From the NCBI RefSeq assembly GCF_032118995.1, contig NC_092668.1, forward strand, positions 4,815,501 through 4,879,500: 64,000 nucleotides of DNA. Reading direction: 5' to 3'. Below are positions 1-64,000 of the stretch, piece after piece. Within the stretch, counting starts at the first letter, position 1; every line of letters starts with the position of its first letter. This DNA comes from Asterias amurensis. Lineage: Eukaryota > Echinodermata > Asteroidea > Forcipulatida > Asteriidae. The position numbers and the translations under genes were made by a program. A model generated the notes under the pieces. That model was not told the DNA's origin. It worked only from the letters and a program-made list of their open reading frames with translations, and made no database searches.

Positions 1-328
1 TTGTTATAAAATGCACCTGGGTAGAAAGATGTTGTAAAAGTAGAACACAATGATCCACACGAACATGCCTCGAAATTGCACGGTTTTTCTTTAACCTCGT
101 CGACTAACACGGTCGGCCATTTATGGGAGTCAAACTTTTGACTCCCATAAATGGCCGACCGTGTTAGTTTGCACAGAAAAAAGAAACCACGCAATTTCGA
201 GGCAAATTTGTGTGGATCATTGTATTCTACTTTTACATCATCTTTCTAACCATATGCATTTTATAGAAAATGGTTACAAACGCATTTTTATAGACCAACT
301 CGTCCGATCCAACAACGTGTTTCTTTAA
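1..328. mobile_element. Family A palindromic MITE, left end outside window
   Basis: Family A termini read TTAAAGGAACACGTTGCC and the complement. The centre is a hairpin around GGTCGGCCATTTATGGGAG, seen here at 111-170. The left terminus is cut by the window edge; the right end has decayed to ACGTGTTTCTTTAA. Confidence 0.8.
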
Positions 329-450
329 TACTCGTCCTAACTCGAGATAGGCTTAATCCTAGCATTTCGTGGATCGTCTGCAGTGGTTAATAATTTGAAG
401 CGCTTTGGGACATCATTCGGCATGTGAAAAAGCGCTATATAAAAACTTAA

Positions 451-3400
451 GAGTCAGTTCAGGTAAATAATTGACATAGTTGCTCACGGTCAAAAAATTG
501 ATTTTTTTTATACTTTGTGGGTGGAAGGGCCTTGGGGTGCAAGTAAACAAAATTGCATTTTCAATTCTATATATAGCCCGTTGCCATGGTTACGGCTCAT
601 TTTGTTTTTTGGCCATTTTAGGCCGATTTTGGGGTCTGAAAAACTGGTTTTTAGCTCATATTTACAACTCCACCCCACCAAAATGCAAAACTATTTCAAA
701 AAACCTTGTATATCACTACAAAGTATCATCCTTGGCCTCCCTTGAGAAAAAAAATTATTGCTTTAAATATCACCCTTGTGCTATTTTTGCATCATGCATT
801 ACAGTATGTTTTTGGAACTTGCAAAATCGACATTTTTACCCTATTTTTGGACCCCAAAATGTCAACTTGCCAGGGGTCTCAGAAAATTTTCCTTTCGGCT
901 GTGATTAGGGCCAACATTGGTCTTTCCATATCTGGTGTCAAAAACTTGGGCAATTGTATCCTGTTGTGACAGTACTGCCTCAAAACTAGACTTTTTTCCC
1001 CAAAACGTGAAAAATGCCTTTTTAAGGGTCTTTTCACATAATATCGACATACGTGTCCATGGTAAAAAAAAAGGAATATTTTTCTGATACTTTGTGGATG
1101 GTAGGGATTTGGGGTCCAAATAAACAGCATTTACATTTCAAATCATAATATAACACGTTGCCATGGTAACAGTTCATTTGTGTTTAGGCCACTTTAGTCC
1201 GATTTTGGGGTCTGAAAAACTGTTTTTTTTAGTTAATATTTACAACTCCACCCCACCAAAAAACAAAAATATTTCATAAAACCTTTTACATCACTACAAA
1301 GTTTCATCCTTGGGTTTTACTTGAGACAAAAAAATATTGCTATAAGTTTTACCCTTGTGCTATTTTTAGAACGTGCATTAGAATATGTTTTTTTGAACTT
1401 GCAAAATCAACATTTTTACCATATTTTTTGCCCTCAAAATTTCATTTTTTCAGGGGTCTCAGAATATTTTCCTTTCGGGTTTGATCAGGGCCAAAATTTG
1501 TCTTTTTATTTCTGGTAAGAAAAACTCGGGCAATTGTATCCTGATGTAACAGAACTGTCTCAAAAATAAACCCTTTTCCCCGAAAACATAGAGAAATGCA
1601 TTTTGAAATATTTGCTTCATTTTGAATTTATAACATTAAGAAGTTAGTAATAATTCCATCAATCTGGCAGCTTTTCATAAGCACTCTGTAGGCTTAGTGC
1701 ATTACCAAACATTGATCAGGACTTGTTGATGACCTAAATCTTAGAATTTGCCCCGCCCCGGCCCCGGCCCAATCATATTTCTTGACATTGCATAAAAAAA
1801 ACAAAGTTTTGTGAACAGCGCCTCTTTTTTGAAAGTCACATTTTTGAATTCCCCTTGCACATAAAGAAAGTTTGTATTGTGTTAATTGTTTATTGGTTCT
1901 CAGAATATTTCCCTTTTGGTTGTGATTGGGCTATCATTATGGTTTGCATGTCTGCTGGGGAGAAACACTTTCGTTTATTGTATCCTGTTGTGACACTTCT
2001 GCCTCAAACATGGTAATTTTTCCAAAAACAATAAAAATGCATTTTGAAGTTATCCCTTAGTTTGAATTGATAAAAAACAAAAACGAGCATGCTTGTTAAA
2101 AAAGTATGGCACTGTTTCCATGCTCTTTAGGTAACATATAAAAAGTTTATAACCATGCTTTGCCACTGAGAGTTCTTGTTTTGTCTTGACTACTTTACCT
2201 AGTTGTACAGGTATGATTCACATTGCAAGAAGAGAAGTAGTGCGATGAGCATTCTTTACTATTCTTGTCTATACATGGCCTTATAACAGTCTTCTTGGTC
2301 CCCTGCCCGCTACCAAACTAAACATTTTCATCCCTATCAGAACAAAGAGGCTCTAAAAGTGAGCAAGTACTGTGTCCAAAGTATCTAAATGGCCATTCAC
2401 CTGCTTTGGCCTTCTGTAAGCAGTTCCCCCATCCATGGTGGGGTTCCTTTCAATTGTACTGTTGCAAACAATAAAAGAGTTGGTTTATTTAACGTGATAA
2501 ACAATTCAGCAGGTAATGTTTGACAATGTTTTTTTGTTGATCATTTTTAGAGACATATATAATAATTATGAACTAGTAAGATAGTGAATGGAAAAAATAA
2601 TCAAACTAGCCTGAATAAACTTTTGTCACTGCAAATGCATCTTACTTATTTATGTTGAGCAGGTGCAAGTATTTACAACTTCTTTCAATGTTGTTTTATT
2701 AAAGGAACACGTTGCCTTGGATCGGTCGAGTTGGTCTTTGAAAAGCGTTTGTAAACGTTTATTACAAAATGCATATGATTAGAAAGATATTTTAAAAGTA
2801 GAATATAATGATCCACACAAGTATCACTCAAAAACATCTTTCTAACCATGCATTTTATAACAAGCGGTTACAAACGCATTTCAAAGACCAACTTGACCGA
2901 TCCCAGGCAACGTGTTCCTTTTAAATGATCTCTTACGCTCATCTTGCAAATCGTTAGTATCATTGTTTTTAATAAGATCTTGGCAAACTTTTCCAACACT
3001 TTTAAGCGGGCTTTTTAATTTCCCACATTTGTGTTGGACATGATTGCATGCTCCAAACCATCTGCCTCAAGCACAGAAACTACATTGTTTATGATCTCTA
3101 TCTCTATGAAAAGTTTTACATTTGGTAGCAGGCAGGGACCAAGGAGACTAGGCCCTGTAAAAAAAGACAACTTGTAAAGAATGCTCATGGCACTCTACTT
3201 GCAATGGGAATCATACCTGTACAATAGGTAAAGTAGCCAAATCAAGAACTCTCAGTGGCAAAGCATTGGTTATGGTTTGGTTGGATACCATTATGTTTAA
3301 ATAAAAACTTTGTATTCATTACTCAAAGGGCATGGAAACAGTGCCAGATTTTTAACAAGCATGCATTGTTTTTGGAAAAATTACTATACTTAAGGCATGA

Positions 3401-4842
3401 TCAGTCACAACAAGATACAATAAACACAGAGTTTCTACCCAGAAGACATGAAAATACCAATAACAACCGAAAGGGAACACTTTCAAAAAAAGAGGCGCTA
3501 TTCACAAAACATTGTTTTATGCAATGTCAAGAAATATGATTGGGGCTGGGCCGGGCAAACTCTCAAATTAAGGTCATCAACAGTTCCTGATCAATGTTGG
3601 GTAATCCACTAAGCCTATAGAGTGCTTAGGAAAAGCTGCAAGATTGATATAATTATTATTGTTAGAAATTCAATATGAAGAAAAAACAATTCAAAATGCA
3701 TTGTTCTGTTTGGGGAAAAAGGTCTATTTTTGAGACAGCACTGTTAACATCAGGATACACTTGCCCAAGTTTTTCTTACCAGAAATAAAAAGACAAATTT
3801 TGGCCCTGATCAAACCCGAAAGGAAAATATTCTGAGACCCCTGAAAAAATGAAATTTTGAGGGCAAAAAATATGGTAAAAATGTTGATTTTGCAAGTTCA
3901 AAAAAACATATTCCAATGCACGTTCTAAAAATAGCACAAGGGTAAAATTTATAGCAGTATTTTGTTGTCTCAAGTAAAGCCAAGGATGATACTTTGTAGT
4001 GATGTAAAAAGTTTTATGAAATATTTTTGTTTTTTGGTGGGGTGGAGTTGTAAATATTAACTAAAAAAAACAGTTTTTCAGACCCCAAAATCGGACTAAA
4101 GTGGCCTAAACACAAATGAACTGTTACCATGGCAACGTGTTATATTATGATTTGAAATGTAAATGCTGTTTATTTGGACCCCAAGTCCCTACCACCCACA
4201 AAGTATCAGAAAAATATTCCTTTTTTTTTACCATGGACACGTATGTCGATATTATGTGAAAAGACCCTTAAAAAGGCATTTTTCACGTTTTGGGGAAAAA
4301 AGTCTAGTTTTGAGGCAGTACTGTCACAACAGGATACAATTGCCCAAGTTTTTGACACCAGATATGGAAAGACCAATGTTGGCCCTAATCACAGCCGAAA
4401 GGAAAATTTTCTGAGACCCCTGGCAAGTTGACATTTTGGGGTCCAAAAATAGGGTAAAAATGTCGATTTTGCAAGTTCCAAAAACATACTGTAATGCATG
4501 ATGCAAAAATAGCACAAGGGTGATATTTAAAGCAATAATTTTTTTTCTCAAGGGAGGCCAAGGATGATACTTTGTAGTGATATAAAAGGTTTTTTGAAAT
4601 AATTTTGCATTTTGGTGGGGTGGAGTTGTAAATATGAGCTAAAAACCAGTTTTTCAGACCCCAAAATCGGCCTAAAATGGCCAAAAAACAAAATGAGCCG
4701 TAACCATGGCAACGGGCTATATATAGAATTGAAAATGCAATTTTGTTTACTTGCACCCCAAGGCCCTTCCACCCACAAAGTATAAAAAAAATCAATTTTT
4801 TGACCGTGAGCAACTATGTCAATTATTTACCTGAACTGACTC
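451..4842. mobile_element. 4.4 kb foldback transposon with TTAA target duplication
   Basis: The two ends are inverted copies (GAGTCAGTTCAGGTAAATAA and its complement) flanked by TTAA at 447-450 and 4843-4846. The arms run about 451-2340 and 3110-4842. The outer 600 bp are almost identical and the inner parts clearly diverged. Each arm contains an internal direct repeat of about 600 bp (480-1060 and 1060-1640, with a third decayed unit near 1880-2060). No transposase motif seen; the open frames in the arms are mirrored and low in complexity. TTAA suggests mobilisation by a piggyBac-type transposase, but the termini do not match the piggyBac ends I know. Confidence 0.8.
2699..2925. mobile_element. 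Family A MITE, internally deleted
   Basis: Both termini present; the central GGCCGACC hairpin is missing. It sits in the spacer of the foldback element, so it inserted after that element arrived. Confidence 0.8.
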
Positions 4843-4999
4843 TTAATACTATTATATTAGTATTTTATTAATGAGCTGACCAGTGTGTTTACGAAAACAG
4901 TAGAAACATTCGGATAACAACACTCCATCACAACAGGGGTTTTAATTAAAGAGGTACCAAGTAGAAGAGCTCAAACCGGAAGCCCGGGTTTGAAAGCCC

Positions 5000-5204
5000 G
5001 GAAGGAGAAACTGTGGACGGAATACGTGAAATTTGGCGCCGAAACTCTTCGCCTCGCAAAAATTCATCACAACATTAATAAAACGTTCATCAATCGCAGC
5101 GGAAGCGCCTGAAAGCAACTACTGCTCAATTGCTCAATAACCCAAGTTTCTTTATTAGGGTTCAAATCAATGCGAATAAAACATCAAGGAGACATTTCAG
5201 ATAT
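5000..5204. other. Unassigned CpG-containing segment
   Basis: Holds GGCGCCGAAACTCTTCGCC near 5034 and a short inverted pair AGCCCGGGTTTGAAAGCCCGG at 4981. No exon or repeat recognised. Confidence 0.3.
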
Positions 5205-5451
5205 CTCGAAGTTGCGAGAGAACAATGGACGAAAAAACATCCTTGTGACACAAGTTGTGTGCTTTCAGATGCGTGAGGTTTGGAAATAAATTCAAATATT
5301 ATTTTAGTGAGAAATTAATTCTTTCTCAAAAGCTACGTTGCTTCAGATGGAGCTGTTTCTCAAGATGTTTTATTGTTACCAACAGCTCCTGATTGCTTGT
5401 AAAAAGTAAGTTTTTGTTTTAAGCAATAACCAACAGTGACCAGTGCCTTTA
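5205..5451. mobile_element. Family B MITE, one end truncated
   Basis: Matches family B from the GAAGTTGCGAGA block to the terminal CCAGTGCCTTTAA. The 5' terminus is lost. Confidence 0.7.
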
Positions 5452-5999
5452 AAGCTACATTTAAGACATTTCAGATCTTCAATGTCTCTAAGAAATCAAC
5501 CTACATTCAAACCATACAGGTGTAGCTCTTACAGATTCAGGACAAGCCCTCTGCCTTACACGACTATTGCTGACCAACACGTGACTGCTAAGCAGACACC
5601 AATCACATGTCTTTATCTGCGCGTAAAGAATTTACAAACGATTCTGAGACCAAACATTTCCAACTCCATGAAATACTAACTTCCGCTTTTTTTATTATAT
5701 ATTTTTTTTTTTTCAAATTTGAGGTAAAATAAAGTACATAATAAAACATTAAATAACATTGTAACAAATGTATGATTAAAACGGTGGACACAGATACACA
5801 ATCCAGAATTCTTTGGCAAACAAAAATCAGCAAAGCGGCTCAATCAATACGTCTTTCCCGAAAGATATGTTCATAAACATTCACTTTTAAACACTTTTTA
5901 GGTGAATGTTAAACACTTTAGGTTGGCAAACGCCATAACGAGCAAGTTCGAGATGTGCACCCATTATTAACTAAATGTTGACTATGAACCGAAGTCTCG
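5452..5999. other. No gene seen
   Basis: AT-rich unique-looking sequence with a T-run at 5687-5715. No exon, RNA gene or repeat family recognised. Confidence 0.3.
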
Positions 6000-6130
6000 A
6001 GTCGATTTCACAAAGAGTTACATGTAGGACTATTAATAGGAATTCCTACTTACATATAGGCTAGTACTAAAGTCAGGACGAATAGCCATTCCTAACTCGA
6101 GATCGTAACTCTTTGTGAAATACACTCCTG
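6000..6130. mobile_element. Family D palindromic repeat, diverged
   Basis: Ends GATTTCACAAAGAGTTA and TAACTCTTTGTGAAAT; the CTAACTCGAG-type core matches the copies at 7323 and 39243. Confidence 0.65.
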
Positions 6131-6689
6131 TTCGACCAATGGTTGACTACTGTGTCGACCATTTGGAACAGCCTGTTTATACCATAAAGTCACACGTGTA
6201 AATTTGTGAATTTTACACTAGTTGTTGTACCAGTAACCAATACACTACCGCGCCGTCTCGTAAAAAGGCAGAATATTTTGAAGTAAAAAACAATTAATGA
6301 AACTGGAGACCGTGGGAATTAGCAAGCCTGGAAGTGTAATCAAAACCATGTCCAGTCTCCTCTGTGGGTTCCAGTCACTTCACGTTTTAAGGAATTCAAT
6401 ACGGGCAATCAGAATGTCTGAAGGGGAAAGCTATGAATACATAATGAACCAAAATGTAATATCATGTGATTCTGTATTCCTATGAATGACCTAACGGTCA
6501 GCGACCTCACATACTATTGTTTACTTCAATTATTGATTCAGACAATGTTTACTGCCGTTTTTGCAAATCTGGAAAATGGTGGAACCCGTTTTTACAACTG
6601 GTTAGAATTTGCTATTGTTGGGCAAGCCACGAAGGGGAGTCTCTTTCACGGTCAGTGGTGTAAACATATAATTTACTTTATAGTTAAGA
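6131..6689. other. No gene seen
   Basis: Two short open frames (6297-6485, 6482-6694) show no recognisable motif and no plausible splice context. Treated as non-coding. Confidence 0.3.
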
Positions 6690-6780
6690 TTTGAGGTGAC
6701 ACCATGTAATGATGACCTCTTGAGTTGAATCCAATGGTTCTTTTCATAGATTATCACTACATGGTGTTATACCGCAAGCA
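6690..6780. mobile_element. Family M repeat fragment
   Basis: GGTGACACCATGTAATGATGA and its inverted partner CACTACATGGTGTTATACC. Related to 14915-15065 and to the split copy at 36815-37500. Confidence 0.5.
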
Positions 6781-6825
6781 TAACTATCATGTAAAGTTTC
6801 CAATCCTAGATATGTTTTTTTTTCC

Positions 6826-7179
6826 ACTTGCTGTATCTCAACATAATATGAATAAAATAACCAACCTGTGAAAATTTGAGCTCAATTGGTCGTCGAAGTT
6901 GCGTGATTGGTAATTACTCGAGACAAAAAAAAAAATACTCTTGTGACACGACGTTGTGTGCGTTCAGACGTTTGATTTCGGGACCTCAAGATCTAAATCT
7001 GAGGTCTCGAAATCAAAGTCGTGGAAAATAACTTCTTTCTCGAAAACTACTCCACTTCAGAGGGAGCCATTTCTCACAATGTTTTATACTATCAACCTCT
7101 CCCCATTACTCGTTACCAAGTAAGGTTTTATGCTAATAAATATTTTGAGTAATTACCAATAGTTTTCCACTGCCTTTAA
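6826..7179. mobile_element. Family B MITE, 5' end missing
   Basis: Runs from the CTGTATCTCAAC block to the terminal CCACTGCCTTTAA. Contains the family's central inverted pair (TTTCGGGACCTCAAGATC and GATCTAAATCTGAGGTC type). Confidence 0.8.
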
Positions 7180-7322
7180 CCTTTAACATGCAATACATGT
7201 CAGTCAAAGGTACTTAATTGTCAGTAGAATTTATGGCACATTGATCTTAACCAAAAACATAATCAGTTGTTTATTTCTAATCCTTTAGGAAACAGATGTT
7301 TTATTGTTCTGAGATCAAACAT

Positions 7323-7499
7323 TGAGTGCCCAGGGGTGGATTTCACAAAGGTAGTCCTAACTTAGGACTAGTCCTAGGCAATGCTAAGGAATAGGACCAG
7401 TCCTAAGTTAGGATCAGTTAATAGGACTGGTCCTATCTCTTAGCATTGCCTAGGACTAGTCCTAAGTTAGGACTACCTTTGTGAAATCCACCCCTGGCC
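7323..7499. mobile_element. Family D palindromic repeat, near-perfect
   Basis: Almost perfect inverted repeat of about 80-bp arms beginning GGGTGGATTTCACAAAGG, built from iterated CCTAACTTAGGACTAGTCC words, so it also folds on itself within each arm. Confidence 0.8.
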
Positions 7500-7504
7500 T
7501 AGAT

Positions 7505-7680
7505 CTGGGCCCAATTTCATAAAGCCTGGCCGCACAACAAATCATGCTCAGCAGAAAACAGGTTACCAGCCAACATTCCAGTAAGTTTATTTATTGGTGC
7601 CACTGGTGCAGCACTAATTTGTTTGCTTAGCAAAAAGCAGCATTTTCTGCTGAGCAGCATTATGAAATTGGAAATGAAAT
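7505..7680. mobile_element. Family E repeat
   Basis: GGGCCCAATTTCATAAAG start, with TGCTTAGCA words and ending TTATGAAATTGG. Directly abuts the family D copy. Confidence 0.6.
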
Positions 7681-7959
7681 TGGTCAGTTAGTGTACCACA
7701 CACACATACTTTGATAAACGCCAAAGTAATTTTACCAAAAATCAACCGTTTCAAATGCCAAATCCTTTGTTTTGGTCTTTTTCTGGCATAAATCACCCAA
7801 AGAAAAATAACAATCCTTTTGTAATAATCAGTGGAGCCAGTTATTGTGAACAGGGTGTGGCTTATATAGTGTCACATGAACAGGATTGACCAATAGGCAA
7901 TTAGATAACAGGTTTTCACACTAATTACAAAATCGAATCATGCAATTTACTTACTTACA

Positions 7960-8360
7960 TTAAAGACACTGGACACTTTTGGTAATTATCAAAGACCAGT
8001 CTTCTCACCTGGTGTACATGTACATGTATCTCAAAATATGCATAAAATAACAAACCTGGGAAAATTTGAGCTCAATCGGTCGTTGAAGTTGCGAGATAAT
8101 AAAGAAAGAAAAAACACCCTTGTCACACAAAGTTGTGTGGGTTCAGATGCTTGATTTCGAGACCTCAACTAAGTTCTAAATCTGTGGTCTTGAAATCAAA
8201 ATCGTGGAAAATTACTTCTTTCTCAAAATCTTCTCCACTTTAATAGAGGGAGTCGTTTCTCACAATGTTTTATACTACATCTCCCCATTACTCGTTACCA
8301 AGTAAGGTTTTATGCCAATAAATATTTTGAGTAATTACCAAAAGTGTCCACTGCATTTAA
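7960..8360. mobile_element. Family B MITE, complete
   Basis: TTAAAGACACTGGACAC to CCACTGCATTTAA with TTAA at both ends. Confidence 0.85.
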
Positions 8361-8882
8361 GAATAAAACTTACAGTACAATATACAGTATGGGGAAAGTA
8401 CATGTAGAGTGAAATTTCAAACCAGGTGTCCCAAAGACGTCTTGACATCATAGATGTCTTGACATCTCGATCGTCTTCCCCTTGTCAGATTAAGGTTATT
8501 TCCTGACATCGTTTCCCTTTTTAAGTTCCACCACTTTAAATACCTACTCAGTTTAGAGGACAACAATAAAGGTTTCACACTCGTCAAAATCAATGAGTCC
8601 CTTTCTGGACAATTCAAACATTTACAGAGATTCTTAATACTGACGCCATTGATCCGCGTCCCTTTCATCATCGCCAGGTGATACAGACTTGAGGGTGAAG
8701 TGACTCCGTTGACAGAACTAGATTCAACCAATAACTCTTCTCATTCTTCTGAGAAATAGATTGCAATCCCTTCAAGATGGCGAGGACTCCTTAATTCTGC
8801 TGAGAGTCTACCTCCTTTCATTAACTGTTTTGATAAAAAGAACACCTGTATCCAGTGTTCATCCGATAACAATGAATTGTCT
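8361..8882 (-). other. Probable 3' flank or 3' UTR of TIMM23
   Basis: Unique-looking sequence directly after the stop codon. No convincing AATAAA on the minus strand close to the stop, so the transcript end is unplaced. The 104-codon open frame at 8417-8731 shows no known motif. Confidence 0.3.
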
Positions 8883-11800
8883 TTATAAGCTTTGAACATT
8901 CCAAGATTTCAGTCTGTCTTTATTCTGCCACAAACACCAAATCGTTGCTATCCCTAGACCAGCTGCTCCTCCCTTGGCCATCGTCTTCAACCCGGCTGCA
9001 AATAACACAAGTTAAACTAGTTATTGGCAGCAGAACAAGACAGCAAAAAACACTGGCCTAATATGGCTGCAAAATGCACAAGCTCAAACTAGTTTGGCCT
9101 GACAAGTTTAACTAATTTGGAATAATAAACTAATTCCCACTAGTTATTGGTTCAACAAGTTCAAACAGTACGACCAGCTCCCTTGACCATTATCTTCATC
9201 CTGGCCGCAAATTACACAAGTTTAACTTGTTATTGACCTAAAAAGGAGCAAGCTTTAACAAGGGAGACTGTTGTCGACCATTGAGTGATTTTGCCTGGTA
9301 CCCCGGATGAATTGCATGCTGCTCGAACTTGGCCAAGGCTGCGATAACACAAGTCAAACTGTAGCTATTGGCCTAAACATTGCTGAAAAATACGCAAGTT
9401 AAACTATTTTATTTAATAGACCTAACAAGGCTGAAAATGCAAAAAATAAAAATACATGTACATTAGGGACATCTGATTATTTGCCATCCAAGGCTGCAAA
9501 ATACACAAGTTAAACTAGTCTAAAGTGCCCTTGAAATGCTACAGTAGAAGTTTACACATTGGGTGGGTTCCCTTTACTAACAAGAAAATGCCTCGGTGTC
9601 TTTGCCCTTCAAAAACACAAGGCATACAGGATTGAACCCTACATGTACTGCAGGATTATCTTAGCAATACTACTCATAACAATCCAAATAATACATCCAT
9701 CCTCGAGCTAGCCCTATATCAGGTAGATGTATATAGGACTCTTTCTCTGTACACAGGAAAATTGTCCGCCCCAGAAATGTACCCTGATGTCCAGGACGTC
9801 ACTGTTGTACAAATCGAAAGTGTAAGAGCACCAGGGCTATCCTCCAGCATGCAATTAAATTATGCAATTATTTGATCAATCATTCTGGAAAAAAGATACC
9901 TTTATTGGCATATGAAGTTTTCAGAGGCTAGATGCAAAGATGAGTTCGAGAATGAATCAACCGCAAGGAAGAGTTTCAAAGAGAGAGGATTTTGTTAACG
10001 TGTTTTAATCCGCCCTGCAATTTTCTTAAAGAAACACCTTGCTTTGGATCGGTCGAGTTGGTCATTGAAAAGCGTTTGAAACCCTTTGTTATGAAATGTA
10101 TATGGCTAGAAACAAATTTCAAAAGTAGAATATAATCATCCACACAAACATGCCTCTGCATTGCAGTTTTCCTTCAATGTCGCGAAGTAAAACGGTCGAC
10201 CATTTTATGGCAGAGTCAATGTTTTTTTACTACTTCCATACGATACGTACATGTATTGCCATTTATTTAATGTAAATCACATCCAATTTGGCCCGTGTGC
10301 CTGTTTATTTATTGCATTCTTCCTCCAGTCCTGTATATGTGTGTTTTTTAATAAAGTGTCTTAATCCTACTTGCAATTTTCTTAATGTCTTTTAAATATT
10401 GTAAATCACGTCCAATTTGGCCTGTGGGCCACAAAATGTGATATTAATAAAATGCAACAAAATCATGACTGTAATTATGCAGCCCTGATACTTGACGGTC
10501 GATTGCCTACGTGCCCCCTGGTCATCGCCTTGGTGCCCTTGAAATGCTCCAGTAGAAATTTTCAATTTCCTCATAGGGTGCCCTTTACCAAGAAGAAAAT
10601 GCATTGATGCTGTTCCACACAGGCATAATGAATGAGTGGATGATAAAGCTTTGAGGTTCAAATCCTTTCTGACTTCAACTCTACTCTTTAGAATTAAAAA
10701 ACTTCTCCATTTTCTTACAATCTCATTAGTCACTCTAAACAATATAAATTGAAAACACTAACAGCCATTAGCCTTCTTTAAAACACTTTCCATTGTTACT
10801 TCTTACTAAACGAAGAAATGTGTGTTTAGCCATAACTAATTGAGTCTTCAGAACTTCAACAGGTAAAAAAAACCATCTCACCTGACGACTTGTAAAGAAG
10901 TCCCGTTGCCGTGGCAGCTCCGAGGGTATTCAACTCATCTTCAGTTCCGCGACCCCACGATAACCCCAGACCAAGAATACTGTACATAAGCGCTGCGGAA
11001 CACAAAGAATGAAAACAGTCAGCGGACAGGCCCTCGCACATCGATTTAAAGACTACAGGGGCATGGTTGGCATAAACAAAAATGATAATAATATTTTTTT
11101 CCATCTATTGGATCATTTAATTATGGTACCAGCTGCCTTTACCGTTAACCGCTGGGCTGGCTCAGTGGTCTAGTGGTAAGGCGTTGCTCTAAGAAAAGGT
11201 TGTGGGTTTGAATTCCCCCAAGTGATTTGCCCGTTGATTTTTTTTTTCACAGACAGACAGAACTCAGAAAAGCAATGCGTTTTGAGTTTACAATGCTTAA
11301 ACACCTACCTGAGCAGTAGTGGTATTTTAACTTGTTGATAATGCACTTGTTCACCATTTTAATGTGATTTTGAATTTTTCGTAATTATCGATTAAAAAAT
11401 CAGGCCCCAACCCAAAGGATTTGAAAAACGAAAAACACTTCTGCCATTGAGTGCACGTCAAAGGACAATGCCGCTGACGTCATACATGTCATATGTGCAC
11501 ACGTCATTTACGATCTCAAATACAAAGATATTAGAGTTTTCTAACAGCTGGAGTCCATAGGAAACATAAAATAAAACATAACGAGTCTCTTACTTCATGT
11601 TAAAACATGGTAAAAATATTTTTTCTACAGAACGCTCCTAACAAAATTTCTGAAAAACGAGGGGTCAAACAAACCTGCGCGACAAAGGAATCGAGACGTC
11701 AGTGGCGGCTATTTAGTATGGAAAATAGCACCCTCAGTTTGCCAAAGCTGGAGAACTGTGTTCAAACTCATTTAGGGGAATATCCTCACTGGCTTCAAGA

Positions 11801-14800
11801 GGTAATTTTTGACTCCAATTACTAACATGACTAATTGCAAATTTTGAGAGTAAAATGGTTATTAACCAGTATCTACGATGTATATTTGACATAAAAAGTA
11901 ATAGTTGAAACCAAAATTCTGCCAACCCATTTGATTCAACAATCAATCAATCAATGACAGGACAGACCTAGAGCTGCCAGCATTTGCATCTTGCAATCAG
12001 TGGAAATTTTGTACAACCAGGGAGATGTGTTAATTCAATATGGCACAGGTGCAACTTGCCATTTGCCCCCCATGCCAAAAAGAGGAAATGGCCGATCACA
12101 CTTTATTTTGTACATCTTTTTTTTCTTTCAGTTTCTAAGGCACTGCTTTGAAAAGAAAAAGAGGAAATCAGCTGATTGGCTGCAAAAGTTGCATGCCTGA
12201 TGATGGGCATCAGGAAAAAAATTCCATTATAAAAGAGAGATTTTTCAAATGATTGGTTTTTTTTCAGGGAACTTTACGCGTATCAAGGAGTTGGTACAGA
12301 TCTGTAGATCTACCCAAAGCCATCCTTTCTTTTTTCTTTTTTTTCACAACAACAGGGTTTCCGATTAATTCAATGTACTTTTCCCTTGTGGTTTAATGTT
12401 TCATTTAGACGCTAGAGCCAGTCATCTTGCTACCAGCAAGCCATGGTATCATTATTTAAACCTTCATTACATTGATAGAAATCCAAAACTCCGCCACAAC
12501 CCTTCCTTTACATTTCCCCCCTCATGCCTCCCCCTCCCCCAGCACCAAAAACACATTTCTCCAGACGGGAAGTTATCTGTAATCTTCCTAACCGACACCC
12601 ACACTTGGTGAAAACAATCTCACTTCCCATGACTTACATGTACATTGTATGTGAGTATCAATAATGTATCACCCCCATCAAGACTCAAGGGCAGGTCTTA
12701 ATCTGTTCTCCTCTAAATTGGCACAGACGGTAAATTTGTGTCTTGTGGGGGTTAAATAAAATGCCAAACTCTTGCTCTAACTTTATGAGGAAAATCTCAG
12801 CAAATCGTGTTTAAGGGACAGTGACTTTGCCTTGGATCGGTCGAGTTGGTCAGTAAAAAGCATTTAAAACCGTTTGTTATGAAACGCATAATGGTTAGAA
12901 AGATGTTTTAAAAGTAGAATATAAAGATCCACACAAACATGCCTCGAGATTGCGTGGTGTTCCTTTAACTAAGCCAACTAACATTTAATCAGCCTTTTTA
13001 GGAGTCAAACACTTCCTTGACTTCGCAAAATGGCGCGCCGTGTTAGTTCCTGATGTATATTAAGGAAAACCATGCATTTTCGAGGCATGTTTATGTGGAT
13101 CATTATACACCATATGGATTTTATTACAAACGATTTCAAATGCTTTTCAAAGGCCAACTCGCTCCATCCAAGGCAAAGTGTCCCTTTAAGTGCAAGGTGT
13201 GTACTTCTAGAATGATTGCCAAGATTGCCGTAGGATGATTTGAAGATTAAGCCCTCAATACAACAGGTGAATCTTATAATCTGAGTTTCAAACAAACACC
13301 GCCTTGTTGCAGAGGTAGTTCAATATCCGGTAGAGAAAGACAAGAAAACTAACACGGAGGTTTGACCCTCATTTTTTTATAAACCAATCATGGTTTGGCT
13401 GTGTTTTTCTCTGGTCACAAAGGGAGTTTAGGTTTACCCGATTAATCCATATTCCTGGAAGTGTGAAATGTACTACATGTATAATGTGAAGGGAAAACGA
13501 GTAAACTACGAGGTTTTACTCTCATTTTTTAAACCAATCATGGTTTCGCTGTGGGTTTTTTTGGTCAGAAAGAGTTTTATGGGGTGTCGGTGGTGGCAGA
13601 TTTACCCTATAAATCAATATTCTTGGAAGTGTATGATGGACTACAATGTGAAGGGGAAACTAGCGAACTAGGAGTTTTTACTCTCATTTTTTTAAAAACC
13701 AATAATGGTTTTGCTGTGTTTGTTTTTGGTCAGAACGAGTTTTTTGTGGACTGTACATGTCGCTGGTGGCAGACTTACCCAATAAATCCATATTCTTAGA
13801 AGTGTATAATGGACTACAACGTGAAGGGAAAAATAGTGAACTACACACACGAACATGTAGGAGGTTTTACTCTCATTTTTTAAACCAATCATGGTTTTGC
13901 TGTGTCTCTCTTTGGTCAGAAAGAGATTTTTGGGTACATGTCGCTGGCAGCAGATTAACCAACTTTTTGTAAATTATCAATTTTTTGTCAACTGCATGTA
14001 TACAATTTGGTCTTGTTGACAGAAAACTTTAATAGACCCATTGCACGTGACGTCACACTCTCAAAAAGGAGGCAAATACTGTTCTCTATGCCTAAACGTG
14101 TGCGTGTGAATTCAGTCTACCTGCAGCGTTTCGCGTTATGCAAGGTGGAGCTATCGATTTCCTACACAATACAGAACGCGCCTTACAAACAATACCTGTA
14201 ACTTGTGAGTACGCTACGCGTATTGCAAGGTATCTATAGGTTTAAAGGACTGACCAACATGTTTAATGTACAAAGTACATACAAGTCTTGTTCAGGATTT
14301 TGAAGGTCTGCCCTTTCTGTTCAGGCTAATTTACTTTAAGGTGCTAAATAATTGGGTCTCAAAACTCATCACTGCAATTACCTTTCTTTCTGAAAGTTTG
14401 TAATACATGTATGTACTTAGCGCCCGATCCATACTTCCTGGGAATGTGAATGCGATGCGAATGCGATACGAATTTTGACGTTCACAAAATCCTAACAAAT
14501 AATTTGCAACCAAACATTTGTTGCTGTGAAAACAGCCATATGGCAGAAAAAAGCGCTTTGCATAACTTTGCACTCGCAGGAAGTATGAACCAGGCTTCAG
14601 AAAACAATTGGTATCCTTAAAATCAGCTTACCGATCACGCCTACAACGTTAGCAGAAGAGGCCCCTTGCTTAGTTACTAAGTTCAGCATCCTGAAATGAT
14701 GAGAGCACAATTCAATATGAGCCAAAAAAGAAACAGGCAAAGCTTAATGAATGTGTAAATTTGCATCGACAATCATAAAGAACATTACTTGGTTTTACCC

Positions 14801-17800
14801 ATACTTCAAGGTACATGTGTCTAGCACTGAATACACTCACAGTACTTGCACATTGAAAAAGATGTTAAAAGATAAGTAGGATTTGAAACTTTGCATGGTG
14901 GAAATACGATATATGGAAAGGTTTGCGGTAACACCATTTAATGACTATCTCTAACGAGTTGGGGTGGTTCTGAAAATAACTGTTGGTTTCAACTCGACGT
15001 TTCGATCAGTATGCTCTGATCGTCTTCTGGAGAAAGAAGTTGTCATTTTTATGAACGCTTTTCAGATTGTTTACTAAGCTTGGGCGATATCGATTTATTT
15101 TATTCACGATATATCGCCGACAATATATCGCGATTAATTAAATTTGACATCATCAGTATTCAAACATCAAGTAAAAGTTGTAGAAGAGACAGTCATATCA
15201 TAGAAGAGCTGTTCTAATGACCTATTCTTCTGGTTTTACTCCAAACCCATGGGGTGCAATATGTCTAAGCTTGCAAATACATCGCGATATTTAATCAATA
15301 TAGCGATAATCGCGATATATCGCGATATATCGATATTTCGATTAAAACCAAATCCATCCGATATCGAAATCGTTTCCAAATTAATATCGCGATATTCGAT
15401 AATATCGTGATATCGCCCAAGCCTATATTGTTTGTCTCCTTTTTTGCTTTTAAATCAGTCCAATTTTAAAAGACATCAACAATCAGAAAGCAGCCTCAGA
15501 CGACAAATAAGAGGGGTTTTGATCGTACATTAAACTGGGATACATTAAAGGCAGTGGACACTATTGGTAATTACTCCAAACAATTATAGCATAAAACCTT
15601 ATTTGGTAAAGAGTAATGGGGAGAGGTTGATGGTACAAAACACTGTGAGAAATGGCTCCCTCTAAAGAGACGTAGTTTTCGAGAAAGAAGTAATTTTCCA
15701 CGAATTTGATTTCGATACCTCAGTTTTAGAATTTGAGGTCTTGAAATCAAGCATCTGAAAGCACACAACGTCGTGTGACAATGGTGTTTTTTCTTTCATT
15801 CGTATCTCGAGGACCAATTGAGCTCAAATTTTCACAGGTTTGTTATTTTATGCATACATTGTAGATACAGCAAGTGAGAAGACTGATCTCTGACAATGAC
15901 CAATAGTGTCCCCAGAGTCTTTAAACTAGAACTACATGTAGTATGCAAGAAAATTGGTAATAAATCTTAACAAGACCAATTATGGAGACCATCTCTGGAG
16001 ATTTAGAATGACTAATCTTTCAAATTGAAGTAATCTAAGATATTAAGTGTAGGCGTAAAGAGCGGATTAAAGAAATGGCCACTCAAGTCTGTCCAGGAAA
16101 ACAAAACAACCCGCAAAAAGACGATCACAAAATTCTAGGAATATTTGAAGAATCTACTGAATGCATTTTGAAAAACATCAAGTTAAAAAAAAAAAAAATC
16201 AACTCAACAGGGTTATAAATATATCTGTTCATTAAATAAAAAATCTGTAAAACATAACATCTGAATAAACTCAGCCCTGTGTAATCCGCTGTAAATCAAA
16301 CTCAGTAGGCCTAAGCCTAAATTTCCGGTGTAGATGTAAATGCCACCAATCAATTTAAATGATAATTTAGCCAGGCATAGAATAATCCTTCCATAAAGTC
16401 ATCCAAGTTATCGTTTGTATTAATACATTCATGGGTCGATATCCGGCTTGGCTTAGCTTTATAACTTCATCAATTGAGATTGTGGATTACCCTAACAATG
16501 TACAATGCATAATGGCTCAAATCAAGAGGGCACACTTCCTTTAAAGGCACTGGACACCTTTGGTAATTGCCAAAGACCAGTCTTCACACTTGGTATATAG
16601 ATGTACATGTGTTATGCAATATCCAGGCCTGATACTTCGAGGAGGAAACAAAGGCGATTGCCTCCGTGTCCCCTGGTCATTGCCTTGGTGCCCTTGAAAT
16701 GCTCCAGTACAAGTTTGCAATTTCATCATAGGGTGCCCTTTTTACCAAGAAGAAAATGCCTTGAGGCCCTTGCCCTTTCAAAAACGTAGCATACAGCCCT
16801 GATTATCCATGGACGTTTGAGCTCAATGGTCGTCGAAATTGCGAAAAACTAATGGAAGGGAAAAAAACACCCTTGTCACACAAGTTGTGTGCTTTCAGAT
16901 GCCTGAATTCAAGACCTCGGCTGATGTTGATCTACATTATAGACGATGTGACCTATGTTTACATTCAAACCGCCCTCTGTTGAAAAAACAATACGTCATG
17001 TTTCGCCGAGCAAAAAGACGCGTAGTCATGGTAAGATTGCATACACCTTCTAGCTGGCTGCCAAAAGACAAAGGTTTTGCCCGGCAGTATGCGCGCGAAT
17101 CATGTTTAGTTTTCGAGTGACGTCAGAGGTCACATCGTCTATACCGGTAATGTCATGAATGTACGTGTACTGTACATGTATGTTGTAACACTTACTGTGA
17201 GACTCTGACTTTACCGCTCAACTCCCGCGTTTCTTTGGTCGATATCCTAACACCGTTTAGCGCACCATACACAGCACCTGTGAAGTCATAAATCACCATA
17301 AAATAATTGTCGTAATCAATCATAGAAATTGGAGAAACATTTTGCCTTGCAAAAAAAAGCAAAATCTCCTTCTGAGGAACATTGCATTTCCTTGTGGGGA
17401 ATAAAAAATAGAACTCCCCGCAGACCCATCTGGAATCTGATCACAATTCTACTAAAATAAATCACTAAAATAAACCGAATTTAAAACTGAAACTCATTTC
17501 CTAAGTCCAGATCAATTTAAAGCATCCATCTCTTTTGATAGGGACGATAAGAGTTACTGAATCACACCTGTTTTGTTCTGGAACTCACATTTTGTAAAAA
17601 GGGAAATTTTAGGGAAGATTTGCCGGCAACAAAGATGACAGGTTTTTCAAATGTTCATTTCCTACATTTATTCCCTTCATATTCAATAAGATCATCTTTT
17701 GGTGCCCAACTCAAAGGCTAATTGTTCTCTGACTTTCAATCTTTGAAAGTTAATTTCCTTTATAGGGACCCAAGACTTCCTGAAAGTTCCTAGATAATTT

Positions 17801-20800
17801 CTGCCTTCATTTGATTAAAGTACAAACCAATCTATCTTAAAGCCATTATACAAAAACAAAAATAAAAGTTCACAGTGGATTTTAGTTCAAGATTTTAGTT
17901 CAAGATCAGTGGTTGTGTTGTTCATGCTGAAATGACTTGCACAAAAATGTTTGCACAATCAGTCGATCTTGCAGGAATAGTTTGTGCAAATTTGCCGATC
18001 ATGCAGGAATGGTTTGTGGTTTGTGCAATCGACTTATCTATTGAGCATGAATAGTTTGCGCAATTTGGCGATAGTGCAGGTATAATTTGCGCAATATGCC
18101 GATAGTACAGGAACAATTTGCGGTGTTTGGAGATCGTGCATGAATTATTTGCGAAATTTGACAACAGTGCAGGAATGATTTGCGCAATTTGACAATAGTA
18201 CAGGACTGGTTTAGCGCCCAGACAAAATTTAACCCTGTCATGCCTGTGGAGAACCCTGCTAGTGAGAAGACTGGTCTTTGACAATTACCAAAGGTGTGTC
18301 CAGTCACTTTAAGCATGTCAAGAGGGGAAAAAATAGTAATAATCTACAAAAAAATAATAAGTTATCAGAAAACAAACTGTTTTTCCAGGATCAGTTGAAA
18401 TGTTTGCTCATACCTGCCATAACTGAACTTCCAATTTGCGAAAACGCCAATTCAAATCTTCCTCTAGCACGGGCCTGACCCGTGGGAACGATGAACTGAG
18501 GCCCACCCTGTCAAGAAAAAAAAAGAAAAAAAATTAAACAAAATCAGAAATGATCTGTTAATTAAAAGCCTGAGGCAATTGATGCAATCAGCTTATGTAA
18601 TCGGATCTTCTGATCTCACTTGAACCTTTCATCATCTTCCCCTCGATATTCTGAAAGCTCTTCTACATGTATCTGTCTATTTGATATGAATGCAGCAAAA
18701 TAATCTACCACATGGTTGAACTTAAGCAAAAAATCTTAACAGGCTAGGGCCTACAGAAAGGCTGGGGCCCAGGGGCATCACGTCACTTAAAGGCAGTGGA
18801 CACTATACATGTAGGTAATTACTCAACAAAATTTTTAGTATAACAAAATTACTTGGTAACAAGCAATGGAAAGCTGTTGATAGTAAAAAACAGTGTGAGA
18901 AACGGCTCCCTCTGAGGTAATTGTACCTTGAAAAAGACATGAAAGAGGTAATTTATCACTCACACAAGACTTCCGGAATGAAGCCTTTTATTAGGCATCT
19001 GAATTATGGGTCTTTTTTTTTTCTCTCATCATAATCTCACAACTCCACTGACCAATTTCCACTGACCAATCGTGCATACTGGGATACACCAAATGAGAAT
19101 ACTGGGCCCAATTTTATGCCTCTGCTAACCGTAAGCACAGGCGCAGGGAATTCTGCGCCTACGGCAAGGGCATTTCACGGGTTAGCGGCGAATTTTAGCT
19201 TCTGCGCGTGCTACTCCGCAATACTACATGTACATGTAGGAATTCTACGCTTACAAGGCTAGCACGGAAATTCGGCGCTTGCTTGTAAGCGGGGAATCAT
19301 GATCGTAAGCGCAGAATTCGGCGGTAAGCAGAGCCATGAAACTGGGCCCTGGTCTTTGACAGTTATAACAAACACACTTTTCATGAACCAACTCGCCCGA
19401 TCCAAGGCAACGTGTCCCTTTAAAAAAATACAAACAAACTCGGTCTCACCTGGTTCAAGTAGTAGGGGTCAACATTTAGATAGGGAGATATGGATGCACC
19501 AGCTCCTGACGGTACTGCATGGGAAGGAACAAACAAAAACAAAAACATTAGATGAATTTCTTCAGAACTACTCAGACAGTAAAATTATTGAGGTACATTT
19601 GTAATATGAGGTTAGGGGAAGTGGCAGGACTAATACAATAAGTCACGGAGGCATGGAGGCGATTGCATCCATGCCCCCTTTTGTTATCAATGCCTACATG
19701 TAGGTGCCCATGAAATGCTACAGTAAAATTGTACAATTTCTTTCAGGCTTGTATGCTTTGTTTTTGAAAGGGAAAGGGCACCAAGGCATTTTCTCCTCGG
19801 TAATGGGCACCCTATGTATGCCCCCCCCCCCATGAGGATATTGCTAATTTCTAGTAGCATTTCAAGGGCACCACAGCAATGACCAGGGGCATGAAAGCAA
19901 TCGCCTTTGTTGCCTCCCATGAAGTGAAGTATCAGGCTGTCCACAGGTGCCCTTTACTAACTGACCTACATGTAGGAAACGATGCCTTGGTGCCCTCGTT
20001 ACACAGGCCTGAATTGGTCCAATGCACATACCTGTACTGCCAAAAATGATGCCGAAGGTCTTCAGAATGTTTTCTACATGTTTTTCTTTATTTTAAGAAG
20101 CATTATAAAATATAAATATTTTTGAAATTAATAATTTTTGAAATTAGTAAATATTTTGCTTTATAATTTTTTTTGCCTATAGGGTGGATTGGCGCATTGG
20201 CACACAATTTGTATATGTGTCGGCTCAATCTGCAGCAGCAGGGAGAACCCTGGCACAGCAGCCCATGCGCTCACCTTCAAGGATTTGGGTACTTTTTCAA
20301 AATGTCCACAGATTTACATTTTAAAACTTACAGGGTTTGAAGATAATGATAGTGGAAAGCTTCCCTTCAAATTATTGCTAACTGAGGTTCTGTAGTTTTT
20401 GAGAAATGAGTAAAACGAATCACAAAATAATTTTCGTCTAAAAGTGAGACGAAAATTATTTTAGCATGTAAACATGGTAAAATCCAACTAACCAGTTATG
20501 ATATTATACCATAGCATAATTGGTTAATACGTTTTTCATGCTAAAACTGAGATGAAATTTACTTGCTTTACTCATTTCTCAAAAACTACTTGTAACTCAG
20601 TCAGTAAAATTTCAAGGGAAGCTTTCTACTATCATTGTCTTTAAACTGTGTAAGTTAAAGCCAGCGGACACTATCGGTAAGTGTCAAAGACCAGTCTTCT
20701 TACTTGCTGTATCTCAACATAAAATGCATAAAATAACAAAACTGTGACAATCTGAGTATGGTTGGTTGTCGGAGTTGCGAGATAACTATGAAAAGAAAAA

Positions 20801-23800
20801 AACACCCTTGTCACACGAAGTTGTGTGCTTTCAGATGCTTGATTTCGAGACCTCAAATTCTAAACTTGAGGTCTCGAAATCAAATTCGTGGAAAATTACT
20901 TCTTTCTCGAAAAATACTCCATTTCAGAGGGAGCCGTTTCTCACAATGTTTTATTCTACACCAACCTCTATCCCTTTACTCGTTACCAAGGTTTTATGCT
21001 AATAATTATTTGCTAATAAAAAAATATTTGCTAATAAAAAAACCATTCTGTAAAAGGGGTGTTACAATGTTGCAGTGCGTGTTCACTCATAATGGTGCGC
21101 ACGCAGTGCAGCACTGCAACTTTGTAACACCCCTTTTACAGAATGGTTTAGCCCAACAACAAAATATTGCGTTTGCAAAGCGATGAAACAGGTTCAAAAT
21201 ATAAACCTGGGAATTCGCTCCAGGATCTGGTAAGTTTTTGTCCTTTTTCTTCAAAAATATTTTCTCAGTGGTGTTGAGTGTTCATTAGACATTGAGAATT
21301 AACTTCGTGCCCTTAGAATTTGTGTCATGATTTTTGAAAGTGGTAAAAATGTGGCAAGTCTGGTGACTAGCTGTCAAAATTGTACGTGTTGGACCAGATT
21401 AACCGTTGTCGCTCGAACCGGTCTCGTAGCCCTCCAGCCTGGCGGCCGTCGGGAGGAGGGTTACGTTATCGCAACTAGTGCAGACACAGTTTCACTGAAG
21501 ATGACCCCCGACCCAGACAAGTTGCGCCATGCGCTATTTTTAACCGTGGGTGATACCTGACCTAAGACTATGGCTTTATCCGCAAGTAGGTCACTTTTGG
21601 AGGGCTGGCCCCAGAGGTGCATGACGTGACTACGAGAGCGGTGAGTGTGATCGTTCGATTAGCTCTTGTCAGGAGCTCACCCGAACTAGGCAAACGTGTG
21701 CAGAACTGTTGGCAACGTATGCGCAAGTGGAACGCACCCCAGGACTCCCCAGCCCAGGACAGGAGTAGCCCAGAAAAACCCGCCCATCCAAAAACAGTGG
21801 GGGGATGCATGCTTCTTTAAGTTTAAGTAGGCTTTTTCAGTGAAATTTAATGCAGGTGATTTTTTCTCTGAAAAGATGTGGTCTGTTAAGGTGTATTCTT
21901 AGGAGTAAAAATCAATTTAAAATTTTGAAATCGGATGTTTGGTTGCAGAGATATACCGTTTTTAATAAGCGTGGATCGTGAAAAAAACGTACCCGTGTTC
22001 AAGTTCAATTGTTATGTTTTTCTTCATATCGGCCACGGCCAAGTTTAATGCACAGCCTATGGCAATAGAGGGCGCACACTAGGCGAGCGCCCTCTATCAA
22101 TGGGGAGGTTTACAAACTGTGCTTTAAGGCGCTAGTATGATTTTTTATAAACGGCAAAAAGTGATATTTTGTGAATCAAACTGAGGAGCGGCATCGTGGG
22201 GGAAATTGTTAACTATAAAAATTAAATATGTGTTAAGTTTTGCAGGTGTTTGTGTGAATATTCTTTATTAATTATGTCAACAAATAACATTATTAAATTA
22301 ACCAGAATGGAATAAAATTAAAGAGTTTATGACTGGTGTTTTCTTTAATTTAAGATCAGTTGATCCTTTGATTTAAAATTGTAGCATTAACACAGTAAAA
22401 ATTTAGAACAATCTTTAAAAAACTTGAGGATGAAGGCATTGGTATACATGGATTATTTTTGTTATACTTACAAAGACAATTTCTAAAAACTAGTGGCTAT
22501 ACTATCAACTTTTTTGCTCTACTTTCGTTTCAATTAGTATAGGCCTTTAAAAATATATAATAATACTAGTTTCTTTTGTCTCAAGATGAGCAGTCTGTTA
22601 TTATCAATTCAGAACGTAGAAATTATCAAAAAGAAGATCGGGCAGCTTTCCCCCAGCCAAGACGAAACATTATTAGAGCCCCGGCCTATCAAACTTATTG
22701 TAACACACGCCCTCTTGTGGTGGCACATCACGGAAACACGAAGATGTACGACGTACATGTACAATCAGGCGTATTTAGGACAACTTTGCAAGAAATGGTC
22801 GAACAAAACCTTTCGGAGGGAGAAGAAAACATAATCAAATTACACCAAATTTTCACAAGTTAAACTTAAAAGTATGGGAATTAGCACTGACAAAGTCGCA
22901 TTCAATTTTGATGATTGTCTCTGGAAGAAATCTTGATTCAAAAAATGGAAAACGCCGACAAAAATAGGTTTTTATGGTAAAAGCTATGCGGCTAGCTGTA
23001 CGATGTGCGGAATTTTATCGGCTACACGATGATGTAATCATTATCTCATTTAGTGTAAACATGTGCTCCCGCATCGCAAAAAACCGTCTTCGGGCTTCTT
23101 CGGCGCTTTCCAAAGATTTCCGAAATCCGTTGTCCACGGGGTTCATAGGTGACGTCATGCACAAACGAATGGGCGCTGCACGCGAGGCCAAGCCTCTGTT
23201 TTTTGTCGTTGCTCTCTATTTTTTACAATATCTCCGAAAGTATTCATCCGATTTCGAATATTTTTGAAATGTAAGCACGGAGAGAGAATGCTCCTGCCTG
23301 CTGTCAAGTCTCATAGTTGTGAGTTGTACAAAATGTGAGTTATGATTTAATATATTTCGTTCTTTTTTTTCGGGGCTGTGTGTGTGTGCGTTTTGGTACA
23401 CGTGAAATCAACTTGATGAAACTGCCTAGTTTAAGTCAGTTCCGACCACCCCTCCCATACCCATGTCCCCTACTCTGTAGGAAGCGACGTTGTGAGGGGG
23501 CGAGTTTGTACGCGGAGGGGGCGAGCTTGCTGGGGGCGACTTTGTAGGGGGCGACTTTGCCAGGGGGTGAGATGACTAGCAATCCTTTTTCGACACCTAC
23601 CAAGAACCATGGAGGTAGAATTAGAATTAGATTAATTCTACCATGCAAGAACCAACGCAACGGAAACGGCTTGCCTCTTGTTGGTCTCAAAATAACATAA
23701 CAACTATCTAGGCCCTACAATGATAAATCAAATGTAATAGGAAATAATATACCAACCTGAAACATTTAACCTCGGATCCACTGTGCCAAATGAACCAAAT

Positions 23801-23826
23801 ATTCCTGAATTTTGTTGATCCATCAT
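8883..23826 (-). CDS. TIMM23: TIMM23, mitochondrial import inner membrane translocase subunit (7 coding exons)
   Basis: Channel-associated core subunit of the TIM23 complex, which moves presequence proteins across or into the mitochondrial inner membrane. Coding exons, in transcript order: 23826-23757, 19514-19450, 18507-18414, 17277-17196, 14690-14632, 10992-10882, 8995-8883. All have AG acceptors and GT donors and join in frame to 594 nt (197 residues plus TAA). Human TIMM23, from memory, is about 209 residues and the N-terminus here is shorter. Recognisable blocks are SPYLNVDPYYL (N-terminal intermembrane-space part), FIVPTG and RGRFELAF (start of the Tim17/22/23 domain), GAVYGALNGVR (glycine-rich helix), QMLNLVTKQGA, RGTEDELNTLGAATATGLLYK and the C-terminal QSL. 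The start is the first of two adjacent ATGs (residues MMDQQ); the second could be used instead. Introns carry many nested MITEs. Poly(A) site not identified. Confidence 0.95.
9027..9525. repeat. Imperfect tandem repeats in TIMM23 intron 6, including decayed last-exon copies
   Basis: Recurrent ACACAAGTTAAACTAGTTA words at roughly 60-150 bp spacing. The block at 9171-9235 repeats the start of the last TIMM23 exon plus its acceptor (GACCAGCTCCCTTGACC, CTGGCCGCAAATTACAC), with the acceptor AG changed. A weaker copy lies near 9325-9385. Confidence 0.55.
9526..9650. repeat. Family L dispersed repeat
   Basis: GTGCCCTTGAAATGCTACAG, then GAAAATGCCTCGGTG and GCCCTTCAAAAACACAAGGC, as in 16617-16805. 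Confidence 0.6.
10026..10222. mobile_element. Family A MITE, left half only
   Basis: TTAAAGAAACACCTTGC start through GGTCGACCATTTTATGG; the second arm is missing. Confidence 0.7.
10480..10625. repeat. Family L dispersed repeat
   Basis: GATTGCCTACGTGCCCC, GGTGCCCTTGAAATGCTCC and CCAAGAAGAAAATGC shared with 16617-16805. Confidence 0.6.
11154..11310 (+). mobile_element. tRNA-derived SINE, family T1
   Basis: Pol III A-box-like TGGTCTAGTGGTAAGGCG and B-box-like GGGTTTGAATTCC, then the family-specific GTGATTTGCC and T-run plus TTCACAG. Body matches 62786-62958 and, inverted, 55082-55312. Confidence 0.7.
11311..12810. other. TIMM23 intron 5, mostly unique
   Basis: No repeat family recognised for most of it. 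A plus-strand block at 11637-11801 has an acceptor-like CTTTTCTACAG-type start, an open frame and a GTAATT donor-like end, but no motif I know. T-runs at 12117-12127 and 12329-12344. Confidence 0.3.
12811..13189. mobile_element. Family A MITE, complete but diverged
   Basis: TTAAGGGACAGTGACTTTGCC to GGCAAAGTGTCCCTTTAA. The central hairpin has changed to GACTTCGCAAAATGGCGCGCC. Confidence 0.75.
13340..13965. repeat. Minisatellite, four units of about 150-190 bp
   Basis: Units start near 13360, 13511, 13676 and 13866 with TTTACTCTCATTTTTTAAACC and include AACCAATCATGGTTT, TGGTCAGAAAGAG and ATATTCTTGGAAGTGTA. Copies differ by small indels. Lies in TIMM23 intron 5. Confidence 0.75.
14755..14862 (-). 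mobile_element. SINE T1, 3' body fragment
   Basis: AAATTTGCATCGACAATC, TTGGTTTTACCCATA and TAGCACTGAATACACTCA match the tail of 55082-55312. Confidence 0.5.
14915..15065. mobile_element. Family M repeat
   Basis: GGTAACACCATTTAATGA, TGGTTTCAACTCGACGTTTC and GCTCTGATCGTCTTCTGG; shared with 36815-37500. Confidence 0.55.
15078..15422. mobile_element. Family G element rich in ATATCGCGATAT words
   Basis: GCTTGGGCGATATCGAT start and GATATCGCCCAAGC end form terminal inverted repeats; the arms hold many self-complementary TATCGCGATA words. A second copy is at 54151-54526. Confidence 0.75.
15545..15924. mobile_element. Family B MITE, complete
   Basis: TTAAAGGCAGTGGACACTAT to CCCAGAGTCTTTAAA; central inverted pair at 15713-15750. 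Confidence 0.85.
15925..16540. other. TIMM23 intron 4, no feature seen
   Basis: AT-rich; A-run at 16187-16199. Nothing recognised. Confidence 0.3.
16541..16925. mobile_element. Family B MITE split by a family L insertion
   Basis: Left terminus TTAAAGGCACTGGACACC (16541-16597) and internal blocks 16812-16925 belong to one copy, interrupted by repeat L. The right part is replaced by family H. Confidence 0.65.
16617..16805. repeat. Family L dispersed repeat, fullest copy
   Basis: CAGGCCTGATACTTCGAGG, GATTGCCTCCGTGTCCC, TGCCTTGGTGCCCTTGAAA, CAAGAAGAAAATGCC and CATACAGCCCTGATTA in order. Confidence 0.65.
16938..17142. mobile_element. Family H palindromic MITE
   Basis: Ends TATAGACGATGTGACC and GGTCACATCGTCTATA, with GTGACGTCAGAGGTCA near the right end. 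Other copies at 30061 and 34234. Confidence 0.75.
17278..17937. other. TIMM23 intron 3, left part, no feature seen
   Basis: Unique-looking AT-rich sequence; nothing recognised. Confidence 0.3.
17938..18207. repeat. Minisatellite of 31-bp units
   Basis: About eight imperfect units of the type AATTTGCGCAATTTGACGAT plus AGTGCAGGA. The 120-codon minus-strand frame at 17922-18284 is a by-product of this repeat. Confidence 0.75.
18250..18311. mobile_element. Family B MITE terminal fragment
   Basis: AGTGAGAAGACTGGTCTTTG to the terminus TCCAGTCACTTTAA. Confidence 0.6.
18787..19359. mobile_element. Composite family B element carrying family F
   Basis: B sequence 18787-19104, then F (19105-19350), then B resumes with TGGTCTTTGACA. 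F interrupts B at the same point in the copy at 38838-39440. The right B terminus is replaced by a family A end. Confidence 0.65.
19105..19350. mobile_element. Family F palindromic repeat
   Basis: GGGCCCAATTTTATGCCTCT start and GAGCCATGAAACTGGGCCC end. The core is rich in TTACCGTAAGC and AATTCGGCGCTT words. Confidence 0.65.
19360..19425. mobile_element. Family A MITE terminal fragment
   Basis: CATGAACCAACTCGCCCGAT to the terminus ACGTGTCCCTTTAA; lies 25 bp from TIMM23 exon 2. Confidence 0.6.
19640..20030. repeat. Family L dispersed repeats, head-to-head pair
   Basis: One orientation near 19640-19760, the opposite near 19750-19935 (CATTTCAAGGGCACCACAG), then a third part to 20015. The A/T-free run CCCCCCCCCC at 19821 is between them. 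Confidence 0.55.
20275..20655. mobile_element. Family C palindromic MITE
   Basis: GTCCACAGATTTACATT, TTTTTGAGAAATGAGTAAAA and the inverted TTTACTCATTTCTCAAAAAC, with a central TCACAAAATAATTTTCGTCT pair. Copies at 26557-26983 and 51517-51666. Confidence 0.7.
20655..21012. mobile_element. Family B MITE, right terminus lost
   Basis: TTAAAGCCAGCGGACACTAT start; follows family C at a shared TTAAAG and ends where the J hairpin begins. Confidence 0.8.
21040..21152. mobile_element. Hairpin MITE J
   Basis: AACCATTCTGTAAAAGGGGT and ACCCCTTTTACAGAATGGTT are perfect inverted ends of 113 bp; the middle pairs TGTTGCAGTGC with GCACTGCAAC. Confidence 0.75.
21170..21832. repeat. Family K segment, copy 1
   Basis: Co-linear with 32247-32807: GGTTCAAAATATAAACCTGG, GATCTGGTAAGTTTTTGTCC, CGGCCATCGGGAGGAGGGT, CCCCCGACCCAGACAAGTTG, TCGTTCGATTAGCTCTTGTC. 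Copy 1 lacks about 40 bp present in copy 2. Open frames differ between copies, so I do not call a gene. Confidence 0.65.
21840..23750. other. TIMM23 intron 1, mostly unassigned
   Basis: No known repeat or exon. Inverted pair AGAGGGCGCACACTAGGCGAG and GCGCCCTCTA at 22065-22098. A plus-strand frame at 22576-22863 (95 codons) starts after a pyrimidine tract but shows no motif I know. GGGGGCGAG words repeat at 23496-23575. ACCATGGAGGTAGAATTA near 23608 is a short hairpin. Confidence 0.3.
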
Positions 23827-24130
23827 TTCATATAAAATTTTCTCACGTACGGAGTTCAATTTCAAGCACACAGAGCTAGCATGTGTTGTATTTAGCATGC
23901 ATGCAACGCAAAAATAATTATTGCATGTATGCTATCAGACTCGTGTCCAAAGTATCACAGTTGTTGTTGTGCTGCTACGTGGTGGGCTCGAAGAAAAAAA
24001 CAGCTTGAGGACGAAGTGGCAATAACCTTTCGGTAAATGACGTAATGACTACAGTGAGAGAATCTATTCAACAGAGGGCGCCATCTCTATTATACGGCGA
24101 CTAATCCACTCTCTGACGGGACGGGTTCTA
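23827..24130 (-). promoter_or_regulatory. Probable TIMM23 promoter and 5' leader region
   Basis: About 300 bp upstream of the TIMM23 start codon with no recognised repeat. It contains a CRE-like TGACGTAATG near 24038 and a CAGAGGGCGCC element near 24073. No clear TATA box. The transcription start is not determined; the assignment rests on position only. Confidence 0.35.
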
Positions 24131-24427
24131 TGACGGGTGCAATATCTAGCAACCCATGCCTACTTGGCTAAACAAAAATAATGCCAAGTAATACTTAAAA
24201 ATACTACAAAATATTTACAGGCTCTCAGTCTCAGTCTTTTGAAAACCAACCAAACATATTTTCGGCAACTAAACTTCAGATTTCTTTACTTTTTGGGGCG
24301 GGGCAGGTCAGTTTTTTTTAATTATTCGCTAATAATTACTTCAGAAAAGACACCCAGAAAATCATATAAATGTAATGCGTTTTTTCCCCAAACAAACTTG
24401 CTGCACTTCTCTAGTTCCCAAGCCAAG

Positions 24428-24693
24428 TTAAAGGCAGTGGACACTATTGGTTATTGTCAAAGACTAGTCTTCACAGTTGGTGTATCTCAACATATGCATA
24501 AAATAACTAACCTAAGAAAACACCCTATAGTCACACGAAGTTGTGTGCGTTTAGATGGTTGATTTCGAGACCTCAAGTTCTAAATCTGAGGTCTCGAAAT
24601 CAAAGTCGTTGAAAATGACTTCTTTCTCGAAAACTATGGCACTTCAGAGGGAGCCGTTTATCACAATGTTTTATACCATCAACCTCTGTGCAT
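24428..24693. mobile_element. Family B MITE, right end lost
   Basis: TTAAAGGCAGTGGACACTAT start; ends at the homopolymer region. Confidence 0.75.
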
Positions 24694-24713
24694 CTATGTG
24701 CATAGATCAATAT

Positions 24714-24746
24714 GGGGGGGGGGGGGGGGTTACAGGGGGACATGTC

Positions 24747-24781
<35 letters not shown>
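24714..24781. repeat. Poly(G)/poly(C) hairpin tract
   Basis: A G-run of about 17 at 24714-24730, a short GGGGGACATGTCTCCCCC spacer, then about 32 consecutive C. Strong G-quadruplex and hairpin potential; exact run lengths may be assembly-limited. Confidence 0.8.
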
Positions 24782-24783
<2 letters not shown>

Positions 24784-25019
24784 TAAGGTTCAAGGGTTGG
24801 GGACACACTATCAAAACATTTCCACCTCCAATGATTTTGACTTCCGTTTCACCATGAACCTCAGGTTTTACTGTCAACCAAACACGTGTCCCGTAATGGG
24901 CATCCTTGGGGGAGCTGAGGGGGAGGGGGGCACGTCCCCCAGACACGCCCTTAAAAAATCCCACGCCGTAAATGCTATGGCTAACGATGCCTCCCCTATC
25001 TCCTACCCCCACCTTTCAA

Positions 25020-25985
25020 GATAGATGGACGCCCATGCTTATACTAATTATGATTAGATTCAGCCAAGCACGGTCAATATTATTTGTTTACTTTTTTTTT
25101 CTTCTTCAGATAAGCAGGAAATAATTGCTTGTCTAATTATTATGTGCTTCAACTGGTCGTTTTGAGTGTCAGTTGATGTTTTGTTTTTAAATCAATTATT
25201 CATAAATACCCCAGACAGTTTCGCTACTCGCCTACTCTTTTATTCCCTTAATAACAATCATCATTACATCAGGTACAATTGATATCTACTGACTAATAAG
25301 TCATAAGAAAACAATCTTTTTGTAGTTTTTAATTCAGTTAGTTATTTATAAATGAAAAAGAGAAAAAGAAAAACAAACAAATACGGATGAGTATTAAGGA
25401 CGTGGTACTTATTCGCCCGGGTGAATTTTGGTATTAATCCGCCGTGGTGAAAAGGTAATTCCCCGGGCGATAGAGACTTGTTCACCTTGTCTCTATTATG
25501 TTCAGAAGAAAACAAAATGAAATCCCACCACATTGAGTTTTATAAACAAGCAAACGATGTAAGCTCGCGAAACAGAACTGTCAACTCCCTAAAATAAAAC
25601 TTGTTGCTTTTGTACAGTATTTTAGCAACACGTGTTATGATTAATATTTAGTAAACCGTGCAAGGCTCATAATATCACCCGTTGAACATTCTTGTGGAAC
25701 TACATTTCTACATGGTCTCCACGTATGACGAATACAAACTCAAAAATAATGTTCAAATTACACGCGAGTCATCAGTCTTCTGGGTCCACTTTCTTAAAAC
25801 CCATAAAGCACAAAAACTCAAAAGAAAATTAGTAACCGCCACATTGAAAAATAAAAACTAGGAGGCTAAATCTAAGAGCCCCCCCCCAATTTTAACAACT
25901 TCCCCGATCCCTCATTAATTAATTTTTAGTGGCATTACATGTAACGAGTAAACGGTGCTAGAAGCTCACCCGGTCGAACATCACA
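25020..25985. other. Intergenic, no gene seen
   Basis: AT-rich sequence between TIMM23 and peptide gene 1. Contains an inverted pair GCCCGGGTGAATTTTGG and CCCGGGCGA near 25415-25470. Nothing else recognised. Confidence 0.3.
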
Positions 25986-25987
25986 CT

Positions 25988-26141
25988 GGGTGCGTTCGTT
26001 CAGCTTCCCCGGGTCGACCCCGGTGTGTGGCGTTTTTTTTTTTCAGGACGAACGTGTGCAGATTATTACCCACGTTCGTCCTGAAAAAAAAAAACGCCAC
26101 ACACCGGGGTCGACCCAGGGAAGCTAAACGAACGCACCCAC
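25988..26141. mobile_element. Family I palindromic MITE
   Basis: GGGTGCGTTCGTTCAGCTTC and GAAGCTAAACGAACGCACCC ends. Arms include GGGTCGACCCCGGTGTGTGG; second copy at 40907-41060. Confidence 0.8.
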
Positions 26142-26149
26142 TTTAAAGG

Positions 26150-26288
26150 AAGACTTTGGAACGCTAGGTGGCAGCAGACATACCAGGTTATTTCCAGTAG
26201 TTCTGAGCATGGGCACATTACCGAGAAAGATGGCCGTTACCTGCTGGCCGTTATAAGTCTGCTGCCACCAAGCGTCCCAAAAGTCCCC
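26150..26288. mobile_element. Short MITE with CTCF-like motifs in its terminal repeats
   Basis: Inverted ends GACTTTGGAACGCTAGGTGG and, from the other side, GACTTTTGGGACGCTTGGTGG. Each contains ACGCTWGGTGGCAGCAGA, close to the CTCF core. Confidence 0.6.
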
Positions 26289-26379
26289 CATTGTTGGTCC
26301 CACGTCCATTGCTTGCGTGAAGGAAGCAAAGTAAAAGTAATGTTCAAATTATGTGCGAGCTCTTTCTGGTTATTTTATT

Positions 26380-29300
26380 TCACTCTACGGGCAGAGGATC
26401 CAAGTCACCGTCGGTTAAATGCATCTTTGTCTCCCGGTAGGATTCTGCAAAAGAAGGAATTGTTAAGTTAGAATTTTTGTTTGGAAATATCTGACAAACA
26501 TCATTCGATTATCTTTCAACTTGGAAAGACAGTTATTTTTAAGTTGAACTATTCACTTAAAGGGTACAATGTCCACAGATCAACATTAAATTTACACAGT
26601 TTGAAGATTATGATAGTAGAAAGGTTCCCTTGAAATTTTATTTACTGAGGTGTTGTAGTTTTTGAGAAATGAGTAAAGGTAATAATTTTCGTCTCAGTTT
26701 TAGCATGTAAAAACGTATTAACCAGTTATGCTATGGTTTTGGTCTAATATCATAACTGCTTAAGGGGATTTTACATGCTAAAATAGTTTTGGTCTCATAA
26801 GACCAAAATTATTTTGTGACTTGTTTTACTCATTTCTCAAAAACTACACAATCTAAGTTAGTAATATTTGAAAGGGAAGCTTCAAACCCTGTAAGTTTAA
26901 TGTAAATCTGTGGACGTTTTGAAAAAGTACCCAAATCCTATAATGTAAATCTGTGGACATTTTGAAAAAGTACCCAAATTCTTTAAGTTAGTAACGAATC
27001 TATACAAGTTGAAAGCCAGGTTCTTCATGCGAAGTAACGCGATGCGAATTTTGACGTCACATGGCTGTTTTCGCGGTGAATGTTTCTTGTTTTCTGTTGT
27101 CTCTATGTGTTTGCATAATAGTTTGCAAAAAATAAAAAAATGGAACAACAAAAAGTGTACAAAAAATGGGACAATCTTCGAGAGTTTTCAATAATAATGT
27201 TGGTCCAATGTGGTCCATCATGAATATTATTCTGTTAGGGGCGATTATGTGACCATCCACATCAGCTAGCATAATAACCCCCTAAGTGTGTGGGCTTGGT
27301 TTTGTGTCACTTACCCGCGACATTTCGCAGAGCTGCAAGATAACCAGCAGGGGAAGTGTCGGTATTGTCGTTCGCCGTCTTTTTAGCCTGGTAAAGTGTC
27401 AATTCCTCATCGAGCACTCTTTCGACTATCAACTCTAAAATTACAACAACAAAAACCAATACTATTAAAACAATATTGCACTGTTATTAAGTCAATCGAT
27501 TACTGCATTTTGAATGTGAAATGACATGTTTTAGTCGTCCGTTTACATCCTCATGTTAATTTAATGACCTAGAAATGGGTGAAACTAATGAAGCAGCACT
27601 TTAAAGTCACCTGGAAATAGAATTTTCTTTCTTTCAAACATAAGAGTATATGCTTACGAACAATAAAACAATTTGTTTAGTAATTGTTTGTCACGATTTA
27701 TATGTTTACAAAATATATAAAGTTGTTTGGGGGCTGACTCCGCCTACCCCTTTTGTGACGTCAATCGAGGCAGACTTTGCCTGCAATGCGTATAATAAAC
27801 ACACGTGCAAAGTACATGTAGGTCAAAGTCGTGAGTTGGTACATTTCAAAAAGTGTTTTTCTGCATTCAGCAGCAATACACCTGGTTTTGAAACGTACAA
27901 ACTCACGACTTGGTCCGTACATGTACTTGCAATTGTGTTTACTATACGCATAACAGGCAAAGTCTGCCTCGATTTACGCCACGAACAGCGCCCTCTCGGG
28001 TCGGGGTCTACTCTTAAATTTGTAAATAACATAAGAACTGATTGTTTAAAACCTTAGTTAACTGTTTATTCACACACACTCATCAAAACACATATAAAAT
28101 TATTAGTGACAAAAGCTTTATTTTGAAAAAATACCACTTCCAGGTGACTTTAAAGGAAGAAGAAGAAGAAGAAGAATCCGAGATAATTAATACCCCATAG
28201 TTTTTATAACTATAAATTTTTTGACGAGAGGGCATGCCACCTAGCTAGGAGCATGACAATAGATGGTCAAGCAAACGACCAACTGACGGTGACCCGAAAA
28301 TGGGTCGGGCCCCGCAGGAACCCGTAATCCGGGTAAAATCTGACCAGGGATTTGTGGTGAAGTAGGATAAATGAGTGTTTATGGAAAAGTTTCCGTATTA
28401 TGCTACCACTTTTTCGATATGAAATAAAATAGTATCCGATTTAGCTCATTGAGATTACCTTTTTGTAAAAAAGAAAATGAGTGAAAAGGTGGTGGCAGCT
28501 AGGGTACGGAAGGTTAGCCGTGTTTATATACAATGTACCACCAGTGGCCTTTGATCGTTATAAAAATATTGATTTCAAAATGTGTTGACGTACCTAGCTC
28601 AGCGCGTCTGGCGATGGAGCCTCGTGATCTAACATATGATCTTCTTCTGTAGAAAATCGCCCCTGTGAAAAATACATAGAATCCACATTATCATCATCAT
28701 CATCATCGGTCGACTGCACAGCAGGCGGACACAAGCTTTTCCCATTCTCTCCTGTCTTGTGCTATTCTCCGATTATCATCCATAAAATAAAATTGTTTTT
28801 AAACCAAGCAGAAGCAACGGGGGTCAGCAGGTGAGCATACATTAACAATGTTCAAATTAACAAAAACGTAAACAAAATAATTGATTTGAAATCATTTGTG
28901 ACGTAGCTTGTGAATGGCAATCGAAGGCGACGTTATAGGTCAATATTAACACACACCTTTAAAACTATAAGTGATGTTCAAGCTTTGCTTAATTAAAAAA
29001 TGATAATAATAATTCACTGTGATAGAAAGTTTTGGGAACAACAATGTGTAAACTCTTTTGGGAAGAGTGTTCTGAAAAAGGAGCCTATAGTATGTACAAA
29101 CATTGACTGCTTCGAGCGCTACGGTTAAAACTACGATTCCGAGGTGATCCCGGGAGCGTTATATTTCCCGTGCGCCTCGGGAAAATGGAATGGTCCGGGG
29201 ATCACCGAGGGGGTGATAGTTTTAATCATAGCACAAGTTAAAGCAGTCAATTTGTTTTATAACACCCCAACAGACTAAATTATCATCTTCGTACCATAGA

Positions 29301-30379
29301 TATAGAGTAGAATAACTAGACAGGCCGCGCGTACATACGCGGGTTCTGGCATGGGGGGCCGCCATTGCCTATCTCCCGTGTACATTTTCTGTGCGTTGCC
29401 GTCAGCACGTGACTTTTTGCCGTCAGCACGTGACATTTAGCGCGTCAAAGGCCTATCTCCCGCGTTCATTTTTGCGCGTCGCCTTTCGAACGTAAAATTT
29501 TTACCGCGTCCATGGCGAACAATTTTATTACACAGGTAATGGCGCGTATGTACGCGCGGCCGATCTAGTTATTCTATTCTATATCTATGGTACGAAGATG
29601 ATAATTTATATGCTTCGTACACGTAAAGTTCGTACGCGCGTTTCAGATACACAGATGCACAACTAATGGGTTCAAGGTGGGCAAAAAGACTTATGGGTAT
29701 TGCACGTCGTGTGATAGTCGACTATCACACGGCAAACCATGCACTATCGCACAGCAAACGATGTACTATCACACGGCCGCCGTCTGCAGTAAAACTAAGA
29801 CATACCATGACGCGCTCTAAACCAATGAAAAGGCAGAATATTTGTAAAGGGTGTTATACATTTAATAGGCCCTACTTATGGACGCGCTGTACTTTAGCAG
29901 CTCCACAACTTGCTCTCCACAAAAACCCAGATTGATCCTGCTTTGGTAACATTCAAATAGCGCCCTCTTGTGAATCATCATCCTCCAGCCCGTGTTATTC
30001 CCATAACAATGGGGGACACAGAATCTCCGGCTGACAGATTTTCCTGGGACACCGCAACCTATAGCCGATGTGACCTCTGACGTCACACGAAAACTATAAC
30101 ATGATTCGCGCGCATACCGCCGGGCAAAACCTTTGTGTTTTTGGCAGCCAGCTATAGAAAGTGTATGCAATCTTACCATGACTACGGGTGTTTTTGCCCG
30201 GCGAAACATCACATATACAGTGTTTTTTTCAACAGAGGGCGTTTTAAATGTAAACATAGGTCACATCGGCTGTAGCTTTGCCCTTGACTCTTCAAAACCG
30301 TTCCGTGACTTTTACACAGCTTACCAGTGTCGGGTACAAGAAGCAACACAGCAACGAGGACTACCAGTAACAATTTCAT
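26380..30379 (-). CDS. Small secreted cationic peptide precursor, copy 1 (unrecognised family)
   Basis: Not recognised. Coding exons in transcript order: 30379-30325, 28662-28594, 27434-27315, 26444-26380. They total 309 nt, 102 residues plus TGA. All three introns are phase 1 with AG/GT borders. Exon 1 encodes a signal peptide, MKLLLVVLVAVLLLVPDT, and extends 5' to an acceptor at 30429, so the leader is spliced. Exon 2 encodes an arginine-rich stretch (GAIFYRRRSYVRSRGSIARR, about +6) with no cysteine. Exons 3 and 4 are acidic (about -7 together) and hold DTSPAGYLAALRNVAE and KMHLTDG, both shared with the paralogue about 11 kb upstream. Signal, basic peptide, acidic tail is the layout of many antimicrobial peptide precursors; a neuropeptide or a non-peptide secreted protein is also possible. 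RRR and RR could be convertase sites. The gene model is well supported by the paralogue; the function is inference. Confidence 0.75.
26557..26983. mobile_element. Family C palindromic MITE, in intron 3 of peptide gene 1
   Basis: TTAAAGGGTACAATGTCCAC start, ending ACCCAAATTCTTTAA. A 42-bp stretch with GTAAATCTGTGGAC is tandemly duplicated at 26899-26983. Confidence 0.7.
27603..28153. mobile_element. Palindromic MITE in intron 2 of peptide gene 1
   Basis: Terminal inverted repeats AAAGTCACCTGGAAATAG and CACTTCCAGGTGACTTT; arms also pair at GAGGCAGACTTTGCCTGC, ACACGTGCAAAGTACATGTA and AGTCGTGAGTTGGTAC. Confidence 0.75.
28383..28519. mobile_element. Family N MITE with 8-bp target duplication (hAT-like)
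   Basis: GGAAAAGTTTCCGTAT and GTACGGAAGGTTAGCC ends, flanked by GTGTTTAT at 28375-28382 and 28520-28527. Confidence 0.8.
29095..29862. mobile_element. Family P element containing a nested Q MITE
   Basis: Reverse-complement relative of 42516-43018: a hairpin with GTTTTAACC and CTCGGGAAAA arms at 29125-29235, ACCCC at 29270, and GAGCGCGTCATGG-type end near 29815-29862. Lies in intron 1 of peptide gene 1. Confidence 0.65.
29277..29608. mobile_element. Nested MITE Q
   Basis: Long terminal inverted repeats: AAATTATCATCTTCGTACC and GGTACGAAGATGATAATTT, continuing inward through AGAATAACTAGA and CGCGCGTAC. Confidence 0.8.
30061..30272. mobile_element. Family H palindromic MITE
   Basis: ATAGCCGATGTGACCTCTGA start and TAGGTCACATCGGCTGTAG end; 52 bp downstream of the first coding exon donor of peptide gene 1. 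Confidence 0.75.
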
Positions 30380-30465
30380 CTTTAATCCGGCTCTTGGTGA
30401 ACTCTTCAACCAATCAATCAGACTGTTGGCTGCAAGAAACAATTCCAAGTAACGTTTATTTTCTT

Positions 30466-30818
30466 CTAAAGACACTGGACAGTATTTGGTACTTACTCAA
30501 AATAATTGTTAGCATAAAAATTTACTTGGTAGCGAGCAATAGACTGCTAGTGGTCGGGTAAAACATTTTGAGAAACGGCTCCTCTGAAGTAACGTAGTTT
30601 TTAGAAAGAGGTAATTTTCTCACTCAAATAATGTTTTTTTTAGGCATAGAAAGCACAGAAATTTGTGCAACAAGAAACCCTTTTGTTTCATTCTTTTCTT
30701 GCAACTTCGATGAACAATTTTATTGTGTCAACATTTCAAAATTCAAAGGTTTGTTTTTTATGCACATACACCGAGTGAGAATACTTCCCTATTGCCAAAC
30801 GTGTTTAGTGCATTTAAA
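30466..30818. mobile_element. Family B MITE, diverged
   Basis: CTAAAGACACTGGACAG start; joins family C2 at a shared TTTAAAG. Lies just upstream of the peptide gene 1 signal exon acceptor. Confidence 0.7.
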
Positions 30819-31195
30819 GCCAATGGACCCTTTCGGTTCAGAAAAAAATAAAAGTTCACAGATTTACAAATAACTTACAGGGTTTACAGAAGGCAATGGT
30901 GAAAGTCTTCTCTTGAAATATTTTTCCATGAAATGCTTTACTTTTTGAGAAAACAGCAAAACAATATAAATTCTCGTTAACGAGAATTACGATTTATTTT
31001 AAATACATGTCATGACACGGCGAAACGCGCGGAAACAAGGGTGGGTTTTCCCGTTGTTTTCTCCCGACTCCGATGACCGATTGAGCCTAAATTTTCACAG
31101 GTTTGTTATTTGATATAGAAGTTGTGGTACACAAAGTGTGGGCCTTGGACAACACTGTTTACCGAAAGGGTCCAATGGCTTTAAATGCTTTAAAG
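30813..31195. mobile_element. Family C2 palindromic MITE
   Basis: TTTAAAGCCAATGGACCCTT start and AAAGGGTCCAATGGCTTTAA end; same element at 44225-44598. Confidence 0.75.
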
Positions 31196-31339
31196 GCTTT
31201 TTAAGACAAGTGTTTTAATAGGAACCAAAACTATCTCAACTGCTATCTTATAGGCCAGAATCCAGCCCCAAAACCGAATACTAAACATTTGACTGAATGA
31301 ACTCACATAAATTACTTAACTAGTCAGAGTTATTGAGAA

Positions 31340-31636
31340 GGCCGTGGACACTATTGGCAATTACTCAAAATAATTGTTAGCATAAAAACTTACTTGGTAA
31401 CAAAACAAGCAACTAGCTCTCTCAGAAGTAACGTAGTTTTCGAGGGAAAAGTTTCCGTATGGCGCCACCACTTTTTCATTCGATATGAAATAATATAGTA
31501 TCTAATTTACCTCAATGAGATATCCCTTTTTGTAAAAATGAGTGAAAAGGTGGTGGCGCCATACGGAAAGTTATCCTTTTCGAGAAAGCCACTAACCTGT
31601 TTGAATTTGATTTCGAAACCTTAGATTTAGATTTTT
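31340..31636. mobile_element. Family B MITE interrupted by a family N element
   Basis: B blocks on both sides of 31445-31576; the interrupted word is the family's GTAGTTTTCGAGAAAG. Confidence 0.75.
31445..31576. mobile_element. Family N MITE with 8-bp target duplication
   Basis: GGAAAAGTTTCCGTAT and ATACGGAAAGTTATCC ends, flanked by TTTTCGAG at 31437-31444 and 31577-31584. Confidence 0.85.
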
Positions 31637-31659
31637 AAAAAACTATGAAGTAAACTTAC

Positions 31660-31890
31660 CCGGTAAGTAAGAACGGGTCTTATCGGATGCAGAAACACGA
31701 TGAGAATAGTGGAGATCAAACATGCAACAAGCTGCAAAATGTCTCTTGCAAACTTATGTTACATACACCCGCGGCCGAATTCCAATGTAATTTTAGTTGG
31801 TTCAAGCCTGAGCGCGTTATTTGAAAGAATGTGTTTGAAACCTTTCACTATGTATGAGCAGCAGAGCATGAAAGAAGGGCGTTGGCTCTG
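31660..31890 (-). other. Untranslated leader exon candidate a of the peptide genes
   Basis: Homologous over about 230 bp to 33998-34210 and in part to 45030-45110. All end in a minus-strand GTAAGT donor after a shared CGTGTTTCTGCAT motif. It could serve copy 1 of the peptide gene, whose first coding exon starts at an AG acceptor (30429). The 5' limit is not determined; no signal-peptide exon lies between this and leader b, so it may be a relic of a partial duplication. Confidence 0.45.
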
Positions 31891-31999
31891 ACCAAACTCA
31901 TTACTGTAGGCAGGCTACTGTGGAGTAATCACTTTGCAGCCTAAAGACGTTTTTTATTCTAATAGCTCCAGTCTCCACAGACTGGCCCTCTGGCTTTAT

Positions 32000-32690
32000 T
32001 AGTCTGGTTCCCAGACCCAAAAAACTCCGACTAGGCTTTGTCGAATTTAGGGTCCGGTATCACCCAAAAAAGGAGGAATTCCTCCTTTTTCGAAGTTATC
32101 CGAAATGTTCAGAATGTGTTGTCGTCAACATTCGGACAGTATCGTTGATGGTCGGTATTAAATCATATTGTCAGTCCTGTCGGTCGTAGATCCAGGAGTT
32201 TGTATGCCAGCTATTGTTATTTAAAGCCAATGCAGGCGTTGTACAAAGCGATGCGACAAGTTCAAAATATAAACCTGGAAAATCGCTCCGGGATCTGGTA
32301 AGTTTTTGTCCTTTTTCTTCAAAAATATTTTCTCAGTATGAGTCAACTCAATGGTGTTTTGACTTGAGTTTTCATTAGAGTTAGACATTGAGGATTAAGT
32401 GTCATGAGTTCTCAAGTGGTAAAAATGGGGCAAATCTGGTGACTAGCTGTCGAAATTATACGTGTTGAACCAGATTGTCATTTGCCGATCAAAAGAATCT
32501 CGTAACCCTCCGGCCTGGCGGCCATCGGGAGGAGGGTTACGTTATCGCAACTAGTGCAGACACGGTTTCACTGAAGATGACCCCCGACCCAGACAAGTTG
32601 CGCCATGCGCTATTTTTAACCGTGGGTGATACCTGACCTAAGATTTTTTACAAGAGACGTCAAGGAATCTTTGGTCAGGGAACCAGACTA
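32000..32690. mobile_element. 691-bp element with TAGTCTGGTTCCC ends and 9-bp repeats
   Basis: TAGTCTGGTTCCC and GGGAACCAGACTA termini, flanked on both sides by TGGCTTTAT (31991-31999, 32691-32699). Most of its right half plus the right flank is shared with family K copy 1 at 21170-21832. Confidence 0.55.
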
Positions 32691-32807
32691 TGGCTTTATC
32701 CGCAAGTAGGTCACTTTTGGGGGGCTGGCCCCAGAGGTCATGACGTGACTACGAGAGCGGCGAGTGTGATCGTTCGATTAGCTCTTGTCAGGAGCTCACC
32801 CGAGTGA
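32247..32807. repeat. Family K segment, copy 2
   Basis: Co-linear with 21170-21832. Includes the 41-bp block around TCAAGGAATCTTTGGTCAGG that copy 1 lacks. Overlaps the 32000-32690 element, so K may be that element plus duplicated flank. Confidence 0.65.
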
Positions 32808-32851
32808 GCACCGCGGGGTCGACCCAGGGAAGCTAATCGTACGCACCCATA
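32808..32851. mobile_element. Family I fragment
   Basis: GGGTCGACCCAGGGAAGCT and GTACGCACCC only; one arm end. Confidence 0.55.
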
Positions 32852-33027
32852 ATAGTTTCATTGGATAAACGTGCAGTGACATAGCAGAGCCCTTTTCGAA
32901 ACCACGGCTTCGACTCCGGATTCGGCTCAGGCTAGCTTGGCCCCACGGTTGTTTTGACAACTGCGCGTGCTTCGCGTACGTGATCATGGCTTCAGACGAG
33001 AAAAGGAGACTGAAGCCGAATCCAAAG

Positions 33028-33251
33028 TAGTCTTGGCCCAAGACGATGGTGCTTGTTCTGGATAGTGTACTACGCGCGGTTGAATCGCCAAAGCGCGCCC
33101 GCCACGGTATGATTTAGTTACGTGGACGGCTTGAAATCTAGACTACACTCTGCAAGCTACCATCATGGTAGCTTGCAGGGCGCGCTTTGGCGATTCAACC
33201 GCGCGTAGTACAATATCCAGAATCAAGCACCATCGTCTTGGGCCAAGACTA
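33028..33251. mobile_element. 224-bp palindromic MITE with 9-bp target duplication
   Basis: TAGTCTTGGCCCAAGACGAT and ATCGTCTTGGGCCAAGACTA are inverted ends; AATCCAAAG flanks at 33019-33027 and 33252-33260. Nine-bp duplication is typical of Mutator-like elements. Confidence 0.85.
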
Positions 33252-33621
33252 AATCCAAAGCCGAAATGGTGGCTACGTAAATAATAATATAATTAATAAT
33301 TCAGACTATATTCAGCAGATATAATAACAGTTGTATCCCTAAATTGACTAGTCTGCTTAATCACAAATCTTAGTGTTTTTATCTGTTGTGCTCTGTTTTC
33401 TTAACAACTCTCTGGCTGACCCAGTTTTCAGTTTTTGTTTTTGTTTTTAAATTGACTGTTCGTTTTTATGTCTAAAGTCGCATATGATGAACTCGTGGGT
33501 ACGAATGGCGCGCACCTCGGGCATTATCATAATACGTAATCAGGGTCCAAGTAAGGAGTTTCCATCCCAGGGTTAACTATTGTAAACATGGTTGAAAATA
33601 AAGTAAACCATGGGGACAAGG

Positions 33622-33986
33622 TTGCCCTGGACACTATTGGTACTAATTACTCAAAATAATTGTTAGCATAAAAACTTATTTGGTACAAATACAAGCAATT
33701 GAGAGCTCCCTCTGAAGTAACGTAGTTCTCGAGAAAGCCACTAAAATATTTGAATTCGATTTCGAGACCTCAGAATTAGATTTTGAGGTCCCGAAACCAA
33801 GCATCTGAAAGCACACGTACACATCTGTGTGTGACAAGGTTGTTTTTTCCCCCATGTTTCTCGCAACTTCGACGACCAAATGAGTTCACATTTTCACAGG
33901 TTTGTTATTTTGTGCATATTATGTTGAGATACACCAAGTGAGAAAACTGGTCTTTGACAATATTACCGAAAGGTGTTCAGTGTCTA
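33622..33986. mobile_element. Family B MITE
   Basis: CCTGGACACTATTGGTAC start (outer bases decayed) to GGTGTTCAGTGTCTAAA; ends 12 bp from leader exon b. Confidence 0.75.
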
Positions 33987-33997
33987 AATAAACTTAC

Positions 33998-34210
33998 CTA
34001 GTGAGTAAGAACGTGTCTTATTGAATGCAGAAACACGATGAGAACTTCAATAGTGAGTGAACATCAAACATGCACCAAGCTGCAAAGGTCTCTTGCAAAT
34101 TAATGTTAACACCAGCGGACGAGTTCCAATGTAATTTAGTTCGTTCAAGCTTGAGCGCGTTATTTGAAAGAATGTGCAAGAAAGCGGCTATGAGCAGCAG
34201 AGCATGAAAG
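33998..34210 (-). other. Untranslated leader exon candidate b of the peptide genes
   Basis: Second homologous leader. The donor lies at 33997/33998 (exon ends CACTAG, intron GTAAGT). It aligns through AACGCGCTCAAGCTTGAAC (minus strand, near 34152) to leader a. A MITE of family H with a CRE palindrome begins 24 bp further upstream at 34234. No long open frame with a signal sequence. Confidence 0.45.
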
Positions 34211-34233
34211 AAATTTGTACAGATCTGTGCGTT

Positions 34234-34442
34234 ATAGACGATGTGACCAATGTTTACATTTAAACCGCCCTCTGTTGACAAAACACTATATACGTCATGT
34301 TTCGCCGGGCACTGAGTTGCGTAGTCGTAGTAAGATTGCGTACACTTTCTAGCTGGCTGCCAAAACACAAAGGTTTTGCCCGGCGGTATGCGCGCGAATC
34401 ATGTTATGGTTTTCGTGTGACGTCAGAGGTCACATCGTCTAT
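34234..34442. mobile_element. Family H MITE upstream of leader exon b
   Basis: TATAGACGATGTGACCAATG start and GGTCACATCGTCTATA end. Holds TGACGTCA and AGGTCA at 34418-34432. Confidence 0.75.
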
Positions 34443-34961
34443 ATTTACTGCCCTGGCATGTAACTATTTCAAAGATTTGCTGTTGTGATTTATTGATCAT
34501 AACTCCAAAAACATTCAGGTACCAGTATACTGATCCGTCTGGGCGAATTACACCCCTGGCAAAATAGCCTTTTAAACGATGTCTTTATTACACTTCCGTA
34601 AAACAAAAAAAGAAAATCCACCACAACAAAATTAATTGTATTGTATTGAATTTTATTTCCACAAAAAAACCCGAACAAACCCCGTACCCTGGGGAAGGGT
34701 TACAACAATAACAACATTTTAACTTACAATGCAACAAAGACTAATAAAAACAAGTACGTATACAATCTCAGTCCCCAATTCATAATTAATTAATTTCTTG
34801 GAGCATGACATGTTACGAGTAAATCGTGCTTAGATTTGATTCAAGCCCGTTCTCGTGTAAGAGGTCCCTAACTAGCAAACAAGCCGTATAGTGCCCACTC
34901 GCGGTCAAAATGTAGCTAAATATTGTGGTCCCGCGTGCAAAACAGGGCGGGGAAATGCACA

Positions 34962-35102
34962 TTAAAGGGGCACGTTGCCCTATTAAGGGCGAATTGGTCT
35001 ACCAAAGTGTTTGGAACCGTCTGTTATGAAATGAATATGGTAGGAAGATGTTTTTAAAGTAGAATACAATGATTCACACTAATATGCCTCAAAATTGCAC
35101 AG
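34962..35102. mobile_element. Family A MITE, left half
   Basis: TTAAAGGGGCACGTTGCCC start through TGCCTCAAAATTGCACAG. Confidence 0.7.
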
Positions 35103-35104
35103 AT

Positions 35105-35657
35105 GACTGAGACGCCTATTTCCGACAGTCTCCGGCTCCGTTCGCGTGTAGTCTTGGTGCAACACGTTTTCCTTTCACACACAGCGCAGCACAAATAAAC
35201 TACGCGAGAGCTCTACTTTCTTACATGTCTTATAGCCTGCTAAGCACAAAAACTCGCTGAGCACAGAAAAGTATTGCTTATTATAGGTTTTCTCGGTCAA
35301 TTTTGGAAAATATGAGCAGCCAATTTAACCAACAGCTTATTCTATTTGGCACGAAATTGAATGCTACTGAAAAGGGTAATTCAATTTCTTTTTAAGACTA
35401 GTCAAATGTACTTTTACGTTATTCGATTTAACAAAATAATCATTCAATTTAACAATTCATCAAAGCAGCATTCAAATTCACAGACGCTTCTTGAGGCGTG
35501 TGTGTCACGAAAAAGAATTACGATACGCTAAATTGAACAGAGTACTAAAGGAATTTGACTCGACTCAAAGCGAAATTGAACGGCCGAATTCTGAATTTGA
35601 AACGCAGTAACAAGTTGAGAGGCAAAACAGTTATAATTCGAACGGCACGCATGAACA
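35105..35657. other. Intergenic, no gene seen
   Basis: Unique-looking sequence; repeated ATTCAATTTAACA words at 35330-35600. Nothing recognised. Confidence 0.3.
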
Positions 35658-36039
35658 TTAAAGGAACACGTTACCTTGGATCGGTCGAGTTGGTCTTTGA
35701 AAAGCGATTGTTATAAAATGCACATGGGTAGAAAGATGTTGTAAAAGTAGAATACAATGATCCACACAAACATGCCTCGAAATTGCACGGTTTTCCTTTT
35801 ACCTCGTCGACTAACACGGTCGGCCATTTATGGGAGTCAAACTTTTGACTCCCATAAATGGCCGACCGTGTTAGTTTGCACAGTAAAAGGAAAACCACGC
35901 AATTTCGGGGCAAATTTGTGTGGATCATTGTATTCTACTTTTACAACATCTTTCCAACCATATGCATTTTATAGAAAACGGTTACAAGACGCTTTTTATA
36001 TACCAACTCGTCCGATCCAAGGCAACGTGTTCCTTTAAA
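35658..36039. mobile_element. Family A MITE, complete
   Basis: TTAAAGGAACACGTTACC to GGCAACGTGTTCCTTTAA; central hairpin GGCCATTTATGGGAGTCAAA at 35822. The 85- and 93-codon frames on opposite strands here mirror each other and are not genes. Confidence 0.9.
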
Positions 36040-36129
36040 TTGACTGCTCATTTGCCGAATTTGACCGACAAAACCTATACAAAAACAGATAATTATACCA
36101 TCCACAATTAGATTAAGTTTACATTGTTG

Positions 36130-36613
36130 CGACTGCATGTCCTACTCATTTTTTTGCTTAGCAAAGAAATTTGTCAAGCAGTATTTTCTGCTTAAAGGCA
36201 CTGATGGACACCTTTGGTAATTTTCATAGACCACCAGTCTTCTCACTTGGTGTATCTGAACAAAATGCATAACAATAACAATCCTGTGAAAATTTGGTCT
36301 CAAGATTGGTCGCCGAAGTTGCGAGAGAGTAGCGGAAGAAAAAACACCCTATAGTTGCACATTACGTTGTGCGCTTTCAGATGCTTGAATTCGATACCTC
36401 AGCTGAGGTCTCGAATTTAATTCAAATATTTTACTGAGAAGTTACTTCTTTCTCAAAAACTACGATATTCGATCCAGAGGGAGCCGTTTCTCACAATGTT
36501 TTATACTATCAACAGGTCTCCGTTGCTTGTTACCAAATAAGTTTTGATGCTAACAATTATTTTAAGTTACTACCAATAGTGTCCAGTGCCTTTAACAGCT
36601 TTATGAAATTGGG
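36130..36613. mobile_element. Family E repeat split by a family B insertion
   Basis: E sequence ends TATTTTCTGC at 36191 and resumes CAGCTTTATGAAATTGGGG after 36595; removing B and one TTAA restores the E word seen at 7640-7668. Confidence 0.75.
36192..36595. mobile_element. Family B MITE with readable TTAA duplication
   Basis: TTAA at 36192-36195 and 36592-36595 flank AGGCACTG and CAGTGCCT ends. Lies just 16 bp past the stop codon of peptide gene 2 on its 3' side. Confidence 0.9.
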
Positions 36614-36628
36614 GGCTGGATGTTTGTT

Positions 36629-37367
36629 TTACTCTTCAGGCAGAAGATCCGTATTGACGTCCAAACCACCGTCGTTGACATGCATCTTTGACTCACGAAA
36701 GCCTTCTGCAAAAGGGAGAAATGTTAGTTAAAAATCTGGGTTTTGAGTGTTGTTGAATAATATTGAAAGATATGATTTGAAACTCCATATATAGTGGCAA
36801 CCCGATACAGAAAGGTTTTCGGTAACACCATGTAATGATAATCTCTAAATGAGTTTGGGAGGTTCTGAAAAGAACCGTTGGTTTCAACGCTCTGATCATC
36901 TTCTGGATCGCCTTCAGAGCATATACCATTTTAGTTCTTAGGGTTAATCTGTTATTGCCAATCTTCCACAGCTGCTACCAAGTGTTTTTGTTCTTATAAT
37001 GTCGCTCTATTTTTACATTCGTTCCATTTTGTTGTACATGTTATATACTTTGCTTGGTTTGTTTCTTAATAATCTTATGGGTTATATTTTGTTTTATCTA
37101 CCAGCGTTCAGTTTTGGTCTATTGTCATTATCTTGCCATAATGTTTGTGCCAGCTCGGAGTTTAATGATTTTAATTTAATGTGGCGTTTTGTACTTTTAT
37201 ATGTTATTATATCTACATTTTTAAAATTCATGCTTTTATTTTCTGTATTTTTATAAACATATATGTTTTTTGTTGGAGGGGTCTGGGAGGGCACATCGCT
37301 TTGATGACAGTTTTTAAAACTTTTGGCTTACCCTGGACGGCCCCTGCCAACAAAGAATTATGTCCGA

Positions 37368-37407
<40 letters not shown>

Positions 37408-40400
37408 AAAACGTCGAGTTGAAACCAACGGTTCTTTTCAGAACACCCCAACTCATATTTATAGAGATCATCATAGTGACATGGTGCTACCGAAAACCTT
37501 TCAACTGAAAGGTAACATGTTTTCAGACAGTGTTCTGTTGCACATCAATCAGTAATCTTTCAATTTGGAAAGACGGTTATTTTCAATTAGTTGAACTATT
37601 TCACTTTCTAGTTTGTAACGAATCTACCAGTAAGTGTACATGCGTTCGGGCAGGGCAGGGAAAAGCAGCCATTTTGGATTTCATAGTGACTCTTGAAAGT
37701 GCGTTTTGACTGTGCAGATCGATCAATGGACCAATCCGGCCTATCAATCAAACTGTGCGCGTTCACCCATTTGACCAATCACAGCAATGATTGTGGTCGG
37801 ACAAACTCGGTCATGCGTGCGCGTATATTTGGCACGCGCGGCAGAATCGTGCAGAATGTCATTGGGAGTGTTCGTACGCGTGTCTTGCTCACGTGCGCGG
37901 TGGGCGGAGCGTAGTGGAAAGCCGGAACGGTCCATTCATCTAGGGTCCCCTTAGCAAATTTTCAGTGATAGAGACATTGCCACTTCGCAATACTTTTTGA
38001 GTGCCATCTTTTTCGTCCCCTGATGACGTCATAATCATTGCCCAAAATTTCGATTACTGCAACATGTTTACGAATCTACAGTTGAGTGCATTGCACAAAA
38101 TCTACACTTTCATCAATAGAGCCACTTCAAAGAAACGGTTGAATGACAATTAATTTGATCGCGTTCGTTACTGTATTTTGTGCTGGTCGGTGTGGCAGGA
38201 GATTCTGTACCCAGAGGTTCAGTACCCCCCCCCCCCCCACCCCGTACGGCAAAACTTCTTCTGATAGCGTCCTCTTTTGATTCATCCTCATCCAACCCAC
38301 ATGATAATTTCCCATAATGGGTGGCCGAATCTCCGGCTGAGACACTAGAATAGACCCTTCCCATGAAATATGTAATTTTCACATAGCGCGTGCGCACTAA
38401 CGTTTTGGTTGGCAACATGAGGGAACATCGCGCTGTTTTGTACACGGCTAATGGGTGCGTGACGCAGACGCAATTGCGCGTCTGCTTAGTGCACAACTCT
38501 ATGGCGTTTGCCAACCAACAGGGTCTGTACGCATGCGTGAATGTGATTAGCATATTTCATGAGAAGAGTCCATTCCCTGGGACACCGGCCTGGGACACCG
38601 GCAACTACAGGATTTGAAAGGTTTCCCGTAATCGGGCTTTAATAATCACTTACCCACAACATTTTGCAGAACTGCAAAATAACCAGCAGGACTAGTATCG
38701 ATCTTGTTGTTCGTTGTCTTTTTAGGCTGGTCAACAGTCAGTTTTCCATCAGGGCTGACAACGCCTTCGGCCATTGACTCTGAATATTATGTAATTTATA
38801 AAAAGATAGTTATAAAAAAATATTGCACTGTTATCAGCTGAGATCTCAAATTTAAGCATCTGAAAGCACACAACTTGGTGCGACAAAGGTGTTTTTCTTC
38901 AATTGTCCTCTCTCGCCACTTCGATGAACAATTGAGTTCAAATTTTCACAGGTTTGTTATTTTAAGCAAAATTCTTGAGAATAATACACCAATGAGAATA
39001 CTGGGCCCAGTTTCATGGCTCTGCTTACCGTAAGCACAGAATCGGCGCCTATGGAAGTAGGGAATTCTGTGCTTACGGCAAGCGTATTTCACGGGTTAGC
39101 GGCGAATTCAGCGCGTGCGTACGCCACGTTATACTAGGCATTCTACGCTTTCAAGGCTAGGGCAGAAATTCGGCGCTTGCACGTATAAGCAGGGAATCGT
39201 GATCGTAAGCGCAGAACTCGGCGGAAGCAGAGCCATGACATTGGGCCCTGGGGTGGATTTCACAAAGAGTTAGGACTAGTCTTATCTCGAGTTAGGACCA
39301 GTTACTCGTACAGCTACTTAGGACTATCCATGCAATTTGTATATCTCCTAAGGACTAGTCCTAAGTTAGGCTAGTCCTAACTCTTTGTGAAATCGACCCC
39401 AGGTCTTTGACAAATACCAAAGGTCTCCAGCGCCTTTAAGTTTGTGTGTGTGTGGGGGGGGGGGGGGGCTTCTAAAAGCAAGGCTGTTGGATTGAGCCCC
39501 CCCCCCCCCCCACGAATTTGTGTAAAAATAATTATACCTATCTATGAAAAAGAACAATACATTTTTATAATAGACGCACAAACTAGTTACGCTAGGAGGT
39601 CTCGACTACAATACTGGCACTCTGCTGACATACCTAGCTTAGAGAAGCGGGCGATGGAGGCCGATGAGACAGCTGGCCGCCTCCTTCTTCTTCGTCTAAG
39701 CCACGCCCCTGAAGAAAATAATCCACTTAAATCAGTTAAAAAACAAAAAGTAATAGCTCAGCTGTAGGCTACAACTGCTCAAGACGAGTGGAGCTCTCAT
39801 GAAGACGAGCAGAGTATACTGTTCGAAACGTCGAGACCACACCGACTCAATTTCCGAGACAACGCTCCTCCTCATAGGGATTTTACCATGGTTGTACCCG
39901 CAACTATTATTCTACGCAAAAAAGCAAAAGCTTCACACATCACTAACTCAATATTAACCCAGAGCTATGTCACTTGGCACACCGTACCGATTTTGTTCAT
40001 AAACAGTTTCCATATCTATACCTCCATGCTTCAAATAAACCTTTTCTGATCGTTTTCTTTTGTTTCTCTTCGCACCTTGCACCGCCGACCAACGACGTCA
40101 CCAACATACCATCTAAGTGTGGCTTCCTATGTGAGCTGTATTGGGATTTACTTTACTCACTATAGTGTTCATAGGTTTTGGAGGTACGTCGGTCGGTCGA
40201 CCACGTCAGAGCCAATGAACAGCTCTCCCTGGGTAGCTCCACCCACAACTAACATTCATGACGAACGTTGCACAAGGTTCCTTTATTGTAAGTAACTTAC
40301 AAGGTGAATATTCATGCATCTGCCTCTGCGATGACGAAACACCTGGGCCCAATTTCATAGAGCTGCTTAGCATAACAATTTGCTTAGCATGAAATTGCTT

Positions 40401-41268
40401 CCTTGATAAAAACAGGATTACCAAACAAAATTTCCACGTGATTTTCAGGATAAGCAAACAACAGTTGAATACCAGTAACAAGCAATATGCAACAAATGGA
40501 CATTTTGGTTGGTAATCCTGTTTTTATCAAGGAAGAAATTTCATGCTAAGCAATTTGTTGTGCTTAGCAGCTCTATGAAATTGGGCCCTGGTAATATGCT
40601 TACCCGCGCTATTCAAAGGCGAATGAATAGACTGTGTGCTTGTGACATACCGAGTGAAACCGTGGAGGTAGAAATATACCTCCATGGTCCAACGGATGAG
40701 TGGAGACAGTCCTGCACAGTCTATGAAGCAATAAAGACTTATTATGGTCTCATCAGGGGTGCATTTTTAATAATAGAGGGGACTCTTTGTGTTACTTGTT
40801 ATGTCAAAAGCGCGTCTATTCATTTGCCTTCAAATAGCTCGGGTAAGCTTACAAGTTTTTTGTCATCGCAAAGGCCGATGCATGAATATTCACCTTGCTA
40901 ATGGTGCGAACGTTTATCTTCCCTGGGTCGACCCCGGTGTGTGGCGTTTTTTTTTTTTTACCAGGACGAACGTGGGTAATTATCTGCACACACTCGTCCT
41001 TGGAAAATAAACCGCCACACACCGGGGTCGACCCAGGGAAGCTAAACGAACGCACCCAATAAAGGAACCTTGGGCAACGTCTGTCGTGTATGTACATATT
41101 ATGTGTAATTGTGGGTGGAGCTACCCAGGGAGGGCTGTTCATTGGCTCTGACGTGGTCGACCGGCCGACGTACCTCCAAAACCTATGAACACTAGTGAGA
41201 CTCAATGGCTTACCAGTGTCGGGTACAAGAAGCAACACAGCAACGAGGACTAACAGTAACAATTTCAT
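36629..41268 (-). CDS. Small secreted cationic peptide precursor, copy 2 (unrecognised family)
   Basis: Paralogue of the gene at 26380-30379. Coding exons in transcript order: 41268-41214, 39708-39634, 38779-38654, 36705-36629. They total 333 nt, 110 residues plus TAA, again with three phase-1 introns. The signal peptide MKLLLLVLVAVLLLVPDT differs from copy 1 at one residue, and the adjoining untranslated sequence is also similar, pointing to a fairly recent duplication. The exon-2 segment is GAWLRRRRRRPAVSSASIAR then FSKL: eight basic and no acidic residues, and it matches copy 1 only at its start (GA, RRR) and end (SIAR, L). The acidic tail (about -6) keeps IDTSPAGYFAVLQNVVE and KMHVNDGG. 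Exon 1 continues 5' to an acceptor at 41321. No cysteines, no membrane segment beyond the signal. Function unknown; a host-defence peptide is the first guess. A possible additional exon lies in intron 3 near 38257-38339. Confidence 0.75.
36815..37500. mobile_element. Family M repeat split by a LINE-like tail
   Basis: M blocks at 36815-36935 and, inverted, 37405-37500 (GTCGAGTTGAAACCAACGG). Confidence 0.5.
36945..37400 (+). mobile_element. Retroposon 3' tail with poly(A)
   Basis: T-rich sequence ending TGTCCGAAGTTT followed by about 27 A at 37373-37400. Resembles the 3' untranslated end of a LINE; no reverse transcriptase seen. Lies in intron 3 of peptide gene 2. Confidence 0.5.
38257..38339 (-). 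other. Possible extra exon or decayed exon in intron 3 of peptide gene 2
   Basis: Minus strand: TCTCAG acceptor, then an open frame encoding GDSATHYGKLSCGLDEDESK and EDAIRRS, followed by a GGGTGGGG donor-like site. It would keep phase 1 at both ends. A related but interrupted sequence is at 29955-30045. Alternatively a dispersed repeat. Confidence 0.3.
38350..38578. mobile_element. Palindromic MITE V
   Basis: AATAGACCCTTCCCATGAAA and TTTCATGAGAAGAGTCCATT ends; arms pair at GTTGGCAAC and GACGCAGACGCAATTG. The empty site is seen at 30035-30045. Confidence 0.7.
39004..39242. mobile_element. Family F palindromic repeat
   Basis: GGGCCCAGTTTCATGGCTCT to GCCATGACATTGGGCCC, with TTACCGTAAGCACAGAAT and GTAAGCGCAGAACTCGG arms. 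Confidence 0.65.
39243..39402. mobile_element. Family D palindromic repeat
   Basis: GGGTGGATTTCACAAAGAG and CTCTTTGTGAAATCGACCC ends. Confidence 0.75.
39456..39510. repeat. G-run and C-run pair
   Basis: About 16 G at 39454-39468 and 14 C at 39499-39512 with a 30-bp spacer; hairpin-forming. Confidence 0.7.
40345..40592. mobile_element. Family E palindromic repeat, complete
   Basis: GGGCCCAATTTCATAGAGC and GCTCTATGAAATTGGGCCC ends, with TTGATAAAAACAGGATTACC arms. Confidence 0.8.
40907..41060. mobile_element. Family I palindromic MITE
   Basis: CGAACGTTTATCTTCCC start and GAAGCTAAACGAACGCACCC end; nested in element U. Confidence 0.75.
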
Positions 41269-41394
41269 CTTAAATCCCGCAGGCTCTTGTGGTGCAGTCT
41301 TGAATCAATCAATCAGTCAGACTGCAAGAAACAATATTCCAATGTTTGAACGTTTATATTTTTGTAAACACAATTCCTTCTAGCAGGTATAAAC

Positions 41395-42215
41395 GTAGGC
41401 CTAACATGTTCCGACACCCCTCTGTTCTGATACCCAAAGTGTATTTTAACCCTAACTCCTAACCCGTGTCATCCAACCTTAATAACCTGTAAATCATCGG
41501 GGTTTTTTTCTTTCGGAACAGCGGAAACCCCAAGGTTCACATTCCAACACGCGAGAACAGGCTGTTCCGTAGAAGCCCAGCCTGCTGCCTACGGAAGCTT
41601 AAATTGCCTTCACGCTACTGCGTTAATAACACTGTTAATTTTAACGGAAACACGGAATCCAAGTATCTCAGAATCACCATTTATACGATCAGATCTTCGA
41701 AACAGGGAGCTCTATAGACAAATAGGGACACGTTCCCCTTACAAAAAAGTTCTATAGAATTCTATAAAAATAGACCCGCAACGTGAACGTCAACGTCAAA
41801 AAATCGTGTCGTTAACGTTTTAAGCATAGTAAACGTGAAGTTCCGTTTTTGTCACGTCATTTCCGTACGTGCAGACGTCATACGTGAGCATGCAATAAGC
41901 CCAAGGTGGTGACGTCACCTATAAACAACACATTTTTAACCTTCACGCTCGCGTGCAACCGAGTTGACTTGGGAAAAGTTTGACATGAAAAAAGACCAAG
42001 TTGGCTTCGTTACCGCTGTAATGCTTCTCCCCCAGATATTGTATTCCAGTAACAGCATTTTCTTCGTGAAAAATACCGCTCTAGATTTCTGTTGACATGG
42101 AGCTTCTCAAAACCATAGTTTCATGGATATATCTACAATAAACAAACTATGTTCAAATTACCAATCCCTTAGGAAGGTCGTTTCAAGAATATTGAGAAAA
42201 CAGTCAGATTATTTT
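41395..42215. other. Intron between leader c and signal exon of peptide gene 2, unassigned
   Basis: No repeat family recognised. CCCTTACAAAAAAGTTCTAT at 41735 recurs at 57048, hinting at a low-copy repeat. Confidence 0.3.
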
Positions 42216-42217
42216 GT

Positions 42218-43110
42218 TTAAAGACAGTGGACCCTATTGGTAATTGTCAAAGACCAGTCTTCTCACTATGGGGGTATCTCAACAAATGCATAAAATAACA
42301 AACCTGTGAAAATTTGAACTCAATTGTTCATCGAAGTTGCGAGATAACAGTGAAAGAAAAAACACCCTGGTTACACGAAGTTGTGTGCTTTCAGATGCTT
42401 GATTTCGATACCTCAAATTATACACTTGAGATCTCGAAATCAAATTCGTGGAAAATTACTTCTTTCTCGAAAACTACATCACTTCAGAGGGAGCCGTTTC
42501 TCAAAATGTTTTATATTATCACACCCCTTACACGTATTCTGGCTGCTCATTGGTTTAGAGCGCGTCACATGACATGTCTTAGTTTTGCTAGACGACGGCC
42601 ATGTGATAGTGCGTCGGTTTGCCGTGCGCTAGTCCGAAGACTAGCACACGGCGTACAGTACCCAGACGTCCGTTGCGTGTACGAGGATGATACATTTATA
42701 GTCTGTAACCATTTCGGATTGCACGACACTACATGCAGCACAGTAAAAGTTTTTGCAATCTGTATTCGCGTCGTCCGTGGATTGTAGCATTCAGGTCTGT
42801 AACTTAATAATAATAGTACAGTATTTAGAAATGTTTGGGGTGTTATAAAACAAATATTGACTACTTTTACTCGTGCAATGATTAAAACTATGACTCCCTC
42901 GGTGATCCCCGTAGCATTCTATTTTCCCTCGGCTTCGCCTCGGGAAAATAGAACGCTCCGGGAATCACCTCGGGAGTCATAGTTTTAACCATAGCACTCG
43001 AAGCAGTAAATATTTGTATACTATCAACCTCTCCCCATTACTCATTACCAAGTAAGGTTTTATGCTAATAGTTATTTGGAGTAATTACCAATAGTGTCCA
43101 CTGCCTTTAA
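42218..43110. mobile_element. Family B MITE interrupted by family P
   Basis: TTAAAGACAGTGGACCCTAT start and CCACTGCCTTTAA end; the family word TTTTATACTATCAACC is split at 42515/43019. Confidence 0.8.
42516..43018. mobile_element. Family P element
   Basis: Shares TTGGTTTAGAGCGCGTCA, GGGGTGTTATAAAACAAA and the hairpin with CCTCGGCTTCGCCTCGGG with the inverted copy at 29095-29862. Confidence 0.7.
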
Positions 43111-43439
43111 CGCTGTTTACTTTATAGTTTTCCAAGAACTAGATCTATTCATACAAATTAGGCAACGTTCCGCATCGTGTACGCTACGCAACACACCTGG
43201 CTTTTCATCTGCCTCAAAGCGGCACCCCGCGATTCTGACTTAAAATCGACGGGTGTTGCGTAGTTTTTCTTTTCTACTTTTTCAATCGTCATCTACATTT
43301 TTTTACGAGCGTATCAGTCTCACCATACATATTCCGCAAAAGAACAAGTAAATCTTATATGAAAGCCAAGTTCAAATGTTTTACTGGAATTTTTTGTTTT
43401 TAACTTGACATAAACCGTAAAACAATTCGATAGCAAACT

Positions 43440-43571
43440 TGCTCATAATCTCTACACTACACTAGAAAGTTTTTTTTTTTTTTTGCCTGAAATTATTTTA
43501 ACATTGTGGTTCTCTGTTTTATGTAATTAATAAAAGAAGTGAATGAGATAGTTTATACTTTTGGAAGCTCG
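43440..43571. other. No feature beyond a T-run
   Basis: T-run at 43469-43484; nothing else recognised between the two B copies. Confidence 0.3.
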
Positions 43572-43579
43572 AGAAACCG

Positions 43580-43939
43580 TAATTGTCAAAGACTAGCCTG
43601 CACAGTTGGTGTATCTCAACATATGCATAAAATAACAAACCTGTGAAAATTTGAGCTCAATCGGTCATCGAAGTTGCGAGATAATAATGAAAGAAAAACC
43701 ACCCTTGTCACACGAAGTTGTGTGCGTTTAGATGGTTGGTTTCGAGACCTCAAGTTCTAAATCTGAGGTCTCGAAATCAAATTCGTGAAAAATCACTTCT
43801 TTCTCGAAAACTATGGCACTTCAGAGGGAGCCGTTTCTCACAATGTTTGATACCATCAACCTCTCCCCATTTACCTCGTCACCAAGAAAGGTTTTATGCT
43901 AATTTTGAGTAATTACCAATAGTGTCCACTGCCTTTAAA
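43580..43939. mobile_element. Family B MITE, outer left end lost
   Basis: AATTGTCAAAGACTAGCC start to CCACTGCCTTTAAA; central pair at 43738-43781. Confidence 0.8.
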
Positions 43940-43940
43940 A

Positions 43941-44232
43941 ACTGACTTGGTAACGAGCATTGTAGAGCTGTTAATATTATAAAACATTGTGGGAAACCAC
44001 TCCCTCTGAAGTAACGTAGTTTTCGAGAAAGGGGTGTTTTTTTCACTAAAATAATAAAAAACTTCACACAAATTCGTCCAACAAGGGTGTTTTTTCTTTT
44101 ATCATTTACTCGCAACTTCGATGACCGACTGAGCCCAAATCTTAACAGGCTTGTGATTTTAAGCTCATGATTGGATACATCAAATGAGAACACTGGTCTT
44201 TGACAATTACCAAAAGTGCACACTGTCTTAAG
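43941..44232. mobile_element. Family B MITE, abutting the previous copy
   Basis: AACTGACTTGGTAACGAGC start to GCACACTGTCTTAA; left terminus missing. Confidence 0.75.
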
Positions 44233-44598
44233 CCATTGGACACTTTCGGAACGGAAACAAATTAAAAGTTCACAGATTTACAAAATAACTAACAGGGTTT
44301 AAAGAAGGTAATGGTGAAGACTTCTCTTGAAATATTATTCCATGAAATGCTTTTACTTTTTGATTTTTTTTTAAACAATATCAATTCTGGATATCGAGAA
44401 TTACGGATTTATTTTAAACACATGTCATGACACGGCGAAACGTGCAGAAACAAGGGTGGGTTTTCCCGTTATTTCTCCCGACTCCGATGACCAATTGAGC
44501 CTAAATTTTCACAGGTTTGTTATGTTATATATTAGTTGTTATACACGAAGTGTGGGCCTAGGATAAAACTGTTTACCGAAAGCGTCCAACGGCTTTAA
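44225..44598. mobile_element. Family C2 palindromic MITE
   Basis: TTAAGCCATTGGACACTTTC start to GCGTCCAACGGCTTTAA; same internal CATGTCATGACACGGCGAAA as 31013. Confidence 0.75.
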
Positions 44599-44620
44599 GA
44601 ACTATGTTATAAGAGTTATG

Positions 44621-45009
44621 TTAAAGGAACACGTTGCCTTGGATCGGACGAGTTGGTCAAAACAAAGCGTTTGTAACCGTTTTTTATATAATGCACATGG
44701 TTGGAAAGATGTTTGAAAAGTAGAATACAATGATCCACACAAGTTTGCCTCGAAATTGCGTAGTTTTCCTTCTACTGTGCGAACTAACACGGTCGGCCAT
44801 TTATGGGAGTCAAAATTTTGACCCCCATAAATGGCCGACGTGTTAGTCGACGAGGTAAAAGGAAAACCGCGCAATTTCGAGGCATGGTTGTGTGGATCAT
44901 TGTATTCTACTTTTACAACATCTTTCTACCCATATGCATTTTATAAAAAACGGTTACAAACGCTTTTCAAAGACCAACACGACCGATAATAGGCAACGTG
45001 TTCCTTTAA
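44621..45009. mobile_element. Family A MITE, complete
   Basis: TTAAAGGAACACGTTGCC to GGCAACGTGTTCCTTTAA; hairpin GGCCATTTATGGGAGTC at 44793. Ends 20 bp from leader exon c. Confidence 0.9.
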
Positions 45010-45029
45010 GAACTATGAAATAAACTTAC

Positions 45030-45115
45030 CGGTATACAAAAAAACCCAGGTCTTGTTAAATGCTGAAACCCGATGAAAACTTCAACTCAAATGTTACAAA
45101 CCTCCACCGGCCGAG
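45030..45115 (-). other. Untranslated leader exon candidate c (peptide gene copy 2)
   Basis: Third homologous leader with donor GTAAGT at 45029. It shares the ACTCGGCCGGTGG, TTGAAGTTTTCATCG and TTTCAGCATT blocks with leader b but lacks about 30 bp in the middle. It lies about 3.7 kb upstream of the signal-peptide exon of copy 2, a position matching leaders a and b for copy 1. Confidence 0.45.
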
Positions 45116-45337
45116 TACCAAAATAAAAAAAAAATGTAAAAGGGGTAATTCTAGACCGACTAGAAGACACCAACCGTGACGCAACAATGAGTATTGGTGA
45201 CATGACTGCTCACCTGCTCGCCATAGTTTGCACATGTTCCACTTCGATGCGTCCACCAAAAGGAAACCCCTGCTGGCGGTAACAAATTATCCACAACTAT
45301 GACATCATCCTAATGGTATGCAACATGGTATGCAATA

Positions 45338-45580
45338 AAATTCACGACACGAAGTTGTGTGCTTTCTGATGCTTGATTTCGAGACCTCAAAATTCTAAAC
45401 TTTAGGTCTCGAAATCAAATTCGTGGAAAATTACTTCTTTCTCGAAAACTATGTCACTTCAGAGGGAGCTGTTTCTCACAATGTTATATACTATCAACCT
45501 CTCCCCAATACTCGTAATCAAGAAAGGTTTAATGATGATAATTATTTTGAGTAATTACCAATAGTGTCCACTACCTTTAA
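45338..45580. mobile_element. Family B MITE, left half lost
   Basis: CACGAAGTTGTGTGCTTTC through CCACTACCTTTAA. Confidence 0.75.
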
Positions 45581-45937
45581 AGGTAAAGCATTTTTTTATG
45601 ACATGTGTTATAACCGTCAAAAAAATCTTGCTGAAGTATTACCACGATGACTAAAAGGCCTAAGCGTTAAGGGGTACCCAACCCCAATTTATGCCTGTGC
45701 GCCACCCAATTTGAAATCTGGACAATGGGGTTGGACAACGGGGTTGGACAACGGGGTTATACGCTTTGATGTGATATGCCTTGTGGAATTAGGTATCGAT
45801 GTGGAAGATGTGCAAACCCGTTTCAATCTTCATTGTTGTGTCACGGTTGGTGTATAATAAACACGTATTTATATTATAGACTTTTCCCAAAGGATACAAA
45901 AGCGCTTGGGAGAATGCAACCAAAAACCCATGAGAGC

Positions 45938-46166
45938 ATCAGGGCCAATTTCATAGAGCTCCTAAGCACAACAAATTTGCTTAGCATGAAATAAAAATAG
46001 GAATCCCAACCAAATTTCCACGTGATTTTCAGGATAAGCAAACAGCCCCAGTAACAAGCATGCGCATTAAATGGCAATTTGATTGGTAATCCTGTTTTTA
46101 TCAAGGAAGAAATTTCATGCTAAGCAAATTGTTGTGCTTAGCAGCTCTGTGAAATTTGGCCCTAAG
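45938..46166. mobile_element. Family E palindromic repeat
   Basis: AGGGCCAATTTCATAGAGC and GCTCTGTGAAATTTGGCCC ends. Confidence 0.75.
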
Positions 46167-46169
46167 CCT

Positions 46170-46560
46170 TGGTATAGAAATTGCGTTATTAAACAGCCAA
46201 CAAAGAATGATCTCAAATATATTAGATATTACAGTTTTCCATTAGCTGCAGGTTTCTACCTTGTACATGTATATAATGGAATTCTGCGTGACTCAAGGCC
46301 ATCATTTCGGTGCCGACGTGACGGCACCACTCCGACTCGGACTCGACAATACAGGGACACGTTGCCTCTGCAGCAAATGGATCAAGAACGGCGAAAAATT
46401 ATTAAGATAACAGAATTATAAATCTTAGGAATTTCAATATTTTATTTTCTGACTTCAAGAAATTAATTGTTCTCTCTGCATCTGTAGATCCATGAAACAT
46501 TTTTTATAGTATTTACAAAGCAAGATAAAATAAAATATTTGTTTAAATATGTATACTACA
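46170..46560. other. Intergenic, no gene seen
   Basis: An open frame running to 46421 has no motif I know and starts inside repeat E. Nothing else recognised. Confidence 0.3.
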
Positions 46561-46589
46561 ATATGCATTTAATGCAGTAGTTTGCCTCG

Positions 46590-46640
46590 TATTAAGTGCG
46601 ATATAAATGCATGTTATTATTTATTACTATTATTAATACA
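46590..46640 (+). mobile_element. Retroposon 3' end remnant
   Basis: TTAAGTGCGATATAAATGCA followed by TTATTATTTATTACTATT, the type of tail seen on L2/RTE-like elements. Confidence 0.4.
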
Positions 46641-46895
46641 AGAGCATCCAAAGGCATGATACTTCTCAGAGGCGGGTAATTGCCTCCATTGCCCATGTCA
46701 TTGCCTTGAAGCCCCTTCTGAAAATGCTCCAGTATCAATCCTAATACTTCACACACAGGCAATTGCTCCATGCCCCTAGTTATGCATTGGTGCCCATTGA
46801 ACTGTTCCAATAGAAATTTAAAATTTCCTTATTACAGGTGCCATTTACTGAATTTAAAAATCTTGGTGCCCCTGCCCTTTCAAAAAGAGAGCATA
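46640..46895. repeat. Family L dispersed repeat
   Basis: AGGCATGATACTTCTCAGAG, TGCCTCCATTGCCC, GGTGCCCATTGAACTG and CCCTTTCAAAAAGAGAGC. Confidence 0.6.
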
Positions 46896-47140
46896 AGGCT
46901 CACAACATTTGTTTACAAACTTTTCAATTGTTGAATTTAATAATTATAACAATTAATATGTATATTATTTTATTATTCAGTATTATTGTCCATCCTGTTA
47001 TTTTCACTTGCGCTGTTTGGATGTTGAATAAAATATAATAAATAAATTAAACATTTTTTTTCAAATAAAGTATGACCCATCAAAGCATACACAACTAACA
47101 GTATTACACCTTTAAGCATTCCTAAAACCATCTCAACTCC

Positions 47141-47528
47141 TTAAAGGCAGTGGACACTATTGGTAATTACTCCAAATAATTATAAGCATTAAGCCTCACT
47201 TGGTAAAGAGTAATGGGGAGAGGTTGGCAGTATAAAACATTGTGAGAAACGGCTCCCTCTGAAGTGGAGTGTTTTCGAGATAGAAGTAATTTTCCACAAA
47301 TTCGATTTCAAGACCTCAAGTTTAGAACTTGAGGTCTCGAAATCAACCATCTAAACGCAAACACAACTTCGTGTAACTAGGGTGTTTTCTTCTTTCATTA
47401 TTATCTCGCAACTTTGATGACCGATTGAGCTCAAATTTTCACAGGTTAGTTGCTTTATGCATATGTTGAGATACACCAACTGTGAAGGCTAGTCTTTGAC
47501 AATTACCAATAGTGTCCACTGCCTTTAA
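47141..47528. mobile_element. Family B MITE, complete
   Basis: TTAAAGGCAGTGGACACTAT to GTCCACTGCCTTTAA with TTAA at each end. Confidence 0.9.
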
Positions 47529-47684
47529 GAGTATGCAGCACCGACAACCGAAATGGCGCACAGGTCAGTTATCTTTCAAATCAGCAATGTATACATGTAC
47601 CCTCACAGGTAAAAACACTAATTCTTATACAGCGCATTTCAAAATAACCGTATCAATGCGCTTTACATTAGTGCCCTGCAGCTG

Positions 47685-47735
47685 ATTTCACAAAATGCTA
47701 GGATTAATCGTATCTCGAGTTATTAGGACGAGTAA
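47685..47735. mobile_element. Family D fragment
   Basis: GATTTCACAAAATGCTAGG and ATCTCGAGTTATTAGGACGA; one arm only. Confidence 0.5.
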
Positions 47736-47900
47736 CTGGGATGAGGGAGAGAATGTTTATTGTCAGGGGAAATGGACATAGAATGGTTTTATGTACTGCT
47801 GGGATTGGGTGGCCCAAGCATTTTCGGCCGGGATCCTAGATTACCGCTGTAGCCGTAGCTGTAGATGCAAATTCGAAAAACAGGCTTATTCTTGGTGATG

Positions 47901-48281
47901 TTAAAGGAACACAGTGCCTTGGATCGGTCGAGTTGGTGTTTGAAAAGCATTTGTTATAATATGCATATGGGTAGAAAGATGCTGTAAAAGTAGAATACAA
48001 TGATCCACACAAACATGCCTCGAAATTGCACGGTTTTTCTTTTACCTCGTTGACTAACACGGTCGGCCATTTATGGGAGTCAAATTTTTGACTCCCATAA
48101 ATGGCCGACCGTTTTTGTTCGCACAGTAAAAGGAAAACCATGCAATTTCGAGGCAAACTTGTGTGGATCATTGTATTCTACTTTTAAATTATCTTTCTAC
48201 CCATGTGCATTTCATAACAAACGGTTACAAACACTTTTGTATAGACCAACTCGTCCGATCCAAGGCAATGTGTTCCTTTAA
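47901..48281. mobile_element. Family A MITE, complete
   Basis: TTAAAGGAACACAGTGCC to GGCAATGTGTTCCTTTAA. Confidence 0.9.
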
Positions 48282-48351
48282 TGTATTCAGGGATGGCAGT
48301 TATTACTGAGAAAAAAAAATCAAAAATTTTATCCAGATCTTGGGCGGTCAG

Positions 48352-48722
48352 TTAAAGGGAAGGTACACGTTTGGTAACTACTCAAAACAAATATTAACTT
48401 AAAAACTGACTTGGTAACGAGCATTGGAGAGCTGTTGATAGTATAAAACATAGTGGGAAACGGCTCCCTTTGAAGTAGCATAGATTTTGAAATAGAGGTA
48501 ATTTCTCCCTAAATAATAAAAGACTTCTAGAAGTCTTTTATTCCTATCTGAAAGCACACGAGTTCGTCTAACAAGGGTGTTTTGTCTTTCATGAATTTCT
48601 CCCAACTTCGATGACCATTTGAGCTCAAAATTTCACAGGTTTGTAATTTTATGCATATGTTGAAATACACCAAGTGAGAACACTGGTCTTTGACAATTAC
48701 CAGCAGTGTACCTTCCCTTTAA
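48352..48722. mobile_element. Family B variant B2, complete
   Basis: Ends TTAAAGGGAAGGTACACG and GTGTACCTTCCCTTTAA differ from other B copies; the internal sequence is B-like. Confidence 0.8.
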
Positions 48723-48927
48723 ACTGAGAGCACTCCCACTTTTTGATAACCCCTTGAGTAGATTCAAATGAGCTTCTGGGTATCCAGAGTGTTAGAGATG
48801 ATCAAAGATCAGGTCTCTCTTTTATCTTGGGTTTAAATGTCAGCATTGTTTTGTCACCAGGCAGACACAAAAAAAGTATGAATTCAGACAAAAGTCTGAA
48901 AATCGCATCCAGGAAAGTCCTACAGCC

Positions 48928-49094
48928 GCATTCACGAAACGCTAGGATTAATCCTATCTCAAGTTAGGACGATTAACTCTTCCTAACTTAGGATGGGTTC
49001 AATGCATTCTAAAGTCTATGGATGCGGAACTGAACTCGTCCTAAATCCTAAGATTAACCCTAAGTTAGAAATAATTTGGTGAAATCGACTGCAG
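48928..49094. mobile_element. Family D palindromic repeat
   Basis: GCATTCACGAAACGCTAGGA to AATTTGGTGAAATCGACTGC; ends about 25 bp from the PARG stop codon, so it may lie in its 3' UTR. Confidence 0.65.
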
Positions 49095-49119
49095 TGATAG
49101 TTTACAAAGTGGTTTTACT

Positions 49120-63605
<14,486 letters not shown>

Positions 63606-63659
63606 CTAATGGAAAGAAAAAGAGAGCAGAACTTTAAGAGAGAAAGACACTATGTACTC

Positions 63660-63775
63660 TCACAAATTTTAAATAAATTTTGGGGTTGAACAAAGAATTG
63701 ACTAATGTGGGATTCGAACCAACGACCTACGGATTAATGTGCCGGCGCTCTACCAACTGAGCTAACTAGCCCTAT
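63660..63775 (-). mobile_element. tRNA-derived SINE, family T2
   Basis: Minus strand: TAGTTAGCTCAGTTGGTAGA (A box) and GGTTCGAATCCCAC (B box). Cloverleaf-like head but no clean 3' acceptor pairing, so not called as a functional tRNA. Confidence 0.65.
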
Positions 63776-64000
63776 AGTGACGGTGTCCCTATTTTGTCAA
63801 TATCTTTGTTCGGGGTGCCAGTCAGAAGCCATACAACCGTTAACTGCCGTGTAGCCAGGGATCACACCCAAAGTACGATACAACCTGGGAAGCGGCAGCC
63901 AGGGGATCACCTTAAGGGGATGCGACTTTTTGTTTCAGATTTCAATATAAACCACAAGGGAAACTGACTGGGTAAATGTTGAAATGAGTTTTGGGGATGA
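63776..64000. other. PARG upstream intron to window edge
   Basis: No exon recognised; GGGATCACACCC and CAGGGGATCACC are near-repeats. The remaining 5' exons of PARG must lie beyond the edge. Confidence 0.4.

Follow-up and report, generated by a model that had tools for sequence, protein, structure and literature searches.

Genes A and B, both on the minus strand of the analysed window (the whole 64,000-base stretch of Asterias amurensis DNA), look like real copies of a duplicated gene for a candidate secreted peptide precursor. Each has four coding exons and an open frame, of 102 residues in A and 110 in B. We read these small, predicted secreted prepropeptides as precursors of a cationic host-defence peptide, an interpretation to which we give a little less than an even chance; transcription, secretion, cleavage and antimicrobial action we infer.

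Structure and duplication of the two genes

The coding exons, in window coordinates, are as follows.

30325..30379, minus strand: gene A exon 1, ATG and predicted signal peptide MKLLLVVLVAVLLLVPDTG, one base different from gene B
28594..28662, minus strand: gene A exon 2, basic cysteine-free segment AIFYRRRSYVRSRGSIARRAEL, net charge +6
27315..27434, minus strand: gene A exon 3, acidic linker, KK site and DTSPAGY
26380..26444, minus strand: gene A exon 4, KMH..DG tail and stop, with AATAAA immediately past the stop
41214..41268, minus strand: gene B exon 1, ATG and predicted signal peptide MKLLLLVLVAVLLLVPDTG
39634..39708, minus strand: gene B exon 2, AWLRRRRRRRPAVSSASIARFSKL, with a run of seven arginines, net charge +9
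38654..38779, minus strand: gene B exon 3, linker, KK site and DTSPAGY
36629..36705, minus strand: gene B exon 4, KMH..DG acidic tail and stop

All six introns run from GT to AG, with donors that start GTAAG, GTACG or GTATG and acceptors that finish in AG, and all six are in phase 1 because the cumulative coding length before each leaves a remainder of 1. In A they measure 1662, 1159 and 870 bases, in B 1505, 854 and 1948. The splice sites and frames confirm what a preliminary description had proposed, namely matching four-coding-exon genes with phase-1 introns and intact frames of 102 and 110 residues. For gene B, no AATAAA was found in the 1500 bases past the stop, where one ATTAAA lies at 207. 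Rfam matches within the window are three tRNAs and nothing else.

Neither protein contains a cysteine, and both carry the SPAGY and KMH..DG motifs. The net charge of exon 2 is set against that of the rest of the mature chain, +6 versus –7 in A and +9 versus –6 in B. Thus the acidic tail with its two motifs, described before, is present in both genes; the cysteine-free exon 2 also stands, but the charge of +6 to +8 given for it does not, the measured values being +6 (A) and +9 (B). The predicted signal features, judged by inspection, are K2, a hydrophobic run of about 13 residues (L3-V15) and a polar PDTGA end. The same stretch could be a short membrane anchor, which would make the product a membrane micropeptide with cytosolic arginines. 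By the positive-inside rule, an arginine cluster just behind a hydrophobic stretch fits such a topology, and on this stretch Pfam gives weak, sub-cut-off matches to membrane proteins (Smim3, 0.14; TadE/G-like, 0.068 and 0.21). However, a run of about 13 residues is short for a transmembrane segment and usual for signal peptides, and its PDTGA end is cleavage-like, so we regard the anchor as highly improbable.

Homology of A and B was assessed by tblastn with each exon peptide in a 278,501-base stretch of the contig (C21:4601000-4879500). Exon 1 gave E 2.6e–7, exon 3 about 2e–8 and exon 4 about 6e–4, and at this level the homology of these three exons is beyond chance. Exon 2 gave an E of only about 5 in the same 278.5-kb stretch and, taken alone, is not recognisable as homologous from its sequence. 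Variation lies in its front part, while SIAR...L and the donor at its end are conserved, and we pair the two exons because of their position, their phase, this common SIAR...L end and a third copy, C, described below. Exon lengths differ between A and B by 0, 6, 6 and 12 bases, every one a multiple of three. Comparison of the two gene regions as DNA yielded eight blocks, three of which cover exons 1, 3 and 4; of the five outside exons, one falls within the third intron of each gene; the others are apparently repeats. Similarity at exon 1 takes in about 95 bases upstream and the first 6 bases of the intron; around exon 3 it extends from 53 bases before to 8 after the exon, and at exon 4 it begins 41 bases before the exon. 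A and B are old duplicates.

The similarity 5′ of exon 1 defines two further features.

30380..30474, minus strand: conserved region 5′ of the gene A ATG, with AATAAACGTT (TATA-like) and TTTCTTGCAG (acceptor-like or initiator-like)
41269..41372, minus strand: counterpart conserved region 5′ of the gene B ATG, a sequence match to the A upstream region

Common to all three copies in this region is AAATAAACGTT or ATATAAACGTT, followed by TTGGAAT and then by TTTCTTGCAG, which ends 50 (A) and 53 (B) bases 5′ of the ATG. The element may be a TATA box with its start site or the acceptor of an intron in the 5′ UTR. The end of the pair given in the preliminary description, 41321, is the first base past the acceptor-like TTTCTTGCAG and therefore includes 53 bases of presumed 5′ UTR. 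Passages on mussel myticalin genes describe a 5′ UTR intron immediately before the ATG (PMC5577615).

Rates of change and the third copy

Substitutions, counted by NG86, are distributed unevenly over the exons. Exon 1 has no synonymous change between A and B at 15.8 sites and one nonsynonymous change at 41.2 sites, in agreement with the earlier statement that the signal peptides are one residue apart. If exon 1 changed as fast as the other exons, zero synonymous changes would have a probability of about 0.001 (a single post-hoc test), and this suggests constraint at the DNA level or conversion. For exon 2, dN is 0.85 and dS 0.50, a nominal excess of dN over dS from one pair, 22 codons and an uncertain alignment. 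The values for exon 3 are dS 0.44 and dN 0.27, for exon 4 dS 0.58 and dN 0.22, and for the two exons together dN 0.25 and dS 0.48, a dN/dS of about 0.5. Amino-acid-changing substitutions are more frequent in exon 2 (24 of 48 sites) than in exons 3 and 4 (30 of 141; counts rounded, Fisher exact test, P-value = 0.0003).

Copy C lies about 190 kb away on the other strand and retains exon 2, exon 3 and part of exon 4. Its exon 3, flank included, is 93% identical to that of A at the DNA level, and its 5′ region matches up to a point 36 bases ahead of the ATG position, beyond which it differs. Exon 1 was not found by tblastn in the 278.5-kb stretch, and in exon 4 SKKR is followed by a stop, so this copy looks decayed. 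Over the surviving exons A and C differ by dS 0.13 and dN 0.12, compared with dS 0.36 and dN 0.29 for A and B, and since this divergence is the lower one we take C for a younger copy of A. In exon 2 the A-C dN of 0.19 is below the dS of 0.27, opposite to the A-B trend, while exon 3 gives dN 0.075 and dS 0.054. The A-C dN/dS near 0.9 fits a copy free of constraint, without being proof of it.

The state of copy C, with exon 1 lost and a stop in exon 4, raises the question whether A and B are a decayed, functionless pair as well. A simulation of neutral change, by substitutions alone, leaves both A-B frames open by chance with a probability of about 0.10, which is not very rare and makes the open frames weak evidence by themselves. 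However, the length differences are all in frame, the splice sites are all kept, dN/dS in exons 3 and 4 is about 0.5, exon 1 is nearly unchanged and the upstream element is conserved; decay of the pair appears very unlikely to us.

Further copies were sought in the 491,506,623-base, 23-contig assembly, in which the window occupies C21:4815501-4879500, by whole-protein, tail-protein, DNA and 3-mismatch pattern searches, the last with reversed control patterns that gave no matches. Among the best-scored candidates, A, B and C were the only places, and more diverged copies could be missed. Sensitivity was uneven: one whole-protein search listed no B exon at E 0.001, and exon 3 of B as a DNA query listed B alone. 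A match on contig C12 (E 5.67, 33% identity) was dropped as chance.

Possible processing and function

If the host-defence reading is right, exon 1 would supply the signal peptide, cleaved probably after ...VPDTGA as judged by the –3,–1 rule, and exon 2 a linear peptide, short and rich in arginine, that opens with aromatic or aliphatic residues (IFYRRR.. or WLRRRRRRR..). An acidic tail from exons 3 and 4 would balance the charge and hold the basic peptide inactive until proteases part the two. Once released, it would most likely bind anionic microbial surfaces or enter cells, as linear cationic defence peptides do. In short, we think that the pair may work like a myticalin-type precursor. Several observations count against this. 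The RR at the junction of head and tail is found in A and C (ARR) and is absent from B. Helical amphipathicity of exon 2 does not go beyond that of shuffled sequences (moment 0.21 and 0.18, P = 0.71 and 0.76), which leaves an amphipathic-helix reading of this exon unsupported. The arginine run of B is also a GA-rich codon run and could be a repeat expansion, a further point against defence.

Because exon 2 has no helical moment above that of shuffled sequences, the junction site is missing in B and the tail is better conserved, we also keep a signalling-peptide precursor in view, although we consider it unlikely. Here a convertase would cut the dibasic site of exon 3, the product would be the conserved, probably helical SPAGY..KMH..DG peptide of about 42–46 residues, and exon 2 would be a disposable spacer. 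The site is present in all three copies (KK in A, KK in B, KR in C) and is the only basic pair common to them outside the exon-2 arginine run. Identity between A and B is higher from KK on (15 of 23 residues in exon 3, 13 of 21 in exon 4) than before KK (7 of 17) or in exon 2 (10 of 22). An AlphaFold model of the exon-3 peptide has helices at 2-20 and 27-37, with a mean pLDDT of 62.7 from two sequences, too low for a fold search. On the other side, as a convertase site KK is weaker than KR, a C-terminal Gly for amidation is absent, no convertase site lies behind the tail in A or B, and no named peptide was matched in Pfam or PDB. A pro-region would account for the conserved tail just as well. 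Starfish precursors of 103–113 residues with a dibasic site do exist (Arnp11, Arnp15a and Arnp18; PMC4772807), but the passages on the Arnp group mention cysteines and disulphides, and the pair has none.

A cut at KK or KR would give two pieces, the arginine-rich head still joined to part of the acidic linker, and the tail of about 42–46 residues; a convertase could also cut inside the exon-2 arginine run. Such cleavage could serve both ends, with the dibasic cut of one starfish precursor freeing both an effector that is rich in arginine and diversifies fast and a conserved helical SPAGY-KMH peptide that has a role of its own, for example in alarm signalling. A weapon and a signal would then come from one transcript, which strikes us as clearly unlikely. 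The protein may also stay uncut, as a secreted polyanion- or mucus-binding, adhesive or mineral-related protein with a basic head and an acidic tail. The lack of a dibasic site at the head/tail junction of B and the opposite charges on one chain agree with this, but the head changes more than the tail, which would be unusual for a structural protein, and we hold an uncut product to be quite unlikely.

Comparison with known peptide families

No Pfam model reached its cut-off in a scan of both spliced proteins (E up to 10). Matches below cut-off, all to unrelated models, were set aside (Tad at 0.068 for B; DUF4330 at 0.042, Smim3 at 0.14 and Tad at 0.21 for A). The best E against PDB chains was 1.1 for B and 0.35 for A, the latter to a peroxiredoxin and rejected as chance, and a literature text search found none of six peptide strings in 5.39 million papers. 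A clear match to a characterised non-peptide protein family, named in the preliminary description as one of the findings that would speak against it, was thus looked for in Pfam and PDB and not found. As far as these Pfam, PDB and text searches reach, a secreted precursor of no recognised family is what stands of that earlier reading, while its host-defence part we still infer.

In layout and tempo the pair is nearest to myticalins and piscidins, by animal group to centrocins and PpCrAMP. Myticalins, as passages of PMC5577615 describe them, have a conserved signal, a hypervariable arginine-rich cysteine-free centre, an anionic C-terminal extension and a phase-1 intron; pseudogenes are reported, one of which arose via loss of the signal region, and antimicrobial activity was tested with synthetic peptides. 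A and B have this tripartite layout (signal by inspection, cationic cysteine-free segment, anionic tail), and they share with myticalins and modiocalins of Mytilus and Modiolus (PMC5577615, PMC12294457) the variable linear arginine-rich segment behind a predicted signal, the phase-1 intron, clustered genes and pseudogenes that include one without the signal region. Differences are also evident from these sources. The mussel genes have two coding exons, one of which encodes both signal and mature peptide, compared with four coding exons here; a dibasic site stands at the mature/anionic boundary in nearly all of them, whereas here it is ARR in A and C and none in B; they are known from mussels, and the passages show neither the SPAGY nor the KMH motif, both of which the pair has. 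It should be noted, however, that 215 myticalin precursors are described in part of PMC12294457 and only two intact genes were found here, which counts against the defence reading.

According to passages of PMC2830478, fish piscidin genes are split by three introns into four exons and encode, in this order, signal, mature peptide and C-terminal prodomain. Piscidins and pleurocidins thus share with the pair the exon number, the signal-basic mature-prodomain order and a mature part that diversifies while the signal does not (PMC2830478). Their mature part is Phe/Ile-rich and amphipathic, unlike exon 2 here, and their prodomain varies like the mature part, unlike the tail of the pair, another point against defence. 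No piscidin-type Pfam model was returned for A or B by hmmscan (E up to 10).

Sea urchin centrocins are likewise echinoderm cationic precursors, with conserved prepro and interchain parts and a variable active chain, but in the passages of PMC4805251 a prosequence stands ahead of the active chain, and heavy and light chains are joined by a disulphide, for which the pair has no cysteine. PpCrAMP of Patiria pectinifera, the only known sea star AMP according to passages of a 2025 review (PMC11767717), is cysteine-rich with a predicted beta-hairpin and shares with the cysteine-free pair its sea star origin. Since myticalins, piscidins, centrocins and PpCrAMP each fail at least one defining feature tested, we place the pair in none of these families. 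By analogy of layout and tempo it is similar to mussel myticalins and in part to fish piscidins, without sequence kinship. It seems unlike any named family with which it could be compared, although the layout itself is already known.

If the defence reading is true, the pair would be another instance of the signal, variable cationic and anionic layout of mussels and fish, without visible kinship in sequence. It offers a candidate linear, cysteine-free, arginine-rich starfish peptide with exact exon borders, where part of the review cited above gives PpCrAMP as the sole known sea star AMP (PMC11767717). For A. amurensis, 13.47 Gb of RNA-seq is reported in a passage of PMC10625585.

Signal exon and hairpin element of the candidate peptide-precursor genes

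The signal exon, which carries the ATG and putative signal peptide of the two paralogous candidate secreted peptide-precursor genes A and B, shows no synonymous changes between them (window 30325-30379 versus 41214-41268), while about 35% of synonymous sites differ in the remaining exons. A hairpin element is present in two copies:

25987-26140, copy 1, just past gene A
40903-41056, copy 2, within intron 1 of gene B

Its arms are 70 and 53 nt long in the two copies, with complementarity of 97% and 91%, and upstream of copy C, the third, decayed-looking gene copy, lies a fragment of the element that has the GCTAAACGAACGCACC end in common with both. The element may have aided gene duplication. 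Intron 2 of gene A also holds a GAA-type microsatellite (28155-28176).

Other features of the window

An open frame about 10 kb from gene B (51665-51973, minus strand) has a stretch that matches Pfam PARG_cat_C with an E-value of 1.2e-11, a hit that passes the cut-off of that model; the frame is either one portion of a gene for poly(ADP-ribose) glycohydrolase or what is left of such a gene. An 871-nt inverted repeat has arms at 447-1317 and 3976-4846 that are 99% complementary, each containing a 142-residue open frame, the two nearly identical. Rfam gives three tRNA matches:

55207-55279, minus strand, absent from the ARAGORN list
62791-62873, plus strand, with a doubtful tRNA at 62782-62873 in the ARAGORN list
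63699-63771, minus strand, tRNA-Asn by ARAGORN
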